This document shows, one piece after another, positions 1 to 64,000 of a stretch of DNA of 64,000 nucleotides (its first letter is position 1; every line of letters starts with the position of its first letter). Under the pieces are notes generated by a model, which worked only from the letters and a program-made list of their open reading frames with translations, was not told the origin of the DNA and did not search any database. The DNA is taken from NCBI GenBank assembly GCA_035308025.1, contig DATGHL010000012.1:62001-126000 (forward strand), given 5' to 3'. The translations under genes and the position numbers were made by a program. The DNA is from Candidatus Binataceae bacterium (GTDB lineage Bacteria; Desulfobacterota; Binatia; Binatales; Binataceae).

Positions 1-328
1 GTTCACCGTCGCTCTCGAGCGTGCGCAGGTTCGCGATCGCGTAATGGCGGCCGGCTTCCTCCATTTGTGCGCCGACATAGACCCCGCAGCGCCCGCACAT
101 CAGGAAGTCCGCGGTGGCAGTATCGAACCGATAGCGGAGCAGCATCGTGCGATCGCTAACGCTGAAATCCATCTCACCTTGCGGATCCGAAGTTGTCAGC
201 AGGCCGTGCTTGCGGCAGAACCCGCAGCCGCAGGTCCGCACCGGCAATTGCGCCACCGCTAGCTGCGACCGCAGGGTCCAGCGCAGATTACCACAATAGC
301 AACCCCCGCGATGTTCTTGCAGTTCCAT
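1..328 (-). CDS. GFA/CENP-V family zinc protein (partial, 3' end outside window)
   Basis: The reading frame starts at an ATG at 328 and is still open at base 1, so only the first 109 residues are seen. The protein shows the cysteine pattern of the GFA (glutathione-dependent formaldehyde-activating enzyme / CENP-V) fold: GGCYCGNLRW at residues 8-17, CGCGFCRKHG at about 49-58, and MCGRCGVYVG at about 85-94. In this family these cysteines bind structural and catalytic zinc. Most members have no proven substrate, so the role in formaldehyde or thiol chemistry is only a family-level guess. The next gene, on the same strand, ends about 80 bases upstream of this start. A short plus-strand frame over the same bases has no recognisable content. 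Confidence 0.85.
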   Translation of the reverse strand, partial: MELQEHRGGCYCGNLRWTLRSQLAVAQLPVRTCGCGFCRKHGLLTTSDPQGEMDFSVSDRTMLLRYRFDTATADFLMCGRCGVYVGAQMEEAGRHYAIANLRTLESDGE

Positions 329-411
329 CCCTGTGATCCCGGGCGCGCCGGGGCGCGGCTGATGACTACGCCCCGGCATCGTCCAACCGCTACTACGCCT
401 TTGCGAAAAGC

Positions 412-1767
412 TCAGCGCATGATCTGCTGAAGCCCACCCGGACTCCCGTACTTGACCCCGTCGAAATACTCTTTCGGCACGTTAATATCGATATACGGCT
501 TGCGCTTCCAGGGATTGCCGAATCCGCACCAGACCGTCTCGTGCGAGTTCTGGAAATCCATCGCGGACGACGAAATGCCCTCCCACATATGACCCATCCC
601 CGGCACGTCGCCGGCTCCGTTGTAATACGAAATCGATTTCCAGAGCTTGTGATTCGAGTCGAACAGATCAACCCAGTCGCCCAACCAGTGCTCCTTGTCG
701 GCATACATGATCCGGCTCGAATAACAGTAGCCCGACGCTTCGCTCGAAATCCGGTGGACATCGTCGATCGCCATGTCCCGCACTTCCCATTTGCCCCACG
801 AGGGTTTGGGGAATCCAAGCGGCATCAGGTAACCGCCCGGGAAGATCGCGCCGTCCTGGTTAAAGTGCGCTAGCGTTAAAATCTTGCGATCGCCCAGAAA
901 ATCGCCGGTGTAGATCGAGGTGCTACCATTAAAGCCGTTGCCCTTGGCGTCGTCGTAAGTCCAGTCAAAGCCGAACACCGGCGAACAACGCGCCGTACTC
1001 GCCAAGCGCAGCGATCGGCGCAACGCCGGCACGAATACGTACGTGTCCGGAAATGGCTGCTTCTCCTGATCGATGTAAAATAGATTTAACGACGCGGTAT
1101 AGCGCGCCTGTTCCGGCGACTCCTCCATGAGCCATTCCGTGTACCATACCCCGGGCAGGTAATCGAGGCTCGACGCGGGAATCCCTGGGTCGCTGATATA
1201 GTCACTCGTGCTCACCCGGTAGACCACATCCAGCGTAGTCGCATTGACATTGCCATAGCGATCAATCGCCCAGACCGAGCCGTAGTTATTCGGCCCATTG
1301 ACATACATCTGCGGTCCCGCCGGCCAGTTGATATTCGCGAGCACCTTCCAGCCCTTGTACGGCTCCGACGGATTCGGGAACGGCGTCCCACCATGGTAGT
1401 TGTGTAGTACGTAATGGCCATTAGGAAGCAACTCGACCGTGGTTTGTGGCGAATACTTCTCGGTCCGCTCGATCCAACTCTTCAATAGGAAATCATGGAC
1501 TGTCGGCCCCACCTCTAGCACGGCTTCCGGCGGTATCTTCCAGAAGTACTTCCCGGCGAACATCTCCTGCATGCCCAGCGGCAAAAAATTCCGGTACTGC
1601 TGCCAGTTCTGAATGGTGACCTTCGTGCCGATCGCGAGTTCGCCCTGATTCTGCGAATCCTTGAGCCACTGATCCATCTCGCTACGATCGGTCGCCTGCG
1701 ACCACCCTCTCGACGGCAGTAATGCAATCAGCATCGCCGCCGCCATCACGCGCGCGAACCTCTGCAT
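412..1767 (-). CDS. DUF1329 family exported protein
   Basis: This 451-residue protein begins with a classical signal peptide (residues 1-23, basic start, hydrophobic core, cleavage near GWSQA). The rest matches my recollection of the DUF1329 family (PF07044), a large periplasmic or outer-membrane-associated protein with a LolA-like fold predicted for the family. Visible features include aromatic-rich blocks such as YFWKIPPEAVLEVGPT near residues 74-89, and AGPQMYVNGPNN near 150-161. A strong ribosome binding site (AAAGGAGA) precedes the ATG. DUF1329 genes are common near degradation gene sets for hydrophobic compounds in Pseudomonas and in uncultured deltaproteobacterial-type genomes; a link to export or uptake of lipophilic molecules is inference. 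No partner gene lies next to it here. Confidence 0.8.
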   Translation of the reverse strand: MQRFARVMAAAMLIALLPSRGWSQATDRSEMDQWLKDSQNQGELAIGTKVTIQNWQQYRNFLPLGMQEMFAGKYFWKIPPEAVLEVGPTVHDFLLKSWIERTEKYSPQTTVELLPNGHYVLHNYHGGTPFPNPSEPYKGWKVLANINWPAGPQMYVNGPNNYGSVWAIDRYGNVNATTLDVVYRVSTSDYISDPGIPASSLDYLPGVWYTEWLMEESPEQARYTASLNLFYIDQEKQPFPDTYVFVPALRRSLRLASTARCSPVFGFDWTYDDAKGNGFNGSTSIYTGDFLGDRKILTLAHFNQDGAIFPGGYLMPLGFPKPSWGKWEVRDMAIDDVHRISSEASGYCYSSRIMYADKEHWLGDWVDLFDSNHKLWKSISYYNGAGDVPGMGHMWEGISSSAMDFQNSHETVWCGFGNPWKRKPYIDINVPKEYFDGVKYGSPGGLQQIMR

Positions 1768-1878
1768 GGCGTTTCTCCTTTGCCCTTAACAAGCTCCGTA
1801 AAACGAAGCCAGGCAGTACGGAGCTCAGAGCAGTTGCGAGTTGACGGTCCCCACGACCTCAAGAAGCCAGCCCCTCTG

Positions 1879-1897
1879 GCTCGGCCGTTAGCCGAGC
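1879..1897 (-). terminator. Stem-loop between rluD-like gene and DUF1329 gene
   Basis: A perfect 7-bp inverted repeat (GCTCGGC / GCCGAGC) with a 5-base loop lies in the 213-base gap 1768-1980, about 85 bases after the rluD-like stop. No T-run follows on the minus strand, so it is only a candidate transcription stop or 3' end stabiliser. The rest of this gap holds nothing I recognise. Confidence 0.35.
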
Positions 1898-1980
1898 TTA
1901 TGCGCCGAATAAGAGTTGCTGTCAATAATGAGACGTCAGGGTAAAGCTGGGAGCCCTCTGCTTCAGAAGCTAACTCGGAA

Positions 1981-2979
1981 TTACTCCCCTGCCGCGACCC
2001 ATCGCTCGATCAGATCGCCCGCGGCACCGAGCCCAAGTGCCGCCATATACTTCGCTATTTCCTCCGCCAGCGGGGCGCGAAACTCGAGCCGTGCGCCGCT
2101 GCGGGGATGGTCCACCGCCAACGCGAAGGCATGCAGCGCCTGACGCCCCATCGGATGGGTCGCGGTCTCGCGCGAACCGTAAGTCGTGTCGCCGACGCAG
2201 GGATGGCCGGCTGCCGCCAGATGCACGCGAATCTGATGCGTCCGCCCGGTCTCGGGCCGCACCCCGACTAACGTTACTCCCGCGCCGCGCCATAGCACCG
2301 TCACATGGCTCACCGCCGCGCGCGGCGTGCGCGACCGCACCGACATCCGTTGGCGTTCGGTCGGATGGCGTCCGATCGGCTGAGCGAGCGTGAATTGCTC
2401 ACGCGCGACGACGCCGCGCACGAGCGCGACATAGAACTTGCTGACCATGCGCTCTTTGAACTGCCTGGCCAAGGCGGTGCGCGCAAATGGCGTGCGCGCC
2501 ACCACCATCACGCCCGACGTGTCCTTGTCCAGCCGATGAACAATCCCCGGCCGCATAATTCCGTCGGGCTCGGCCATCGCGGCGAGCTCCGGAAAGCGCG
2601 CGAGCAGCCCATCGACCAGAGTCGAGTGGAGATGGCCCGGCGCCTGATGGACCGTCATGCCGGCCGGCTTGTTCACCGCGATCAGTTCGTCGTCGGCATA
2701 GATTACGGTGATTTCCGGTGCGTCCGCGCTCGCCACTGCCGGCGTCACCTCGGGCGGTGCGCCAATCTCGATCCGATCTCCCGCCCGCAAAGTCGCCGAG
2801 ACTCGCGCACTCGCGCCGTTGAGCGTCACGCGGCCCGCTTTGATCATCCGCGCCGCCTGCGCCCGCGAATACTCCGGCGCCAGCGCCCCGGCCATAAAGT
2901 GATCGAGCCGCATCCGCTGATGGGCCGCAGCCGCGATCAAAATCCGCGGCCGATCCAATTCTACGGAATTACTCCGCAT
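1981..2979 (-). CDS. RluA-family 23S rRNA pseudouridine synthase (RluD/RluC type)
   Basis: This 332-residue enzyme converts uridines of large-subunit rRNA to pseudouridine. An S4 RNA-binding domain occupies about residues 24-85 (MRLDHFMAG, RMIKAGRVTLNG), followed by the catalytic domain. The hallmark catalytic segment HRLDKDTSGVMVVA is at about 148-161, with the active aspartate in HRLDKDTSG; GRTHQIRVHLAAAGHP at about 245-260 is the second conserved block. The domain order and length match RluD and RluC; I cannot choose between their target sites. The chosen start overlaps the end of sodC by 19 bases, which suggests translation coupling. An internal ATG at residue 23 is a possible alternative start. 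It is the last gene of the leuC-to-rlu minus-strand run. Confidence 0.9.
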   Translation of the reverse strand: MRSNSVELDRPRILIAAAAHQRMRLDHFMAGALAPEYSRAQAARMIKAGRVTLNGASARVSATLRAGDRIEIGAPPEVTPAVASADAPEITVIYADDELIAVNKPAGMTVHQAPGHLHSTLVDGLLARFPELAAMAEPDGIMRPGIVHRLDKDTSGVMVVARTPFARTALARQFKERMVSKFYVALVRGVVAREQFTLAQPIGRHPTERQRMSVRSRTPRAAVSHVTVLWRGAGVTLVGVRPETGRTHQIRVHLAAAGHPCVGDTTYGSRETATHPMGRQALHAFALAVDHPRSGARLEFRAPLAEEIAKYMAALGLGAAGDLIERWVAAGE

Positions 2980-3506
2980 GCGATACGCGGCCCGCCGCCG
3001 CCCAGCGGCTCAGGCTCGTCGGCATAGTTATCGCCGCCCGCATGAACCATGATCGCGCGACCCTGAACATCCTTGAGCAGCAGGCGCGGCGCGAGCACCG
3101 GCGTCGTCGCCTTGCCATCGGCGTTTACCACCAGCGGCGGCAGGTCGCCGGCATGCCCATTGCCATAGGGCCCCTTATGATGCCTGGTCGCGGCGGGATC
3201 GAGATGCCCCCCAGCGGCGAAGCCGGCGGCCATTTTGCCGTCATGATCGGCCGGCCCGCACGCAGGTTTTTCGTGGATATGGAAGCCGTGCACGCCGGCG
3301 GGCAAACCGGAAAGATTCGGCGTGACGAGCAGGCCCCACTTGCTGTCGGCGAAGGTGACAGAGCCGATCGCCGGCCCGACGCCCGCGGCGCTAATCGAGT
3401 TGACGGTCACCGTAACCGGCGGCGCGGCATGAGCCGCCGACATCATCGCGATTATCGCAGTCATCGCGATAGACAATGATGCAATCAGCGGGAGCCTTGA
3501 GATCAT
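2961..3506 (-). CDS. sodC: Cu/Zn superoxide dismutase (periplasmic)
   Basis: SodC dismutates superoxide to oxygen and hydrogen peroxide, normally in the periplasm. With the ATG at 3506 the protein has 181 residues, starting with a signal peptide (MISRLPLIASLSIAM to AAHAAP). Metal ligands are visible: HGFHIHEKPAC (copper histidines and the disulphide cysteine), GGHLDP (bridging histidine), HKGPYGNGHAGDLP (zinc ligands), MVHAGGDNY (last copper histidine), and GGPRIACGVI with the substrate-guiding arginine and second cysteine. The frame extends 20 codons further upstream, but that part overlaps leuD and would bury the signal peptide. It begins 7 bases after leuD stops, so it is probably co-transcribed with the leucine genes, with no obvious functional link. 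Confidence 0.93.
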   Translation of the reverse strand: MISRLPLIASLSIAMTAIIAMMSAAHAAPPVTVTVNSISAAGVGPAIGSVTFADSKWGLLVTPNLSGLPAGVHGFHIHEKPACGPADHDGKMAAGFAAGGHLDPAATRHHKGPYGNGHAGDLPPLVVNADGKATTPVLAPRLLLKDVQGRAIMVHAGGDNYADEPEPLGGGGPRIACGVIP

Positions 3507-3513
3507 CACGCAC

Positions 3514-4101
3514 TCACCGAAGAGCAGTCGGATGCTTCGTTTCGTAGGCGACGATCTCGGACTCATGCGCCAGCGTCAGTGCGATATCGTCGAGTCCTTC
3601 GAGCAGGCACTTCTTGGGGAATTCGTCGATCGCGAAGTGCGCCGACCAGCCCGCCTCATCGGTAACCTTTTGTCCCGCAAGATCGATCGTCAGGCTGTAG
3701 CCTTCGTGGCGCTTGATCGCGAGAAAGATCGCTTCGACCTCCTCCGGCTTGAGCACAATCGTCAGCACGCCGTTCTTGAGGCAGTTGTTGCGAAAAATAT
3801 CGGCGAACGACGGCGCGATTATCACGCGAAAGCCGAAATCGGCCAGTGCCCAGACCGCATGCTCGCGCGATGAGCCGCAGCCGAAGTTGGCGCGCGCCAC
3901 CAGGATACTCGCCGCCTTGAAGCGCGGTTCCGACAGCACGAACTGACTGTCGGGCTGATTGCGCCAGTCATAAAAAAGCGTCGCGCCCAGTCCGCTGCGC
4001 AGCACCGCCTTGAGAAACTGCTTGGGGATAATCTGATCAGTATCGACGTTGGGCCGATCCAACGGCGCCACTAATCCAGTGAAATTCTTGAATGGTTGCA
4101 T
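3514..4101 (-). CDS. leuD: 3-isopropylmalate dehydratase small subunit
   Basis: LeuD is the swivel-domain subunit that, with LeuC, isomerises 2-isopropylmalate to 3-isopropylmalate in leucine synthesis. The 195-residue protein starts MQPFKNFTGLVAPLDRPNVD; conserved blocks are NVDTDQIIPKQFLK, FGCGSSREHAVWAL (active-site serine/arginine loop), FADIFRNNCLKNGVL and a C-terminal LTLAHESEIVAYE. A good GGGAG site sits 9 bases before the ATG at 4101; the frame is open upstream to 4218 but that part is not conserved. LeuD normally follows leuC directly. Here a luciferase-like oxidoreductase gene sits between them on the same strand. Confidence 0.95.
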   Translation of the reverse strand: MQPFKNFTGLVAPLDRPNVDTDQIIPKQFLKAVLRSGLGATLFYDWRNQPDSQFVLSEPRFKAASILVARANFGCGSSREHAVWALADFGFRVIIAPSFADIFRNNCLKNGVLTIVLKPEEVEAIFLAIKRHEGYSLTIDLAGQKVTDEAGWSAHFAIDEFPKKCLLEGLDDIALTLAHESEIVAYETKHPTALR

Positions 4102-4269
4102 TCGCTTCTCCCGCAGTCTGCATAACCCGCTCGCAAAAGAATCATTACGCTTTAGCTTGAACGATGCTTTTTTATCCCGCACCCGAGGACCTGAATCCAC
4201 GAGGCGCGGCCTAATCAAACCTGCCAGGGGAAGAATCCCGGAGCGGTCCGGCCGCCACGACCGTGGAAA

Positions 4270-5322
4270 CTAGGTCAGCCCCTGAATCACCTGCGTATTG
4301 AACTCGTCGATCACCGTTTGGTCCCCAGCGATCGCGACCTGGTTGACCCCGGCCGCGGTCATCTTTCGAATTCGCACCTGAATCTCCTCGGCCGAGCCGG
4401 TCAGAGTGGTCTCTTTAATCATTTTATCCGTCACGAGCGGCGCATGTTCGGGCTTAAACTCGACGCAATAGCCGGAGTAGAGGTCGAGATGGCGCGTCTC
4501 GATCGGCGTGTTGGGCGTGCGATACGCGTCCTTGAAGGTCATCAGATCATCGCGGATATCGGCGGGCAGTTCGTGTGGGTCTTTGACCGAGAGCGCAAAG
4601 ATATTGCATTCGGACGTGACTAAAGGCCCTACCGCTCGTTGGACCTCAGCGAAACTCTCGCCAGGTTTGCTCAGGTGGAACGCCGTGGCAACCACAATAT
4701 AAAGATCCTGAAGCCGCTTGCCCGCGCGCTCGGCGCCGCGCCGGACGTGGCCGAGTGTGTATTCAAGCAGGCTGTCGCCGACCACCCCGAACAGGATCAC
4801 CCCGTCGCCAATTTCCCCGGCCAACTCGAGCGATTTGGGCCCACTGCCTGCTAGGTAAACCGGGATCCGGTCCCGCAGGTTAATTAGACCGGCCTCAGGG
4901 TTGAGAAACCTTATCTGCCGACGCCGGTCGCCTTCCTGATAGGGGACGGTCTCTCGGTTCCAGAGGCCGCGACACACCTCGACGTGGGTCCGCAGCTCCG
5001 CGAGCTTGGCGGCGGGCATCCCCAGCGTGCGTCTGCAAGTATTGCCCGTGCCGATACCCATAATCACGCGGCCCGGAGCAAGCACATTGAGCGTGGCAAA
5101 GTTGCAAGCGGTCACGGGAGCGATGCGGGAAGAAGGATTGGTGACGTTGGTGCCTAATTTGATCTTGCTGGTGTCGTTCGCGCACAGCGCCAAGCATTGA
5201 AAAACATCAGCCCAGATCATCTGGGTATCGCCCAGCCAGGCGTGTGTGAAACCACTGGCCTCAGCGAAAGCGACGTCCCTGCGAATATCAACACTTGCGA
5301 GCCAAAGAATCCCGAAATCCAT
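4270..5322 (-). CDS. LLM-class (luciferase-like) flavin- or F420-dependent oxidoreductase
   Basis: The 350-residue protein has the TIM-barrel pattern of the bacterial luciferase superfamily (PF00296). Seen are MDFGILWLASVDIRRDVAFAE at the N-terminus (a beta strand and helix typical of F420-dependent reductases), LGTNVTNPSSRIAPVTA, RVIMGIGTGNT at about 85-95, and IPVYLAGSGPKSLELAGEIGDG, the classic late-barrel motif. Relatives include methylene-tetrahydromethanopterin reductase-like and alkane-sulfonate-like enzymes; cofactor choice (FMN or F420) cannot be read reliably from sequence alone. An AGAGGA site precedes the ATG. It lies between leuC and leuD on the same strand with gaps of 81 and 168 bases, an unusual place that may be chance insertion. 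Confidence 0.85.
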   Translation of the reverse strand: MDFGILWLASVDIRRDVAFAEASGFTHAWLGDTQMIWADVFQCLALCANDTSKIKLGTNVTNPSSRIAPVTACNFATLNVLAPGRVIMGIGTGNTCRRTLGMPAAKLAELRTHVEVCRGLWNRETVPYQEGDRRRQIRFLNPEAGLINLRDRIPVYLAGSGPKSLELAGEIGDGVILFGVVGDSLLEYTLGHVRRGAERAGKRLQDLYIVVATAFHLSKPGESFAEVQRAVGPLVTSECNIFALSVKDPHELPADIRDDLMTFKDAYRTPNTPIETRHLDLYSGYCVEFKPEHAPLVTDKMIKETTLTGSAEEIQVRIRKMTAAGVNQVAIAGDQTVIDEFNTQVIQGLT

Positions 5323-5403
5323 AGCTGTTCCTCTCGCTCCGTGGCCTGTTTCCCAGCACTAATGCTGAAGCGATCTGGAGGGCCTGCGATACGCAGCGCT
5401 TTC

Positions 5404-6813
5404 CTACCTCTTCGCCCACTCGCGCACGTCGACGAAGTGGCCCGTGACCGCCGCCGCGGCCGCCATAATCGGACTCACAAGATGAGTGCGGCCGCCCTTG
5501 CCCTGACGCCCCTCGAAATTGCGATTCGAGGTGCTCGCCGAGCGCTGGCCCGGCGCCAGAATATCCGGATTCATCCCCAGGCACATGCTGCAACCCGACT
5601 CGCGCCACTCGAAGCCGGCCTCGACGAAGATCCGATCGAGCCCGAGACTCTCAGCCGCGGCCTTGACCTGCTGCGATCCCGGCACGACCAGCGCCCGGAC
5701 CTTCGACGAGACTTTGCGTCCTTTGACGATCGCCGCCGCCGCCTGCAGGTCACTGATTCGCGCATTCGTGCATGAGCCGATAAACACCAGATCGACCGCG
5801 ATCTCCTCGATCGGCGTGCCCGGCCGCAGCCCCATATATTCGAGCGCGAGCTCGGCCGCCCGCCGCTGCGGCGCATCCGCAAAACTCGACGGATCGGGCA
5901 CCCGCGCCGTGACCTCCGTCACCATCCCGGGGTTAGTCCCCCAAGTCACCTGCGGGGCGAACGCGGCCGCATCGAAGCTGACGCTCTTGTCAAATTTCGC
6001 GCCCGCGTCCGTGCGAAAACCGAGCCAGCGCGCCGCCGCCTGATCGAACTCCTTGCCGCTCGCTACGTAGCGCCGTCCGCGCAGGTAATCGACCGTCTTC
6101 TGGTCCGCCGCAATCATGCCCGCCCGCGCGCCGCCCTCGATCGTCATGTTGCACACGGTCATCCGCTCTTCCATCGAGAAGTGCTCGATCGTCGAGCCGC
6201 GATACTCGATCACGTGGCCGGTGCCGCCGTCGGTGGTAATCTTGCCGATGATCCCGAGGATAACGTCCTTCGCGCCGACCCCCAGCCCGAGTTCACCCTC
6301 GACCCGCACCTCCATCGTCTTTGGCCGCGCCTGCCACAGGCACTGCGTTGCGAGGACGTGTTCGACTTCGCTGGTGCCGATACCGAAGGCCAGCGCACCC
6401 ATCGCACCGTGAGTTGCGGTATGGCTGTCGCCACAGACGATCGTCATGCCTGGCTGCGACAGGCCCAGCTCGGGTCCGATAATATGCACGATGCCCTGCT
6501 CGCGATCGCCGAGGTCAAACAACTTGATCCCGAAATCACGGCAGTTCTTGCGCATCATCTCGATCTGGAGCTTGGAATCGGGATCGAGAATCGGCAGCGA
6601 ACGATCGGTCGTCGGCACGTTATGATCTTGTGTCGCGAAGGTGCGATCCGGCCGCCGCACCTTGCGCCCCAGCTTCGTCAGCGACTCAAAGGCCACCGGC
6701 GAAGTCACCTCATGCACCAGATGCAGATCGACATAGAGCAGCGCCGGACTGCCGGGCGCTTCATACACGACATGTTCGTTCCAGATTTTCTCAAACAACG
6801 TCTGCGCGGCCAT
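5404..6813 (-). CDS. leuC: 3-isopropylmalate dehydratase large subunit
   Basis: LeuC carries the [4Fe-4S] cluster of isopropylmalate isomerase. The 469-residue length is normal for the bacterial form. Conserved aconitase-family blocks are present: [20 protein letters not shown] (about 130-149), [17 protein letters not shown] with the first cluster cysteine (about 346-362), and [13 protein letters not shown] with the other two (about 408-420). The N-terminal ENIWNEHVV-type block and the [13 protein letters not shown] active-site loop are also seen. A GGAGGG site precedes the ATG. It heads the unit leuC - LLM oxidoreductase - leuD - sodC - rlu. No leuA or leuB lies in the window. Confidence 0.96.
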
Positions 6814-6890
6814 GTTCTAAAATTCCCTCCGCGGAAACCCAATCGTCCAACCTTCAGGAATTATCCGACCAACTGCGCCTGCGTCAAAGC

Positions 6891-7388
6891 CTACTGCGCC
6901 GGTTTGCCGACGTCACTGGCCGACGCGCGCGGCAAGCCGACCGAGACGTGGACCACTAAGTAGCGCCACTTCCCGTCCTTCTCATGGATCAACTCGGTGG
7001 CCCGCACCAGCGCCGAATTGCCGAGCTTGTCGGTGGCCTCAAACTGCCGCACGATCATGATGAAGTCGGGGCCCATCGAGGTCGCCGAGAGGCTCATAGT
7101 TTTAAGCGCGGCCTTGTGCTGCGCATCGGGGCAAAACGCCGCGTCGAAATTCTTCACTAGCGGGGCAATCTCGGCTTTGCCGCCCCCGAGTTCTCCGTCG
7201 CCGGGAAAGATCGCGGCCGCGTGATCCTCAAAAAAATCCAGGGCGGCGCCAGGCGTGCAGGCCAGCAGCGCAGCATCGTAGGCCTGATCAGTCGCCTTCG
7301 CCGTCGCGACCGCATCGGCCATCGCCGAGCGCGCGAGCATGAGCATCATCACCAGAGCTAGCGCGACACCGAATGTCTTCAATCCCAC
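6891..7388 (-). CDS. Exported NTF2/SnoaL-like protein of unknown function
   Basis: The 165-residue product starts with a clear signal peptide (MGLKTFGVALALVMMLMLA to SAMADA). The mature part has the alternating helix-strand layout of SnoaL/DUF4440-type NTF2-like folds: a helix with DQAYDAALLACTPGAALDFF, a short loop ending in PGDGE, then paired strands such as FIMIVRQFEATDKLGNSALV, LIHEKDGKWRYLVVHVSV. The C-terminal strand pattern HEKDGKWRYLVVH is typical of the DUF4440 family. No catalytic residues can be assigned. It sits between fumC and leuC on the same strand, 35 bases after fumC, and could be expressed with it. Function unknown. Confidence 0.65.
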   Translation of the reverse strand: MGLKTFGVALALVMMLMLARSAMADAVATAKATDQAYDAALLACTPGAALDFFEDHAAAIFPGDGELGGGKAEIAPLVKNFDAAFCPDAQHKAALKTMSLSATSMGPDFIMIVRQFEATDKLGNSALVRATELIHEKDGKWRYLVVHVSVGLPRASASDVGKPAQ

Positions 7389-7423
7389 CTCTCCTTTTCG
7401 ATTCTCGCTGGCGCGCCCGTCGG

Positions 7424-8830
7424 TTACTGCTCCGGCGCGATCATCTTCTCCGCCACCACGTAACGATCGAACTCCTCGGGCTTAAGCAGATTCAGCGCCA
7501 GACAGGCCGCCCTCAGGGTCGTGCCCTCATGATGGGCCTTCTTGGCGACCTTGGCCGCATTATCGTAACCGATATGCGGACTTAGCGCCGTCACCAGCAT
7601 CAGCGAGTTCGCGACGTAGTCCGCGATCCGTTCGCGATTCACCTCGAGTCCCTCGACGCAATGTTCCGCAAAGAGCCCGCAGGCGTCGCTCAGCAGCCGG
7701 ATCGAATGCAGCAGATTATGGATAATCACCGGCTTGAAGACGTTCAGCTCGAAATTCCCCTGCGAGCCGGCGAAACCGATCGCCGCGTCATTGCCCATCA
7801 CCTGCACGCAGACCATGGTCATCGCCTCCGACTGGGTCGGATTTACCTTGCCGGGCATGATCGAGGAGCCCGGCTCATTCTCAGGCAGTACGAGTTCGCC
7901 CAGGCCGCAGCGCGGTCCCGAGCCCATCCAGCGCAGGTCGTTCGCAAGCTTCATCAGCGCGCAGGCCAGCGCCTTGAGCATCCCGCTGGCCGCCACCAAT
8001 GCGTCATGCCCGGCCAGCGCTGCGAATTTGTTCGGCGCCGAGGTGAACTTGAGCCCGGTCAATTGCGCGATCCGCGCGGCGCAGCGCTCAGCGAACTCCG
8101 GATGGGTATTCAGGCCCGTGCCGACGGCGGTGCCGCCGATCGCCAGCTCCATTACCTCCGGCAGTAGCGCTTCGATCCGCTTGATACCGTACTCAAGTTG
8201 CGCAATATAGCCCGAGAACTCCTGCCCGAAGGTCAGGGGCACCGCATCCATCAGATGGGTCCTGCCGATCTTGACGATATCCGCGATCTCCGTCTGCTTG
8301 CGCCTGAGCGCCTCGATTAAGCCCTTGACCGCCGGGACCAGCCGATGGGTCAGTTCTTCGGCCGCCGCCACATGCATCGCGGTGGGAAACGTGTCGTTCG
8401 AGGATTGCGACATATTGACGTGATCGTTCGGATGGATCGGCTGTTTGCTGCCGAGCTCGCCGCCCGCCAGCGCGATCGCGCGATTCGAGATCACCTCGTT
8501 CGCATTCATGTTGGTCTGCGTGCCGCTGCCGGTCTGCCAGATGCGCAGCGGAAACTCGGCGTCGAGCCGGCCGGCAATCACTTCGTCCGCTGCCTGCACG
8601 ATCAAATCCGCCAGCTTCGGCGCCAGCTTGTTGAAATCGCGATTGACCTCGGCTGCGGCCCGCTTCAGGATGCCGAAGGCCCGGATCATCGCGCGCGGCA
8701 TCACGTCCTGCGCAATCGCGAAATGGATTAGCGAGCGCTCGGTCTGCGCGCCCCAGTAATGCTCGGCCGGCACTTCGATCTTGCCCATGCTGTCGCTCTC
8801 AACCCGAACCCGTTTAGCGCCTTCCGCCAT
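7424..8830 (-). CDS. fumC: Class II fumarate hydratase
   Basis: FumC hydrates fumarate to L-malate in the TCA cycle; it is iron-free and oxygen-stable. The 468-residue protein shows the superfamily signature [17 protein letters not shown] (about 327-343), containing the catalytic serine loop, plus [15 protein letters not shown] (about 102-116), [20 protein letters not shown] (about 137-156) with the conserved substrate-binding residues, and [24 protein letters not shown] site lies before the ATG at 8830. It points away from the ferredoxin gene at 9090, leaving a 259-base divergent spacer in which I see no convincing promoter motif. Confidence 0.96.
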
Positions 8831-9089
8831 GACTACTCTCCGTGAAGAATTTCCTGCGCGACAGCTCTAGCGCATCACCCGCGCTCCGAGCAATCAAGCC
8901 TAAGAGATTGGTACTGGCCGTAAGACAGCACCAATAGATTGAGTCAGCGGCCCGTTGAAACCAGCCTGCTACTATGACAAAAAGCTGCGTGAGCGTTTGA
9001 CCCGAATCCTTTTGCGCGCGGCCCTTTTCCATGCGCGGCCGTCAGGATATGGTTTACTCCTCATAACGTGCAGGAGAGATTTTGCCGCC

Positions 9090-9446
9090 ATGCCATGGAC
9101 GATAACCCGCCTCTGTATTGATTGCGTGGACACCGGATGCGTCAGCGTATGCCCGGTCGATTGCATCTACGAGTATGTCGGCGAGGATCGCGAACGCTTT
9201 CCCAACATGCTCTATATCCATCCCGACGAGTGTATCGATTGCGGCGCCTGCGAGCCCGAATGCCCGTGGCAGGCGATCTTTGAGGAGCCGGCGGTCCCCG
9301 AAATCTTCAACGCCGACATCGCTCTCAATCACGCGACCGTCGATATGGCCGATCAGTTTAAGGTGAAAACCTTCGTCACTACCGAACATCCGACCCCGGA
9401 TCAGATCGCCGCCAACAAGGCCAAGTGGGGCTGGACCGACGGCTGA
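9090..9446 (+). CDS. fdxA: 7Fe-type ferredoxin (FdxA-like)
   Basis: This 118-residue electron carrier has two cluster motifs: [20 protein letters not shown] near residues 9-28 and [19 protein letters not shown] near residues 49-67. The pattern of the first, followed by an extra cysteine, is that of ferredoxins with one [3Fe-4S] and one [4Fe-4S] cluster; the second is a standard [4Fe-4S] motif. [17 protein letters not shown] is nearly invariant in FdxA. The ATG at 9090 gives the normal N-terminus MPWTITRL; the frame is open upstream to 8955 without conserved content. AGGAGA lies 12 bases before the start. It stands alone and may serve the isc system at 25.7 kb, which lacks its own fdx; that is inference. 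Confidence 0.9.
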
Positions 9447-9455
9447 GCACTAACA

Positions 9456-9597
9456 CTAGCGGAGCGCCTACTGGCGCGGAGCGAGCAGGCGAGTCTGCGA
9501 GCTGCGTTAAAATTCTTGGTTAGCGAAATGACGGTGCGGACTAGCGGGACGAAGCGGTGCGAGCCCGCTCGCTCCGCGCCAGTAGGCGCTCCACTAG
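9456..9597. repeat. Intergenic modular repeat, copy A, with 35-base inverted arms
   Basis: The spacer between the convergent ferredoxin and jag genes is filled by a structured repeat. The left arm (9456-9490) begins CTAGCGGAGCGCC and runs through GCGCGGAGCGAGCAGGC; its reverse complement returns at 9563-9597 with 33 of 35 bases matching. The roughly 72-base loop contains GCGAGTCTGCGAGCTGCG and a second module, GCGGACTAGCGGGACGAAG. Related blocks occur at 26945-27019 and 36791-36960. Its place between two converging genes would suit a bidirectional transcription stop or an mRNA 3' end stabiliser. Confidence 0.85.
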
Positions 9598-9600
9598 CGC

Positions 9601-10743
9601 TTAAACAATCCGCTTCTGGCCGTGACGAAAACCGCCCTGCTCGCCGACCGGCGGTGGCGTGTCGTCACGCGGATCACTGTCCGGTCCGCGGCGCTGGTCG
9701 CGTTCGCGGCGAGGCTCACGGCCACGGCGCGGATCGCGCTCGCGACTCGCACCGCCGCTGTCGCGCCGTTCATCCACCGGGACGATCTGGATCGCCCGCA
9801 AAAAACCCTCGCCCGCCGAGCGCGTCGTCAGCAACGGATCATCCTTGAGGGCGAGGTGCACGACCCGCCGATCGCGCGCCGGCATCGGCTCGAGCATTAC
9901 CGCCTGATGCTCCCGCTTGGCCTCTTCGCCGCGCGCCAGGGCCATCCGATGAAGTTGGCCGCGCCGGCGCGCGCGATAGGATTCCGTATCGATTGAAATC
10001 GGCGGCGCGTCCTTGAGCCGCCGCGCGATGATCCGGTTGATCGCGTACTCAAGCGCGTCCAGCGTCTGCCCGTGACGCCCGATCAGTAGCCCGGAGCCGT
10101 CGCTTTTGATGTTCAGTTCGAGCAGCTCGGCGTCGTCGTCGCACACCGTTTCGACAACGGCCTGCTCGCCCATCAGTTCCAGCACCCGCTCGAGCAGCGC
10201 GCGGCCTTCCGCCACCAGCGCCTTCGTATCGCCGGTGCGGCGGTCGTCTTCACCTCCGCAGCTGGGCTCACCCCCGAGGGGCTCGTTCACCCGCGGCGCG
10301 CGCGCCTCGAGTTTGTCGTCGCGATCGCGACTGCGGCTCTCCTCTCTGACCGGCCGCCGCTGTTCGAGAGGCCGCTCCGCTAACGGAGCTTTAATCGGCG
10401 GCTCGCGAACTGGCGCCACCGGCCCACGGGCCGGCGGCTGCGCCGGGCGCGCATGTGGCGGCGCGGCTGACGGCTTCGACGGAGCGGGCGTGCGCGGCCG
10501 CGGTGGCGGTGCCGGCGGCGGCGACATCACCCCGCTGCGCGCGGCCGCCGGAGCGCGACGGCTCACCCGCACCCGCGCCTGACGTGCGCCCAGTCCCAGC
10601 AGCCCGCTACGCGGCGTGCTCAGCACGGTTATCGCGACGTCGTCCGCGCCGGCGCCCAGACGTTCGAGCGCCTGGCTTATCGCCTCGTCAACGGTCGCCG
10701 CAGTTACTTCGATTGAGTCGTTGGAATCGTTCGGCATACTCAT
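9601..10743 (-). CDS. jag: Jag/KhpB RNA-binding protein (Jag_N, KH, R3H)
   Basis: The 380-residue protein has an N-terminal Jag_N domain (residues about 9-60, with the SGLLGLGARQARVRV motif), a long low-complexity proline/arginine linker (about 65-165), a KH domain with GLLIGRHGQTLDALEYAINR (about 217-236), and an R3H domain where the RRRGQLHRMALARGEEAKRE segment leads to MPARDRRVVHLAL. Jag/KhpB binds RNA with KhpA and influences cell elongation and division in Gram-positives. An arginine/aspartate-rich tail of about 60 residues follows the R3H domain and is unusually long. Its start codon overlaps the yidC stop (ATGA), so the two are translationally coupled. The usual next gene, mnmE, is absent. 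Confidence 0.93.
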   Translation of the reverse strand: MSMPNDSNDSIEVTAATVDEAISQALERLGAGADDVAITVLSTPRSGLLGLGARQARVRVSRRAPAAARSGVMSPPPAPPPRPRTPAPSKPSAAPPHARPAQPPARGPVAPVREPPIKAPLAERPLEQRRPVREESRSRDRDDKLEARAPRVNEPLGGEPSCGGEDDRRTGDTKALVAEGRALLERVLELMGEQAVVETVCDDDAELLELNIKSDGSGLLIGRHGQTLDALEYAINRIIARRLKDAPPISIDTESYRARRRGQLHRMALARGEEAKREHQAVMLEPMPARDRRVVHLALKDDPLLTTRSAGEGFLRAIQIVPVDERRDSGGASRERDPRRGREPRRERDQRRGPDSDPRDDTPPPVGEQGGFRHGQKRIV

Positions 10744-12431
10744 GTCGTCGCCGGCTCAGGCACAACCTGTTTGAATTCGCGATTCAGCACCACCTGCTGC
10801 GCGATTCCCAGCAGGTTCGAGGCAAAGTAGTACAGCGAGAGTCCCGACGGAAGCGAGAGGAAGATCAGGCTGAAGGCCAGCGGCATGATCATCATCATCT
10901 TTTGCTGGCTTGGATCGGGCTGGCGCGGCAACAGCCACTGCTGGCCGAAGGCCGACAGCGTCATCAGCAGCACCAGCACCGGGATGCCGTGACAGGTGGT
11001 CATCGGGATCTGCGGGATTCCGGCGATATGCAGACAATCGGGCGCAGAGAGATCCTGAATCCAGCCGACAAACGGCGCGTGGCGCAGATCGACCGCATTG
11101 AGCAGCGCCTCATACAGGCCGATAAAGACCGGAAACTGCACGACCATCGGCAGGCAGCCGCCCAACGGATTGACGTGATTGCGCTTGTAGAGGTCAACCA
11201 TCTCGCGGTTGAGCCGCTCGGAATCGTCCTTGAACTTTTCGCGCAGCCGGGTTACCTGCGGCTGCAGCCGCTGCATCCTCATCATCGATCGCTGACCCTT
11301 GATCGACATCGGCAGGGTCAACAGGCGCACCACTACGGTCAGCAGGATGATAGCAATTCCGTAGTTCGGCACAACGCGATAGAAGAGCTTGAGCAGCCGC
11401 AAAAACGGCAATGCGATGATCCCCCAGAAGCCCAGGTCGATCGCCTTGCTCAGACTCGGATCGACCGCCTCGAGCACCTCGAGCGCCTTGGGCCCCATGA
11501 AGACGCGGCTCGTGGCGCTCGCGACCCCGCTGAAGATCAGTTGCGCGTCGCCCTGATTGCCGTTCACGCTCATCACGAGCTTGCCGCTCAGCGGACGCTC
11601 CGGCAGGAAAGCCGCGAGGAAATAGCGATCACCGAAGCCGGCGTAGCTGATCGCGCCGTTGAGCGGCGCAACGCCCTTATTCAGCGCCTTTGGCAGTTCG
11701 GTCAGCGCCTTGCCGTTTACATCGGCCTGAATCTCCGGATAGTCGCGATAGCCTGCCAGCTCGGTGAGCGGCTGACTCATAGTCAGACCGACGCCGTCGG
11801 GCGGGGGACCTGATGCCGTCGTCGCGCGCGCCGCGACCGTGAAGACGTAGCCTGCGGGCGCAAAGCTGAAGCTCTTTTCGAGCCTGAGGCCGTCAGCGGT
11901 GGAGGCGGTGAAAGTGACTGTGGCCGGCGCGCCGGCACTAACCTTGATCTGGGCCGGCGAGGTGGTTGTGTAATCGATCCCGGCGTCATCGATCGTCGCC
12001 GCGCCGCGCCCCACTACCATCCCGATCGGCATCCGATCGCCGGGCCGGATCAGCTCGTAATCCGGACTGCCGCGTTCGCCCGTCTGGCGATATTTCTTCA
12101 GCCGGAAACTGACCAGGCGGGCGCCGTAACTGCTCAGAGTTGCCGTGTACAACTCGGTCTCGACGGTCACCGAACGCTCGATCTCGCCCGGCGCAGTGGC
12201 TCTCGTCGCGGCAGTCGTGGCGCCTGCTCCGGCCGCAGGCGCATTAGCCGCGAGCGACGCGCCTGCAGGCCCGGCTCCAGCCGCCGAGGGAGCTGCCTCC
12301 GGCGTTGCGCTCCCGGCATGTTTGGCCTTCGGGCCGTAAAGGCTCGGATAGCGCCATTGGAGGAATTGCTGATAGCCGAAGATCACGGCCATCGTTACCA
12401 CGATCGCGAGTATGAGGCGATTGTTATCCAA
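10740..12431 (-). CDS. yidC: Membrane protein insertase YidC
   Basis: YidC inserts and folds inner-membrane proteins, alone or with SecYEG. With a TTG start at 12431 the product is 563 residues and begins [20 protein letters not shown], the normal YidC N-terminus; the frame extends 12 codons further but that part lies inside yidD. Order: TM1 (about 5-20), alanine/proline-rich linker, large periplasmic beta-sandwich P1 domain (about 85-330), then the conserved core with TM2-TM6. Core motifs include [20 protein letters not shown] (cytoplasmic hairpin after TM2), [20 protein letters not shown] and [20 protein letters not shown]. The P1 domain marks a Gram-negative type. It overlaps yidD by 8 bases upstream and jag by 4 downstream. 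Confidence 0.95.
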
Positions 12432-12759
12432 GTAGCTCTCTTTTTTCGCCCGCCGCTGTGCAAGCACCGGCTACCGGATCGTAGCCCCAGCCACCGCCGG
12501 GACGGCATCGCAGGAGCCGTCGGATGGCCATCCAGCCGCCGCGCGCGGCGCCATGATGCGCGATCGCTGCACTGGCATATTCTGAGCACGTCGGCTCGAA
12601 GCGGCAGGCCGGACCCAGCGCCGCCGCCAAGATCGGCGACAGCACGACGCGATAAATTACCAACGCGGCCAGCGTCAACACCCGGCCAGCGCGCGCGACC
12701 GCACTTCCCGCGACGCGGCTAAACCGCACGACTAACCGCGACTGTGCATCATGGTTCAT
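12424..12759 (-). CDS. yidD: Membrane protein insertion efficiency factor YidD
   Basis: The 111-residue protein carries the DUF37/YidD core from about residue 30: [40 protein letters not shown] and [19 protein letters not shown], with the family's conserved cysteines ([17 protein letters not shown]). YidD is a small membrane-associated factor made with YidC. The chosen ATG at 12759 forms an ATGA overlap with the rnpA stop codon and a purine-rich site lies just before it in rnpA. The frame is open much further upstream inside rnpA without conserved content. The N-terminal 25 residues before the core are longer than in E. coli YidD. Confidence 0.93.
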
Positions 12760-13304
12760 GGGGAGACGTGCAACCGCGACGGCAACTGTGTGATCGCCGC
12801 CGCCAGCTCGGCGCGCAGCGCGGATGAATCGAGTTCGCCGGCGCCGCCGCGCGCGATCACAACGACATCGGTTCCGGGAGCGATCGCTTGCCGCAGGCTC
12901 TGCCGAAAACACTCGCGCACCCGCCGCTTGATCCGATTGCGCACGACCGCGCCGCCGATCTTGCGCGAGACCGTGATTCCCAATCGCACCCGTGGATTCT
13001 CCGGAGCCTTGGCGGCGTAGATCACGAAATGTGCGGCTTGATAGCGGAAGCCGACGCGCTGGGCACGGAGGAATTCACTCCGCCGATGCAGGCGGTCAGC
13101 CGCGCCAAAACCAACGCCGGACGACTCCGCGGCTAGCCCGGCTGTTTCGGCGGAATCGAGATCGCCAGCCGCGTACGCCCCTTGGCCCGCCGCCGTTTGA
13201 GAATGTTCCGCCCGCCGGGGGTCGCCATGCGGGCGAGAAAGCCGTGCGTGCGGACGCGCTTGCGATTGTGCGGTTGATAGGTTCTTTTCATCTGTCGCGG
13301 TCAA
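12756..13304 (-). CDS. rnpA: RNase P protein component, apparently enclosing rpmH
   Basis: RnpA assists the RNase P ribozyme in maturing tRNA 5' ends. The family core is clear at the C-terminal end of this frame: [39 protein letters not shown] and the RNR box [15 protein letters not shown]. What is odd is the start. After the rpmH stop (13133) the frame has no ATG, GTG or TTG before the core; the first is a GTG at 13025, inside the fold. The nearest usable starts are TTG at 13304 or 13310 and GTG at 13328, all upstream of the rpmH ATG at 13291. The frame stays open through the whole of rpmH in another frame. The coordinate given (TTG 13304) predicts 182 residues, the first 90 or so being an extension. 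The same arrangement is known from Thermus. A frameshift error or a non-canonical start such as CTG at 13091 is the alternative. Confidence 0.8.
13133..13291 (-). CDS. rpmH: 50S ribosomal protein L34
   Basis: A 52-residue reading frame starting at the ATG at 13291 reads [20 protein letters not shown], then [19 protein letters not shown] and [13 protein letters not shown], an obvious L34 (the family consensus is KRTYQPSNRKRKRTHGFR.RM.T..GR..L..RR.KGR..L). It lies wholly inside the extended rnpA frame, on the same strand but in a different frame. No strong ribosome binding site precedes the ATG; the region upstream is AAGAGAAAGGTGCGAGC, shared with the putative rnpA starts. The C-terminal tail SIPPKQPG is slightly longer than usual. 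Confidence 0.95.
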
Positions 13305-13339
13305 GTTCAACGAGCCCGATGCTCGCACCTTTCTCTTTT

Positions 13340-13388
13340 TGTCATTCTGAGCGGAGCCACCTTGCAACGCAGTCGAAGGACCCCGGTC
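13340..13388 (+). repeat. TGTCATTCTGAGCG-type dispersed repeat, copy 1
   Basis: The segment starts TGTCATTCTGAGCGGAGCC and ends AGTCGAAGGACCCCGGTC. The core TGTCATTCTGAGCG(A)AGCGAAG(A)ATC is, to my knowledge, a widespread dispersed repeat in genomes of several soil and environmental phyla. This copy is a longer variant; its first bases overlap the upstream part of the rnpA frame. Confidence 0.7.
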
Positions 13389-13524
13389 TTTTCTTTTACC
13401 CCGCCCCGATCCTCGCGAGGTTACCGGATAGCGACTATCTGCAATGACGGATTATGCCAGCAAGCCCATCATCGAACCACACCCCGCCTACCAGAGCAAC
13501 CCGTCTCGTTTCCGTCGCCCATTC

Positions 13525-13556
13525 TGTCATTCTGAGCGAAGCGAAGAATCCCGGTC
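13525..13556 (+). repeat. TGTCATTCTGAGCG-type dispersed repeat, copy 2
   Basis: This copy reads TGTCATTCTGAGCGAAGCGA then AGAATCCCGGTC, the canonical short form. It lies 185 bases from copy 1 in the same orientation; the two share the CCCGGTC end. Confidence 0.75.
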
Positions 13557-13734
13557 CTAATTATTTCGACGAGCGCGGCTCATCGGTAGCCGTGATGCGC
13601 GATTTTAAGGGGGGGGTCGCTGGATGCTTGAAAGCCGATGGCCACCGCGAGCGGCGCGTCTCGGCAAAGCGCGCCGCGCGTCGAGCAGGCGCCGCGAGCA
13701 TCGCGCCCGTCCGCTTAAACCCACCTCCTTCATC

Positions 13735-14640
13735 ATGTACTGTCGCGACGTGAACGCGCTTGCGCCGCTGATCCTGCTCATCTTCCTGACCTTGCTCGCA
13801 GGATGTGCGCGCAATCCCAAGACTGCGATCCCAGGCGGCGCGGGCCGCCAACGCCTCGTTTCACTGGCGCCGTCGGTGACCGAGACGCTCTTCGCGCTCG
13901 GCGCCGGCGGCGAAACCGTCGGCGTCTCGCAGTACGACGACTACCCGCCGGCGGTGCGCAGTCTGCCGCGCGTCGGCTCCTTCCTGACCCCGAATATCGA
14001 GGCGATCGCCGCTCTCCGCCCCACGCTCGTCATCGGGCTCTCAACCTCCTCGGACCTCCGCGAAATTCGCGCACTCAACGCGATGGGCATCGCCACCCTG
14101 ATGGCTGACGACGGCTCGGTCGCGGCGATCGAGCGCAGCACGATTCTCGTCGGCGAGCGCATCGGACGGGGCGCCGCGGCGCGCGCGCTGGTCGCCGCAT
14201 TACGCGGTCATCTCGAGGCGGTTGCCCGGCGGCTGAGGAGTACGCCGCGTCGCAAGGTCCTGATGGTGGTCGGCCATCAGCCGATGGTCGCGGTTGGGCG
14301 CGGCACTTTCCTCGACGAGTTGCTGACGCTGGCGGACGCCGCAAATATCGCCGACGCCTCGAATCAGGCCTGGCCGCGGCTCAGCCTCGAGTACGTCATT
14401 GCAACGCGCCCCGACGTCATTCTCGACGGCCAGATGGGTTCCGATCCCTCAACTCCGGGCCGCTTCTGGAGCCGCTATCCGACGATTCCCGCCGTCCAGA
14501 GTCATCGCGTCTTCGGCTATCCGGAAGATCCGACGCTGCATCCGGGACCGCGCATCGGGCTGACGCTCGATCTGCTAGCGCGCCGGATTCATCCCGAGGC
14601 CCTCGCACAACCTGGATTCGAGGACGCGGCGCGTGACTGA
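13735..14640 (+). CDS. btuF: BtuF-type ABC transporter substrate-binding lipoprotein
   Basis: This 301-residue protein is the binding component of a BtuFCD/FepBDC-type importer. The start at 13735 gives a lipoprotein signal with lipobox LTLLAGC about residue 20-26. The periplasmic-binding fold (PF01497) is shown by RLVSLAPSVTETLFALGAG, VGVSQYDDYPPAVRSLPRVG and ALRPTLVIGLSTSSD, then HRVFGYPEDPTLHPGPRIG near the end. Such proteins bind cobalamin, heme or siderophores; ligand choice is unclear, but the YDDYP and LPRVG motifs resemble cobalamin-binding BtuF. Its last 8 bases overlap the permease gene. Alternative starts (GTG at 13750) would also keep the signal peptide. Confidence 0.88.
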   Translation: MYCRDVNALAPLILLIFLTLLAGCARNPKTAIPGGAGRQRLVSLAPSVTETLFALGAGGETVGVSQYDDYPPAVRSLPRVGSFLTPNIEAIAALRPTLVIGLSTSSDLREIRALNAMGIATLMADDGSVAAIERSTILVGERIGRGAAARALVAALRGHLEAVARRLRSTPRRKVLMVVGHQPMVAVGRGTFLDELLTLADAANIADASNQAWPRLSLEYVIATRPDVILDGQMGSDPSTPGRFWSRYPTIPAVQSHRVFGYPEDPTLHPGPRIGLTLDLLARRIHPEALAQPGFEDAARD

Positions 14641-15658
14641 GCGTGTACGCGGCGCGCATCTTACGCCGGCGCGGATGACGACGACCTTGGCCGCGCTCGC
14701 GGCGGGCGTCGTCGCGATCGCGATCATCGCGACCGCGTTTGGCAGCGTGCACATTAGTCTGCTGCGCGCGGTCGCCGATCCCTTGAGCCCCGATCGTGCG
14801 ATCCTGATCGGCGCCCGAATGCCGCGCGTCCTGATCGGCGCGATCGTCGGCGCGGTGCTCGCCGCGGCGGGCGTCGCGTTGCAGGCGCTCGTGCGCAATC
14901 CGCTGGCTGAGGGCGGTATCCTCGGAATCTCGGGCGGCGGCGCCTTCGGCGCGGTCGCTGCGATGATCCTGTTTTCCCATTACGCCGCCGCCGACGCGAT
15001 CGTACCGGCCGCCGCCTTCCTCGCCGCCTTGCTCTCGACCGCCGCGGTTTATCGACTCGCCCAGGTCGAAGGGCGGCTCGAACCCTTCACCCTGCTGCTG
15101 GTCGGCGTCATCTTCAACGCCTTCTGGGGCGCGGCGATCATGCTGATCAACAGCATCGTCAACTTCTACTTCACCCACAGCATCATTTTCTGGCTGATGG
15201 GGAGTTTCGAGGCCCCCACCTATCGGGAAGTCGCGATGGTAACGCTGCTGGGCTTCGCCGGATTTATCGTACTGATCGCGCGGGCGCGCGATATGAATCT
15301 GCTGAGCCTCGGCGACGACGAGGCGGCCGAACTCGGCGTCGAGGTTGATCGTGCGCGCAGACTCATCTTCGTCACGACCTCGGTGATGATCGGCGCGGCG
15401 GTCTCCGTCAGCGGCATTATCTCGTTCGTCGGCCTGATCGTGCCGCACGTTCTGCGGATGGCGTTGGGCGCCGACCATCGGCTGCTGTTGCCCGCTTCGA
15501 TTCTCGGCGGCGCGGCCTTCGCGCTGGCGGCTGACCTCGTGGCGCGCACCGTGATCGCGCCGGCCGAGCTGCCGGTCGGCGCAATCACCGCCTTGTGCGG
15601 CGGACCCTTCTTCATCTACGTGCTGCGGCGCGAGGGGCGCAAATCGCTCGCGCTATGA
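14633..15658 (+). CDS. btuC: FecCD/BtuC-type ABC transporter permease
   Basis: The 341-residue, strongly hydrophobic protein belongs to the FecCD family (PF01032), usually about 10 membrane helices. Signature segments are RMPRVLIGAIVGAVLAAAGV (about 62-81), LQALVRNPLAEGGILGISGG (about 83-102), WLMGSFEAPTYREV, and the C-terminal VSGIISFVGLIVPHVLRMAL, which includes the coupling loop to the ATPase. It starts at a GTG inside the end of btuF and stops in an ATGA overlap with the ATPase gene, so all three genes are tightly coupled. Confidence 0.93.
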   Translation: MTERVRGAHLTPARMTTTLAALAAGVVAIAIIATAFGSVHISLLRAVADPLSPDRAILIGARMPRVLIGAIVGAVLAAAGVALQALVRNPLAEGGILGISGGGAFGAVAAMILFSHYAAADAIVPAAAFLAALLSTAAVYRLAQVEGRLEPFTLLLVGVIFNAFWGAAIMLINSIVNFYFTHSIIFWLMGSFEAPTYREVAMVTLLGFAGFIVLIARARDMNLLSLGDDEAAELGVEVDRARRLIFVTTSVMIGAAVSVSGIISFVGLIVPHVLRMALGADHRLLLPASILGGAAFALAADLVARTVIAPAELPVGAITALCGGPFFIYVLRREGRKSLAL

Positions 15659-16485
15659 GCCCGCTTGCGGACGAAATCGCGCTGCGCGCAAGCGGGCTCG
15701 TCGCCAGTTACGATCCCCATCCCGCCGCGCCTCCGGTGCTGAATAACGTTGCGCTTGAGGTCAGAGCCGGCGAGCTCCTGGCAATTGTCGGACCCAACGG
15801 CGCAGGCAAATCCACGCTGCTGCGCGTGCTCAGCGGGGCGCTCGAGCCGCGCGCGGGACTGGTCGAACTGTTCGGTCGTCCGCTCAAAAGCTACGACCGC
15901 CGCGCGATCGCTCGCACGTTGGCGTCGGTCGCGCAGGAAAACTCGGTCGCCTTTCAGTTTTCCGTCACCGAGATCGTCCTGATGGGCCGCGCGCCGCATC
16001 TCGGCCCATTTCATCTCGAGTCGCCGGGCGACGTTGCGATTGCGCGCGCGGCGATGGCCCGCTTCGATCTGAGCGGTCTGGGCAGCCGTTCGATTCAGGA
16101 ACTCTCCGGCGGCGAACGCAAGCGCGTCTTTCTCGCCCGCGCGCTCGCCCAGGAGCCGCGCGTGATTTTGCTCGACGAGCCGACCGCCTTCCTCGACCTG
16201 CGCCACGTCGCCGAGATCTTCGAGTGCTTTCGCCAGCTCCGCGCTGAGCGCCGCCTCGCGGTCGTCGCCACCCTGCACGATCTGAATGCCGCGGCGCTCT
16301 ATGCTGATCGCATCCTGATGCTCAAAGGCGGCGTCACCGTCGGCTACGGGATGCCCGAAGAGGTTTTCGATCCGGTGCGGCTGCGGGAGGTCTACGAGGT
16401 CGAGGTCCACGTCGGCCGCAGCCCGGTTTCGGGTGCGCTGGTGGTCTACCCAGCCGTGGCTGCCACGGCACGTCCGCCCGCATGA
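15655..16485 (+). CDS. btuD: BtuD/FecE-type ABC transporter ATPase
   Basis: The 276-residue ATPase powers the importer encoded with btuF and btuC. Walker A is IVGPNGAGKSTLLRVL (about 44-59), Q-loop VAQENS, signature LSGGERKRVFLARALAQEP (about 148-166), Walker B RVILLDEPTAFLDL, D-loop and H-loop ATLHDLNAAA follow. The YDRRAIARTLASVAQ block after Walker A is typical of the B12/iron-siderophore class. The ATG at 15655 gives an ATGA overlap with btuC; the frame is open 20 codons further upstream within btuC. Confidence 0.94.
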   Translation: MSPLADEIALRASGLVASYDPHPAAPPVLNNVALEVRAGELLAIVGPNGAGKSTLLRVLSGALEPRAGLVELFGRPLKSYDRRAIARTLASVAQENSVAFQFSVTEIVLMGRAPHLGPFHLESPGDVAIARAAMARFDLSGLGSRSIQELSGGERKRVFLARALAQEPRVILLDEPTAFLDLRHVAEIFECFRQLRAERRLAVVATLHDLNAAALYADRILMLKGGVTVGYGMPEEVFDPVRLREVYEVEVHVGRSPVSGALVVYPAVAATARPPA

Positions 16486-16513
16486 TTACTCCGCCGTCAG
16501 AGTTTTTTACGGC

Positions 16514-17005
16514 TTATTGAGTGGCAGGAGCGGCACGGCTGTTGAGCCACCAAACTCCGCCGTTGAGATAGCCCGCAAAGCTGACCCATGCGATATACGG
16601 AATTAATATCGCGCCGGCCAACGGCACTATCGCCGAGAACGCCACGATCGTGGCCGCAATCGCGATCCAGAGCAGGATCAGATCGCACAAGGCGGCGGCG
16701 GGGCTCTGCAGACGAAAAAAGAGGATGCTCCAGAGAAAATTCAGCGCGAGTTGAACAAGGAATATCTCCAGCGCCCCAGTGCCGGCGCTTCGCTCGCACC
16801 AGATCAGCCACGCGGCAACCGTCGTGATAACGTAGAGCAAACCCCAGACCGGACCAAACACCCAGTTGGGTGGGTTCAGCGGCGGCTTGCGCAGAGTATG
16901 ATACCAACCCGTGATCGCATCGCGGGTGAGCCAGCCTGACAGCGCTCCAGTTCCCAGACACAATCCAATCAAGAGAATGAGTGAAATCCATCGTTCAAGC
17001 ATCAA
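16514..17005 (-). CDS. tspO: TspO/MBR family membrane protein
   Basis: The 163-residue protein has five predicted membrane helices and the TspO motifs: WYHTLRKPPLNPPNWVFGPV (about 34-53), WGLLYVITTVAAWLIW, QLALNFLWSILFF (about 85-97) and LIPYIAWVSFAGYLN. TspO proteins bind porphyrins and related hydrophobic molecules and act in stress responses; bacterial roles vary. Two ATGs in tandem at the start follow an AAAGGT site. It converges with btuD, whose ligand may also be a tetrapyrrole; the connection is only suggestive. Confidence 0.93.
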   Translation of the reverse strand: MMLERWISLILLIGLCLGTGALSGWLTRDAITGWYHTLRKPPLNPPNWVFGPVWGLLYVITTVAAWLIWCERSAGTGALEIFLVQLALNFLWSILFFRLQSPAAALCDLILLWIAIAATIVAFSAIVPLAGAILIPYIAWVSFAGYLNGGVWWLNSRAAPATQ

Positions 17006-17180
17006 CCTTTATCGTATGGAGGTTGGCTCGCCGCCGGCAAATCGTTCTGCAATCTTCCGTCTCGTTCCACTTGGATTTGATTTGATCACGCGCAACTTTA
17101 CCGAGGCGGTTTCCCGCCACCTGAGACGCCACCGCCGCAACTTCGTCATCGCGATGCTCAACCGGCAGAGTTAAAGGCAA

Positions 17181-18338
17181 ATGTTCATTGCATTAGGTAA
17201 CGGCTCTTTGGCGAAGTACCCGCCCGGAGGCGGTCATTGGTCGTGGTTTCTTCAATACCCGCTTGGGCTGAAAGCGCTTGGCCACAAAATCCTGTGGGTT
17301 GAGTTGCTGCAGTCGACCGCCGACCCCGCAAGCGATGCGGCGCTTATTCGCGATTTCTTCACGCGCCTCCGCGACTACCAACTCGACGATGATAGCGTCC
17401 TCGTCCTGCTCCCGAATCTGGACGAACAACGGATCGAAGAGGGGCAGTTCTTCGGCAAGACCCGCAATCAACTCGAGGAAGCGATCAGAGCGAGCGATCT
17501 GCTATGGAATTTTTGTTGCGCATTGCGCGATCCCCTGCTCTCGAGGTTTCGCCGGCGCGTGCTGATTGACGTTGACCCGGGTCATCTGCAAGTCGTTACG
17601 AAGAGCTATCATTTCGATATGGGTATCTCAGCTCACGACGCCTTCCTGACCGTCGGCTCGAAGATCAACGATTTGGATTGTGAGATTCCACGGCTTGGAC
17701 ATACGTGGAAACCATTCTTCCCTTTTGTCTATCTGCCCTTGTGGCCGGCCATGCCGGACCCGGGGCCGCAGGCGCCCTTCACGTCGATAACGCAGTGGGA
17801 ATGGGAAGAACTCACTTTAGATCACCGCGTTTTGAGCCTGTCCAAGCGCGCGGCTTATCGCAAATATGCAGCTCTTGCGCGCATCAGCGGGCGGCCCTTT
17901 GAGTTGGCGGCGAATATTGACACCGGCGACTACGGAAAAGACCGCGTCTTTTTTAGCGAGAATAACTGGAAACTCGCGGATCCCAATGAGGTGGCGACAA
18001 CCCCGCTCAAGTATCAACAGTATATTCAGCGATCGCGCGCGGAAATCCAATGCCCCAAGCCGATCTTTCGAGATTTAAAAACCGGATGGATTAGCGATCG
18101 TAGTATCTGCTATCTGGCCAGCGGGCGCCCGGTGCTCGCCGAGAATACCGGGTTCCCCGACAAGGTGCCGGCAGGAGCAGGACTGGTCGCATTCAATTCG
18201 TTGGAGGAGGCAATTACAGCGGTGGCCGAAATTGACGCGCGTTACGACTATCACAGTCGCGCAGGACGCGAGTTAGTCACTGAGCTCTTCACTTCCGCGC
18301 GCTGTCTGCCCACGATGATCGCTGATTCCGAGGTCTGA
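17181..18338 (+). CDS. Glycosyltransferase-like protein (GT-B type, unassigned)
   Basis: This 385-residue protein has the two-lobed character of GT-B glycosyltransferases. The N-lobe contains PPGGGHWSWFLQYPLGLKAL and LGHKILWVEL, a typical sugar-transferase opening, and the C-lobe has DLKTGWISDRSICYLASGRP then VLAENTGF and GAGLVAFNSLEEAITAV, which resembles the nucleotide-sugar binding end of CgeB or GT4 enzymes. Donor, acceptor and product cannot be read from the sequence. It is the first gene of a three-gene unit with gaps of 10 and 11 bases (HAD hydrolase, metallophosphoesterase), so those may act on a related phosphorylated or lipid-linked substrate. Confidence 0.65.
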   Translation: MFIALGNGSLAKYPPGGGHWSWFLQYPLGLKALGHKILWVELLQSTADPASDAALIRDFFTRLRDYQLDDDSVLVLLPNLDEQRIEEGQFFGKTRNQLEEAIRASDLLWNFCCALRDPLLSRFRRRVLIDVDPGHLQVVTKSYHFDMGISAHDAFLTVGSKINDLDCEIPRLGHTWKPFFPFVYLPLWPAMPDPGPQAPFTSITQWEWEELTLDHRVLSLSKRAAYRKYAALARISGRPFELAANIDTGDYGKDRVFFSENNWKLADPNEVATTPLKYQQYIQRSRAEIQCPKPIFRDLKTGWISDRSICYLASGRPVLAENTGFPDKVPAGAGLVAFNSLEEAITAVAEIDARYDYHSRAGRELVTELFTSARCLPTMIADSEV

Positions 18339-18348
18339 CGACGGCGTT

Positions 18349-19068
18349 ATGTCGCAAGCGATTCTCGCGCAGGCGCGGCGGGGCGGTTGGAATCTGATCT
18401 TCGACGCCGACGATACGTTGTGGGACTCGAACGTTCACTTTCTCGAGGCCCAGTCGGCTTTCTTCATGGCGCTGCGTGAGGCCGGACTCGATGACGCGAC
18501 GCGCATCTACGCGGCCATCCGCTCTCACGAACTCTCGATCATCGAGGAGATCGGCTATGGCCGCCGACCTTATGTTATGGCGCTCCGGCGGGTGGCCGAA
18601 GAATTGATCGAACCTGAGTTACACCTACGGGTTCAACCTCTGGTTGAAAAGATTGGCGCGGCGCTGCTCGAACGCCACTGCGAGTTGATGCCGGGGGTTG
18701 CCGCGACGCTCGCCGAACTCGCATCGCGTCATCGACTGATTCTGTTTACCAAAGGGCAACCCGACGAGCAGATGGCCAAGCTTGAGCGCTCCCGGCTGCG
18801 CGGATTTTTCAGCCGCGTCGGCGTGCCGCGCGAAAAAGATGCGGCGGCCTACGAGCGCCTCGTCGCGCAGGCCAATCTCGATCCGGCGCGTACAGTGATG
18901 ATCGGCAACAGCCCGCGCTCCGACATCAATCCAGCGATTCGCGCCGGTCTGCGCGCCGCAGTCTACATCCCGCACGCGCAAACCTGGGACCTGGAACAGG
19001 AGGAGCTTGCGGCGGACGCGCGGATCCTGACCGTGCCCAGCTTCCCACATCTGACCGAACTGTTCTAA
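18349..19068 (+). CDS. HAD-superfamily hydrolase (likely phosphatase)
   Basis: The 239-residue protein shows the four HAD motifs: motif I LIFDADDTLWDSN (catalytic aspartates, about 16-28), a C1-type helical cap following, motif II LILFTKG (about 124-130), motif III lysine in VPREKDAA, and motif IV MIGNSPRSDINPA (about 184-196). This DADDTLW form is typical of phosphatases in the DUF/Gph-YjjG class. The substrate is not known. It lies 10 bases after the glycosyltransferase-like gene and 11 before the metallophosphoesterase gene. Confidence 0.85.
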   Translation: MSQAILAQARRGGWNLIFDADDTLWDSNVHFLEAQSAFFMALREAGLDDATRIYAAIRSHELSIIEEIGYGRRPYVMALRRVAEELIEPELHLRVQPLVEKIGAALLERHCELMPGVAATLAELASRHRLILFTKGQPDEQMAKLERSRLRGFFSRVGVPREKDAAAYERLVAQANLDPARTVMIGNSPRSDINPAIRAGLRAAVYIPHAQTWDLEQEELAADARILTVPSFPHLTELF

Positions 19069-19079
19069 GATGCCATCAC

Positions 19080-20030
19080 ATGAGTACGAAACTAAAGCTT
19101 GTGGCGGACGGCCAAAAGCGCCGCCGCCGTGAGCCTGGCGCTGTCCCGCCGCGCAAGCCGCCGATCCCGCTGCGCCCGCTCCATCGGATGTGGCGCAAGA
19201 CGATCGATGGCATCGAAGTGGCGGCGACCAACCTGCCAGTACGGCAGTTGCCGCCTGGATTAACGGGCTTGGTCGCATGTCAAATCAGCGACCTTCACGT
19301 CGATCGCGACGAAGATCTCGCGCGCCTTGAAGCGGCGGTCAAGGCGATCAATCGCCAGCAACCTGATCTGGTTTTTTTGACGGGGGACTATTTTTCCGGC
19401 GGCGATACGATGCGCCGCTATGCCGACGGTTTCCGGCGCGCGCTCGCCAGCCTCAATCCGCGCGTGGGCCTCTTTGCGATTCTCGGCAATCATGACCATT
19501 GGGCCTCGGCCAGCGTCGTGGGTGACGCGCTCAAGCGCGCCGGCGCGCGGTTGCTGGCGAATGAACATCAGCGCGTAGTGATTCGCGGCGACCATCTGGT
19601 CGTGGTCGGGATCGACGACTTGTGGGCGCGCAAGGCTGAACCGACGCGCGCCTTTCGCGGCCTGGCTCCCGACGAGTGCACGATCGTGCTCGCGCATAAC
19701 CCGGATACTGCTCTGTACGCGCGTCATCTCGCGCCGGGCGTGATGCTCTCCGGCCACACGCACGGCGGCGTCGTGCGCATCCCTTACTACGGCTCGCCGA
19801 TCCGCTCGATCCTGCGCATCGGCAAAAAGTTTTACGCCGGTTTGAATCGCTACAATGAATTCTACATCTATACGAATCGCGGACTCGGGACCTTCTGGCT
19901 GCGGATTCGCATCAACTGCCGCCCCGAGGTCTCGCGCTTCTCGCTGGCGATGCTAGAGGAGGGCGCCGGCTCGGAGGCCGCGGCGATCGAGCCTCCGCGT
20001 CGACCGCGGCGCGCCCGCGCCTCCGCATGA
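19080..20030 (+). CDS. Calcineurin-like metallophosphoesterase (YkuE/LpxG-like)
   Basis: The 316-residue protein has the metal-binding pattern of calcineurin-like phosphoesterases: ISDLHVDRDED (DxH, about 69-79), VFLTGDYFSGGD (GDxx, about 100-111), AILGNHDHW (GNHD, about 137-145), VLAHNPD, and LSGHTHGGVVRIP (GHTHGG, about 222-234). This set resembles YkuE and the UDP-2,3-diacylglucosamine hydrolase LpxG group; which of these is not decided. No signal peptide is seen, but the N-terminus is basic (KRRRREPG). The arginine/alanine-rich tail ends CGC GCC TCC GCA TGA; a near copy of that end and the following bases is found at 22077-22105, beyond the restriction-modification genes. Confidence 0.85.
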   Translation: MSTKLKLVADGQKRRRREPGAVPPRKPPIPLRPLHRMWRKTIDGIEVAATNLPVRQLPPGLTGLVACQISDLHVDRDEDLARLEAAVKAINRQQPDLVFLTGDYFSGGDTMRRYADGFRRALASLNPRVGLFAILGNHDHWASASVVGDALKRAGARLLANEHQRVVIRGDHLVVVGIDDLWARKAEPTRAFRGLAPDECTIVLAHNPDTALYARHLAPGVMLSGHTHGGVVRIPYYGSPIRSILRIGKKFYAGLNRYNEFYIYTNRGLGTFWLRIRINCRPEVSRFSLAMLEEGAGSEAAAIEPPRRPRRARASA

Positions 20031-20044
20031 TTGTAAGGGTGTGG
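20016..20044 (+). repeat. Left imperfect direct repeat flanking the restriction-modification module
   Basis: The last 15 bases of the metallophosphoesterase gene plus the next 14 bases match 22077-22105 in 24 of 29 positions, four of the five differences being transitions. After a short gap the identical CTGCTGA follows in both copies (20047-20053 and 22111-22117). The two copies enclose the methyltransferase, endonuclease and controller genes. Confidence 0.65.
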
Positions 20045-20106
20045 GTCTGCTGAGGAGTTTCGCCCAACCTGACGCCTCACTCCTCTCCGAGCAACGGCGC
20101 CAATGG

Positions 20107-21093
20107 CTAGTGTCGACGCAGAGGAAGAAAGAGTTGACCGTCCCTCGCGGCTTCCGCAGGCTCCGCAATTGCGAGCTCGGCCGTAAGCTTCGGAAAGCGG
20201 AGCCTTCCCGCCTCGAGATAGCGAGACTCCAATTCGAATGCGAGCCATCGCCTTCTAAGCTGATCGCATACAGCTCCGGTCGTGTTTGAGCCGGCGAAAA
20301 TGTCCACAACCAGATCGCCTTCATCAGTCAGAAAGTTGATAAAAAACTCTGGAAGCTGCGGCGGAAAACGAGCCGGATGCGGTTTGAGCCCAGCTTGCGC
20401 GCAAAGCTTAAGATATGTGCCGTTCGAATCATTGTTGCCCTGGACAATTAGGTTCGAACAAATCGCTCCCCCCTGATCACGTCCCCATTTCTGGGTGACG
20501 TTGTGCCCGGAAGGTCTTTGCTTCGCGCGGTAACCCTTCTGTATCAAGCGCTCCATGTCCCGGCTGTAGGGAACCAGTACTCTCCGGTTATCGGCATTCG
20601 GGTTAGGCGTTTTCGAGAGCCACCAGAGACAGTTGACGGAATCCTTGACTCGTATCCGACGGACAGTGACCCATTCAGCCGGCGCCGGCATCTTGCCGGG
20701 ATTGTGCCAGTAGAACTCCTGCGCCAAATAAAAGTCGAGATCTTCGACTAACGAAATCAACAGCTTGAAGTGATAGAGCGATCTTGTCGGCCGGCCCGGC
20801 TCGTACGCTCCGCCAAGATCGATGACGAAGCTCCCATCCTCTGTGAGAACCCTTTTCACTTCCCGCGCGAACTCCAGGAACCACGGAATGTAATCGATCT
20901 GATCCTTGTTCCCGTATTCCTTCTTGAAGTGGAGTGCAAAAGGTGGAGAGGTGAGCACCAAGCTTACGCTCGCATCCGGCAATTCTCGCAGAAGCAGATG
21001 GGAATCGCCCACGTACGCTGCGCCAAGACCTGTCGCATATAGCGCCTTCTTCTTGAATGCCGGAAGACCGGAGGCGGAAATCGGTTTCTTCAT
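20107..21093 (-). CDS. DNA methyltransferase of a type II restriction-modification system
   Basis: The 328-residue protein is an amino-methyltransferase of the N4-cytosine/N6-adenine class (PF01555). Motif IV appears first as VLTSPPFALHFKK (about 47-59), typical of N4-cytosine enzymes with SPP(F/Y), while motif I DIFAGSNTTGAVCDQL comes late (about 269-284): the beta-type permuted order. The region between (about 110-250) would hold target recognition. It would protect the host DNA from the nuclease encoded next to it. A TTGACA at 21131-21136 and ATACTC at 21108-21113 form a likely promoter, giving a leader of only about 8 bases and no ribosome binding site. The -10 region lies in a controller-type box. 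Base composition is lower in GC than in neighbouring genes, consistent with transfer. Confidence 0.88.
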   Translation of the reverse strand: MKKPISASGLPAFKKKALYATGLGAAYVGDSHLLLRELPDASVSLVLTSPPFALHFKKEYGNKDQIDYIPWFLEFAREVKRVLTEDGSFVIDLGGAYEPGRPTRSLYHFKLLISLVEDLDFYLAQEFYWHNPGKMPAPAEWVTVRRIRVKDSVNCLWWLSKTPNPNADNRRVLVPYSRDMERLIQKGYRAKQRPSGHNVTQKWGRDQGGAICSNLIVQGNNDSNGTYLKLCAQAGLKPHPARFPPQLPEFFINFLTDEGDLVVDIFAGSNTTGAVCDQLRRRWLAFELESRYLEAGRLRFPKLTAELAIAEPAEAARDGQLFLPLRRH

Positions 21094-21100
21094 ATCGGAC

Positions 21101-21136
21101 AGACTATGAGTATTGCCATGACGATGGCTTTGTCAA
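21101..21136 (-). promoter_or_regulatory. Methyltransferase promoter with controller-box-like element
   Basis: On the minus strand TTGACA (21131-21136) and ATACTC (21108-21113) are 17 bases apart. The -10 lies in a box GACTATGAGTATTGC (21102-21116, plus-strand reading) that matches a box before the controller gene in 13 of 15 positions. A weaker GACGAT half element starts at 21120. The first nine bases GACTATGAG plus TA resemble the GACT-N3-AGTC rule of C-protein sites. A controller bound here would block the methyltransferase promoter, as known for C.EcoRV- and Esp1396I-type systems; that it does so here is inference. Confidence 0.65.
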
Positions 21137-21693
21137 CCTTTCACATCCTGGGTGGCCATAATAAAATCGTCGAACCAATATTTGTCGTCGCCCATGAGGG
21201 GTACGGACTGCATAACCTTGAGCACCTTGGGGTCCTCATCGCGCCGCGCGAGGCGACGCGCCGCGATAAAGCGAAATCTCCACTCGCCGGTCAGATTAAA
21301 CGTGCACGCGGCCAGCAGGTCGAAATAGTCCGCCAAGTAGCCTCGGGTTTTTCGCCCCGCCTTATCTAAGCCCCCGCGGGTCTTTTGAATCTCGACCTTG
21401 CATCCGCGTTGCGCGGAGAAATTTTTACCACTCCGGAGATTCTTGCACTCGACGCGAAGTTTTTGTCTATCTTGCATCAGAAGTTCGAAATCGGGTAGCC
21501 CATCCGCGTCGTGCCACTGAATCGAGATAATCTGGCCGTCTGCGCGTAATCGTTCGAAATGGCGATACAGATAGAGCTCGGCCAGTTTCCCTTTGACGTC
21601 AACCTGAGCACGGAACCCGCGCTCGATCGCCTCCAAGATATCTTTCGCCGGAGCGTTGAATTTTCTCTCCAATGGATGGGAGGAGGAGGTCAC
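21133..21693 (-). CDS. Putative type II restriction endonuclease (PD-(D/E)XK-like)
   Basis: This 186-residue protein is not similar to a nuclease family I can name, but it has the expected position and motif. LPDFELLMQDRQKLRVECKN (about 66-85) fits PD-x(n)-(D/E)xK with the last acidic residue in VECK, the metal-binding core of many restriction enzymes. GKLAELYLYRHFERL (about 34-48) is a helix of the type that precedes this core. It begins at a GTG overlapping the controller stop by 4 bases (GTGA), with an AGAGGA site 6 bases before, and stops within the methyltransferase promoter. Endonuclease identity is inferred from motif plus context; the target site is unknown. Confidence 0.72.
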   Translation of the reverse strand: MTSSSHPLERKFNAPAKDILEAIERGFRAQVDVKGKLAELYLYRHFERLRADGQIISIQWHDADGLPDFELLMQDRQKLRVECKNLRSGKNFSAQRGCKVEIQKTRGGLDKAGRKTRGYLADYFDLLAACTFNLTGEWRFRFIAARRLARRDEDPKVLKVMQSVPLMGDDKYWFDDFIMATQDVKG

Positions 21694-21908
21694 CGCCGAT
21701 CCTCTCTCAGAAGGACATCCAGGGTGACACCAAAGGCTCGGGCGATATCCGCCAGTACAGTCAGAGTTGGATTGCGCTCGCCGCGCTCGATCCCCCCAAT
21801 ATAAGTTGGATGCTTTTTAGCTTTGGACGCTAACTCCTCTTGGGTCCAGCCACGTCTGACCCTGAGCGTCCGCACCCGTCGGCCCAACGTGCCTTGGATA
21901 GCCTTCAT
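21690..21908 (-). CDS. XRE-type controller protein of restriction-modification system
   Basis: The 72-residue protein is essentially a single Xre helix-turn-helix domain: LGRRVRTLRVRRGWTQEELA, SKAKKHPTYIGGIERGERNP, TLTVLADIARAFGVTLDVLL. Size and sequence match C proteins (for example C.AhdI, C.Esp1396I), dimeric regulators that delay nuclease expression and limit methyltransferase expression. It precedes the nuclease gene in the same transcript with a 4-base overlap, as in those systems. Repeated boxes lie 43-76 bases upstream of its start and again before the methyltransferase gene. Confidence 0.88.
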   Translation of the reverse strand: MKAIQGTLGRRVRTLRVRRGWTQEELASKAKKHPTYIGGIERGERNPTLTVLADIARAFGVTLDVLLREDRR

Positions 21909-21950
21909 TTCACGTCAGAAGGCTAGGCCAAGCAGCTCTCACGCTCCACA

Positions 21951-21984
21951 GACGATGAGTATTGTAGAAGACGATAAGTATTGT
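21951..21984 (-). promoter_or_regulatory. Tandem controller boxes upstream of the C-R operon
   Basis: Two 15-base direct repeats, GACGATGAGTATTGT (21951-21965) and GACGATAAGTATTGT (21970-21984), differ at one base and are separated by AGAA, so they start 19 bases apart, about two turns of DNA. This is the spacing of the paired dimer sites in C-protein operators. They lie upstream of the controller gene. A third copy lies on the methyltransferase promoter at 21102-21116. Confidence 0.75.
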
Positions 21985-22076
21985 CTGGTGGGGTTGCGGA
22001 GCGCGGCGCGCGGCGAACGCGTAGCACCTCAGGATGGGCACACACGAGCGACGCGCTCAGATTCTCTACCAACCGC

Positions 22077-22105
22077 CGCGTCTCCGCCTGATCGTAAAGG
22101 TGCGG
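22077..22105 (+). repeat. Right imperfect direct repeat flanking the restriction-modification module
   Basis: This is the partner of 20016-20044 (24 of 29 positions). It includes the codon series CGC GTC TCC GCC TGA, equivalent to the last codons of the metallophosphoesterase gene, so it looks like a relic of that gene's 3' end and following spacer. It lies in the 251-base gene-free stretch 21909-22159, in which I see no other gene. Confidence 0.65.
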
Positions 22106-22159
22106 TTTAACTGCTGACCGGTTTCACACCCGCCTGCCACTCCTCGATATAATGCCGCT

Positions 22160-22960
22160 CTAGCCGAATGGATTATCGGACGCGACGGTCAGACCTTTCA
22201 CCGCCGCCAGCAGATCCTGATACGCCGTCGCCTTTCCCGTTAGCGTCCGGTAGTTCGTCGAGAGGGTAGCGCCGGCAGCCTCTACGATTTGCGGAATAGT
22301 GAACCCAAGCGAGCGCATCCAGTAGACGTAAACGATGGCGCATCCGGTGGATACACCATCCTGATCGGTTTGCTCGGTTTTGCTGACCCAGTCGGGGAAA
22401 CCAGCCTGGGCCCAAGCCGGCCCGGTAACAAACCCATCCAGTGTGCCCGCCGGCGTCTCCTGTTCGGCGCAAAAGCGCGACAGGCCCTCGCCATTGCTGA
22501 AGCCGCAACCCCATCCGCCGCCCTGCGCACCCATGAAGCACTCGCTCAATTCGGCAACGTAAAGCCCGATCTCCAGGTTCAGGGGATTGACGGCCGTAGT
22601 TGCAAACGTCGCATCGAGGTACAGAACGCTGCCTGACGCGAAGTCACAACCATAATGATATGCGCCGCCGGACCCATCGTTGTTTCCGCTCAGCGGCGCG
22701 ATGAGGACCTCGACGGGAGCCCCAGCAATACCGAAGAACCTTTGCATATCGTCGTAGGGGCCGGTGACAGCATTCAGCAACTGTTGGGCAAGGTTCAATC
22801 CTTGAGCGCCGAGCGCGGCGTCATACGCGACTGTGATATTACCGCTAACCCCCACTTGGGTAGCGGGGTAGTCGAGACCTGTACGCCTGGCCGCAGCAAT
22901 CTGCTCAGGGGTGCGCGCCTTGCGTTTTCCGCCGGCGGGAAGAAGCTCTTTAAGGCTCAT
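22160..22960 (-). CDS. Conserved protein of unknown function (degenerate metallopeptidase-like pattern)
   Basis: The 266-residue protein has no signal peptide and begins MSLKELLPAGGKRKARTPEQ, with GGAC just before the ATG at 22960. I recognise its type only as a conserved hypothetical of soil bacteria. Visible features: GNITVAYDAALGAQGLNLAQ, VEVLIAPLSGNNDGSGGAYH, and AELSECFMGAQGGGWGCGFS then NGEGLSRFCAE. The last two blocks are spaced like the HExxH and EGLA parts of gluzincin peptidases, but AELSE replaces HExxH, so catalysis of that kind is unlikely. It contains several cysteines (YGCD, SECF, GCGF, FCAE, GCAI). It is followed closely, on the transcript's upstream side by 13 bases, by the BtuF-like gene, so the two are likely one operon. 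Confidence 0.6.
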   Translation of the reverse strand: MSLKELLPAGGKRKARTPEQIAAARRTGLDYPATQVGVSGNITVAYDAALGAQGLNLAQQLLNAVTGPYDDMQRFFGIAGAPVEVLIAPLSGNNDGSGGAYHYGCDFASGSVLYLDATFATTAVNPLNLEIGLYVAELSECFMGAQGGGWGCGFSNGEGLSRFCAEQETPAGTLDGFVTGPAWAQAGFPDWVSKTEQTDQDGVSTGCAIVYVYWMRSLGFTIPQIVEAAGATLSTNYRTLTGKATAYQDLLAAVKGLTVASDNPFG

Positions 22961-22973
22961 ATGTCCTCTCAAC

Positions 22974-23912
22974 TTAGAAATTTGTTTTCCCAGACTCGAT
23001 TCTTTGCCAGCCGGAGCCCTGATGGCCGAAGCTGAAGAGCTCCGGATGGAGCATCTCGGCGAGGATTTCCAACGACTCAACTATCCGAGGACCGGGGCGG
23101 TTGAAGTATTGATTGCCGTCGGCGAGGAAAACTCTGCGGCGCCGGACCGCCTCGAGTGCCGACCACTCTTTGCGATCGGTGAGCGTCGCCATCTCCGCGG
23201 CACTGCGATCCATATTGAAGCCGCAGGGCGCGATCATGATCACGTCGGGATTCGCCGCGACCAGCTCCTCAAACTTCATCCAGGGTGAGTGCTGCCCGGC
23301 GACGCCGAAGAGGTTGCGGCCGTGCGCCATAGCGATCAGCTCCGGCATCCAGTTGCCGGCCGCCATCAGCGGGTCGATCCATTCGATACAGGCGACGCGC
23401 GGCTTTGACGAGGCGGTCTTGGCGCGGCCTTCGATCACGCTCATCCGGCGGCTCAAATCCGTGACGAACTCGATCCCGCGCACGCCTGCGCCTAGGGCCA
23501 TCGCGACGCGGCCAATGTCATTGAGGACGTCGCCGAGGTTCATCGGTGAGAGCGATACGATCCTGGGTGGCGGACCGCCGATCCAATCGGCCACTGCCAG
23601 TTCGACGTCGCGCTGGCTGACCGCACAGACCTCGCATTGCGATTGGGTCACGATGACGTCGGGTTGCAGAGCCCGCAGCGCGTCCGCATCGACGCGATAG
23701 ACCGCCAGTGCGTTGCCGACGATCCGCTTGACGCGCTCGTTGATCGCGGCGCTCGAACCTTCGGGATCGAACTTGGGGCTGGTCAGGACCGGCAAGGAGG
23801 TCACTGCGGCGGGATAGTCGCATTCGTGCGAGCGGCCGACGAGCTGCTCCGTAAAGCCGAGTGCGCAGACAATCTCCGTGGCGCTGGGCAGCAGTGAAAC
23901 GATTCGATGCAT
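22974..23912 (-). CDS. BtuF-like substrate-binding protein without signal peptide
   Basis: The 312-residue protein belongs to the periplasmic-binding fold family PF01497: MHRIVSLLPSATEIVCALGF, LVGRSHECDYPAAVTSLPVL, ALQPDVIVTQSQCEVCAVSQ, CIEWIDPLMAAGNWMPELIA and a C-terminal PGPRIVESLEILAEMLHPEL. The SHECDYP block is characteristic of the cobalamin-binding branch. The first residue is immediately followed by the first strand, so there is no signal peptide or lipobox, and no permease or ATPase lies next to it. It may bind a corrinoid in the cytoplasm or be an orphan; its partner 22160-22960 is of unknown function. It is only distantly like the btuF product at 13735. Confidence 0.8.
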   Translation of the reverse strand: MHRIVSLLPSATEIVCALGFTEQLVGRSHECDYPAAVTSLPVLTSPKFDPEGSSAAINERVKRIVGNALAVYRVDADALRALQPDVIVTQSQCEVCAVSQRDVELAVADWIGGPPPRIVSLSPMNLGDVLNDIGRVAMALGAGVRGIEFVTDLSRRMSVIEGRAKTASSKPRVACIEWIDPLMAAGNWMPELIAMAHGRNLFGVAGQHSPWMKFEELVAANPDVIMIAPCGFNMDRSAAEMATLTDRKEWSALEAVRRRRVFLADGNQYFNRPGPRIVESLEILAEMLHPELFSFGHQGSGWQRIESGKTNF

Positions 23913-24042
23913 GGCAGGAGTCCTCAGTGATTGATTTATTGATCAGTTCGGCCGCGCGTCGCAGACTCCGCGGGCCCCTTGTCACTGTTCGGCAGTTATG
24001 CGCTCTGCTAATAAAATCCCACCGAGTGAGGAGGTGATCGCG

Positions 24043-24723
24043 ATGCTACACGTGCATTATTTCATAACCCGGTTGGCTAAGCTCGACGACGCCGAGTTTC
24101 ATCGCTACTGGCGCGAGACCCACGGTCCAATTGCCGGCAAGATCAAGCAGGTGCGCCGCTACGTCCAGAGCCATCGGATCGCCGCGCCGGGCTTCGTCGG
24201 CAGCTCTTCACCCTACGACGGCGAGGCCGAGGTGCTGGTCGATTCGCTCGCCGCGATGGCCGAGCTGCGCAAGAGCAAGGAATATCTCGACGGCGCGCTG
24301 GCCGACGAACGCAATTTTATCGATCTCAAGCGCGTCGAGTGGATGGTGACGCAGGACCACGTGATTATCGACGGTCCGAGCGGGCCAAATATGATCAAAG
24401 GCGTGTGGCAGCTCAAGCGGATAGCCGGGATGCCGCTCGATGAGTTTCGCCGCTACTGGATCGACGTGCATGGCGGTCTCGGCACGAAGGTCGCGGGCTT
24501 CCGGCGCTACGTCCAGTCTCATCTGATCGACGAAGCTTATCTTTATGCGACACCGCAATTTGATGGCGTCGCGCAGATCTGGTTCGACAGTCACGAAGCG
24601 ATGCGCGCCGCATTCGAGACGCCGGAGGGCAGGGCGATGGCGGCCGATGGGGCGAAGTTTCTCGACATGAGTGTCACGCGCAATTTTGTCGCGCAGGAGC
24701 ACGTCGTCATTCAGGAACGCTAG
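24043..24723 (+). CDS. Tandem EthD-domain protein
   Basis: The 226-residue protein consists of two EthD-type dimeric alpha-beta barrel domains in a row: MLHVHYFITRLAKLDDAEFH with RYWRETHGPIAGKI and RRYVQSHRIA in the first (1-105), then MIKGVWQLKRIAGMPLDEFR with RYWIDVHGGLGTKV and RRYVQSHLID in the second (112-220). The FxxYW...HG pattern is conserved in both. EthD proteins support degradation pathways (the name comes from ethyl tert-butyl ether use) but their exact chemistry is unclear. A very strong ribosome site GAGGAGGTGAT fixes the ATG at 24043. It is followed by an SDR gene 30 bases later, a common pairing in catabolic gene sets. Confidence 0.85.
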   Translation: MLHVHYFITRLAKLDDAEFHRYWRETHGPIAGKIKQVRRYVQSHRIAAPGFVGSSSPYDGEAEVLVDSLAAMAELRKSKEYLDGALADERNFIDLKRVEWMVTQDHVIIDGPSGPNMIKGVWQLKRIAGMPLDEFRRYWIDVHGGLGTKVAGFRRYVQSHLIDEAYLYATPQFDGVAQIWFDSHEAMRAAFETPEGRAMAADGAKFLDMSVTRNFVAQEHVVIQER

Positions 24724-24753
24724 ACCTCAAGGTCGGAAGGCAAGGAGTCAGGA

Positions 24754-25518
24754 ATGCCAGGAATGTTGCAGGGAAAAGCTGCGCTGGTGACCGGCGCGAG
24801 TTCCGGGATTGGCCGCGCTGCCGCGATTGCCTTCGCGCGCGAGGGCGCCCGCGTGCTCGTCGCCGACGTGACCGAGGAGGGCGGCCACGAGACCGTCAAA
24901 ATGATCAAGAGCGCCGGCGGCGAAGCTGTTTTCACGCGCTGCGACGTGGCGCGGGCCGCTGACGCTGAAGCGCTGGTGGCGACCGCAGTGCAGCATTTCG
25001 GCCGCCTTGATTGTGCCTACAACAACGCCGGCATCGCCGGCAAAATCGCGCGCACCGGCGACGAAACCGAAGAGGGCTTCGATCAGATCATCGCGATCAA
25101 CCTGCGCGGCGTCTGGCTCTGCATGAAGTACGAAATCCTGCAGATGGCGAAGCAGGAGTCGGGCGGCGCGATCGTCAACACGGCCTCGGTCGCGGGACTG
25201 GTCGGCTCGCAAGGGATGCCCGCCTACACGGCGTCGAAACACGGCGTGATCGGTTTGACGAAATCGGCGGCGCTCGAATACGCGCGCCACAATATTCGCG
25301 TCAACGCCGTCTGTCCCGGCGTGATCGATACGCCGATGGTCGGCGAGATGGTCGCGGCGGACCCGCGGCTCAAGGAGATTCTCGTCGGCACCGAGCCGGT
25401 GGCGCGGATGGGCAAGCCTTCCGAAATCGCCGAGGCGGTTACTTGGCTCCTGTCGGATTACGCCTCGTTCGTCACCGGGTGCGCGATGCCGGTCGATGGC
25501 GCCATGACCGCGCGCTAG
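24754..25518 (+). CDS. Short-chain dehydrogenase/reductase
   Basis: The 254-residue classical SDR has the NAD(P) motif TGASSGIGRAAAIAFA (about 14-29), the NNAGIAGKIA motif (about 90-99), the catalytic serine in NTASVAGLVGS, and YTASKHGVIGLTKSAALEYA with the catalytic Tyr and Lys (about 157-176). Adenine-site residues ADVTEE suggest NAD rather than NADP preference (an acidic residue at the end of the second strand). PGVIDTPM and the C-terminal VTGCAMPVDGAMTAR are as in FabG-like enzymes. Substrate unknown. AGGAG precedes the start. It is likely co-transcribed with the EthD gene. Confidence 0.92.
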   Translation: MPGMLQGKAALVTGASSGIGRAAAIAFAREGARVLVADVTEEGGHETVKMIKSAGGEAVFTRCDVARAADAEALVATAVQHFGRLDCAYNNAGIAGKIARTGDETEEGFDQIIAINLRGVWLCMKYEILQMAKQESGGAIVNTASVAGLVGSQGMPAYTASKHGVIGLTKSAALEYARHNIRVNAVCPGVIDTPMVGEMVAADPRLKEILVGTEPVARMGKPSEIAEAVTWLLSDYASFVTGCAMPVDGAMTAR

Positions 25519-25730
25519 CGCGAAAAGGCGACACCTCGGCGCTTTGGGCTGGCACGCCGTCAGCGCGACCGTGCTAGGATGCCGGTTTCGATTAAATAGC
25601 AGACGGCGACGCTCGCTATATCGCGATTATGAACAGCTTCGCAATTTGACAAAGCGGAGCACCGGGAGTAATTCTATACCTAACAGGTCCACTAATTTGT
25701 TTGGGCCTAGGATCGCAAGACGGGGACGGG

Positions 25731-26948
25731 ATGCTCAAACTGCCTATATACATGGACAACCACGCGACGACGCCGCTGGACCAGCGGGTGCTCGAAGCGA
25801 TGATGCCCTATTTTACGGAAAAATTCGGCAATGCCGCCAGCCGCAATCACAGCTTTGGCTGGGAGGCGGAGGAGGCGGTGGATCGCGCGCGCAATCAGAT
25901 CGCGGCGCTGATCAACGCCAAGCCCAAGGAGATCGTCTTTACCAGCGGCGCGACGGAATCGGACAACCTCGCGCTCAAAGGGATTATCGAATTCTACAAG
26001 GATAAGGGTAATCACATCATCACCTGTGTCACCGAACATAAGGCGATCCTCGACACGTGCCGCGCGCTCGAGCGCGGCGGCAAGGCGAGCGTGACCTATC
26101 TGCCGGTGGACAAGTACGGGATGGTGGACCCTGACGCTGTGCGCGCCGCGATTACCGACAAGACCGTGCTCATCTCGATCATGTACGCGAACAACGAGAT
26201 CGGCACGATCCATCCGATTCGCGAAATCGGCAAGATCGCCAAGGAAAAGGGCGTTCTGTTCCATTGCGACGCGGTGCAGGCGGCGGGCAAAATCGCGGTC
26301 GATATGGATCGCGACGGAGTCGACCTCGCGTCGCTCAGCGCGCACAAGATTTACGGTCCCAAGGGGATCGGCGCGATGTACGTGCGGTCGAAGGGGCCGC
26401 GGGTGCGGCTCACTGCGCAGATGGACGGCGGCGGGCACGAGCGCGGGATGCGCTCAGGTACGCTGAACGTGACCGGAATTGTTGGTTTGGGTAAGGCTTG
26501 CGAGCTTGCCCAGGCCGAGATGGCCGACGAGGGCCGCCGCCTGATCGATTTGCGCAACAAGCTCCAGGCGGGTCTCTTCGAGCGGCTGGAAGAGGTCTCG
26601 TTGAACGGCCATCCGACCGAGCGGCTGCCGGGTAACCTCAACGTGAGCTTCGCTTATGTCGAAGGCGAATCGCTGCTGATGGGTATCAGCGACGTCGCGG
26701 TCAGCTCCGGCTCGGCCTGCACCTCGGCGACGCTCGAGCCTTCGTATGTGATTCGCGCGCTCGGCGTCAGCGAGGAGTTGGCGCACAGCTCGATCCGCTT
26801 CGGGCTCGGACGCTTCAACACGGAAGAGGAAGTTGATTTCGTGACCGAGCGGGTGACCAAAGAAGTCAGCCGGCTGCGCGAAATGTCGCCGCTTTACGAG
26901 ATGGCCAAGGAAGGGATCGACCTCAAATCAGTCAATTGGAAGGACTAG
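25731..26948 (+). CDS. iscS: Cysteine desulfurase IscS
   Basis: IscS takes sulfur from cysteine and passes it to the IscU scaffold. The 405-residue PLP enzyme shows [18 protein letters not shown] at the N-terminus, [28 protein letters not shown], the PLP lysine in [16 protein letters not shown], and the catalytic cysteine in [20 protein letters not shown]. The group I layout and the operon match IscS rather than SufS. The ATG at 25731 is preceded by GGGGACGGG; the frame is open ten codons upstream. The TAG stop lies inside copy B of the intergenic repeat. The 212-base leader region has TTGACA at 25646 but no well-spaced -10. No iscR gene precedes it. Confidence 0.96.
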
Positions 26949-27019
26949 TGGAGCGCGGTTGCCGCGCGGAGCGAGCAGGCGAGTCCGCGAGCTGCGTCAA
27001 AAGTTAAGATTTTCGCAGA
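26945..27019 (+). repeat. Intergenic modular repeat, copy B
   Basis: This copy starts CTAGTGGAGCGCGG, overlapping the iscS stop codon, continues through GCGCGGAGCGAGCAGGCGAG, then TCCGCGAGCTGCGTCAAAAG. Blocks shared with copy A (9456-9597) and copy C (36791-36960) are CTAGYGGAGCGC, GCGCGGAGCGAGCAGG and GCGAGTCYGCGAGCTGCG. It makes up most of the 91-base gap between iscS and iscU, ending about 20 bases before the iscU ATG. Confidence 0.85.
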
Positions 27020-27039
27020 AACCCGGTTTGGTGAAAAAG

Positions 27040-27462
27040 ATGGCTTATTCAGACAAGGTAATCGACCACTACACGAACCCGCGCAACGTCGGCAGCTTCG
27101 CCAAGGGCGAGGACAATGTCGGCACGGGAGTCGTCGGCGCGCCGGAATGCGGCGATGTCATGAAGCTGCAGCTCAAGATCAATCCCGACAGCGGGTTGAT
27201 CGAGGATGCCAAGTTCAAGACCTTCGGCTGCGGCAGCGCGATAGCAAGCTCGAGCTACGTGACCGAGCTGGTCAAAGGCAAGCACGTCGACGAGGCGCTG
27301 GCGATCAAGAACATGGCGATCGTCAAGGAGCTGAATCTGCCGCCGGTCAAGATTCACTGTTCCGTGCTGGCCGAAGACGCGATCAAGGCGGCGATCTCCG
27401 ATTGGCGCAAGCATCAGGAGAGTGCGGCTGCGACTGATCAAAAGAAAGTCGAGCAGGGCTGA
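27040..27462 (+). CDS. iscU: Fe-S cluster assembly scaffold IscU
   Basis: IscU is the scaffold on which Fe-S clusters are built. The 140-residue protein begins MAYSDKVIDHYTNPRNVGSF and has the three cluster cysteines in APECGDVMKLQL, TFGCGSAIASSSY and VKIHCSVLAEDA, with the conserved aspartate next to the first. LPPVKIHCS is close to the LPPVK motif that the chaperone HscA recognises; here it reads LNLPPVKIHCS. The C-terminal tail after about residue 125 is extra. The ATG at 27040 is used because conservation starts there, while the open frame upstream is repeat sequence; the ribosome site is weak. Confidence 0.95.
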   Translation: MAYSDKVIDHYTNPRNVGSFAKGEDNVGTGVVGAPECGDVMKLQLKINPDSGLIEDAKFKTFGCGSAIASSSYVTELVKGKHVDEALAIKNMAIVKELNLPPVKIHCSVLAEDAIKAAISDWRKHQESAAATDQKKVEQG

Positions 27463-27477
27463 GCGAGGCTGAATCAG

Positions 27478-27792
27478 GTGGTAACGCTCTCTGAGAACGC
27501 AGTCGGGAAGATTAAGCAGTTGGCGGCCGACAAGCCCGACGCCGGACTGCGCGTCAAAGTCGTGGGCGGCGGATGCTCCGGGCTATCGTATCGAATGGAG
27601 ATCGATAGCGCCAAAGAGCGCGACAAGATCTTTGAGCGCGACGGCGCCAGATTGATCGTCGATAAGAAAAGTTTTCTCTATCTCAACGGTTCGGAGCTCG
27701 ATTACGCCGAGGATCTCATGGCGTCGGGGTTCCGGCTGGTCAACCCCAACGCCAAGCGCAGCTGCGGATGCGGGGAATCGTTCACGGTATGA
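27478..27792 (+). CDS. iscA: IscA/HesB-type iron-sulfur carrier
   Basis: The 104-residue A-type carrier protein has the three conserved cysteines, GGGCSGLSYRME (about 31-42) and KRSCGCGESFTV (about 93-104), and the family pattern LSENAVGKIKQL at the start. A-type carriers receive clusters from IscU and deliver them to targets. It starts at a GTG 15 bases after iscU. Whether it is strictly IscA or ErpA-like cannot be told from the sequence, but its place in the operon favours IscA. Confidence 0.92.
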   Translation: MVTLSENAVGKIKQLAADKPDAGLRVKVVGGGCSGLSYRMEIDSAKERDKIFERDGARLIVDKKSFLYLNGSELDYAEDLMASGFRLVNPNAKRSCGCGESFTV

Positions 27793-27840
27793 GGCCGCGG
27801 GCTCGGGTCGAGTTTAGAATCCGGATCGGGTTTACGACTA

Positions 27841-28491
27841 ATGGTTCGATGTCCGTCATGCGCGCGGCTGCAGGAGCCGCGCCTCATCTGCTCTGAATGC
27901 GCCGCGCCGCTGGCCTGCAATCTCGACTGCTTTGCTGCGCTCGGTCTCGCGCGCAAGCTGCAAATTGATCAACGCCTGCTCGAGCAGGCCTATCACGACC
28001 TCGGCCGCCGGCTCCATCCGGATCGCTTCGCCAATGCCCCGGCAAAATTGCGCGATCTCAGCTTGCGGGCAACCGCGCTCCTGACTCGCGCCTACCGGAC
28101 TCTGCGTGAGCCGGTCAATCGCGGCCTCTATTGGCTGGAACTCAATGGCCGCAAGCTCGCCGAGAACAACCAGGTGCCCGCCGAATTGGCTGCGATCGTC
28201 TTCGCGGCTCAGGAAGAACTAAGCGAGTTGCGCGCGGCGGGTTCGCGCTACGAAGTTGAAGGAGTTGCCGTCGAAGCGATGGCCGTCATCGAACGGCAGG
28301 GGCAGGTGATGCGGATGCTCGAAGGCCTCGCAGGCGAGCTCGAAGCCAACTTTATGGCTTTTGATCGGATCGAAGCTCAGCCGTCCGAGGAGCTGTTCAA
28401 TGAACTTAAAAGGATCTTATCGGCGATGGCTTATCTGACCACACTGACGAGAGACATCGCAAAAGCCCTTGACAGGAGGGCCGCAGCCTGA
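27841..28491 (+). CDS. hscB: Co-chaperone HscB with N-terminal zinc-finger-like motif
   Basis: HscB is the J-protein that brings IscU to HscA and stimulates its ATPase. The 216-residue protein has a J-domain with the HPD motif in GRRLHPDRFANAPAKLRDLS (about 59-78) after CFAALGLARKLQIDQRLLEQ, and a C-terminal three-helix IscU-binding region. Its first 20 residues hold CPSCARLQEPRLICSEC, two CxxC pairs. E. coli HscB lacks this, but eukaryotic HSC20/HSCB has a similar N-terminal tetracysteine zinc domain. It lies between iscA (48 bases before) and hscA (92 bases after). Confidence 0.9.
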   Translation: MVRCPSCARLQEPRLICSECAAPLACNLDCFAALGLARKLQIDQRLLEQAYHDLGRRLHPDRFANAPAKLRDLSLRATALLTRAYRTLREPVNRGLYWLELNGRKLAENNQVPAELAAIVFAAQEELSELRAAGSRYEVEGVAVEAMAVIERQGQVMRMLEGLAGELEANFMAFDRIEAQPSEELFNELKRILSAMAYLTTLTRDIAKALDRRAAA

Positions 28492-28583
28492 GAAAACAGT
28501 TCTTTCGCGCGAAGCCGGATCATAAGCTGTTCTTTACGGACGGCAATCCCGCATATTAGAGAATCGAAGATTAGAAGATTGCG

Positions 28584-30407
28584 ATGTCGCGTATTTTTGG
28601 CATAGACCTCGGCACTACCAACAGCCTGATTGCCGTGATGGAGCAAGGCGCGCCACGCGTCTTCGCCGAGCCGTCGGCGGGAAATGCGCTGCTGCCCTCA
28701 GTAGTTGCGTTGCGGCCCGACGGCGCCGCCGAGGTGGGAAGCGCGGCGATCGCGCTTGAAACCAACGGTGACGCCAACGCGATCGTCGTGCGATCGGTAA
28801 AACGCTACATGGGTTTGGGCGGGGCCGACCTGGCGGAGGAAGACCGCCGGCGCTATGCGTTCGACACCGCCGGAGCGGTGGTGCGCTTTCAGGCCGGCGC
28901 GCGGGCCTATACGCCGTCGCAAATTTCAGCGGCGATCCTGCGTGAGTTGAAACGGCGCGCGGAAGCCGTACTCGGCGGTGAAAAGGTCGAGCGCGTGGTG
29001 ATCACGGTGCCGGCCTATTTCAACGACGGCCAGCGGCAGGCGACGCGCGACGCCGGACGGCTGGCCGGACTCGAAGTCGTGCGGCTGGTGAACGAGCCGA
29101 CCGCAGCGTCGCTCGCGTACGGCTTGGAGAAAGCCGCGGAAGGTCAGAGCGCAGCAGAAGGTAAAATCGCGGTGTACGATTTTGGCGGCGGGACTTTCGA
29201 TATTTCCATCCTGAATATTAAGGGTGGAATTTTCGAGGTGCTCGCCACCAACGGCGATACTCATCTGGGCGGCGACGACATTGATCGCGCTCTGGTCGAG
29301 TGGATGCTGGGCGGAATACCGGCGGATCGCGAGTCCTGGACGGCGGCGCGAGCGGCCGCCGAGGCGGCCAAGCGAGCGCTGAGCACGGAGTCGACGACGG
29401 CGACCCGCGTCGAGCTGAAAGATCGCACGATCGCCAAGAATATCAACCGCGCCGAACTCGAGGCCATCGCCGCGCCGTTCGTCGATCGCACGATCGCATG
29501 TTGTGAGCGCGCGCTGGCCGACGCCGGACTCACTCCGAGCCAGATCGATGCGGTCGTGCTGGTCGGCGGCTCAACGCGGATGCCGCTGGTGCGGCGGCGA
29601 GTCGTCGCTTGCTTTGGCCGCGAGCCGCTGGCCTCGCTCGATCCAGACGAAGTGGTCGCGCGCGGCGCGGCGGTGCAGGCCGGCGTGCTGATGGGCACGC
29701 AGGGCGACATGCTGCTGCTCGACGTCGTGCCGTTGTCGCTCGGGATCGAGACCATGGGCGGGGTGATGGAACGCCTGATTCATCGCAATACGACGATCCC
29801 GACCAGCACCACTGACAACTTTACGACCGCGGTCGATAATCAGACGCATGTGGATATCCACGTGCTGCAGGGCGAGCGCGAGCTGGCGTCGGATTGCCGC
29901 AGCCTGGCGCGCTTCAAGCTCGGACCGCTGGCGCCGCAGCCCGCGGGACTGCCGCGGATCGAGGTCACTTTCCTTGTCGACGCTAACGGTATCCTGAATG
30001 TGACCGCGCGGGATGAGCGCAGCGGACAGGAACATTCGGTCGATGTGAAGCCGAGTTATGGGCTGACTGACGACGAGATCGAGCGGATGCTCGAGGAGTC
30101 GATCGATCTGGGCGAAGAGGATATTGAGCAGCGCCTGTTGATAATCGCGCGCAACGACGCTCAACAGATAATGACAGCGCTGCGCAAGCAGCTTAAGGAT
30201 TATGCGGGGCTGATCGAAGCAGGTGAGCGCGCGCGAATGGAAGCGCTTGCCGCGGAGTTGGAGGTGGCGCGCGATGGCGTCGATCGGGAACGGATTGCGC
30301 ATCTGGTCGAGGTACTGAATGAAGTCAGCACGCCGTTTGCCGAACGGATCATGGATCAGGCGCTGCGCTCGGCGGTCGAGAAGCACACGCTCGAGCAGAT
30401 TTCGTGA
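28584..30407 (+). CDS. hscA: Hsp70-type chaperone HscA
   Basis: The 607-residue Hsp70 protein releases clusters from IscU together with HscB. ATPase-domain motifs are FGIDLGTTNSLIAVME (about 5-20), ERVVITVPAYFNDGQRQATR, LVNEPTAASLAYGLE, AVYDFGGGTFDISILN and VVLVGGSTRMPLVRRRV. The substrate domain includes DVVPLSLGIETMGGVMERLI and ITVTARDE-like NVTARDERSG. Assignment as HscA rather than DnaK rests on its place after hscB and before iscX, its short lid region and lack of the acidic DnaK tail. Confidence 0.93.
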   Translation: MSRIFGIDLGTTNSLIAVMEQGAPRVFAEPSAGNALLPSVVALRPDGAAEVGSAAIALETNGDANAIVVRSVKRYMGLGGADLAEEDRRRYAFDTAGAVVRFQAGARAYTPSQISAAILRELKRRAEAVLGGEKVERVVITVPAYFNDGQRQATRDAGRLAGLEVVRLVNEPTAASLAYGLEKAAEGQSAAEGKIAVYDFGGGTFDISILNIKGGIFEVLATNGDTHLGGDDIDRALVEWMLGGIPADRESWTAARAAAEAAKRALSTESTTATRVELKDRTIAKNINRAELEAIAAPFVDRTIACCERALADAGLTPSQIDAVVLVGGSTRMPLVRRRVVACFGREPLASLDPDEVVARGAAVQAGVLMGTQGDMLLLDVVPLSLGIETMGGVMERLIHRNTTIPTSTTDNFTTAVDNQTHVDIHVLQGERELASDCRSLARFKLGPLAPQPAGLPRIEVTFLVDANGILNVTARDERSGQEHSVDVKPSYGLTDDEIERMLEESIDLGEEDIEQRLLIIARNDAQQIMTALRKQLKDYAGLIEAGERARMEALAAELEVARDGVDRERIAHLVEVLNEVSTPFAERIMDQALRSAVEKHTLEQIS

Positions 30408-30458
30408 TGCTCAGGGTCGTGATGTTCAGGGTTTGACAGAACCGGAGGCGACGGCGCG

Positions 30459-30677
30459 ATGGGTTTGAAGTGGGATCAGGCCGAGGATTTGGCGGAGGTG
30501 CTGGCGGAAAATCATCCGGGGCTGAATCCGCTCGACGTGCGCTTTGTCGATCTGCGGCAATGGGTGATTGACCTCGATGAGTTCGAGGACGACCCGGCGG
30601 GTTCCAACGAGAGCAAGCTCGAAGCGATTCAGATGGCGTGGAATGAGCTTTACGAGGAGCGCTCCGAAGACGACTGA
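30459..30677 (+). CDS. iscX: IscX (YfhJ) Fe-S assembly regulator
   Basis: The 72-residue acidic protein matches E. coli IscX from the first residues (MGLKW) through VRFVDLRQWVIDLDEFEDDP and SNESKLEAIQMAWNELYEE. IscX binds IscS and iron and adjusts the rate of cluster assembly. It follows hscA by 51 bases. The gene usually between hscA and iscX, fdx, is missing here. Confidence 0.95.
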   Translation: MGLKWDQAEDLAEVLAENHPGLNPLDVRFVDLRQWVIDLDEFEDDPAGSNESKLEAIQMAWNELYEERSEDD

Positions 30678-30848
30678 ATAAACGGATGACGACTGCGTTA
30701 CATCTGAATAGAGGGTAAGCGCGATCGCCCCTTAGATTTGTAGATCGGAATTCAGGATTTCGTCCAAAAGAGTGCGTAGATTTTAAAACAAGTTCCTAGA
30801 TTTGAAGCGATTACTTAGGTTTACTTAGATTTGAAGGAGGTGGCGGCG
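30678..30848 (+). promoter_or_regulatory. AT-richer leader with clustered CTTAGATTTG-like motifs
   Basis: The gap between iscX and the next gene is lower in GC than its surroundings and holds five related motifs: CTTAGATTTG (30731), GTAGATTTTA (30776), CTAGATTTGA (30796), CTTAGGTTTA (30814) and CTTAGATTTG (30824). The last two are a tandem 10-base repeat. They could be an operator or the remains of a slipped repeat; no known regulator site is matched. Confidence 0.45.
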
Positions 30849-31454
30849 GTGGAAGCGCGGGTTGATCACGGAGGAAAGATGCAAGAGAAGGAAACCTTGG
30901 ACGAAAAGCTGCCCGGGCTGTTCGAGCCTGACACGCTTTTGCCCATCCAGTATTTCGAGGCGATGCGCAAAAAGCATCTGCTCGAAGGCGAGAAGCGCTT
31001 GATCTTGAGCGTGCTCGAAGACGCGGTCGAATGCTTCATGAAGTGTATCGACGCGTCGAGCAGCAAGGGTCAGCGGCTGTTTCGCGACGCCGACGAATGG
31101 ATTGCTCTCGAGGACAAGCATTGGGTCTTTTCGTTCGACAACGTCTGCGAGATGCTCGATATAAACCCCGAGTACCTGCGGCGCGGGCTCAAGCAGTGGA
31201 AGCAGCGCAAGATCGAGGCGCTCGAGCGGGCGGCTGCGGCGCGGCTGGAGGCGGCGGCTAATCCGGTGATTGTCATCGAGGAACCGCCGGCCATGATTGA
31301 GCCGGTCCGCGCAACCGAGACGGCGAAGCCAGCGTTGGCACGCACCGCGAAAGTGTTCGCTCCGCGGCGCCAGCGCGGTCATGTCGGTAGCGGCAAAGCT
31401 ACGCCGGTGCGCGCTCACACAGCCGCGCGCAATCTGCGCAAAGCTCGCGCCTGA
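30849..31454 (+). CDS. Conserved protein of unknown function
   Basis: This protein of about 200 residues has a conserved-looking core, LPIQYFEAMRKKHLLEGEKR, LILSVLEDAVECFMKCI, and FSFDNVCEMLDINPEYLRRG, followed by a basic, alanine-rich tail (from about 130) with no predicted structure. I have seen this type of core in deltaproteobacterial-type genomes without assigned function. The segment LRRGLKQWKQRKIEALERA might be a DNA- or RNA-contacting helix. Two starts are supported: GTG at 30849 with an ideal AAGGAGGTG site 7 bases before (chosen) and ATG at 30879 after GGAGGA. A strong terminator follows its stop. Confidence 0.65.
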   Translation: MEARVDHGGKMQEKETLDEKLPGLFEPDTLLPIQYFEAMRKKHLLEGEKRLILSVLEDAVECFMKCIDASSSKGQRLFRDADEWIALEDKHWVFSFDNVCEMLDINPEYLRRGLKQWKQRKIEALERAAAARLEAAANPVIVIEEPPAMIEPVRATETAKPALARTAKVFAPRRQRGHVGSGKATPVRAHTAARNLRKARA

Positions 31455-31481
31455 GCGGCCGCAGCAAGATTCGTTAATCCG

Positions 31482-31518
31482 GAGAGGCGGTCCTCGAAGG
31501 GCCGCCTCTCACCTTTTT
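31482..31518 (+). terminator. Rho-independent terminator
   Basis: A 12-bp stem (GAGAGGCGGTCC with GGGCCGCCTCTC, one T-G pair) with a TCGAA loop is followed by ACCTTTTT. It lies 28 bases after the stop of the preceding plus-strand gene and before the convergent ferritin-like gene. It is the clearest intrinsic terminator in the window. Confidence 0.88.
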
Positions 31519-31562
31519 CGCGTGTCGGCTGCGCCGGCGCTGGCGCGCGACCCGGTACAGGT

Positions 31563-32105
31563 TTACCCGCTGGAGGCGGTTTTGCGCAGCGTCTCGGCGT
31601 GATGGTTGACGAGTTCGTCGCAGCGCTGGAGCATCGCCGGATCGTGGCAGTGGCGCTCGATCATATAACTCAATTCGCCGAGGTCATGGACTAGCAGGCG
31701 CTGGCAGCGCGCGTACTCGTCGTGCTGCTGCAGTGCGATCAGCAGATCGCCGACCAGATCCTCGAGCTCGGTCTCCTCGACTTCGAGCGCGATCGCGAGC
31801 GCCCGTTCGATCCCAAGGGTCTCCGCGGGCGCGCCGAGATGACGCTCGAGCAGCGCCCGCAGGCGCGCGATAACGTCATCCTGCATCGGTACCGGACTCG
31901 GACGTTCGAGCACGCCCTCGAATTCGAGGACGGTCGCGACCAACTCGAGCGCGCCGACATGGCGCGCTTCATCACGCGCCATCCCGAACCAGAACTCATG
32001 CTGCGCCGGGTTTTCCCGGAAGATTTTGGCGAAGCGCGCATAGAGCGCCATGCTGCGCCGTTCCAAAGCAGTCGTGGTCTCGAGGACCTCGCGGGTGGTC
32101 GGCAC
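31563..32105 (-). CDS. Ferritin/rubrerythrin-like four-helix protein
   Basis: The product of about 180 residues appears to be a four-helix bundle with a diiron-type pattern. Helix 1 has TTREVLETTTALERRSMALY, helix 2 FGMARDEARHVGALELVATV (ExxH in DEARH), helix 3 ALEVEETELEDLVGDLL, and helix 4 LVHDLGELSYMIERH. The EARH motif with glutamates in helices 1 and 3 resembles rubrerythrin and the COG1633 ferritin-like group. Function (iron storage, peroxide removal or simply structural) is not known. The start is uncertain: the frame is open far upstream into rny, and GTG at 32105 is the only candidate that fits the fold, with no clear ribosome site. Confidence 0.65.
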   Translation of the reverse strand: MPTTREVLETTTALERRSMALYARFAKIFRENPAQHEFWFGMARDEARHVGALELVATVLEFEGVLERPSPVPMQDDVIARLRALLERHLGAPAETLGIERALAIALEVEETELEDLVGDLLIALQQHDEYARCQRLLVHDLGELSYMIERHCHDPAMLQRCDELVNHHAETLRKTASSG

Positions 32106-32197
32106 AGCCAGGACTTTAACGCGGCCCGGGTCCTCCGGTAAAGCAGTCGGGCACCCGCTCCCTTGAACGAGCTTTGGACGAGGGCGAGGAGCCTGCT

Positions 32198-32226
32198 GCG
32201 AGCAGCGGCGGGGCGCCGCTGCTCGC
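32198..32226 (-). terminator. Stem-loop after rny
   Basis: A perfect 12-bp inverted repeat (GCGAGCAGCGGC / GCCGCTGCTCGC) with a 5-base loop lies 11 bases beyond the rny stop. No T-run follows, so it could stop transcription weakly or protect the rny mRNA end. Confidence 0.55.
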
Positions 32227-32236
32227 AGAAGCAACG

Positions 32237-33802
32237 TTAACGCGCCAACTCGGTTGCGCGGGTCTCGCGGATGACCGTCACCCGAATCTGTCCGGGGTAA
32301 GTCATGTCGTTTTCGATCTTGCGCGCGACATCCCGCGCAAGCATCGTGGCGTCCTCGTCGGAAATCTGGCTGGGCTCGACGATCAGGCGCATCTCGCGGC
32401 CGGCTTGCACCGCGAAGCACTTGTCCACCCCCTTGAATGACTTCGCGATGGTTTCGAGGTCTTCGAGACGCTTGACATAGCTCTCGAGCACCTCGCGGCG
32501 CGCGCCTGGCCGCGCCCCCGAGAGCGCGTCGGCGGCGTCGACCAGCGGCGCCAGGATGGTCTCGGCCTTGACTTCCTCATGATGGGCCGCGATCGCGTTG
32601 ACGATCTTCGCCGACTCGCCGTACTTACGCGCGAGGTCGCCGCCGATCAACGCGTGCGAGCCCTCGACCTCGTGCGTGAGGGCCTTGCCGATATCGTGGA
32701 GCAGCGCGGCGCGGCGCGCCTGCTTTTCGTTCAGACCGAGCTCGGCGGCCATCGCGCCGCAGATAAAGGCCGCTTCGATCGAATGCATCAGCACATTTTG
32801 CGCATAGCTGTAGCGATACTTGAGCATCCCGAGCAGCTTGGTCAGCTCCGGATGGACACCGTGGACGCCAACCTCGATTAGTGCGCGCTGTCCGGCCTCC
32901 TTGATCGACTCCTCGACCTGCTGTTCGGCCAGCCGCACGACTTCCTCGATTCGCCCCGGATGGATGCGGCCGTCGGAGATCAGGCGCTCGAGCGCGACCC
33001 GCGCGATCTCGCGCCGGATCGGATTGTGACACGAGATGACCACCGCCTCCGGCGTGTCGTCGATTATGATATCGACGCCGGTAGCGGCCTCGATCGCGCG
33101 GATATTGCGCCCCTCGCGCCCGATGATGCGTCCCTTCATCTCGTCGCTGGGCAGCGCGAGGACGGAGACCGTGCGCTCAGCGACGAATTCCCCAGCGAGC
33201 CGCTCGATCGCGATCGAGACGATCCGCTTGGCGCGCCGGTCGGCGTCTTCGCGCGCCTCCTCTTCGACGACCCGGATATGCCGCGCCGCCTCGTGCCGGG
33301 CCTGCCCGACCATCTCGTCGACTAACGAGCGCTTGGCCTCCTCGCGCGTCAGCCCGGCGACCGCTTCGAGCCGACCGCGCGCTTCATCGATCAACGCCTG
33401 ATGCTCCGCCTCCTTATCCGTGATCGACTTCTCGCGATTGCGCAAAGTCTGATCGCGCCGACTGAGATCGGCCTCGCGGCGCTCGAACGCCTCGAGGCGC
33501 TTTTCCAGGGTTTCTTCGCGGCCCTGCAGCTTGGTTTCCACAGCGCTCAATTCGCGGCGGCGCTCGCGCGATTCGCGCTCCGCCTCAGCGCGCGCGGCCA
33601 CTGCGAGGTCTTTGCCCCTGAGCTCTGCCTCTTTGACCAACAGCTCGCTTTTGCGCTGCGCCTCGGCGAGCAGCCGCTCGGCTTCTGCGCGAGCGCCGGC
33701 GCCATCGGCGATGTCGCGGCGGCGCGCCGCGGTCTCTCTCAGGATGAAGGCTGCGGCGGCGATTATGACGCCCACCAGCAGCGCTCCGGCTGTCATCAAC
33801 AC
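32237..33802 (-). CDS. rny: Ribonuclease Y
   Basis: RNase Y is a membrane-anchored endoribonuclease that begins mRNA decay. The 521-residue protein has an N-terminal membrane helix (about 3-22), a long coiled coil (about 40-200), a KH domain with GRIIGREGRNIRAIEAATGV (about 226-245), and an HD domain with ALLHDIGKALTHEVEGSHAL (about 368-387) and AIAAHHEEV. A GTG start at 33802, with AAGGAGGA 6 bases before it, overlaps the end of the upstream cyclo-ligase gene; an ATG at 33796 is the other option. RNase Y is common in Firmicutes and several other phyla but absent from most gamma- and beta-proteobacteria. Confidence 0.96.
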   Translation of the reverse strand: MLMTAGALLVGVIIAAAAFILRETAARRRDIADGAGARAEAERLLAEAQRKSELLVKEAELRGKDLAVAARAEAERESRERRRELSAVETKLQGREETLEKRLEAFERREADLSRRDQTLRNREKSITDKEAEHQALIDEARGRLEAVAGLTREEAKRSLVDEMVGQARHEAARHIRVVEEEAREDADRRAKRIVSIAIERLAGEFVAERTVSVLALPSDEMKGRIIGREGRNIRAIEAATGVDIIIDDTPEAVVISCHNPIRREIARVALERLISDGRIHPGRIEEVVRLAEQQVEESIKEAGQRALIEVGVHGVHPELTKLLGMLKYRYSYAQNVLMHSIEAAFICGAMAAELGLNEKQARRAALLHDIGKALTHEVEGSHALIGGDLARKYGESAKIVNAIAAHHEEVKAETILAPLVDAADALSGARPGARREVLESYVKRLEDLETIAKSFKGVDKCFAVQAGREMRLIVEPSQISDEDATMLARDVARKIENDMTYPGQIRVTVIRETRATELAR

Positions 33803-34422
33803 TGGAGTCCTCCTTGATCAGTCTGCACCCGCGGCCCTGGCACATGAGCCGGGGCTTCATAGGTCGCAGACTCGGTGAAGAGTAGTTTTAGCCGCTGGTC
33901 GCCCAGCGACTGCGGGATTCGATCCAGAACCTGAAAAGCGTATGCGAGGCCGGCGCTTTGTATCGCGGGATCGGCCTCAGTTAGGAGCCGGTCATAGTAG
34001 CCGCCGCCGCGGCCGAGGCGTAGTCCGTCACGGCTGAAACCGAGCCCGGGGAGACAGATCAGCGCATGGCGCAGCGCGGCGACCGGCACGGTCTCTGCTC
34101 CAGTCGGCTCATGCAGGCCGAAGGCGCCCGGCGCCAGCTCTGCCTGATGGCAAACTCTGACCAGCGCCAGCGCGCGCGCTGCGCGCATCACTCTGGGAAA
34201 CAGGACGCAGCGCCCGCTGGCCGCCGCGTCGGCGAAGATCAGGGCGGTCTGAACTTCATTGTCTTTGGCCGCATAGAGCACGACGGTTTGCGCCGCGCGA
34301 TAGGCCGCCGAATCGAGCAGACGTCGTTGAATCGAGGCCGACGCTGCAGCCACGTAGGGGGATCGCAGGCCGTCGCGACAGGCGCGCAGCACGTCTCGAA
34401 GTTCTTTTTTCTCGACCGCCAC
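33796..34422 (-). CDS. fau: 5-formyltetrahydrofolate cyclo-ligase
   Basis: This 208-residue enzyme converts 5-formyl-THF to 5,10-methenyl-THF with ATP. The family signature is present: PGLGFSRDGLRLGRGGGYYD (about 127-146) with the glycine-rich loop and YYD, FGLHEPTGAETVP (about 100-112), and an N-terminal basic helix KKELRDVLRACRDGL. It begins at a GTG and its stop overlaps the start of rny. The order zapB-zapA-fau is common in proteobacteria. Confidence 0.92.
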   Translation of the reverse strand: MAVEKKELRDVLRACRDGLRSPYVAAASASIQRRLLDSAAYRAAQTVVLYAAKDNEVQTALIFADAAASGRCVLFPRVMRAARALALVRVCHQAELAPGAFGLHEPTGAETVPVAALRHALICLPGLGFSRDGLRLGRGGGYYDRLLTEADPAIQSAGLAYAFQVLDRIPQSLGDQRLKLLFTESATYEAPAHVPGPRVQTDQGGLQC

Positions 34423-34768
34423 GTAATATTTCGTGACGGCGGGTGAGGGCTAAATCGGCGCTGCTTCGATCCTCACGGTCTGGCCAGGGGTACGCGCGCT
34501 ACTCCGGCGGCGGTCATTATTCCGGTGGCTGGCGCTGCGGCGCAGCTCGATCTGGCGACCGTCAAGTTGTTCGAAACCGTTAGACACCAAAAGCTCTAAA
34601 CCACGCGGGTCCGTCTATTATCAGCGCGCCCGCTGCCCTTTGCTGTTCGGCCCACTAATCCCGCCGCCTCTCCAACCTTTCCGGCATTTCGTCCGGCATC
34701 TCGTCAGGTTCCTCGAGGCTACCTTGTATCTCAACGCGCCCGCCGCAATTCTTCTCATCGGTCCCGCT
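34423..34768 (-). other. Gene-free stretch between zapA and fau
   Basis: In many proteobacteria the 6S RNA gene (ssrS) lies exactly between zapA and fau. Here the 346 bases contain no reading frame of note, a GATAAT (minus strand, 34617-34622) that could be a -10 element, and a GCTGCGCCGCAGC-type small hairpin. I could not find the long closing stem that 6S RNA must have, so I leave it as a candidate position only. Confidence 0.3.
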
Positions 34769-35047
34769 CTACCGCCCGGCCCCGTCCACTGCTTCCAGCA
34801 AACGCTCGCTCAGCGTTTCAAGCTGGCGCAACAGGGCCTGATGCTCCCGGCGCAGCCGCTCAAGTTCTTCGGCGAAGTTGAGCGCCGCCAGGATCGCCAG
34901 ATTGACGGAGTTGACCGTCCGGCTCCCAGCGCGAATAGTCTGGATTCTTTCGTCGACCGCCGAGGCGAGCGCCCGCGCCCAGTCGTCGCCGCCATCGCTG
35001 GCGACCACCAGGCTCTGACCCATAATCTCGACGTTGACGCCTTTCAC
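34769..35047 (-). CDS. zapA: Cell division protein ZapA
   Basis: The 92-residue protein has the ZapA layout: a short beta region MKGVNVEIMGQSLVVASDGG, then a helix VDERIQTIRAGSRTVNSVNL with AILAALNFAEELERLRREHQ running into a coiled coil. ZapA binds and bundles FtsZ polymers at mid-cell. It starts at a GTG with GGGAGCG before it. It follows a ZapB-like gene by about 94 bases. Confidence 0.88.
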   Translation of the reverse strand: MKGVNVEIMGQSLVVASDGGDDWARALASAVDERIQTIRAGSRTVNSVNLAILAALNFAEELERLRREHQALLRQLETLSERLLEAVDGAGR

Positions 35048-35141
35048 CGCTCCCGCCCTCGGTTAATCTAACCCGGACGCATCTATCTGATCGGCCTAAA
35101 TCCTGCGATCAGTTTAAATCGCGCGATCAGCCCAATCCAGT

Positions 35142-35375
35142 TCAGCCTAAATCGAGGCCGTTGAAGCGCTCAAGGATCTTCTCGATCCGGTTGCGAATCT
35201 CGCCGCGCGCCTGCTCGTGGTCCTTCAATTGCGCGCCAGCCTCGGTGAACCGTTGTTCACTCTCCGCCAGACGCTTAACCAGCATCTCGTTTTCCCGCTG
35301 CAATTGCTGGATTCGATTGACCGAGGCCTGGATGCGCTCCTCCAACTGCTTGAGAATATCGATCTCCGCTGCCAC
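35142..35375 (-). CDS. zapB: ZapB-like coiled-coil protein
   Basis: The 77-residue protein is almost wholly coiled coil: EIDILKQLEERIQASVNRIQ, QLQRENEMLVKRLAESEQRF, with a C-terminal IEKILERFNGLDLG. Size, heptad pattern and the place directly before zapA suggest a ZapB role, linking ZapA/FtsZ to other divisome parts. Coiled-coil proteins are easily misassigned, so the symbol rests mainly on context. It starts at a GTG after AAGGTGG. Confidence 0.7.
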   Translation of the reverse strand: MAAEIDILKQLEERIQASVNRIQQLQRENEMLVKRLAESEQRFTEAGAQLKDHEQARGEIRNRIEKILERFNGLDLG

Positions 35376-35415
35376 AGAATTCCACCTTTACCTTAGATTT
35401 TGTTAAGTTCACCTG

Positions 35416-36717
35416 TCAAGCCGCATAAGTATTGCTCGCCGACTCTCGGCCATCGTCGGCATCCGAAAACAGAGCATTGATAAAATCGCGTGAGTCAAAC
35501 TCGCGCAAGTCTGCAATTCCTTCACCCAAACCGACAAAGCGCACCGGCAACTCGAGCCGGTCGGCGATCGCCACGATCACGCCGCCCTTGGCCGTGCTGT
35601 CGAGCTTGGCCAGCACCACGCCGGTTAGCGGTGTCGCCTCACCAAAGATTTTCGCCTGACTCAAGGCATTCTGACCGGTGTTGGCGTCGAGCACCAGCCA
35701 GGTTTCGTGCGGCGCGCCGGGCAGCTCGCGACCGATCACCCGCGCGATCTTCTTGAGTTCCTCCATCAGATTGACCTTGGTCTGCAGCCGGCCGGCGGTA
35801 TCGATCAGCACGACGCGCGCCTTGCGCGCGACCGCGGCCTTGACCGCGTCGAAGGCGACCGCGGCCGGGTCAGAGCCCGGTTTCTGCTTGATCAGGTCCA
35901 CCTCGGCGCGATCGCACCAGACCTGGAGCTGCTCGATCGCCGCCGCGCGAAAGGTGTCCGAGGCCGCCACGATCACATCGCCGCGCTCCGCCTTGAGCCG
36001 GGCGGCGAGCTTGGCCACCGTTGTGGTCTTGCCGACCCCGTTGACCCCGGCCAGCAGGATCACGAACGGCGCGTCGCCGCTGTCGGCGAGCGGACGTTCG
36101 ACGGCCCGGAGAATCTCGCCAATCTCCGCTTTTAGCGCGTCGCGGACAACCTCCTCGCGGGCGTCATTTTTGAGCCGCGCGCGCACCGCCTCGACGATCT
36201 TCATGCTGGTTTCGAGTCCGACATCGGCGCCGATCAGGGCCTCTTCGAGGCCTTCATAGATCTCGTCAGCTTTGGCCGAGCCTGTGATCGCCGCGCGGAT
36301 CCGCGCGAGAAAGTTCTCGCGCGTCCGCCGCAGGCCGAGACCGATTCGCGGCGCTTCGGCGCGCGGCGCCGGCACGGCGGCCGCAGTGAGCGGCGCCGGC
36401 TCCGGTGGCGGCTCGACGACCAGTAGCGGGGGGATCGCTTCCGCTGGGATCGCGATCGGCGGCGATACCTCGGCAGGCGCCGCGGCTATCTCATCGACCG
36501 ACGGGTCGGGCGCGCGCGGCGCTGCCGGCGCGATCAACTCCTCGTGAGGTTCAGCGCGCGGAAACTCCGGCGCGATCAGCTCTTCGTGCTGCGGTTCGAT
36601 CGGCGAAAAGACCTGCGCACGCGCCTTGCGCCGGCTGAATTCGATCAGGTACGCGATTACCGCCAGCGGAAGCTGCGCAACCAGCGCAATTATCACAATG
36701 AGATATAGCAATGACAC
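35416..36717 (-). CDS. ftsY: Signal recognition particle receptor FtsY
   Basis: FtsY receives ribosome-nascent chain complexes from SRP at the membrane. The 433-residue protein starts with a membrane helix (about 2-28), then an acidic proline-rich linker (about 38-125), followed by the N and G domains. GTPase motifs: GVNGVGKTTTVAKLAARL (G1), VIVAASDTFRAAAIEQLQVW (G2/insertion box), VVLIDTAGRLQTKVNLMEEL (G3), TGVVLAKLDSTAKGG (G4) and FVGLGEGIADLREFD. A membrane helix in FtsY is not universal. It starts at a GTG; smc lies upstream, separated by repeat copy C. Confidence 0.95.
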   Translation of the reverse strand: MSLLYLIVIIALVAQLPLAVIAYLIEFSRRKARAQVFSPIEPQHEELIAPEFPRAEPHEELIAPAAPRAPDPSVDEIAAAPAEVSPPIAIPAEAIPPLLVVEPPPEPAPLTAAAVPAPRAEAPRIGLGLRRTRENFLARIRAAITGSAKADEIYEGLEEALIGADVGLETSMKIVEAVRARLKNDAREEVVRDALKAEIGEILRAVERPLADSGDAPFVILLAGVNGVGKTTTVAKLAARLKAERGDVIVAASDTFRAAAIEQLQVWCDRAEVDLIKQKPGSDPAAVAFDAVKAAVARKARVVLIDTAGRLQTKVNLMEELKKIARVIGRELPGAPHETWLVLDANTGQNALSQAKIFGEATPLTGVVLAKLDSTAKGGVIVAIADRLELPVRFVGLGEGIADLREFDSRDFINALFSDADDGRESASNTYAA

Positions 36718-36790
36718 TAAAATTTCTCGCGTGGGCGTTGGCGCCGCAGTTTGCGGCGACGCCAGAATACCAGCATCGAGTCACGCAGCA

Positions 36791-36960
36791 CTAGCGGAGC
36801 GCTACGGCGCGGAGCGAGCACAGGGGCGGACCAGCGGAACGAAGTGAAAGCGAGCAGGCGAGTCCGCGAGCTGCGTTCAAGGACTGGAGTCTGCGACGCG
36901 CGGCCAAGGTCGGCAGTCTGCGAGCTGCCTCAAGATTCTTGATCAGCGGAGCGTTACTGG
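36791..36960. repeat. Intergenic modular repeat, copy C (multi-module)
   Basis: Between smc and ftsY lies the longest copy. It begins CTAGCGGAGCGCTACGGCGC and GGAGCGAGCA, goes through GCGGACCAGCGGAACGAAG (module also in copy A), then GCGAGCAGGCGAGTCCGCGA and GCTGCG, and ends with a third block TCTGCGAGCTGC, AAGATTCTTG, AGCGGAGCG. It starts 73 bases beyond the ftsY start and stops 3 bases before the smc stop codon. Confidence 0.8.
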
Positions 36961-36962
36961 GA

Positions 36963-39900
36963 TCAAGCGGCTTGCGGGATACTCAACGACAGCACGCGCG
37001 AGATTCCCGGGCGTTCCATCGTCACGCCATGGATCTGATCCGCCGCCTGCATGGTGCGCTGATTGTGCGTCACGATAATGAACTGCGAGCGGGATTTGAG
37101 CTCCTGCACCAGCGCGGTGAACGCGGCGAGACTGAATTCATCGAGCGGCGCGTCGACTTCGTCCATGATGCAGAAGGGACTCGGATTGAGCAGGAAGAGC
37201 GCGAAGATCAGCGCCATTGCAGAGAGCGCCTTTTCGCCGCCCGAAAGCAGGCCGATCTCCTTGACTCGCTTGCCCGCAGGCTGCACGAGGATATTGACGC
37301 CGGCGTCGAGCACGTCGTCGGCGGCGCATAGCTCCAGATGACCGCGGCCGCCGCGCATCAGTTTCGGAAAGAGCTCGGCGAAGTTTTTCGCCGCGCCCTC
37401 AAAGGTCTCCGCGAAGCGCTTGCGCGCCTCGCGATTGAGCTTCTGCACGGTCTGCGCGAGGTCGTCCGCCGCCTGCTGCAAATCCGCGCGCTCGGCGCCC
37501 AGGCTCGCGGCGCGCTCCTCAAGCTCTCTGACTTCGCTGTCGGCGGCCAGATTGACTTCGCCGATCCGCTCGGCGCGGGCGCGCAACTCACTCAGCCGCT
37601 CCTCCTCGCGATGCGGGTCGCCGTCTGCCAGGCGCGGCCGCAGTTCGTCGACGACGGCGGCGAAAGCGGCCGGAAATTTCTCGCCGAAGCCGCGCTCAAG
37701 CTCAGCGGCCAAGGTTCGCGCATGTTCGCGATCGAGTTGGCACTGGATCAGCTCCGCCGCGAGCGCGTTCGCGCGTTCTTCAGTAAGCGCCAGCTCCGTC
37801 CGTGCGGCCGCGAGGCGGGTCTCGCAATCGCGCTGCCGCTCGGTCAGCTCCTCAAGTGCAGCGGCGAGCTCAATCCGCCGCGCCGCGGCGCCCGCATCTT
37901 GCTCGGCGAGCATCGCGAGCTCGCGTTCGAACTCCGCGCATTCGGCGCCGACCCGCTCAAGCTCCTCGCGATCGCGCCGAATCTGGCTCTCGAGTCCCGC
38001 CGCCGTACTCTGCCGATGGCTTAACTCAAGCACGAACGCCTTGAGCGCGGCCTTGCGCGCAGCGATCCGCGCCCCGAATTCGATCAGTTCGTCGCCGAGC
38101 CGTCGCGCCGCCGAGCGCGTCTCGCTCAGGTCGTCGGCGGCGTCGCCCAGTCGCGCGCGAAGCTCCTGCTCACCGCGCGCCAATTCCTCAAGGCGCACAT
38201 TCGCCGCGACCGCCAGCTTCGCCGCTTCATCCACTCGGCGCTCGCCCGCTGCGCGATTTGCCTCCGCCAGCGCCATCTGCTGCTCGGCCTTGGCCAGCGC
38301 CGCGCGCGCCGTCTCGGTCGCGCGCTCGCTCGCGATCACTTCGGCGCGCCCCCGCTCCAGTTCGGTGAGTTCGTCGCGGACCGTGATCCGCGCCCAGTCC
38401 GCCCGGCGCTGCAACTCCTCATAGTCGGATGCGGCAACGGCAACCGCACGCTCGCCGGCTTCGAGCGCCGCCGCGCGCTGGCGCATATCGATCTCACCGG
38501 CGTCGTCGCGGCGGCCGCCGCTGCCACCACTGATCATGCGGTCGGGCCACAGCATGTCCCCCTCGGGGGTGACGAAGATGGCGCCATGACCGTTGAGGTT
38601 CGACGCCGCCAGCGCAGCGCGCAAATCCTGAGCCACCAGCACGTGGCCCATCAGCGCCTCGGCCAGGGGCGCGAAGCGCGGCTCGACCTCGACCATTTCG
38701 AGCAGCCGCCCGGCGATCCCCGGTGCGTGGATCGTCTCGTGAACGCCGCTGACGACCTGCATCGCCTGCGATATAAAGCTGAGCCGTCCGCTGTCGCGTT
38801 CCTTGAGCACTTCGATCGCCCGCAGAGCGAAGTGGGGTGAATCGACGATGACGGCGTCGAGCTGCTCGCCCAGTACGGCGCGCAGCGCCGGTTCGAGCGC
38901 CGGCGGCGCTTTCATCACGTCGAGCAGCATCGCGGGCGGAATCGCCGGGCCGTCGCCGTTGAGGGAATCGAGCACGCCGCGCAGCCGCTCGCCGGCGCCG
39001 TTGGGCACAATTCGACGCGCGTTGACGCCCGCGCGATCGCGCGCGTCAACGGCCGCAGCCAGTTTTAGCCGCGCCTGTTCGAGGGCGGCGCGGAGCTGAA
39101 ACGCGCGCTCGGCACTGTCGCCCTGGAGGTTCTCGCTGCGCGCGACGCGCGCGTGGCTCTCGCGTTTCGCGCTCTCCGCCTGATGCAAACTCGCGCGCGC
39201 ATCGTTTACCGCGTTCGCCAGCGCCGGCAGTTCACCGGCCATCGCGGCCAGACGCTGCACGGTGTCAGCGCGCTCGCCGGCGAGATCGCCGAGCCGCCCG
39301 CGCGTCACCGCGGCTTCGCGCAGCATTTCGCTCAGTTGGTCTTTGAGCTCTTCGACGCGGCGTTCGCCCGCACGCAGCCGCGCCTCAGCCGCGCGATGGG
39401 CTTCGCCGAGCGGCTTGAGCCGCTCCTCGCCGTCGCCATCAGGCGCGAGACGCGCGCGCGCCAGCCGCGCGCCGGTCTCGGCCCGGCAGGCTCGCGCCGT
39501 CGTCGCTTGCGCCTCTAGTTCACTGAGCCGCGCGATGATCTGCGGGGTCAATTCGCGCAAGCTGGCGAGGCGGCGTTCGAGGAAGCCGCGCGAGCGCGCG
39601 CGCTCCTCGAACGCGCGCTGCAGATTGGTCAGTTCTCGTTCAGTCGCGACCAGCGCGCCGCGCGCCGCGGCCAGCGCCGCGCCCGCCTCTTCCGCGGCCT
39701 GCCGCGCCGCCTCGAACGCGGCGCGAGCCGCTATCGCCTGATCATCGAGCTGCTCTGCACGAGCTGACTGTGCGTTCAGCTCGGCCTGTTCATCCAAGAT
39801 GCGCCGGGCCGCAGTCAGTTGCTCGAGCTCCCCGAGTTCAGCGCGGATTACCTTGTAGGCCTCGGCCTTTTTGGCTTGGCGGCGGGCGAAGTTGAGCTGC

Positions 39901-40508
39901 CGTTCGATTTCGGCAACGACATCATCGACCCGCGTCAGATTCTCGCGCACGCGTTCGAGCTTGCGTTCACTGAGTTCGCGCCGGCCCTTAAACAGCGCGA
40001 GCCCGGCCGCCTCTTCGACCATCGCACGCAGTTCGTGCGGCTTAGCCTGGATAATTTCGTCGATCCGCCCTTGCTCGACCAGGGCATAACCGCGGCTATG
40101 GATTTGCGCCGCCATGAAGAACTCCGTGATGTCCTTGAGGCGGCAGGGGATCCGGTTGAGCAGATATTCCGCTTCGCCTGAGCGATAGACCCGGCGCGTC
40201 ACGGCGACCTCGCTGAGCGTAGCGTAAGGCTCCGGCAGAACGACGTCGTCCGCTTCGAGCAGCAACGTAACCTCGGCGAGTCCGGCCGGCTGATTCGACT
40301 CATTGCCGGCGTAGATCAGGTCTTCAGCAGATTTGCCGCGCAGGCGGGTCGGCGCCTGCTCGCCGAGCACCCAGCGAATCGCGTCAACCACATTGGACTT
40401 GCCGCAGCCATTCGGGCCGACCACCGCCGTGATCCCCGGGCTAAAGCTGATAACCGTCGGCTCAAGAAAGGATTTGAAGCCTACAACATCCAGGCTTTTG
40501 AGACGCAT
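36963..40508 (-). CDS. smc: Chromosome segregation ATPase SMC
   Basis: SMC forms the condensin ring with ScpA and ScpB. The 1181-residue protein shows Walker A GPNGCGKSNVVDAIRWVLGE (about 31-50), two long coiled coils rich in Ala, Arg and Glu, a hinge around residues 500-640 (MLLDVMKAPPALEPALRAVL, GRLLEMVEVEPRFAPLAEAL), and a C-terminal head with signature LLSGGEKALSAMALIFALF and Walker B CIMDEVDAPLDEFS. The ATG at 40508 starts MRLKSLDVVGFKSF, the standard N-terminus; an upstream extension of 13 codons is not conserved. GGTGGT lies just before the ATG. Confidence 0.96.
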   Translation of the reverse strand: MRLKSLDVVGFKSFLEPTVISFSPGITAVVGPNGCGKSNVVDAIRWVLGEQAPTRLRGKSAEDLIYAGNESNQPAGLAEVTLLLEADDVVLPEPYATLSEVAVTRRVYRSGEAEYLLNRIPCRLKDITEFFMAAQIHSRGYALVEQGRIDEIIQAKPHELRAMVEEAAGLALFKGRRELSERKLERVRENLTRVDDVVAEIERQLNFARRQAKKAEAYKVIRAELGELEQLTAARRILDEQAELNAQSARAEQLDDQAIAARAAFEAARQAAEEAGAALAAARGALVATERELTNLQRAFEERARSRGFLERRLASLRELTPQIIARLSELEAQATTARACRAETGARLARARLAPDGDGEERLKPLGEAHRAAEARLRAGERRVEELKDQLSEMLREAAVTRGRLGDLAGERADTVQRLAAMAGELPALANAVNDARASLHQAESAKRESHARVARSENLQGDSAERAFQLRAALEQARLKLAAAVDARDRAGVNARRIVPNGAGERLRGVLDSLNGDGPAIPPAMLLDVMKAPPALEPALRAVLGEQLDAVIVDSPHFALRAIEVLKERDSGRLSFISQAMQVVSGVHETIHAPGIAGRLLEMVEVEPRFAPLAEALMGHVLVAQDLRAALAASNLNGHGAIFVTPEGDMLWPDRMISGGSGGRRDDAGEIDMRQRAAALEAGERAVAVAASDYEELQRRADWARITVRDELTELERGRAEVIASERATETARAALAKAEQQMALAEANRAAGERRVDEAAKLAVAANVRLEELARGEQELRARLGDAADDLSETRSAARRLGDELIEFGARIAARKAALKAFVLELSHRQSTAAGLESQIRRDREELERVGAECAEFERELAMLAEQDAGAAARRIELAAALEELTERQRDCETRLAAARTELALTEERANALAAELIQCQLDREHARTLAAELERGFGEKFPAAFAAVVDELRPRLADGDPHREEERLSELRARAERIGEVNLAADSEVRELEERAASLGAERADLQQAADDLAQTVQKLNREARKRFAETFEGAAKNFAELFPKLMRGGRGHLELCAADDVLDAGVNILVQPAGKRVKEIGLLSGGEKALSAMALIFALFLLNPSPFCIMDEVDAPLDEFSLAAFTALVQELKSRSQFIIVTHNQRTMQAADQIHGVTMERPGISRVLSLSIPQAA

Positions 40509-40658
40509 ACCACCAAGCCTCCACCACTCCGCAACCCCACCCAGCATACCCTACCGCCAATGGCGTGGGTCAAGACAAACCACCACCACTGGCGTATCGA
40601 TCAACCAACAGCCCTGCCAATTGAGGCGAGGGCCTGTGAATAGATCTGGCGCGAGAAC

Positions 40659-41294
40659 CTATTCCGGAACCAGTTCGGCGTTCCAGTAGGCGCTGTCAAC
40701 CGTGGTCAGGAAAGGCATCCACTCGCGATAATTGCGCAGACTGAACATCTCGCTGCTGAAGGGCGTCCAGTGCGGCCGCTCCGGCTTGCGAATTAGCAGC
40801 ATCCGCGCCTCCTCCGGCGTGCGGCCGCCTTTGCGACGATTGCAGCCGTGACACGAGCAGACGACGTTCTCCCAGGTGGAGGTGCCGCCGCGCGAGCGCG
40901 GGATGACGTGGTCGAGGTTAAGATCGGTGCGCGGCAAGCGGCGGCCACAGTACTGGCAGGTATTGTTGTCGCGCGCGTAGATATTAAAGCGGGAGAAGCG
41001 GACGTGGCGTTTCGGCACCCGCTCGTAGGCAACCAGCAAAAGCACCCGCGGAACGCGCATCAACCCGCCGATTATCCCTACCCGCTCATGATGCATCTCG
41101 ACGGCAAGATCCCGCCAGCTCGCAAAATCGAAAGTTCGATAGTGCTCATCGACGGCCCGCGCTACGCCCTGGTAGAGCAACGCGAAGGCCCGCTTTACCG
41201 ACGTCACATGGACCGGTAGATAAGAGCGGTTCAGCACCAGCACCTTGCTGTTAAGCACGCCCCCGCCCATCGTGGCCTGTGCTGCGGCAGCCAT
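40659..41294 (-). CDS. HNH endonuclease family protein
   Basis: The 211-residue protein contains an HNH domain of the common chromosomal type: CQYCGRRLPRTDLNLDHVIP (about 112-131), SRGGTSTWENVVCSCHGCN, RRKGGRTPEEARMLLIRKP. The two CxxC pairs bind structural zinc and DHV gives the catalytic histidine. The upstream half, VLVLNRSYLPVHVTSVKRAF and VEMHHERVG, is typical of the family. These proteins are widespread in soil bacteria and are not clearly mobile or restriction-linked. Whether it cuts DNA in vivo is not known. It is separated from smc by 150 bases on the same strand. Confidence 0.88.
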   Translation of the reverse strand: MAAAAQATMGGGVLNSKVLVLNRSYLPVHVTSVKRAFALLYQGVARAVDEHYRTFDFASWRDLAVEMHHERVGIIGGLMRVPRVLLLVAYERVPKRHVRFSRFNIYARDNNTCQYCGRRLPRTDLNLDHVIPRSRGGTSTWENVVCSCHGCNRRKGGRTPEEARMLLIRKPERPHWTPFSSEMFSLRNYREWMPFLTTVDSAYWNAELVPE

Positions 41295-41717
41295 CTATAA
41301 AGAGGTAGCGACCGCCGCCCAAGCAAGTCAAGTAGAACGGTTTTAACTACTAGTTGCCGGGCGGTTAGGACTGGTTAAAGCCGGATCCGCTCGGCTCTAC
41401 GATTTGCGTCCAGTTTCTGGCTTGGCTCTTAATGGATTAACGGCCATAATCAGGCGGTGAGGAGGGGGACGGTCGCGGTGGGCTGCTCACGGCATCTCAG
41501 CAGATTCCACGTGGCTGAGGCTTGGAGAGTCTTTGAAGATCACCAAGCTGGAGCGCGTCGGCGGCCGAAATGGGCTCGCGCGTGTAGTCAATTCCTTCCC
41601 GAGCTGACGATTTTTCGACATTTTAGCTGACCGAGAAGAATACTGGACGAGTGCGCCCGCGAATTGATCCGCGCGAATGGCAGACCGGGCGATGGCGGAA
41701 AGCAATGACGGTAAACC
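41295..41717. other. Gene-free divergent spacer
   Basis: The 423 bases between the HNH gene and the efflux adaptor gene are somewhat lower in GC than the coding regions. No frame with recognisable content, RNA gene or strong promoter pair is evident. It should contain the promoter of the adaptor-TolC-flippase unit. Confidence 0.5.
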
Positions 41718-42812
41718 ATGGCTGAAGGAATGTCGGCAAAGAAGCGAGGAATACTGCTTTGGGTTTTGCTCGCACTCGTCGTTTTAGTATTTGTCGCGGC
41801 TGCGCTGCTACGGCTGGTGCGCACGAAGCAGGTTGACGCCCGCCTGGTCAATCAACCGATTCCGGTACAGACGATGCCGGCCACGGTCAAAGAAGTGAAC
41901 GAGCTAATTGGCGCGAGCGGCACCATTCAACCGAGCATGCCGGTGACGCTCACGGCCAAGGTCGTCGCGCAAGTCCTGACAGTGCCGGTCGATCTTGGTT
42001 CGATCGTGAGGCCGGGGCAACTCCTGGTCGAGCTCGATCCACGGCTCTATCAAGCCAATCTGACGAGCATGCAGGTAACCTACGAACATGCCAAGAATCA
42101 GGTCGCACGCGAGGAAACCCTCAGGCGCAAAGGGTTTGCCGCCGAGATGGATGTAGAGAATGCGCGCGTCGCCGAAGCGATCGCCTATGCGCAGGTAGTG
42201 AGTGCGCAAATCGACCTGGCCAACACCACCCTCAGGAGTTCCGCGCCCGCGGTTGTGCTCTCGCGTAGCGTCAACCCGGGTGAGATGACCCGGGTGGACG
42301 AGCAGCTTTTCCAGCTCGGCGTGCTCGATCCGGTGCTCTTTGACGCCGCAGTATCCGAGGACAAGATCGGCGCAGTCCACCTCGGCATGGAGGGCGAGGT
42401 CAGAACCGACGCCTTTCAGGGCGAGCTCTTCAGCGGCCTCGTGCAAAAAATCGATTCCCAGGTCGACCCGACCACTCGAACCTTCGGCGCTTATGTGCGC
42501 CTCGCCAACCCTGACCTCAAGCTCAAGAAAGATGTCACGGGTTACGCGCGCCTCAAAGGCCAAAGGATGGCGCTGACGGTGCTTAGTACGGCGGTCGTCA
42601 ACCCGGTCGGCGATCACGCAACGGTGTTCATCGTTGACGGCGATGGCCGCGCCAAAATCCGCGAGGTCCACACCGGATTGACCGTCGGCAACGCCACCGA
42701 AATCCTCTCAGGGCTCGACGAGAACGAGCAGGTGGTAGTCGTCGGCCAATTCGGCCTCCATGATAACGACCGCGTCCGCGTCAATCAGAGCGCGCCGTGG
42801 AACAAGTCGTGA
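41718..42812 (+). CDS. RND-type periplasmic adaptor (membrane fusion protein)
   Basis: The 364-residue protein has one N-terminal membrane helix (ILLWVLLALVVLVFVAAALL, about 12-31) and the HlyD/AcrA-like order: lipoyl half 1 (ASGTIQPSMPVTLTAKVVAQ), with VDLGSIVRPGQLLVELDPRL, a short helical hairpin (about 115-160), lipoyl half 2, a beta-barrel (FDAAVSEDKIGAVHLGMEGE), and a membrane-proximal domain (TVGNATEILSGLDENEQVVV). Adaptors join an inner-membrane pump with a TolC-type channel. A TolC-like gene follows, but no RND or ABC pump gene does. A second ATG four codons in is possible. Confidence 0.9.
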   Translation: MAEGMSAKKRGILLWVLLALVVLVFVAAALLRLVRTKQVDARLVNQPIPVQTMPATVKEVNELIGASGTIQPSMPVTLTAKVVAQVLTVPVDLGSIVRPGQLLVELDPRLYQANLTSMQVTYEHAKNQVAREETLRRKGFAAEMDVENARVAEAIAYAQVVSAQIDLANTTLRSSAPAVVLSRSVNPGEMTRVDEQLFQLGVLDPVLFDAAVSEDKIGAVHLGMEGEVRTDAFQGELFSGLVQKIDSQVDPTTRTFGAYVRLANPDLKLKKDVTGYARLKGQRMALTVLSTAVVNPVGDHATVFIVDGDGRAKIREVHTGLTVGNATEILSGLDENEQVVVVGQFGLHDNDRVRVNQSAPWNKS

Positions 42813-42838
42813 GAGGGAGCCTGCGTCGAGTCGTGAAC

Positions 42839-44206
42839 ATGAAATCGTCTCACCTGCTGGCGTTGATTCTGATGGTGGGCTTTGCCGGTCATGCACTCGC
42901 GGCGTGGCCGGCGCAATTGAGCCTGCACGAGTGTATCGATGAGGCGCTCGACAAGAGCCCGGACCTGGCTTCCAGCCGCCACATGATCGAAGCGGCGCGC
43001 GCGGATATTACCAAGAAGCGCGGCACCCTGATGCCCTATCTGGCCGCGCAAGCCAGCGCCTACGTCGTCAATGGTCAGCCGGTAAACGAGTTTTCAGTGC
43101 TCAATCTCTTCAACGCCGCAACCGGAGTCACGACGCACAATCACGCCAATTGGGATCCGCTCTCGATCCAGGAATTTCTGCTTACTTATCCCCTCTTCTA
43201 CGAGGGCAGCCTGATGGGACTGAATGACCCGCCGGCGGTAGCGTCGTCACGGGCGACCATGACGGAGCAGCAGGCGGTGGCGCTGGTCAATGAGCAAAAG
43301 GTGATTTTCAACGTGGTTTCGGCCTACGTTAATGTGGCGTCGTTCGAGGATCAGCTCGCGCTGCAGGAGCAGATCGTCGCCGGCTACCAGAGGCAGTTCG
43401 ACATTGTCGAGACGCAGCGGCAACTCGGCTTAAAGCTGCCGAAAGATGTCGAGATCGCACGCGGGCAGTTGCAATCGGCGACGGATGCGGCCGAGTCGCT
43501 CCGTCAAAGCGCGCTGTCGTATAAAATCCAGTTGGCTGAGCTGATGGGCCGGGGCGCCGATCGGACGCTCGAAATTGAGCCCACCCCTCCGCCGATGCCG
43601 CAACTGGCGCCGCTCGACGAGTTTTTGGCCCAGGTGATGCCCAATAATCCGTCGCTGATGGTGGACGAAGCCAAGATCGAGGTTGCTCGCCAACAGGTTC
43701 GGGTGGACAAGGTGGCTCAGTGGCCGATCGCCAACCTGAATACCAATTTCGCCACCGGCCAGGACCTCGAGCACTTCAACGGCAGCTCGCGCTTTCCGCG
43801 CCCGGTGCTCTACGAATCTTACATAACGATCACGATGCCGCTGTGGGATTTTGGCCAGCGTCGCGCTGCTGAGCACGAATCCGACGAGAACCTCGCCGTC
43901 TCCAAAGAGACGTTAAAAGCTACGGCCGAAACCCTGCGGACGTCCATCACCCAGGTCTACGGACAAATCAGCGCCTACGAACGCACCACGGCCGCACTGG
44001 AAGCGAGTTATCTGGAGCTCGAACGGGAAAGTGATCTGACGCGGGCGCAGCGCCAGGCCGGGGTTGCCGACGAGCTTTCTCTGGTAGCGGCAAAACTCGC
44101 CGAGGACAACGCCAAATTGGCGGTAATCAGCGAGCAACTCGAGGAACAACTGCAGTATGCGTCGCTGCAGAATCTGGCCGGCGGCAACTGGTCCTGGGTC
44201 GAATAG
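42839..44206 (+). CDS. TolC-family outer membrane efflux protein
   Basis: The 455-residue protein starts with a signal peptide (MKSSHLLALILMVGFAGHAL, AAWPA) and has the internally duplicated OEP family pattern (PF02321): LSLHECIDEALDKSPDLASS near the N-terminus and QVMPNNPSLMVDEAKIEVAR in the second half, each followed by long helices (RQLGLKLPKDVEIARGQLQS). The strand-forming SYITITMPLWDFGQRRA segment is a typical OEP beta region. It forms the outer-membrane channel for the adaptor encoded 26 bases before. The ATG at 42839 is chosen for the signal peptide; a GTG at 42797 that overlaps the adaptor gene is possible. Confidence 0.9.
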   Translation: MKSSHLLALILMVGFAGHALAAWPAQLSLHECIDEALDKSPDLASSRHMIEAARADITKKRGTLMPYLAAQASAYVVNGQPVNEFSVLNLFNAATGVTTHNHANWDPLSIQEFLLTYPLFYEGSLMGLNDPPAVASSRATMTEQQAVALVNEQKVIFNVVSAYVNVASFEDQLALQEQIVAGYQRQFDIVETQRQLGLKLPKDVEIARGQLQSATDAAESLRQSALSYKIQLAELMGRGADRTLEIEPTPPPMPQLAPLDEFLAQVMPNNPSLMVDEAKIEVARQQVRVDKVAQWPIANLNTNFATGQDLEHFNGSSRFPRPVLYESYITITMPLWDFGQRRAAEHESDENLAVSKETLKATAETLRTSITQVYGQISAYERTTAALEASYLELERESDLTRAQRQAGVADELSLVAAKLAEDNAKLAVISEQLEEQLQYASLQNLAGGNWSWVE

Positions 44207-44254
44207 TGCGGCGACTACAAAGCGCCGCCCTGCGACGATGAAAAAAGTGCGGCC

Positions 44255-45745
44255 GTGAAGCAATCCCATCTGATCGCCAAGAATATTCTGGCGAGCGGTG
44301 GCGCCACGGCAGTCGCGGGCCTGCTCCAGCTCGCCATCATCATTATCGTAGCGCGCAACGTTTCGGTCGCCGATTTCGGCGCCTACTCGTTCATGCTCGC
44401 CTTTTGCTTTGTGATTTTCCGGATCGCTGACGGCGGCCTGAGCATCATCCTCACGCGCGACCTTGCTATCGAACCGGCAAAGATCCAGGAGGTCTTGGGC
44501 GCGACCCTCGGACTCGCCTGGGTGATGAGCTTCGGGGCAACGCTGCTGATGGCCGCGGTCATCCCGTTTTTTCACTTCAGCCGCGAGCTCTCGATACTGG
44601 TCGCTCTGATGGGCGTCGAGGGGCTGGGGCAGTTTATCTGCGGATGCTGGGGCGCGGTGATGCGCTCGCAGGAGGATTACGAGAATAACGCCCTGGGCTT
44701 CGTCATGCACAAGATGGTGGCGCTGGCGGTGGTGAGCGCGGCGATGATGCTGCATTACGGGCTACCGGGCGTGGTGGCCGGGCACCTGACGGGATCGCTG
44801 GTGCAATGGTGGTTTTATCGGTGGAAGGTGACCCGCGATTACGGCCGCCCGCGGATGCGCCTTGATTTTGCGGCGTGGAAATATCTGATTCGCGAGTCGA
44901 TTCCGGTCGGCGCCGCCAACGCGGTGCGGATCTTCGCCGATCAAGCCGACATCATCGTCCTCACGCTGCTGGCTGGGGCGACCGCGGTCGGGCTGTTCAG
45001 CGGACCTTTCAAAATCGCGACCGGTTTGCGCTTTCTGCCACAGGCGCTGGTTTTGCCCCTGATTCCCTTGTACTCGCGCTCAGCGGTGGGCGCCGGCGAG
45101 CGCCCAGCATTTCGCGAGGCCTACGAACGCAGTGTCAAAACCTTCGCGCTGATGGGCTTTCCGTTCGCGGTACTGTTTGCGCTCTGCCCGGGGGTCCTTA
45201 CGGTCGGACTGCTGGGTGCGAGCTATCGCGCCGCCGCCCCGGCGATGCGCCTGCTGAGCGTCGGCCTCTGGCTGGCCTTCCTGACCACGCCGTTTCCGTT
45301 TCTGCTGACCGCACTCGGCCGCCAGCGTTTCCTGTTTGTCACTTCGACGGCCGCGCTGGTCGTGCGTGTCGCGCTGGACTTGATTCTGGTGCGGTACTTC
45401 AACTTTCTGGGGCCGTGTATCGCACTGATGGTTTCCGAGTCGCTGGTGCTGGCGGCGTGGATCGGCGGCGTCTGGGAAGCCGGCTTTGCGCTGAATTCGG
45501 TCGCAATTATCTGGCCCCCGTGCGTCGCCAGCGTGGCGATGGGCGCATTCTTATATTTGCTCCATCCGCAGTCGTTGTTAGCGCTGGCGCCGCTGGCGCT
45601 GGCGGGCGGTACAATCTATATGTTCATTGTGATCAGGCTGGGCGGCGTTTCCCCCACCGAGATGGGGCTGCTGCGCGAGAGCGCCGACTTCATCCGGCCG
45701 TGGCTGGCGCAGCGCCTCGGCCAGCTTCGCGGCAAAGCGTTATAA
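44255..45745 (+). CDS. Wzx-like polysaccharide flippase (MOP superfamily)
   Basis: The 496-residue protein is very hydrophobic with 12-14 membrane helices. It begins with the Wzx/RfbX pattern: LIAKNILASGGATAVAGLLQ, then LAIIIIVARNVSVADFGAYS, the VADFGxYS motif being typical of polysaccharide biosynthesis flippases (PF01943/PF13440). IPVGAANAVRIFADQADIIV and LTLLAGATAVGLFSGPFKIA mark the second lobe. Such proteins move undecaprenyl-linked sugar units across the membrane. No sugar-nucleotide or Wzy gene lies beside it, so its substrate is open. It starts at a GTG 48 bases after the TolC-like gene and converges on tatD. Confidence 0.85.
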   Translation: MKQSHLIAKNILASGGATAVAGLLQLAIIIIVARNVSVADFGAYSFMLAFCFVIFRIADGGLSIILTRDLAIEPAKIQEVLGATLGLAWVMSFGATLLMAAVIPFFHFSRELSILVALMGVEGLGQFICGCWGAVMRSQEDYENNALGFVMHKMVALAVVSAAMMLHYGLPGVVAGHLTGSLVQWWFYRWKVTRDYGRPRMRLDFAAWKYLIRESIPVGAANAVRIFADQADIIVLTLLAGATAVGLFSGPFKIATGLRFLPQALVLPLIPLYSRSAVGAGERPAFREAYERSVKTFALMGFPFAVLFALCPGVLTVGLLGASYRAAAPAMRLLSVGLWLAFLTTPFPFLLTALGRQRFLFVTSTAALVVRVALDLILVRYFNFLGPCIALMVSESLVLAAWIGGVWEAGFALNSVAIIWPPCVASVAMGAFLYLLHPQSLLALAPLALAGGTIYMFIVIRLGGVSPTEMGLLRESADFIRPWLAQRLGQLRGKAL

Positions 45746-45754
45746 TTCGGCGCT

Positions 45755-46537
45755 TTATGTAGCGAGAAACAGGCGGGCGACGTTGGTGGTGATTATCGCG
45801 GCGAGCGCCGCGGAATCAACGCCGCGTAAACCGGCCAAAACTTCGAGCGTGCGCATGACAAAGGCCGGCTCGTTACGTTTCCCGCGATACGGCTCGGGCG
45901 CGAGATAGGGCGCGTCAGTCTCGATCATAATCCTGTCGTCGGGCACGACCGTCGCCGCGATGCGACTCGTGGCGGCGTTGCGAAAAGTCACGATGCCCGA
46001 GAACGAGATATGGAAGCCGAGCGCGAGGAAACGGCGGGCCGCCTCCGTGTCGCCGGTGAAGCAATGAATCACGCCGCCGCGCGGCGGTATCCCGACCTCT
46101 TCGACGATTTCGCGGACGCGTGTTTCGGCGTCGCGGCAATGGATCACGATGGGCTGGCCGAGCTCGGCGGCCAGCTCGAGATGACGCCGCAGCGCCGCTT
46201 CCTGCGCCTCGTGCGGCGAGTGCAGGTAATGGAAATCGAGGCCGCTTTCACCGATCGCGACGACGCGCCGGGAGCGTGCCAGATCGCGCAGCTCGTCGAG
46301 TCGCGCCGCGTCGCAATCCTTGGCGTCGTGCGGGTGGACGCCGATTACCGCATAAACGCTGTCGTTGCGCTCGGCGATTTCGACGGTGCGGCGATCGGTC
46401 TCGATTGTGCCGATCGCGCCCACTGAGATAATCGTCTCGACGCCCGCCGCGCGCGCGCGGGCGATTACGGCTTCGACGTCTTCGCGCAGACGCGGGTCGG
46501 CGAGATGGCAGTGGCTATCGGGGACGGAAAAAATCAA
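45755..46537 (-). CDS. tatD: TatD-family metal-dependent DNase
   Basis: The 260-residue TIM-barrel hydrolase shows DSHCHLADPRL (metal histidines, about 7-17), AVIGVHPHDAKD, GESGLDFHYLHSP (about 97-109) with the metal glutamate, VIHCRDAE, GVIHCFTGDTE and ETDAPYLAPEPYRGKRNEP, all family signatures. TatD enzymes act as 3'-5' exonucleases or deoxyribonucleases in repair. It begins at a TTG that overlaps the metG stop (TTGA). It is the last gene of the minus-strand run beginning with tsaD. Confidence 0.93.
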   Translation of the reverse strand: MIFSVPDSHCHLADPRLREDVEAVIARARAAGVETIISVGAIGTIETDRRTVEIAERNDSVYAVIGVHPHDAKDCDAARLDELRDLARSRRVVAIGESGLDFHYLHSPHEAQEAALRRHLELAAELGQPIVIHCRDAETRVREIVEEVGIPPRGGVIHCFTGDTEAARRFLALGFHISFSGIVTFRNAATSRIAATVVPDDRIMIETDAPYLAPEPYRGKRNEPAFVMRTLEVLAGLRGVDSAALAAIITTNVARLFLAT

Positions 46538-48219
46538 GCTTTGGCTTTCTCGATACGCGGGAAAAGCGCGACCGGCGGATTGACCTTATGGCCGAGCTTC
46601 AAGCCTTCGCCATAGGGCTTGCGCGCAGTCTCCTCATCGACGTTGAGCATCGCGAAGATTTTTTGTGCGGTCACCGGCATGAAGGGTTCGAGGGTGTTCG
46701 CGAGAACACGCACCGCTTCTGTCAGATTTGCGAGGATCACTTGAACGCGTGCTGGATCTGTTTTGAATAGTGTGAATGGCACCGTCATCGCAACGTACTT
46801 ATTGGCAAAATCGAGCATCTTCCATATTTCCTCAAGTGCACGGTTGAAGCTTAGCTGATCGACTAGTTTTCCGACCGTGGCGGGCTGGTCTGTGAAAACA
46901 CCGCAAAGATGAAGGTCGATGTATCCCGGAGGTCCTATATCTATCGGTGGAGTCTGATGGAGCGATGTCAGTGTCGACATAATAGCCGGATTTGCCGGAG
47001 TGGGGCCAAGAGGGTCACCGAACTTGGGTCTCGCTTTTACGTCCAAGCTGGCCAAGAGAGAAGGATCTGTTGGCAAACTCTTGATCTCGCTGCTGAAATA
47101 ATTCCGCGCCATCGTCAGGACACGACTCACGAGATTGCCGAGGTTGTTGGCGAGGTCAGCGTTGTAACGCTCGGTCAGCCGCTCCTCGGAAAAATCGCCG
47201 TCGAGACCGTAGGCCATCTCGCGCATCACGAAGTAGCGCAGCACGTCGGGGCCGAAGGATTGTTCATAGGCGACCGGATCGCGCACGTTGCCGGAACTTT
47301 TCGACATGCGCGAGCCGCCAAAGTTGAGCCAGCCGTGGACGTTGAGATGCTTGAAAAAAAGCCCGTCGAAGCCCGCCGCCAGCACCATCGGTGGCCAGTA
47401 AACCGCATGGGTCTTGAGGATGTCCTTGCCAATGAAGTGTTCGGTATGGGGAAAGACCTCGCGCATGTAGCGGTCGATATCGCCCGAGTCGGTGGCCGGT
47501 TTGCTGACGTAGGTCCAGAAGGCGTCGTACCAGACGTAGGTCACATAGCGATCGTCGAAGGGAATTTCGATGCCCCAGTCCATCCGCGTTTTAGGCCGCG
47601 AGATGCAGAGATCGGCGAGTGGTTCGGCGAGCATGTTGAGCGCCTCATTGCGGTAGCGCTCGGGCCGGATAAAATCGGGATGATCGTGGATATGGCGGAG
47701 CACGGCCTCGCGATACTTGTCGATCTTGAGAAAATAGTTGCCCTCGTTGATCAGCTCGACCTTTTTGTTATGTACGGGACAAATACTATCGGGCAATAAT
47801 TCCTTCTCGGTATAGAAGCGCTCGCAATCGACGCAGTAGAGCCCAGCGTAATCGCGGAAGTAGATATCGCCGCGCGCATAGGTCCGGGTCAGCATCGCCT
47901 GGACGAATTTTTCATGCACCGGATCGGTCGTGCGCACCCAGTAATCGAAGCTGACGTTGAGACCGGCGAAGGCGGCGCGGAACAGCTCGCTCATCTGATC
48001 GGTATAGACCTTGGGCGCGAGTCCCTGGGCGAGCGCGGCGCGGCGAATCTTGTCGCCGTGCTCGTCGGTGCCGCTGAGAAAGGTCACCTGCTCGCGGCCG
48101 ACCCGCCGCCGTTGGTAGCGGGCGAAAACGTCGGCGGCGAGCGCTTCGTAGGCGCTGCCGACGTGCGGCGCGCCGTTGCAATAGAAGATTGCGGTCGTGA
48201 TATGGACGCGCTGAGGCAT
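46534..48219 (-). CDS. metG: Methionyl-tRNA synthetase
   Basis: The 561-residue class I synthetase charges tRNA-Met. Its HIGH-type motif is NGAPHVGSAYEALAADVFAR (about 15-34), the KMSKS-type loop is SRMSKSSGNVRDPV (about 298-311), and a zinc knuckle lies in YCVDCERFYTEKELLPDSIC, then PVHNKKVELINEGNYFLKI. The anticodon-binding helical domain follows; the protein ends soon after, without the C-terminal dimerisation (EMAP-like) domain. The ATG at 48219 matches the conserved start MPQRVHITTAIFY; the frame upstream overlaps ricT with no conserved content. Confidence 0.95.
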   Translation of the reverse strand: MPQRVHITTAIFYCNGAPHVGSAYEALAADVFARYQRRRVGREQVTFLSGTDEHGDKIRRAALAQGLAPKVYTDQMSELFRAAFAGLNVSFDYWVRTTDPVHEKFVQAMLTRTYARGDIYFRDYAGLYCVDCERFYTEKELLPDSICPVHNKKVELINEGNYFLKIDKYREAVLRHIHDHPDFIRPERYRNEALNMLAEPLADLCISRPKTRMDWGIEIPFDDRYVTYVWYDAFWTYVSKPATDSGDIDRYMREVFPHTEHFIGKDILKTHAVYWPPMVLAAGFDGLFFKHLNVHGWLNFGGSRMSKSSGNVRDPVAYEQSFGPDVLRYFVMREMAYGLDGDFSEERLTERYNADLANNLGNLVSRVLTMARNYFSSEIKSLPTDPSLLASLDVKARPKFGDPLGPTPANPAIMSTLTSLHQTPPIDIGPPGYIDLHLCGVFTDQPATVGKLVDQLSFNRALEEIWKMLDFANKYVAMTVPFTLFKTDPARVQVILANLTEAVRVLANTLEPFMPVTAQKIFAMLNVDEETARKPYGEGLKLGHKVNPPVALFPRIEKAKA

Positions 48220-48236
48220 AGGTAATCGGCGCTGCT

Positions 48237-49106
48237 TTAGGAGGCGGGCGGCGCTTCTTTCGGACGGCGCGCGTCGACGAGGTCTTCGAGCGTCGCCTCG
48301 ACGAAACTGCCGTCGCTCTCGAGCTGGATCATGACGGTCTGCTTGAGGATATTCTGGCGCGTAACTTTGCCGTCGCCTTTTACCGATTCGACGCGCTTGC
48401 CGAGATTCGGCAGGGCGCGCTTGAGTTCGACATACGTCGCATATTCGTATTTCAGGCAGCACTTGAGCCGGCCGCACATCCCGGCGAGCCGCGAGGGGTT
48501 GAGCGCCAGACCCTGATCGCGCGCCATCTTGACCGTCACGGTGTCGAAGTCGCGCAGGAAGGATGAGCAGCAGAGCTCGCGGCCGCACGGCCCGAGACCG
48601 CCGGTGACTTTGGTCTCGTCGCGCGCGCCGATCTGCTTCATCTCGACGCGCACGCGCAGCGTGTTGGCGAGGTCGCGGACGAGATCGCGGAAGTCGATCC
48701 GATTTTCGGCGACGAAGTAGAAGAGCGCCTTGCGCCCGTCCAGCGTGTAGTCCGCCTTAACCAGCTTCATCTCGAGGCGGCGTTCCCGGATACGGGTGAC
48801 GCATAGACGCTCGGCCTCCGCTTCGTGCGCGAGCTTGTCCTCCTCGACGCGATAATCCCGATCGTTGGCGATCCGCGTAACGCTTCTAAGCGAGCGGAGA
48901 TCGAGTGTGCGGGCGGGCTCATGCGGAGCGAGCTCAACGGTTCCCAGACGCGCGCCGTTTTCGGTGTCGACCAGCACGCGATCCCCGCGCCGGAGCGCAA
49001 AAGCCGGCGCCAGGTAATTGTAGAGATGACCGGTGGGTTGCAGGCTGACCGCGACGATTTTGGGCGAATTATCTGGGGTCTCGAAGGGATCGATGTCAGC
49101 AGCCAC
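48237..49106 (-). CDS. ricT: PSP1-domain protein RicT (YaaT-like)
   Basis: The 289-residue protein has the PSP1 domain (about 15-110: VAVSLQPTGHLYNYLAPAFA, GDRVLVDTENGARLGTVELA) and the cysteine-rich centre GGLGPCGRELCCSSFLRDFD and MCGRLKCCLKYE (about 168-220). In Bacillus subtilis RicT works with RicA and RicF, a complex binding [4Fe-4S] clusters and aiding RNase Y-dependent RNA processing; rny is also present in this window. It begins at a GTG overlapping the holB stop by one base and lies 17 bases before metG, the common order holB-ricT-metG-tatD. Confidence 0.9.
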   Translation of the reverse strand: MAADIDPFETPDNSPKIVAVSLQPTGHLYNYLAPAFALRRGDRVLVDTENGARLGTVELAPHEPARTLDLRSLRSVTRIANDRDYRVEEDKLAHEAEAERLCVTRIRERRLEMKLVKADYTLDGRKALFYFVAENRIDFRDLVRDLANTLRVRVEMKQIGARDETKVTGGLGPCGRELCCSSFLRDFDTVTVKMARDQGLALNPSRLAGMCGRLKCCLKYEYATYVELKRALPNLGKRVESVKGDGKVTRQNILKQTVMIQLESDGSFVEATLEDLVDARRPKEAPPAS

Positions 49107-50179
49107 TATTCACCTCTGAGGGCGGCGCTCGCCGCCATCCACCATTGCTCGGCCTGGAGGCGTGAATTGGCCATCGCTTCGATCGCGGCGCGCGCTGCCA
49201 GCGCGCGCGCGGCGAGTCCCGCGATCGTGGAAACTTCGAGTTGGAGAGCGAGTTGCGCCATCATCTTCGCGGTGGTTGGGGCTGACGCCTCCGGCACCGT
49301 CCCGAGCAGTTTGCACGATAGCACCTCGGCGAGCAGGCGCGCGATCAGCTCGAAGTTGTCGGCAGCCTGCTCGCGTCCGCCGAAGAATTCCTGGGCGAGC
49401 GCCTGGACGCCGTCGAAGCCGAGCGCGCGGGCGCGGCTGAGCGCCGCCAGCAAATCCTCGGCCGGCGGCGACTCGCCCTCGGCGAGTTCGAACGCGCGGC
49501 TGACGCTGCCGCGCGCGAGACGGGAGATCGCGTTTGCGCGATCGGCATCGAGCCCGCCGCGCGCAACCAGGATCGCCGCCACTTCCGCGGTCTCGAGCGG
49601 CGCAAAACGGATCGGCCGCGTGCGCGACCGGATCGTGTCGAGCAGCGCCCGTTCGCTGTCGCTGACCAGAAAGATCAGGGTCGCCCCGGGCGGCTCTTCA
49701 AGCGTCTTGAGCAGCGCATTCTGCGCGGGCAGGTTCAGGGTCTCGGCGTCGTCGATGATCGCGACGCGGCGCGGACCGCGCGCCGGCCGCACGCCCAGAT
49801 GATCGATGAGGCCGCGTACCTGCTCGATGAGGACGTCTGAACGATTCGCGGCGCGGGCGATGTAGGCATAGTCCGGATGTACGCCAGTCGCGATCTGGAC
49901 GCAGGCTTCGCAGCAAGCGCATCTGAGGGCGGGAGTGGCGGCGCTGCGTCCGCGACCGGCCCCCTGCGGCTCGCGCACCGGACAACTCACGACAGTGCAG
50001 CAAAAGCCCGGTCCTGGCGCACGTTCGCACAGGATACTGTGCGCGAAGCCCTGTGCGATCAAAGCCTTGCCGACGCCGTGCGGCCCGGCGAGGAGGTAGG
50101 CATGGGAGGGCCGTCGTTCGAGCTCGCGCGCGAGGCCGGCCACGAGTTCGCGATTTCCCGCGAGGGCGGCGAAACTCAT
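49106..50179 (-). CDS. holB: DNA polymerase III delta' subunit
   Basis: The 357-residue clamp-loader subunit shows the Walker-A-like LLAGPHGVGKALIAQGFAHS (about 29-48), a zinc module with cysteines in CCTVVSC and CACCEAC (about 59-95), longer than usual owing to a glycine/arginine-rich insertion, then ALLKTLEEPPGATLIFLVSD (about 155-174) and a SRTRPIRFAPL arginine finger. Delta' helps load the beta clamp. The ATG at 50179 overlaps the tmk stop (ATGA). Its frame is open much further upstream inside tmk without conserved content. Confidence 0.9.
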   Translation of the reverse strand: MSFAALAGNRELVAGLARELERRPSHAYLLAGPHGVGKALIAQGFAHSILCERAPGPGFCCTVVSCPVREPQGAGRGRSAATPALRCACCEACVQIATGVHPDYAYIARAANRSDVLIEQVRGLIDHLGVRPARGPRRVAIIDDAETLNLPAQNALLKTLEEPPGATLIFLVSDSERALLDTIRSRTRPIRFAPLETAEVAAILVARGGLDADRANAISRLARGSVSRAFELAEGESPPAEDLLAALSRARALGFDGVQALAQEFFGGREQAADNFELIARLLAEVLSCKLLGTVPEASAPTTAKMMAQLALQLEVSTIAGLAARALAARAAIEAMANSRLQAEQWWMAASAALRGE

Positions 50180-50841
50180 GACGGCTCCAAACGCAGCGTC
50201 ACCGCGCGCAGAATCGCCGCGCTGACGGCGTCGGCGGACAGCGTCGCGTCGATCACCGTGACGCGCGCCGGCTCTGCGTGCGCGATCGCGAGAAAGCCCT
50301 CGCGCACCCGCCGATGGAATTCCAACTGCTCGCCTTCGAAGCGATCGGGCTTGATGCCGGCCGTTTGGCGAGCGGACGCGGCGCCGCCGGTTTGGCGCGC
50401 GCGCGTGCGGGCGAGTCCGAGCTCGACCGGACAATCGAGCACAAAAGTCAGGTCCGGCGCCGTCGCGTTACTGGCAAGGCGGTTGAGCTCGTCGAGCAAT
50501 CGCCGATCGAAGCCGCGGCCATAGCCCTGATAGGCGACGGTCGAATCGGAGTAGCGATCCGAGATCACGATTGTGCCCGCGGCCAGCGCGGGCTCAAGTT
50601 TTTCGCGCACGTGCTGCGCGCGATCCGCCAGTACCAGCAGGAGTTCGGCGGCAGGTTCGAGCGCGACCGCGGGGTCGAGGAAGATCGTCCGAATCACGAC
50701 GCCGGCGCGCGTGCCGCCGGGCTCGCGGGTCGTCGCGGGAGCATAGCCCAGGGCCCGCAGGCGGTCGGCGAGGATCGCCGCCTGCGTGGTCTTGCCCGAG
50801 CCTTCGACCCCTTCGAGCGTGATGAAGAGTCCGCGCGCCAT
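50176..50841 (-). CDS. tmk: Thymidylate kinase
   Basis: The 221-residue kinase phosphorylates dTMP to dTDP. Its P-loop is LEGVEGSGKTTQAAILADRL (about 9-28), the DR(Y/x) motif ISDRYSDSTVAYQGYGRGFD (about 93-112), and the lid region around RTRARQTGGAASARQ (about 145-160), which has an insertion. EPGGTRAGVVIR is the substrate loop. It overlaps pilD by one base (TGATG) and holB by four. Confidence 0.93.
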   Translation of the reverse strand: MARGLFITLEGVEGSGKTTQAAILADRLRALGYAPATTREPGGTRAGVVIRTIFLDPAVALEPAAELLLVLADRAQHVREKLEPALAAGTIVISDRYSDSTVAYQGYGRGFDRRLLDELNRLASNATAPDLTFVLDCPVELGLARTRARQTGGAASARQTAGIKPDRFEGEQLEFHRRVREGFLAIAHAEPARVTVIDATLSADAVSAAILRAVTLRLEPS

Positions 50842-51704
50842 CAGCTCGCAAGATACCAGCGCGTGAGCGGTGTCTGAAACAGGGCGTAGACCGCGGCGGC
50901 GAGAGCGAGAAACGGACCGAACGGGATCGGTCGTTGGAGCACTGAGGTCTCATCTGTGGGCGAATCAGCGCTGCGCGCGGCTGTGACCTCCGCGATCGCC
51001 TCGGACAGCGGCTCCTCCGGCAACGTCCATCCATTTATGGCGATGGCCAGCCCGCCGATCGAGCCGAAAAGCGAGCCGAAAAAGAGCGTGAAAAATGCGC
51101 CGGGCCAGCCGAGAAATGCGCCGGCGATCGCAACTACGTAAAAGTCGCCCACTCCTACGCCTTCTTTTCGACGAATCAGCCAGTAGCCGAAGCGCGTCAC
51201 AAACAAAAAGGTGATGCCTCCGATAATGCCGATGAGCGAGCTTCGCCAGCCGACTTCGGGCATCAGCAACCATGCGGCGACGAAGCCGAGCGGAACCATC
51301 GTGAGGGCGGCGCCGTCGTAGATCACGCCCCAGTCAAAGTCGATCATGCCGATCACCAGGAGACTGGCGCAGAGGACAAAGCGCGAGAGTGCGTCGGCGG
51401 GAGGAAATTGCAAGTATAAGTAGATCGCCGCCGAGGCGAGCGCGGCCTCGATAAGAAAGTAGCGGAAGCCGATCTCGCCACCGCATCGTGGGCAACGGCC
51501 TCGCAGCACGATGTATGAGATGAGCGGGAGATTGGCCCAGAGCGCGAGCGGCTCGCGGCATCGCGCACAGAACGAGCGCGGCGCGACGATCGAAAGCTCG
51601 CGCGGGAGCCGATAAGCAACGACGCCGGCGAAACTGCCGACGCAGGCGCCGAGCGCGAACACAAGTATAGCTCCCGGCACGCCAAGTAAGCCCCCCTCGC
51701 CCAT
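50841..51704 (-). CDS. pilD: Type IV prepilin peptidase / methyltransferase
   Basis: The 287-residue membrane protein cleaves the leader of type IV pilin-like proteins and methylates the new N-terminus. It has GACVGSFAGVVAYRLPRELS at the N-terminus (family GSFLNVVxxRLP), two CxxC pairs (CARCREPLAL, RCPRCGGEIGF), the first catalytic aspartate region GMIDFDWGVIYDGAALTMVP and the second GVGVGDFYVVAIAGAFLGW (GxGD). The usual LIPD is VIYD here. No pilin genes lie in the window. It may be co-transcribed with tmk and holB, which is common in deltaproteobacterial-type genomes but functionally unrelated. Confidence 0.9.
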   Translation of the reverse strand: MGEGGLLGVPGAILVFALGACVGSFAGVVAYRLPRELSIVAPRSFCARCREPLALWANLPLISYIVLRGRCPRCGGEIGFRYFLIEAALASAAIYLYLQFPPADALSRFVLCASLLVIGMIDFDWGVIYDGAALTMVPLGFVAAWLLMPEVGWRSSLIGIIGGITFLFVTRFGYWLIRRKEGVGVGDFYVVAIAGAFLGWPGAFFTLFFGSLFGSIGGLAIAINGWTLPEEPLSEAIAEVTAARSADSPTDETSVLQRPIPFGPFLALAAAVYALFQTPLTRWYLAS

Positions 51705-51748
51705 TATTTTGAGCTTACATACGCGTCAGAGGCGGCGCTATCGCGGCC

Positions 51749-52582
51749 CTACTTTTGGCACTTAGGGCAGAAAAAGCTCGAGCGTTGACCGACGACGACG
51801 GCACGAATGGCCGCACCGCACGCCCCGCATGGCTGACCTTCACGATCGTAAACCTGCAGGCGCTTTGCGTAGCGGCCGGGTTGCCCGCGCGAGTCGCGGT
51901 AGCTGCGAAAGGTCGTGCCGCCGCCGCCAATCGCTTCGCGCAAGACCTGGCGCGTGATCGTCGCGATCCGCGCCAACTCGGCGCGGGTGACTTTGCCGGC
52001 GCGGCGCGTCGGCCGGACGCGGGCGCGAAAGAGAATCTCGGAGGCGTAGATATTGCCGACGCCGGCGACGGTCCGCTGATCCATCAGGAGGTTTTTGATC
52101 GCGGTGGCGCGTCCGCGCGTGACTTTCCACAGGTATGCGGCGTCGAACTCGCGCGCGAAGGGCTCAGGGCCGATCGCCGCGAGCTCCGCGATCGCGGCGA
52201 GCTCGGCGCGGGCGATCAATTTCATCAGGCCGAAGCGCCGCGGATCGTTGAAAACGAGTGCGCTGCCGTCGTCGAGCCTGAAGCTGACGTGATCGTGACG
52301 CGGGTCGAAACCGGCGGCGTCAAGCGCGGCGTGGCGATGGGTCAGGCTGCCACTCATGCCGAGATGAACCATCAGGAGACGCTCGTCGTGGAGTTCGATC
52401 AGCAGATACTTGGCCCGGCGTTGCACGCCAGTTATCGCGCCGCCGGCGATACTCGTAGCGAGGTCCGCGGCGACGGCGCGACGCAGGCGCGGGTCGGCGA
52501 CGCTCGCGCCGACGATCGTGCGACCGACGATCGAGTGCGCGAGGATCCGCCGCAACGATTCGACCTCGGGGAGTTCAGGCAT
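51749..52582 (-). CDS. mutM: Formamidopyrimidine-DNA glycosylase
   Basis: MutM removes oxidised purines such as 8-oxoguanine. The 277-residue protein begins MPELPEVESLRRILAHSIVG, in which the mature N-terminal proline is the catalytic nucleophile. The helix-two-turn-helix LLMDQRTVAGVGNIYASEIL (about 160-179) and the C-terminal zinc finger CGACGAAIRAV...FFCPKCQK are present. The ATG at 52582 overlaps the end of rsmA by 8 bases. Upstream open frame is not conserved. Confidence 0.95.
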   Translation of the reverse strand: MPELPEVESLRRILAHSIVGRTIVGASVADPRLRRAVAADLATSIAGGAITGVQRRAKYLLIELHDERLLMVHLGMSGSLTHRHAALDAAGFDPRHDHVSFRLDDGSALVFNDPRRFGLMKLIARAELAAIAELAAIGPEPFAREFDAAYLWKVTRGRATAIKNLLMDQRTVAGVGNIYASEILFRARVRPTRRAGKVTRAELARIATITRQVLREAIGGGGTTFRSYRDSRGQPGRYAKRLQVYDREGQPCGACGAAIRAVVVGQRSSFFCPKCQK

Positions 52583-53435
52583 CGCGGCAATCCGGCGGGC
52601 GTGCGGCGTCGCCCAGCGCCCGCGCCAACCTGACGAAGTCGGCAACGGCCAACATCCCGGGCCGCGCTGACGGCTCGATCGCCACGCGGGCCAGAGCCTC
52701 TTCGGCGACGCCTAGTCGCAGCCGCAGTCCGGTCGCGAGCGAGTTGCGGATCGTCTTGCGCGGCGTGGAAAAGCTCGCGCGAATAGTGGTCAGAATCGCC
52801 TGCTCCTCAGATTCGCTGGCGAATAATTGATCAGCGCTCGGCGAGAAAACCAGAACTTCAGCATCGACCTTGGGCCGCGGATGGAAATTGCCGGCGGCCA
52901 CGCGAAAATGATCAATCACCTCCCAGTAGAGCGCCGTATAGACGCTGAGTGCGCCGTACTGGGAGGTGCGCGGTCGCGCGCGAATACGCTCGGCGACCTC
53001 GCGCTGAAACATCAAGACCATACGCGTGATAAGCGGACGAGACGCGCACAGCCGCTCGAGGATCGCGGCGGCGGCGTTAAACGGCAGGTTGCCGATTACC
53101 TTGAACCTGCGGTCATCGAACTCGTGAGCATCCGTGACGGCTTTTCGGTCCTCAGCGAGCGCTTTGAGGTCGGTGCGTAGAAAATCTTCGTTAATCACGA
53201 TGATGCGGGAATCCGCGACGAAACGCGCGGCCAGCGGCGCGGCGAGACGCGGATCAAGCTCAATCAAGGTCAGCCGCGCGAGGGGATGACGCGCGATCGC
53301 GTCGCTCAGGATTCCGAGTCCGGGCCCAATCTCGACGACCCGATTATTCGGGACGAGTTGCGCCGCAGCGACAATCCGCTCAGCGAGGCGCGCCTGCACC
53401 AGGAAGTTCTGGCCGCGCGATTTTCGCGGACGCAC
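52575..53435 (-). CDS. rsmA: 16S rRNA dimethyladenosine transferase
   Basis: RsmA (KsgA) dimethylates the two adjacent adenines near the 16S rRNA 3' end. Motifs: RKSRGQNFLVQARLAERIVA at the start, SAM-binding VVEIGPGLGILSDAI, ELDPRLA, and catalytic motif IV VIGNLPFNAAAAIL, with phenylalanine in place of the usual tyrosine of NLPY. The C-terminal domain includes FHPRPKVDAEVLVF. The GTG at 53435 gives a normal-length N-terminus (286 residues); the frame stays open to 53546, overlapping tsaD by 53 bases with a Ser/Ala/Pro-rich extension that looks non-coding. No good ribosome site decides between them. Confidence 0.9.
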   Translation of the reverse strand: MRPRKSRGQNFLVQARLAERIVAAAQLVPNNRVVEIGPGLGILSDAIARHPLARLTLIELDPRLAAPLAARFVADSRIIVINEDFLRTDLKALAEDRKAVTDAHEFDDRRFKVIGNLPFNAAAAILERLCASRPLITRMVLMFQREVAERIRARPRTSQYGALSVYTALYWEVIDHFRVAAGNFHPRPKVDAEVLVFSPSADQLFASESEEQAILTTIRASFSTPRKTIRNSLATGLRLRLGVAEEALARVAIEPSARPGMLAVADFVRLARALGDAARPPDCRDA

Positions 53436-53493
53436 GCCGGCGCGCGCCAGCGCGGAGCTGGGAGCGGACGCAAGGTCCGTTGCAGGAACTGAG

Positions 53494-54498
53494 TTAGAGC
53501 GCAAGGTTGGCCGCGGCGTCGATCGAGAGCGCGTCGCGCTCGCCACGCAGCAGCCGATGGCTGCCGGCGAGCGCGATCATCGCGGCATTATCGGTGCAGT
53601 ATTTGAAACTCGGCGCGACCATCCGGCGGCCGTCAGCCGCGGCGTCCGCGGCCAGGCACTCGCGCAGGCGTGAGTTGGCCGCGACCCCGCCAGTCAGTGC
53701 GATCGTATCCGCGTTAACTTCGCGCGCGGCCGCCAAGGTCGGCCGCACCAGCATCTCGACTACCGCCTCCTGAAAGCTCGCGGCCAAATCGGCGTGACTC
53801 AGTGTCACGCCGGCTTCACTGCGCAACAGCGTGGCGACGGCGGTCTTGACGCCGCTGAAGCTGAAGTCGAGCGGCGCGCCTTTGACCCGCGCGCGCGGAA
53901 TTTTGACCCGACGCGGGTTGCCGCTACGCGCCAGGTCGTCGATTATCTTGCCGCCCGGATAACCCAGGCCCATCAACTTGGCGACCTTGTCGAAAGCCTC
54001 GCCAGCCGCATCGTCGCGGGTTGAGCCGAGCCGGCGATAGCTGCCGAAATCCTCGACCATAAACAGCGCGGTGTGACCGCCCGAAACGACCAGCGCCAGA
54101 TAGGGCATCGCGACTTCATGCTCGAGCAGCGGCGCGAGCAGATGGCCCTCGATATGATTGACGCCCGCCAGCGGCAAGCCGGTCGCCTGCGCCAGTCCCT
54201 TGGCGTACATCAGGCCGACCAGCAGGGATCCGACCAGTCCGGGGCCGCGGGTTACTGCGATGCCGTCGAGATCGCCGAGCTTGCATCCGGCGGCAGCGAG
54301 GGTGCGTTCGACTACGGGCTGGATCGTAATCACGTGATTGCGCGAGGCCAGTTCCGGCACGATCCCGCCGTACGCGCGATGGATATCATCCTGGTTGGCG
54401 GCGGCGCTCGCGCGCACCATCGCGACGCCTGCGCGATCGGTTTCAATTATCGCCGCGGCGGCATCGTCGCAGGAGGATTCGATCCCGAGAATTCGCAT
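53494..54498 (-). CDS. tsaD: tRNA threonylcarbamoyladenosine transferase TsaD
   Basis: TsaD attaches the threonylcarbamoyl group to A37 of ANN-decoding tRNAs. The 334-residue protein begins MRILGIESSCDDAAAAIIET and contains the metal-binding GVNHIEGHLLAPLLEH (HxxxH, about 107-122), VSGGHTALFMVEDFGSYRRL, GEAFDKVAKLMGLGYPGGKI and LTGGVAANSRLRE. The ATG at 54498 matches the conserved start; the open frame extends 20 codons further. It heads the nine-gene minus-strand run down to tatD and is divergent from the qor-like gene. Confidence 0.96.
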   Translation of the reverse strand: MRILGIESSCDDAAAAIIETDRAGVAMVRASAAANQDDIHRAYGGIVPELASRNHVITIQPVVERTLAAAGCKLGDLDGIAVTRGPGLVGSLLVGLMYAKGLAQATGLPLAGVNHIEGHLLAPLLEHEVAMPYLALVVSGGHTALFMVEDFGSYRRLGSTRDDAAGEAFDKVAKLMGLGYPGGKIIDDLARSGNPRRVKIPRARVKGAPLDFSFSGVKTAVATLLRSEAGVTLSHADLAASFQEAVVEMLVRPTLAAAREVNADTIALTGGVAANSRLRECLAADAAADGRRMVAPSFKYCTDNAAMIALAGSHRLLRGERDALSIDAAANLAL

Positions 54499-54581
54499 GA
54501 TCGGCAGTCTGCTATTCGTGATCCGTTTGATCAATCGATCGAAATCTGATGCTACCATAAGCGGGAGTGCAGCGAACTTCG

Positions 54582-55550
54582 ATGAAAGCGATTCAGTTTG
54601 ATCGGCTCGGTGGCCCGGAGGTGATGGAGTTGCGGGAAGTCCCCAAGCCTGCGCTCAAGCCCGGCACGGTGATCGTCAAGAATCACACGATCGCGATTAA
54701 CTTCGGCGATCTCTTTTTTACGGAGGGCACTTATCTCGTGAAGCCGGTCTTTCCTGACACGCCCGGTATGGAGGCGTCGGGCGTAATCGACGCGGTGGCC
54801 GACGATGTCACGGATCTCAAGCCCGGCGCCCGCGTCGCTTATATCGGGATGGGCTCGTACGCCGAGTACACGCGGATTCGCGGAAATCGCGTAATTCCGA
54901 TCCCTGACCATCTGAGCTTCGAGGAGGCCGCGGCCTTTCCAATCGCGGTGCTGACGGCGTGGCACATGATTAACACCTGCCATCGCACTGAACCCGGCCA
55001 GACCATGATTGTACATTCTGCCGCCGGCGGCGTGGGCCTCGCGGCGGTGCAGCTCGCCAAGGCTGCGGGCGCGCGCGTCTTCGGCACGGTTTCTAGCGAC
55101 GTTAAGCGCGATCTCGTGCGACAATACGGCGCTGACGAGGTCATCAACTACGAGACTCAGGACTTCGCCGCCGAGGCGATGCGGCTGACGGCGAATCGCG
55201 GCGTCGATCTGATTCTGGACGCCGTGGGCAAGCCGACTTTCGACAAGGGGCTGAGCTGCCTCGCGATGTTCGGTCATCTGATCTCATATGGGCGGGCCGG
55301 CGGCGTTCCAGACAAGCTCGACGTCACGCGGCTGTTTCCGAAGGCGCTCAAGGTCAGCGGATGGGCCGTGCCGATGGTCTATGCGCATCACGAAGTGCAT
55401 CGGCGGGGTCTCGAAGATGTCTTTCGCCTCTCACGCGAAGGGAAGCTGAAAATTCCGATCGGCGGCAAGTATCCGCTGGCCGAGGCCGTCGCGGCGCATC
55501 GCCATCTGCTGTCGCGGAACTCAGTCGGCAAGCTGTTGCTGATACCCTGA
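54582..55550 (+). CDS. Zinc-independent quinone oxidoreductase-like MDR protein
   Basis: The 322-residue protein belongs to the medium-chain dehydrogenase/reductase superfamily, quinone reductase branch: MKAIQFDRLGGPEVMELREV at the start, HTIAINFGDLFFTEG, IVHSAAGGVGLAAVQLAKAA (the NADPH-binding AAGGVG motif, about 144-163), GADEVINYETQDF, and LSREGKLKIPIGGKYPLAEA near the end. Cysteines and histidines for catalytic zinc are not in the usual positions. It probably reduces quinones or alpha,beta-unsaturated carbonyls with NADPH. It is monocistronic, with 180 bases to rimP. Confidence 0.9.
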   Translation: MKAIQFDRLGGPEVMELREVPKPALKPGTVIVKNHTIAINFGDLFFTEGTYLVKPVFPDTPGMEASGVIDAVADDVTDLKPGARVAYIGMGSYAEYTRIRGNRVIPIPDHLSFEEAAAFPIAVLTAWHMINTCHRTEPGQTMIVHSAAGGVGLAAVQLAKAAGARVFGTVSSDVKRDLVRQYGADEVINYETQDFAAEAMRLTANRGVDLILDAVGKPTFDKGLSCLAMFGHLISYGRAGGVPDKLDVTRLFPKALKVSGWAVPMVYAHHEVHRRGLEDVFRLSREGKLKIPIGGKYPLAEAVAAHRHLLSRNSVGKLLLIP

Positions 55551-55733
55551 TCCATTGTCGGTGCGGCGGGCGCGCTCGGTCATCGAGCTTGCCGACAAAT
55601 CCTCGATAGTGATAATCTTGCGCCCTTGGGCTGCGGCCCATTTTTTGTTCTTCGCGGGTTCGCGTTCTCCCGGACATTGAAGGACTTGGTAGCGAACCGT
55701 CGGCGAAGAATTGGCGTCGGGTAAAATCCGGTG

Positions 55734-56213
55734 ATGGTGCTGCAACTTAACTCGGTGGCGAAGAAAGTGGTCGAACTGATCGAGCCGCATATCGAGCGGC
55801 AGGGCTTCGAGCTGGTCAATGTCGAGTTCCGCCAAGGGACCCGTCATGCGCTTTTGCGCCTCCTGATCGACAAGCCCGAAGGCGGAATTTCGCTCGACGA
55901 CCTCGAGCAGCTGACGCCGCTGGTCGGCGATCTGCTTGACGTTTACGATCCGGTCGAGAGTCGCTATACGCTCGAGCTGGCTTCGCCGGGGATCAATCGG
56001 CCCTTGACGAAGCTCAAGGATTTCGAAGCTCATGTCGGACGGCGGATTAAGCTGAGGACCTATCGGCCGCGGGAGGGGCGCAAGAATTTCGGCGGCGTGT
56101 TGGCAGGCGTCAGCGCCGCGGGCATCGAGCTGGATGACGACTTGACCGGCGGCCGGCAGGCCTTCGGCTTCGAGGAGCTCCAGGGCGCCAACTATGAGCA
56201 TCGATTCGACTGA
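55734..56213 (+). CDS. rimP: Ribosome maturation factor RimP
   Basis: RimP helps assemble the 30S subunit. The 159-residue protein has the N-domain pattern VAKKVVELIEPHIERQGFEL, VNVEFRQGTRHALLRLLIDK, PEGGISLDDLEQLTPLVGDL, YTLELASPGINRPLTKLKDF, then the C-terminal SH3-like domain with VGRRIKLRTYRP. The ELxSPGxxRPL motif is diagnostic. It begins the rimP-nusA-ylxR-infB-ylxP-rbfA unit. GTG ATG GTG at the start leaves the precise start open; no ribosome binding site is evident, and a TAAAAT lies 12 bases before. Confidence 0.93.
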   Translation: MVLQLNSVAKKVVELIEPHIERQGFELVNVEFRQGTRHALLRLLIDKPEGGISLDDLEQLTPLVGDLLDVYDPVESRYTLELASPGINRPLTKLKDFEAHVGRRIKLRTYRPREGRKNFGGVLAGVSAAGIELDDDLTGGRQAFGFEELQGANYEHRFD

Positions 56214-56278
56214 AATTCCCGGCTTGCGGGCCGGCGGCGACGGCGCATCAACGGATGTGACGTTGCGGCGGAGGTAAT

Positions 56279-57724
56279 ATGGCGGGCGATCTGAACCGCG
56301 TGATTGAACAGGTCTCGAAGGAAAAAGGCATCGACAAAACGATCGTGGTCAGCGCGGTCGAGGAGATGATGCATTCGGCGGCGCGCCGCACCTTCGGCGC
56401 TGATCGCAATATCGAGTCGCGCTTTAACGCCGAGCTCGGCGAAGTCGAGCTGTTCGAGATCAAGACGGTGGTCGAGAAGGTTGCCAGTCCCGGGCCCGAG
56501 GTCGAGCTTGAGGAGGCGCACGCCAAATACGATCCCGACGCGCAGGTCGGCGACGAAATTCTGATCAAGCTCGATACCGCGACCATGGGACGCATCGCGG
56601 CGCAGGCGGCGAAGCAGAACCTGATTCAGCATATCCGCGACGCCGAGCGCAAACAGATCTACAACGAGTTCAAGGATCGCCGCGACGAGGTCGTCTCGGG
56701 CATTGTGCAGCGCTTCGAGCGCAAGAGCATGTTTGTCAACCTTGGGCGGACCGAAGCGGTCCTGCCGGAAAAGGAACAGATTCCGCACGAGCGCTACCGT
56801 CAGGGCGACCGCATCCGCGCGATAATCCTCGAAGTGGACCTTTCGGAAAAAGGCCTCGCGATTATCCTGTCACGCACCTCGGACCTTTTCCTCATGAAAT
56901 TGTTCGAGCAGGAAGTGCCGGAGATGTACGAAGGTATTGTCGAGATTCGCCAGTGTGCGCGCGAGCCGGGTGGGCGCGCCAAGGTTGCGGTCTATTCCAA
57001 CGACAGCGACGTCGACCCGGTCGGCGCCTGCGTCGGCATGAAGGGCACCCGCGTCCAATCGGTCGTTCAGGAGTTGCGCGGCGAGAAGATCGATATTGTG
57101 CCATGGACCGACGACCAGGCCGAGTTAGTCTGCCGCGCACTGGCGCCGGCCAAGGTCTCGAAGGTGATCATCGACGACGAGGAGCATGCGATGGAAGTGG
57201 TGGTGCCCGACGACCAGCTTTCGCTGGCGATCGGCAAACGCGGCCAGAACGTGCGCCTCGCCCATCGCCTCTCCGGCTGGAAGCTCGACGTGCGCAGCGA
57301 CTCGGAAGCGGAAGAAGAGGCGCGCGAGGCCCGCGCTTCCCTCAACGCCATCCCCGGCATCGGCGACATCAACGCCGAGCTGCTCTATCAGTGGGGTTTT
57401 CGTTCGGCCGAGCAGCTCGCCGAGGCCAACGAGCACAACTTCGAGGTCGAGGGCATCAGTCCCGAGCGCGCGATCCAGGTGATTCATGCGGCGCGCGATT
57501 GGGTCGCGACCAAGGTCCGGCTTGAAGAAGAAAAGGCGGTGGCGGCCGCGCAGGCCGCAGCCGCGACAGCCGCTCTTGCTGCGGATGAGTCGGCGGAATC
57601 CGCCGTCGGCGAAGCTGCGGCGTTAGGGCCTCAAGGGTATCCGCCACCCGATGCAGGCGACGGTGCGGAGTCAGCAGCCGTTAGCGCCGCGGACACGGAA
57701 AATGACGTCGAGGCGAAATCATAA
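56279..57724 (+). CDS. nusA: Transcription termination/antitermination factor NusA
   Basis: NusA binds RNA polymerase and nascent RNA to control pausing, termination and antitermination. The 481-residue protein has the N-terminal polymerase-binding domain (1-125; IEQVSKEKGIDKTIVVSAVE), an S1 domain (about 130-200, GIVQRFERKSMFVNLGRTEA), two KH domains (GACVGMKGTRVQSVVQELRG and LSLAIGKRGQNVRLAHRLSG), and one helix-hairpin-helix region (NAIPGIGDINAELLYQWGF). A long Ala/acidic tail of about 65 residues follows. A GGAGGT site lies before the ATG. Its last 23 bases overlap ylxR. Confidence 0.96.
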   Translation: MAGDLNRVIEQVSKEKGIDKTIVVSAVEEMMHSAARRTFGADRNIESRFNAELGEVELFEIKTVVEKVASPGPEVELEEAHAKYDPDAQVGDEILIKLDTATMGRIAAQAAKQNLIQHIRDAERKQIYNEFKDRRDEVVSGIVQRFERKSMFVNLGRTEAVLPEKEQIPHERYRQGDRIRAIILEVDLSEKGLAIILSRTSDLFLMKLFEQEVPEMYEGIVEIRQCAREPGGRAKVAVYSNDSDVDPVGACVGMKGTRVQSVVQELRGEKIDIVPWTDDQAELVCRALAPAKVSKVIIDDEEHAMEVVVPDDQLSLAIGKRGQNVRLAHRLSGWKLDVRSDSEAEEEAREARASLNAIPGIGDINAELLYQWGFRSAEQLAEANEHNFEVEGISPERAIQVIHAARDWVATKVRLEEEKAVAAAQAAAATAALAADESAESAVGEAAALGPQGYPPPDAGDGAESAAVSAADTENDVEAKS

Positions 57725-57980
57725 ACCGGTACGGAGCTGTCTCGGATGCAACAGCCGCGACTTGCAGAGTACGCTGGTGCGCGTGACGATCGTGGACGGC
57801 GCACTGGTCCTCGACGAGCCACGGGAGCGCGGCGGTCGCGGCGGCTACCTGCATCGTGACGCCGGTTGTTTGCAAAAATTCGTGCGCAGCCGGGTCAAGG
57901 AATTCCGCGCGTTGCGGCGTGGGATTCCGCGCGATGAACGCTCGAGGATCACGGAACTGCTTCAGGTCGCGGCTGGATAG
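57702..57980 (+). CDS. ylxR: YlxR (DUF448) RNA-binding protein
   Basis: The 92-residue protein has the DUF448 signature: [38 protein letters not shown] and [20 protein letters not shown]. YlxR proteins bind RNA and have been linked to RNase P and to transcription control. It sits between nusA and infB as in most bacteria. The ATG at 57702 lies within the end of nusA (23-base overlap); upstream frame is not conserved. Confidence 0.9.
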
Positions 57981-58009
57981 CGTCGCAACGCGGAGATAAG
58001 ATAACAGCG

Positions 58010-61000
58010 ATGGCGCGCAAGCGTATAAAAACTCTCGCTCACGATTGGGGTTTCCCGGTCGAAGAAGTGTTGGCCAGTTGCGAACGGCTGAAGCTGCCGC
58101 ACGCGCTCTCGGAGTCAGTCCTGCTGTCTGCCGAGGAGACGAGCCGAGTCCGGGCCGATCTCGACGAGCAGGCTCATCGCGCGGTCGTGATGCGGCGCGA
58201 GACCACGCTCGAAACCAGTGCCGGCAAGGTGGTCGAAAAACGGCTCAACGCCACCGTCATGCGCCGCCGCCACGCGGAACCGGCGCCCGGCGCTGCGCCG
58301 GTCGAACCTTTCCACTTCGAGATGGAGAGCCCGGAGCCTGTCGAACAGACCTTCTCAGGACCGATTTTTGACGAACCGCTGAAAGTCGAGCCGCGTTTGC
58401 CCGAGCTTCAGATTATCGAACCAACGTTCGTACCCCCGGCGGCGACTGCTCCGGCAACGCCGTCGATTCCTCCAGCCGCGTCGCCGGAAGTTGAACTGCC
58501 GCGCGCGGCGGTTAACGGCGCGGCGGCCAAACACATTGCAGAGGCGCACGCCGAACCCAGGCCCACAGCGCTCACCCAGACCGCGCCGCCAGTCGCGGCC
58601 GCGCCTCCCGTCGCGGAACCGCCGGAGGTAATCCAAGCTCAGCCCGCGGAGCAGATTCAGCCCGCCGATCAGATTCAGCCTCTGGCGGCGCTTTCGCCAG
58701 TGACGAAGACCGGTGCGCCGACGCGCGTAGCGCCGGCCAACCTGCCGGGCGCAACCGTGGTGCGGCGCCAGTTCGAACCGGGCCGCACGGTCAATCTGAC
58801 GAACCGCGCGCATACTGCGGCGCCCTCGATGGACGAGGGTCAGGCCGGACCGAAAGTGCTCGGCAAAATAGATTTGCGCAAGCCTGCGACCACCAAGCCC
58901 GCGCCACCCACCGGAGTGCGTCCGGGTGGACCGCCGCGTCCGGGGATGCCGCCGCGACCCGGCGCACCCTCGCGACCGGGTGCACCGGCACGGCCGGGCG
59001 AGCGGCGCATCGGCACGCTCGCGCCGACGCCGGGTCCGGAGAACTTCGGCCCGCCACCGTCGCCCGATTCGGCCAAACCCGGCGCGCGCACGATCAAGAA
59101 GAAGAAGGTCGTAAAACGCGGCACGCCGGATATTGCCGCCGAGCGCGAAATGCGCGGCCTGCGCGTCCCGCGCAAACGGCGCGCGATGCCCGGGAAAGAG
59201 CTGCATAAGACCGAGATCACGACGCCGCGCGCCTCCAAGCGTATCGTGCGCATCACCGAGGGCGTTACCGTCGGCGACCTCGCCCACAATATGGGCGTCA
59301 AGGCCGCTGAGATTATCAAGCAGTTGATGGGTCTCGGCGTGATGTCCACGCTCAATCAGGTGCTCGACGTTGATACCGCCACGCTCGTCGCGGGTGAATT
59401 CGGTTATAGCGTTGAGAACGTCGCCTTCGACGCGGAGTCGGAGATCGAAGAAGACCTCGGAGCGGTAACGACCGGCGAAAGCGTTACGCGCCCGCCGGTG
59501 GTGACCGTGATGGGCCACGTTGACCACGGCAAGACCTCGCTGCTCGACGCCATCCGCCACACCAATGTCACCGAGCGCGAGTTCGGCGGCATCACCCAGC
59601 ATATCGGCGCCTACATGGTCGAGGTACACGGCCGCAAGATCAGTTTTGTCGATACGCCGGGCCATGAGGCCTTTACGGCGATGCGCGCGCGCGGCGCCAA
59701 GGTCACGGATATCGTCGTGCTCGTCGTCGCCGCGGACGAAGGTGTGATGCCGCAAACGATCGAGGCGCTCAACCACGCCAAAGCGGCCGGCGTGCCGGTG
59801 ATCGTCGCGATCAACAAGATCGATAGGCCCGAAGCTAATATCGACCGCGTCAAACAGCAACTCACCGAGCAGGGTCTGATTCCCGAGGATTACGGCGGCG
59901 AGACCATCACGGTGCCGGTCTCGGCGCGCTCCGGCGAAGGTGTCGAAAAGCTCCTCGAAATGATTCTGCTGCAAGCCGACGTGATGGAGCTCAAGGCCAA
60001 CCCCGATCGTTCCGCGCGCGGCGCGGTCGTCGAGTCGCAGATCGATCGCGGCCGCGGTCCCGTCGCCACCGTGCTGATACAGGAGGGCACGCTCCATACC
60101 GGCGACGCCTTCGTCTGCGGCACCTCCTACGGGCGCGTGCGCGCGATGCAAAATCATCTCGGCGAGCGCGTCGCGGATGCCGGACCTTCGACGCCGGTCG
60201 AGGTCTTTGGCCTCTCCAGCGTGCCTGAACCGGGCACCGCCTTTACGGTGGTCGCGGAGGAATCCAAGGCGCGGCAAGTGGCCGAGTTCCGCCGCTCCAA
60301 GTTGCGCGATGTCGGACTGCAAAAGACCAGCCGCGTCTCGCTGGAAACCTTGAGCGAACGGCTCCAGGCAGGCGAGGTCAAGGAGCTGCGCGTCATTGTA
60401 AAGGGCGACGTCAACGGCTCGGTCGAGGCGCTGGCGGATTGGCTCCAGCGGCTCTCGACCGGCGAGGTGAAACTCGAGCTGCTCCACAAGTCGGTGGGCG
60501 CGATCTCCGAGACCGACGTAACTCTCGCTTCGGCCTCGCGGGCGATTATCCTCGGCTTCAACGTGCGGCCGGAGCCCAAAGCGGCGCAGCTCGCCGAGAA
60601 AGCTGGCGTCGATATTCGGCTCTACACGATTATCTACGATGTCCTCAACGATATTCGCGAGGCGATGGAAGGCTTGCTCGCGCCGACCTATCGCGAGAAG
60701 GCGCTCGGCCGCGCCGAGATCCGCCAGACCTTCATGATTCAGAGCAATACGATCGGCGGTGCGATGGTCACCGAAGGCAAGTTGCTGCGCGGCGCGCGCT
60801 CGCGCCTGGTGCGCGACGGCCGCGTCGTTTGGGAAGGGAAAATTGCCTCGCTGCGGCGCTTTAAGGATGACGCGCGCGAGGTTCTTTCAGGCTACGAATG
60901 TGGCGTCGGGCTCGAGAACTTCAATGACCTCAAGCCCGGCGACGTCGTCGAGGATTTTGAGATGGAAGCGGTGTTGCGCAAGCTTGGCGCGCCGCGCGCG

Positions 61001-61051
61001 GAGGCGCAGCGCGGAGCCGGGGGAGCAGCAGAAAAGCAGCCTCAACCCTAA
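58010..61051 (+). CDS. infB: Translation initiation factor IF-2
   Basis: IF2 brings initiator tRNA to the 30S subunit and promotes subunit joining. The 1013-residue protein is long: an N-terminal IF2_N helical piece (1-55), a DxxxRRE-like basic segment with VMRRE and VMRRR (about 60-90), a disordered Pro/Ala-rich linker with repeated RPG motifs (about 100-380), a second IF2_N domain (about 405-460, [20 protein letters not shown]), then the G domain. G motifs: [19 protein letters not shown] (G1), [11 protein letters not shown] (G2), [19 protein letters not shown] (G3), [11 protein letters not shown] (G4), VSARSGEG (G5). Domains II-IV complete it. Confidence 0.96.
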
Positions 61052-61084
61052 GGCGTCGATCGGCGCGCCGGTGGCGAATCCAAT

Positions 61085-61372
61085 ATGGTGGTGGGAGTCT
61101 TGCGCCTGACCCTCTTCCTGCCCGAGAACCATTCGCTCAAGGGCAAGCGCCAGGTGCTGCGCGCGATCAAGGCGCGCGTGCGCAATAAGTTCAACGTCTC
61201 GATCGCGGAATCCGACGACAACGACCTGTGGCAGCGCGCCGAACTCGGCATCTGCCAGGTCGGCAACGACCGCGGCTTCGTCGATTCGGCTTTGCGCGAA
61301 GTGGTCAACTTTATCGACGATCTGGGGCTGGCGCCCCTCGGCGAAGAATCGCTCGAAATTCTCAACTATTGA
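61085..61372 (+). CDS. ylxP: YlxP (DUF503) protein
   Basis: The 95-residue protein matches DUF503: MVVGVLRLTLFLPENHSLKG, KRQVLRAIKARVRNKFNVSI, AESDDNDLWQRAELGICQVG. The family is usually found between infB and rbfA and may take part in ribosome assembly, but no function is proven. It lies 33 bases after infB and 49 before rbfA. Confidence 0.9.
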   Translation: MVVGVLRLTLFLPENHSLKGKRQVLRAIKARVRNKFNVSIAESDDNDLWQRAELGICQVGNDRGFVDSALREVVNFIDDLGLAPLGEESLEILNY

Positions 61373-61421
61373 AATTTTCAACTATTAGGGTGCGCGCGGC
61401 GCGCGGTGTAGGCTCGAAACC

Positions 61422-61775
61422 ATGGAAGGCGATGGCAGGCGGCCCGAACGGGTCGCCGAGATGGTGCATCGAGAAGTGGCCCTGATGCTGTTGCGGGACT
61501 TGCGCGATCCGCGCCTGCGCGGGATCAGCCTGACCCGCGTGCGCATGACCGACGATCTGCGGCGCGGCCGGATCTTTTTCTCGCATCTCGGGGGCCGGGT
61601 TCGCGCCGCTGACGCGATTAAGGGCTTTCAGAGCGCCAGCGGTTTTATCCGCCGCCAGCTTGGCCGCGCGCTCAGCCTGCGCTATACGCCGGATTTCGCT
61701 TTCGAGTTTGATCCGGGTCTCGAAAGCGCCGCCCGCGTCGACACCCTACTGCGCGAAGCCCGCCCGAAGGAATAG
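61422..61775 (+). CDS. rbfA: Ribosome-binding factor A
   Basis: RbfA aids 16S rRNA maturation in the 30S subunit. The 117-residue protein has RPERVAEMVHREVALMLLRD, LRDPRLRGISLTRVRMTDDL, KGFQSASGFIRRQLGRALSL, and the C-terminal RYTPDFAFEFDPGLESAARV then DTLLREARPKE. The conserved LRYTPDLxFxxD motif is present. A diverged copy of its last 114 bases, shortened by 12, is found at 63207-63308. The genes normally following (truB, rpsO, pnp) do not appear before the window ends. Confidence 0.95.
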   Translation: MEGDGRRPERVAEMVHREVALMLLRDLRDPRLRGISLTRVRMTDDLRRGRIFFSHLGGRVRAADAIKGFQSASGFIRRQLGRALSLRYTPDFAFEFDPGLESAARVDTLLREARPKE

Positions 61776-61813
61776 TCCTGGCGAAATCAGCGAGCTGCAC
61801 CGAGCCTTTCTTT

Positions 61814-62833
61814 TTAAATAGCATTGATGATCTGGCTGACTTGTGTAAGCTCCATATTCAGTCCATGCCCGTCCACACCCAACGCGTCGGCCAGTGTCTT
61901 GAAGCGCCAACGCCAATCGAGGCGCTCCAGCGATCTTTTGTAGTTGAGCCGGGCGCGACCTGGCGTCCATTCGCGAACCGCGGGAGCAAGTACGTCGAGC
62001 CCTTCAGTGCGATTGACTGTCCCAAGATCGAGTTGGGCCTCCGGCCACAAAAGTGACTGCACTGGCGCGCTACGTGGCGGGACTCCGGCGATAGTGGCGC
62101 CCGCCGCGAGCGCATCGGTCCAGCGCGCGGTGATGTATTCGCGCTCGGGGTGGGTTTGAACGCTGGGGCTGACCCGGTTCGAAAAGGCCAATGTGAATTT
62201 GGTTCGACTCAAAATCTCCATTAAAGAGCGCTGGTTGTCCGTCGCATTACTGAGAATTGGCGGACGGCCCTGAAAGCTCAGATTGCGCGACTGGCAGAGC
62301 AGCATGCTTGACGGATCGTCCTCCCATTCTGATGGCTGGCGTCCAATTCGCAAAAGATCGAGAGCGCGCACCCCATTACATGAACCCAGACGCAATACGT
62401 CAGAGCCCCAAGGCAGCCAATCTACTGGTGCAGGTACGGCCTCGCGCCAGCTTTTCAGATCCTCCTGTTCGGTCACGAATACATGGTCAAATATCCGTGC
62501 CAGGCGCGCGAAGCGGGGGATGCGGCTTGACCAGAATGAGTCAAATGCCCAGGCGACTATCCGGCCGTATCTTTTCCGCCAATTTTCGAGCAGCAATATC
62601 GAAGCAAGATTTGCAGGATCGGGGCAGATGAGCAGGCAAGCTGCTCCCCGTCGCTTGCGCGGCAGTAAGCTACCCAACTGTTGAGTCTTCGTGGCAGTCC
62701 TGGAGCGAACCACGACTAATTTTCCATTGAGCAGTTCGGCGGCGAGCCGCGCCATATAGTTAACCGCGGTGTATCCAGGAGATCCGGGATCGGTATAAAC
62801 AATTTCAATTGGAGTTTCGATAAAAATCTCCAT
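61814..62833 (-). CDS. Glycosyltransferase-like protein (CgeB-like, GT-B)
   Basis: The 339-residue protein resembles CgeB-type glycosyltransferase proteins (PF13524). Features: IEIVYTDPGSPGYTAVNYMA at the start; FDHVFVTEQEDLKSWREAVP with VDWLPWGSDVLRLGS in the middle, the typical FVTxxxxLxxW...WLPxG domain junction; and TDNQRSLMEILSRTKFTLAF followed by YITARWTDALAAGATIAGVP, matching the donor-site region where family members have RxFExxAxGA. Here ARWTDALAAGA replaces it. No neighbour shares a pathway. GC content is lower and less regular than in the nusA operon, consistent with recent acquisition. It lies opposite to rbfA, between rbfA and its duplicated fragment. Confidence 0.7.
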   Translation of the reverse strand: MEIFIETPIEIVYTDPGSPGYTAVNYMARLAAELLNGKLVVVRSRTATKTQQLGSLLPRKRRGAACLLICPDPANLASILLLENWRKRYGRIVAWAFDSFWSSRIPRFARLARIFDHVFVTEQEDLKSWREAVPAPVDWLPWGSDVLRLGSCNGVRALDLLRIGRQPSEWEDDPSSMLLCQSRNLSFQGRPPILSNATDNQRSLMEILSRTKFTLAFSNRVSPSVQTHPEREYITARWTDALAAGATIAGVPPRSAPVQSLLWPEAQLDLGTVNRTEGLDVLAPAVREWTPGRARLNYKRSLERLDWRWRFKTLADALGVDGHGLNMELTQVSQIINAI

Positions 62834-63206
62834 TCATGCTACACACTGAACTTATCGGTATGTAACTGGTAGTAGACGTTTATGTACTGACAGCGCTCAC
62901 GCTCCGCAGCTATGAGATTTACCCGCGCTGGCGGGACCGTCGCTTGAGCTTCCTACGCTTAGCGCAACAGAAACGGCTTGATCTGCTTTTTTGTATCCGC
63001 GAGACGGGTCAAGAAAAGCGAGCAACGGGTCGCGCTTAAATCTTTCCGAATTCGCTCGAATAGCCTAATAAGCCGCCGCGGCATGAGCAAGTGTACTCGT
63101 TCAGTACATGGTGAATTATTTGGAATTTGGCGCGTCATGGCGGACATTCGCGCGCGAATGACTCTTAAAAACCGCGAAGCTTAAATTGCGCGGCGGTGCA
63201 GCGGAT
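62834..63206. other. Gene-free AT-richer segment before the rbfA fragment
   Basis: I see no supported gene here. Two overlapping short frames (62959-63147 minus, 62978-63184 plus) have no recognisable content. The base composition is clearly more AT-rich than the rest of the window. It could be decayed mobile DNA. Confidence 0.5.
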
Positions 63207-63308
63207 GGTCGCGTGCTCAGCCTGCGCTATACCTCGGAGTTCGATTTCGAGTTTGATCCGGGCCTCGAAAGCGACGTCCGGCGGCGCGAAGCCCGCCCCA
63301 AGGAATAG
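63207..63308 (+). pseudogene. Diverged fragment of rbfA 3' end
   Basis: These 102 bases match the last 114 bases of rbfA (61662-61775) at about 88 percent over the aligned first 72, with a 12-base in-frame deletion, and identical ends (GCGCGAAGCCCGCCC, AAGGAATAG). The frame is kept: LSLRYTSEFDFEFDPGLESD then VRRREARPKE and stop, against LSLRYTPDFAFEFDPGLESA in the intact gene. No start or upstream part of rbfA precedes it. A short stem-loop CCTCGA-AAA-TCGAGG (63315-63329) follows. Confidence 0.85.
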
Positions 63309-63360
63309 CTCTCGCCTCGAAAATCGAGGCCCGAACCTTATTAGGGGAATCTTCCCCCAA

Positions 63361-63388
63361 TTGACACCACACCCGTAATCTGTTAAAT
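63361..63388 (+). promoter_or_regulatory. Probable transposase promoter
   Basis: TTGACA (63361-63366) and TTAAAT (63383-63388) are 16 bases apart and end 8 bases before the transposase ATG. Just upstream is a palindrome GGGGAATCTTCCCC (63344-63357), which may lie at or near the left end of the insertion sequence. Confidence 0.6.
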
Positions 63389-63396
63389 TCCAATGC

Positions 63397-64000
63397 ATGA
63401 CGCTCAAAGAACATCTGGAACAGTTCCCAGACGAAGAAGCCTGCAAGCGCTATCTGGTAGCCAAGCGCTGGCCGGACGGCGTGCGCTGTCCGAAGTGCGG
63501 TAGCGAGAAGGTCTTTCACGTCACGCACCGCCCGTTCCATTGGGTTTGCAAGCAGCGCGATTGTGGCGGGCGGAACGGGTATCGCTTCTCCGTTATCAGT
63601 GGGACCATTTTTCAGGATACTAAACGCCCTCTGAAAGAGTGGTTCACTGTCGCTTTCCTGATTCTGAACGCAAAGAAGGGGATCAGTTCCCTGAACGTTC
63701 AGCGCATCATGGGTTTCAAGAAAGAAAAGACCGCGTGGTATATGTGCCATCGGATTCGCGCCGCGATGAAGGATAACGACTTCGCGAAATTGATGGGCAT
63801 TGTCGAAATCGATGAGTCGTTCATCGGCGGAAAAGATAAGAATCGCCACTGGAACAAAAGAACGCATATAACGGGTGGACTCGGTTCGGGTAAGGTTGGC
63901 GTCATCGGAGCAATCAGCCGTAAAGGCAACGTGGTCTGCCAGATAATCGATAACACCGATGCAGCTACGCTCAATCGCTTCGTTCGTAAGACGGTCAGCG
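63397..64000 (+). CDS. IS1595-family transposase (partial, 3' end outside window)
   Basis: The frame starts at an ATG at 63397 and is still open at the last base, giving 201 residues. It has the IS1595 (ISXO2-like) layout: an N-terminal helical part MTLKEHLEQFPDEEACKRYL, a zinc ribbon with CPKCGSEKVF and CKQRDCGG (about 29-60), FQDTKRPLKEWFTVAFLILN, and the first DDE catalytic aspartate region VEIDESFIGGKDKNRHWNKR (about 147-166), then GKVGVIGAISRKGNVV. The family uses a DD(E/N)-type nuclease and has short terminal inverted repeats. The missing 3' part prevents judging whether it is intact. Codon use is less GC-biased than in the housekeeping genes. Confidence 0.9.
   Translation, partial: MTLKEHLEQFPDEEACKRYLVAKRWPDGVRCPKCGSEKVFHVTHRPFHWVCKQRDCGGRNGYRFSVISGTIFQDTKRPLKEWFTVAFLILNAKKGISSLNVQRIMGFKKEKTAWYMCHRIRAAMKDNDFAKLMGIVEIDESFIGGKDKNRHWNKRTHITGGLGSGKVGVIGAISRKGNVVCQIIDNTDAATLNRFVRKTVS

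Follow-up and report, generated by a model that had tools for sequence, protein, structure and literature searches.

Why does the 3′ end of rbfA occur a second time, about 1.4 kb downstream of an intact rbfA gene, in the genome of a Candidatus Binataceae bacterium? The window, meaning the whole stretch of 64,000 nucleotides that was analyzed, covers positions 62001-126000 of C12, a 202-kb contig in an assembly of 57 contigs. This genome is referred to as G000, and its nearest relative, a congener, as G001. An earlier note on this DNA had offered, as one explanation of the arrangement, an element that inserted into the 3′ end of rbfA, brought its own replacement end and left the old end displaced. 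The coordinates of all features are collected in Table 1.

The duplicated rbfA end

The RbfA protein encoded by the intact gene shares 54-81% amino acid identity with RbfA of relatives from the same family. Similarity to relatives is as high in the 3′ third of the gene as in its 5′ part, with, for example, 76% and 79% identity to G001, respectively. Alignment confirms that a second 3′ end lies downstream, in frame and with the same stop codon; both copies terminate in AAG GAA TAG. The divergence of about 12 percent with a 12-base deletion that had been reported is likewise reproduced: 89 of 101 aligned bases are identical, and the fragment contains one in-frame gap of 12 bases. The longest exact block common to both copies measures 18 nt. 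Chance cannot account for this similarity (BLAST E 5e-19 when searched within the window, profile E 1.3e-16), and the window contains no other direct repeat of 40 nt or more at a spacing of 250-3500 nt. In a whole-genome search of 96 genomes with the RbfA protein, the fragment is the only second rbfA match. The repeat closes at the rbfA stop codon, as the core of an att site would; it is 102 bases long and diverged. Weak similarity of the stretches that follow the two stop codons is suggestive of a duplicated unit extending about 30 nt further, to an end within 61776-61808.

Table 1 Features of the rbfA locus and of the corresponding loci in two relatives (window positions unless a locus is given)
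Feature	Position	Strand	Evidence
Intact rbfA, 117 aa	61422-61775	+	Pfam PF02033 (RBFA) E 1.1e-26
rbfA 3′ end, intact copy (last 114 bases)	61662-61775	+	alignment with 63207-63308
Stretch past the rbfA stop, weakly similar to 63309-63339	61776-61808	+	local alignment score 19, shuffle p 0.008
Single foreign cargo gene, 339 aa, weakly glycosyltransferase-like	61814-62833	-	PF13524 E 0.023, below cut-off
Low-GC spacer upstream of cargo gene, ~370 bp	62834-63205	.	GC about 49-56%, no recognizable content
Displaced and decaying copy of the rbfA 3′ end, 102 bases	63207-63308	+	alignment, profile, BLAST, tree
IS1595-family element, left end	63344-64000, on to C12:127525 (~window 65525)	+	inverted repeats
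Left terminal inverted repeat GGGGAATCTTCCCCCAATTGACACCAC	63344-63370		30-nt perfect inverted match, C12:125342-125371 vs 127496-127525
IS1595 transposase gene, 295 aa	63397-64000, continues past the window	+	PF12762 E 3.3e-37, PF12760 E 9.3e-12, NF033547 E 3.6e-60
Displaced rbfA end in G026	L051 (G026:C28:48000-58500) 7943-8005 and 8609-8671
Displaced truB end in G032	L048 (G032:C32) 2597-2669 and 3422-3494

Polarity of the two copies

A tree of rbfA 3′ ends was calculated from the rbfA genes of 29 relatives together with both copies. Herein, the two copies group as sisters (97% support), and the branch leading to the fragment (0.12) is longer than that leading to the intact copy (0.05). Both share lineage-specific states, i.e. 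an AGC serine codon, a CTC leucine codon and the residues Glu-Ala-Arg-Pro-Lys-Glu, in a combination that the relatives do not have. At sites that can be polarized, the fragment has accumulated about eight changes, compared with two in the intact copy. Had a replacement end come in, the fragment should resemble the species-typical sequence more than the intact end does; distances and tree reveal the opposite. The earlier model is thus not supported in this respect, the copies being sisters, the intact end native-like and the fragment the more diverged of the two. In addition, almost no relative carries a fragment, so that both observations named beforehand as counting against that model were largely made.

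On this evidence, the fragment is an unconstrained relic, namely, a decaying copy of this lineage's own rbfA end. In G001, truB begins 53 nt past rbfA, and this junction is empty, with no fragment; the fragment postdates the split from G001.

The segment between the copies

One reverse-oriented gene lies between the copies, as previously described. Its designation as glycosyltransferase-like does not stand equally firm, since it derives only from a match to PF13524 that scores 15 bits against a cut-off of 25. The protein has no match in PDB, NCBIfam or PHROGs, and a structure predicted from the single sequence is unusable (pLDDT 32). It is 39.6% identical over 98% of its length to a protein from an exopolysaccharide cluster on a Jannaschia plasmid, which is the only candidate relative that a search for a donor in relatives, a phylum sample, plasmids, phages and viral contigs returned. 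Neither 91 relatives nor 394 genomes from the phylum contain a homologue (a few genomes belong to both sets; ~480 in total), and hence the cargo gene is an acquired one. In the same genomes and in plasmids, phages and viral contigs, no donor with an rbfA end linked to this cargo was found. Viral contigs and phages likewise lack any relative of rbfA or of the cargo gene.

The GC content drops from ~63% to 49-56% toward the right of the segment, over the upstream half of the cargo gene and the spacer. ORFs of the spacer have no Pfam match, and its DNA has no match in relatives. The reported lack of an integrase between the copies holds: ORF and Pfam scans of 61776-63343 detect no recombinase. 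A tRNA or Rfam feature is not present at the junction.

The IS1595 element and the right side

An IS1595-family element, overlooked in the earlier note, begins at about 63344, only 35 bases past the fragment. It is bounded by perfect inverted repeats of 27-30 nt and amounts to ~2.2 kb including a second ORF. This passenger ORF of 370 aa (L003 4054-5166) matches no Pfam, NCBIfam or PHROGs family. Other IS1595 copies in the genome are only 72-74% similar. For the IS1595 family, an 8-bp target duplication is expected; the flanks of this copy (CCTTATTA versus TATAGAGG) show none, which points to a later rearrangement here.

The genes truB-rpsO-pnp, whose presence beyond the right edge of the window the earlier note had raised as a question, do not follow there. 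Instead, an enoyl-CoA hydratase gene is found past the element together with a block that relatives hold elsewhere and without that gene. The linkage of rbfA to truB is lost, with truB located on contig C16 behind a luciferase-family gene. Because of the IS1595 element, the unrelated block after it and the position of truB on another contig, the rbfA-truB junction can be said to have been both inserted into and rearranged. The luciferase-family gene also directly precedes truB in another relative (G033:C17, L045, compared with G000:C16, L036), the two genes being 80% identical; in G033 it is situated between rbfA and truB, whereas in G000 truB and this gene are unlinked from rbfA.

Recurrence in relatives and genome-wide scan

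A similar arrangement is found in G026, a genome from a different genus within the family. There, a 63-nt rbfA end recurs 666 nt downstream with 58 of 63 positions identical (92%) and consists of the last 52 nt of rbfA plus 11 nt beyond. The order is rbfA, a single reverse-oriented small gene, the displaced rbfA end, the native spacer and truB. The inserted ORF is small and resembles a secreted protein (MYKLRAG...), and the intact rbfA coding end is identical to that of the sister genome G015. The displaced end of G026, which goes with a different single-gene insert, is independent of the case in the window.

In G032, truB and a displaced 73-nt truB end flank a relative of the small G026 gene (71% amino acid identity). 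The inserts of G026 and G032 can be aligned over ~600 nt, are about 80% alike and share the right end GGCGCTGAAC, which directly precedes the duplicated gene end in each. The G032 truB is moreover oriented opposite to rbfA and rpsO-pnp and adjoins a PIN-domain-like pair resembling a toxin-antitoxin system. These two cases, at rbfA in G026 and at truB in G032, lend support to the broader idea of an insertion that displaces an old gene end. Taken as a whole, the earlier interpretation is partly supported.

Elsewhere in the genome, ~850 kb were scanned, and no further displaced gene ends were detected; the other direct repeats are paralogues or intergenic repeats and not gene ends. Among them is a 43-nt intergenic repeat (C17:44829-44871 and 45488-45530, 95% identity, 659 bases apart). 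A 46-nt direct repeat of 91% identity (L089 7644-7689 and 9349-9394; C12:143644 and 145349) brackets a P450 and a ferredoxin gene; this pair lies near an apparent tRNA gene and could be a small acquired island. Further direct repeats in relatives represent a duplicated cupin domain (L059), IS remnants (L047) and a dispersed intergenic repeat (L041). The latter, ~110 nt in length and with a hairpin, flanks rbfA in G021 (L041 8714-8826 and 9674-9782), and similar hairpin-bearing spacers occur before truB, in either orientation, in genus g15.

The rbfA-truB junction is interrupted or broken in at least nine relatives in which both genes were located. This suggests, at the level of gene order and for relatives viewed around rbfA only, that the boundary is a frequent insertion site and that displaced 3′ ends are one outcome. 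Any comparison of the genome-wide scan with the relatives is biased by this restriction to the surroundings of rbfA. No paper describing integration at rbfA was retrieved in a literature search.

Origin of the displaced rbfA end

The explanation that we favor, at about an even chance of being correct, is that the displaced rbfA end is the scar of a homology-anchored illegitimate recombination that brought a foreign segment behind rbfA. Incoming DNA carrying an rbfA end and the cargo would have paired with the resident rbfA on one side and would have been joined without homology on the other. The product would be a complete rbfA, followed by the cargo and by the old 3′ end, now shifted by 1.4 kb. 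Selection would keep the complete gene, and the displaced copy would drift. Afterward, IS1595 and at least one further rearrangement would have replaced the downstream DNA, leaving truB elsewhere. The sister copies, the decay of the fragment, the foreign cargo, the lost linkage to truB and the recurrence in G026 and G032 are observed here, and it is the route of recombination and the order of events that we infer.

That the rbfA 3′ end was simply duplicated locally is possible, though this reading is given clearly less credit. The duplication could have arisen by fill-in of a staggered break or as a small tandem duplication, with the foreign gene and then IS1595 inserting later, or it could have formed while the insert was captured. 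As the copies are sisters, no foreign rbfA end is necessary; the ~30 nt that they may share past the stop codon fit as well, and a duplication preceding the cargo insertion is compatible with the data. This reading requires, however, that the insert landed independently and precisely between the copies, or that a break with overhangs of 50-110 nt was repaired, and the recurrence with an insert in both G026 and G032 suggests that duplication and insertion were one event. A local duplication during capture of the insert fits nearly as well as illegitimate recombination. Site-specific integration, in which an integrase element targeted the rbfA 3′ end, supplied a replacement end and was subsequently stripped of its integrase and the larger part of its body, is unlikely. 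It would yield the anatomy of intact end, cargo and displaced end, and rbfA was struck independently in G026. Yet the intact end does not look foreign, the copy typical of the species is not the fragment, neither an integrase nor a viral or phage relative is found, the intact coding end of G026 equals that of its sister G015, and the related insert of G032 sits at truB, unlike what a gene-specific integrase would produce. Thus, the absent recombinase, the native intact end and the related inserts at two genes make an integrase the less likely agent.

Proximity might implicate the IS1595 element itself, whose left end is separated from the fragment by 35 nt and whose missing target duplication indicates involvement in a rearrangement here; flanking DNA would have been picked up or copied during transposition or by recombination between IS copies. 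The fragment lies outside the inverted repeats, however, and the patterns in G026 and G032 have no IS1595 at the junction, which makes such an origin very improbable. An assembly artefact, i.e. a contig that misjoins two strains or genome regions, is the least credible reading and hardly to be expected. The assembly is fragmented, and truB is on a different contig, but no uninterrupted match between the two copies exceeds 18 bases, too few to mislead an assembler, and with IS1595 copies elsewhere only 72-74% similar there is no near-identical IS copy in the genome. The pattern also recurs in two independent assemblies, those of G026 and G032.

The fragment is a real but ordinary evolutionary scar, its recurrence in relatives is modestly interesting, and it gives no sign of a working mobile element. 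That an undescribed process in this family inserts single-gene units behind housekeeping genes, duplicating 50-110 bases of the end of the target, with the rbfA-truB boundary as a hot spot, seems improbable to us. If it were true, this process would have generated both the G026 insert, flanked by duplicated rbfA ends, and the G032 insert, flanked by duplicated truB ends. The locus illustrates how a single foreign gene can become part of an essential ribosome-assembly operon, leaving the operon unbroken and a readable scar behind. Three scars at one operon boundary, compared with none elsewhere in ~850 kb of G000, allow tests of whether certain operon ends are favored for landing and through which mechanism.

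Comparison with known systems

The neighboring element resembles IS1595 elements with a passenger gene in its zinc-ribbon and DDE transposase, inverted repeats of 27-30 nt, length of ~2.2 kb and second ORF. Unlike a typical IS1595, it has no target duplication here, and it is a neighbor of the fragment and not its carrier. Some integrative elements target and restore the 3′ ends of conserved genes, such as tRNA genes, icd and similar. With these, the rbfA locus has in common a complete gene, cargo and a displaced copy of the gene end; it differs by having no integrase, no foreign-looking end and a single cargo gene, and by the inserts of relatives at two genes.

In the effector-immunity arrays of the Vibrio cholerae T6SS and in the orphan 3′ regions of Rhs genes, 3′ ends are shifted behind inserted modules, which is attributed to homology-facilitated illegitimate recombination (PMC5361080). 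The hallmarks of such a scar, i.e. a complete gene, a nonhomologous insert and a displaced old end, are present at rbfA. As in the Vibrio loci, a segment is joined at a conserved anchor, the gene is complete, and the older 3′ end lies downstream with foreign sequence between. In the Vibrio system, the new and old ends differ strongly, as toxin domains are swapped under selection (PMC5361080), whereas the rbfA ends are nearly identical, the gene is a housekeeping gene and the cargo is unrelated. By analogy with the Vibrio T6SS loci (PMC5361080), both the outcome and the probable mechanism of the rbfA scar would already be known from elsewhere.
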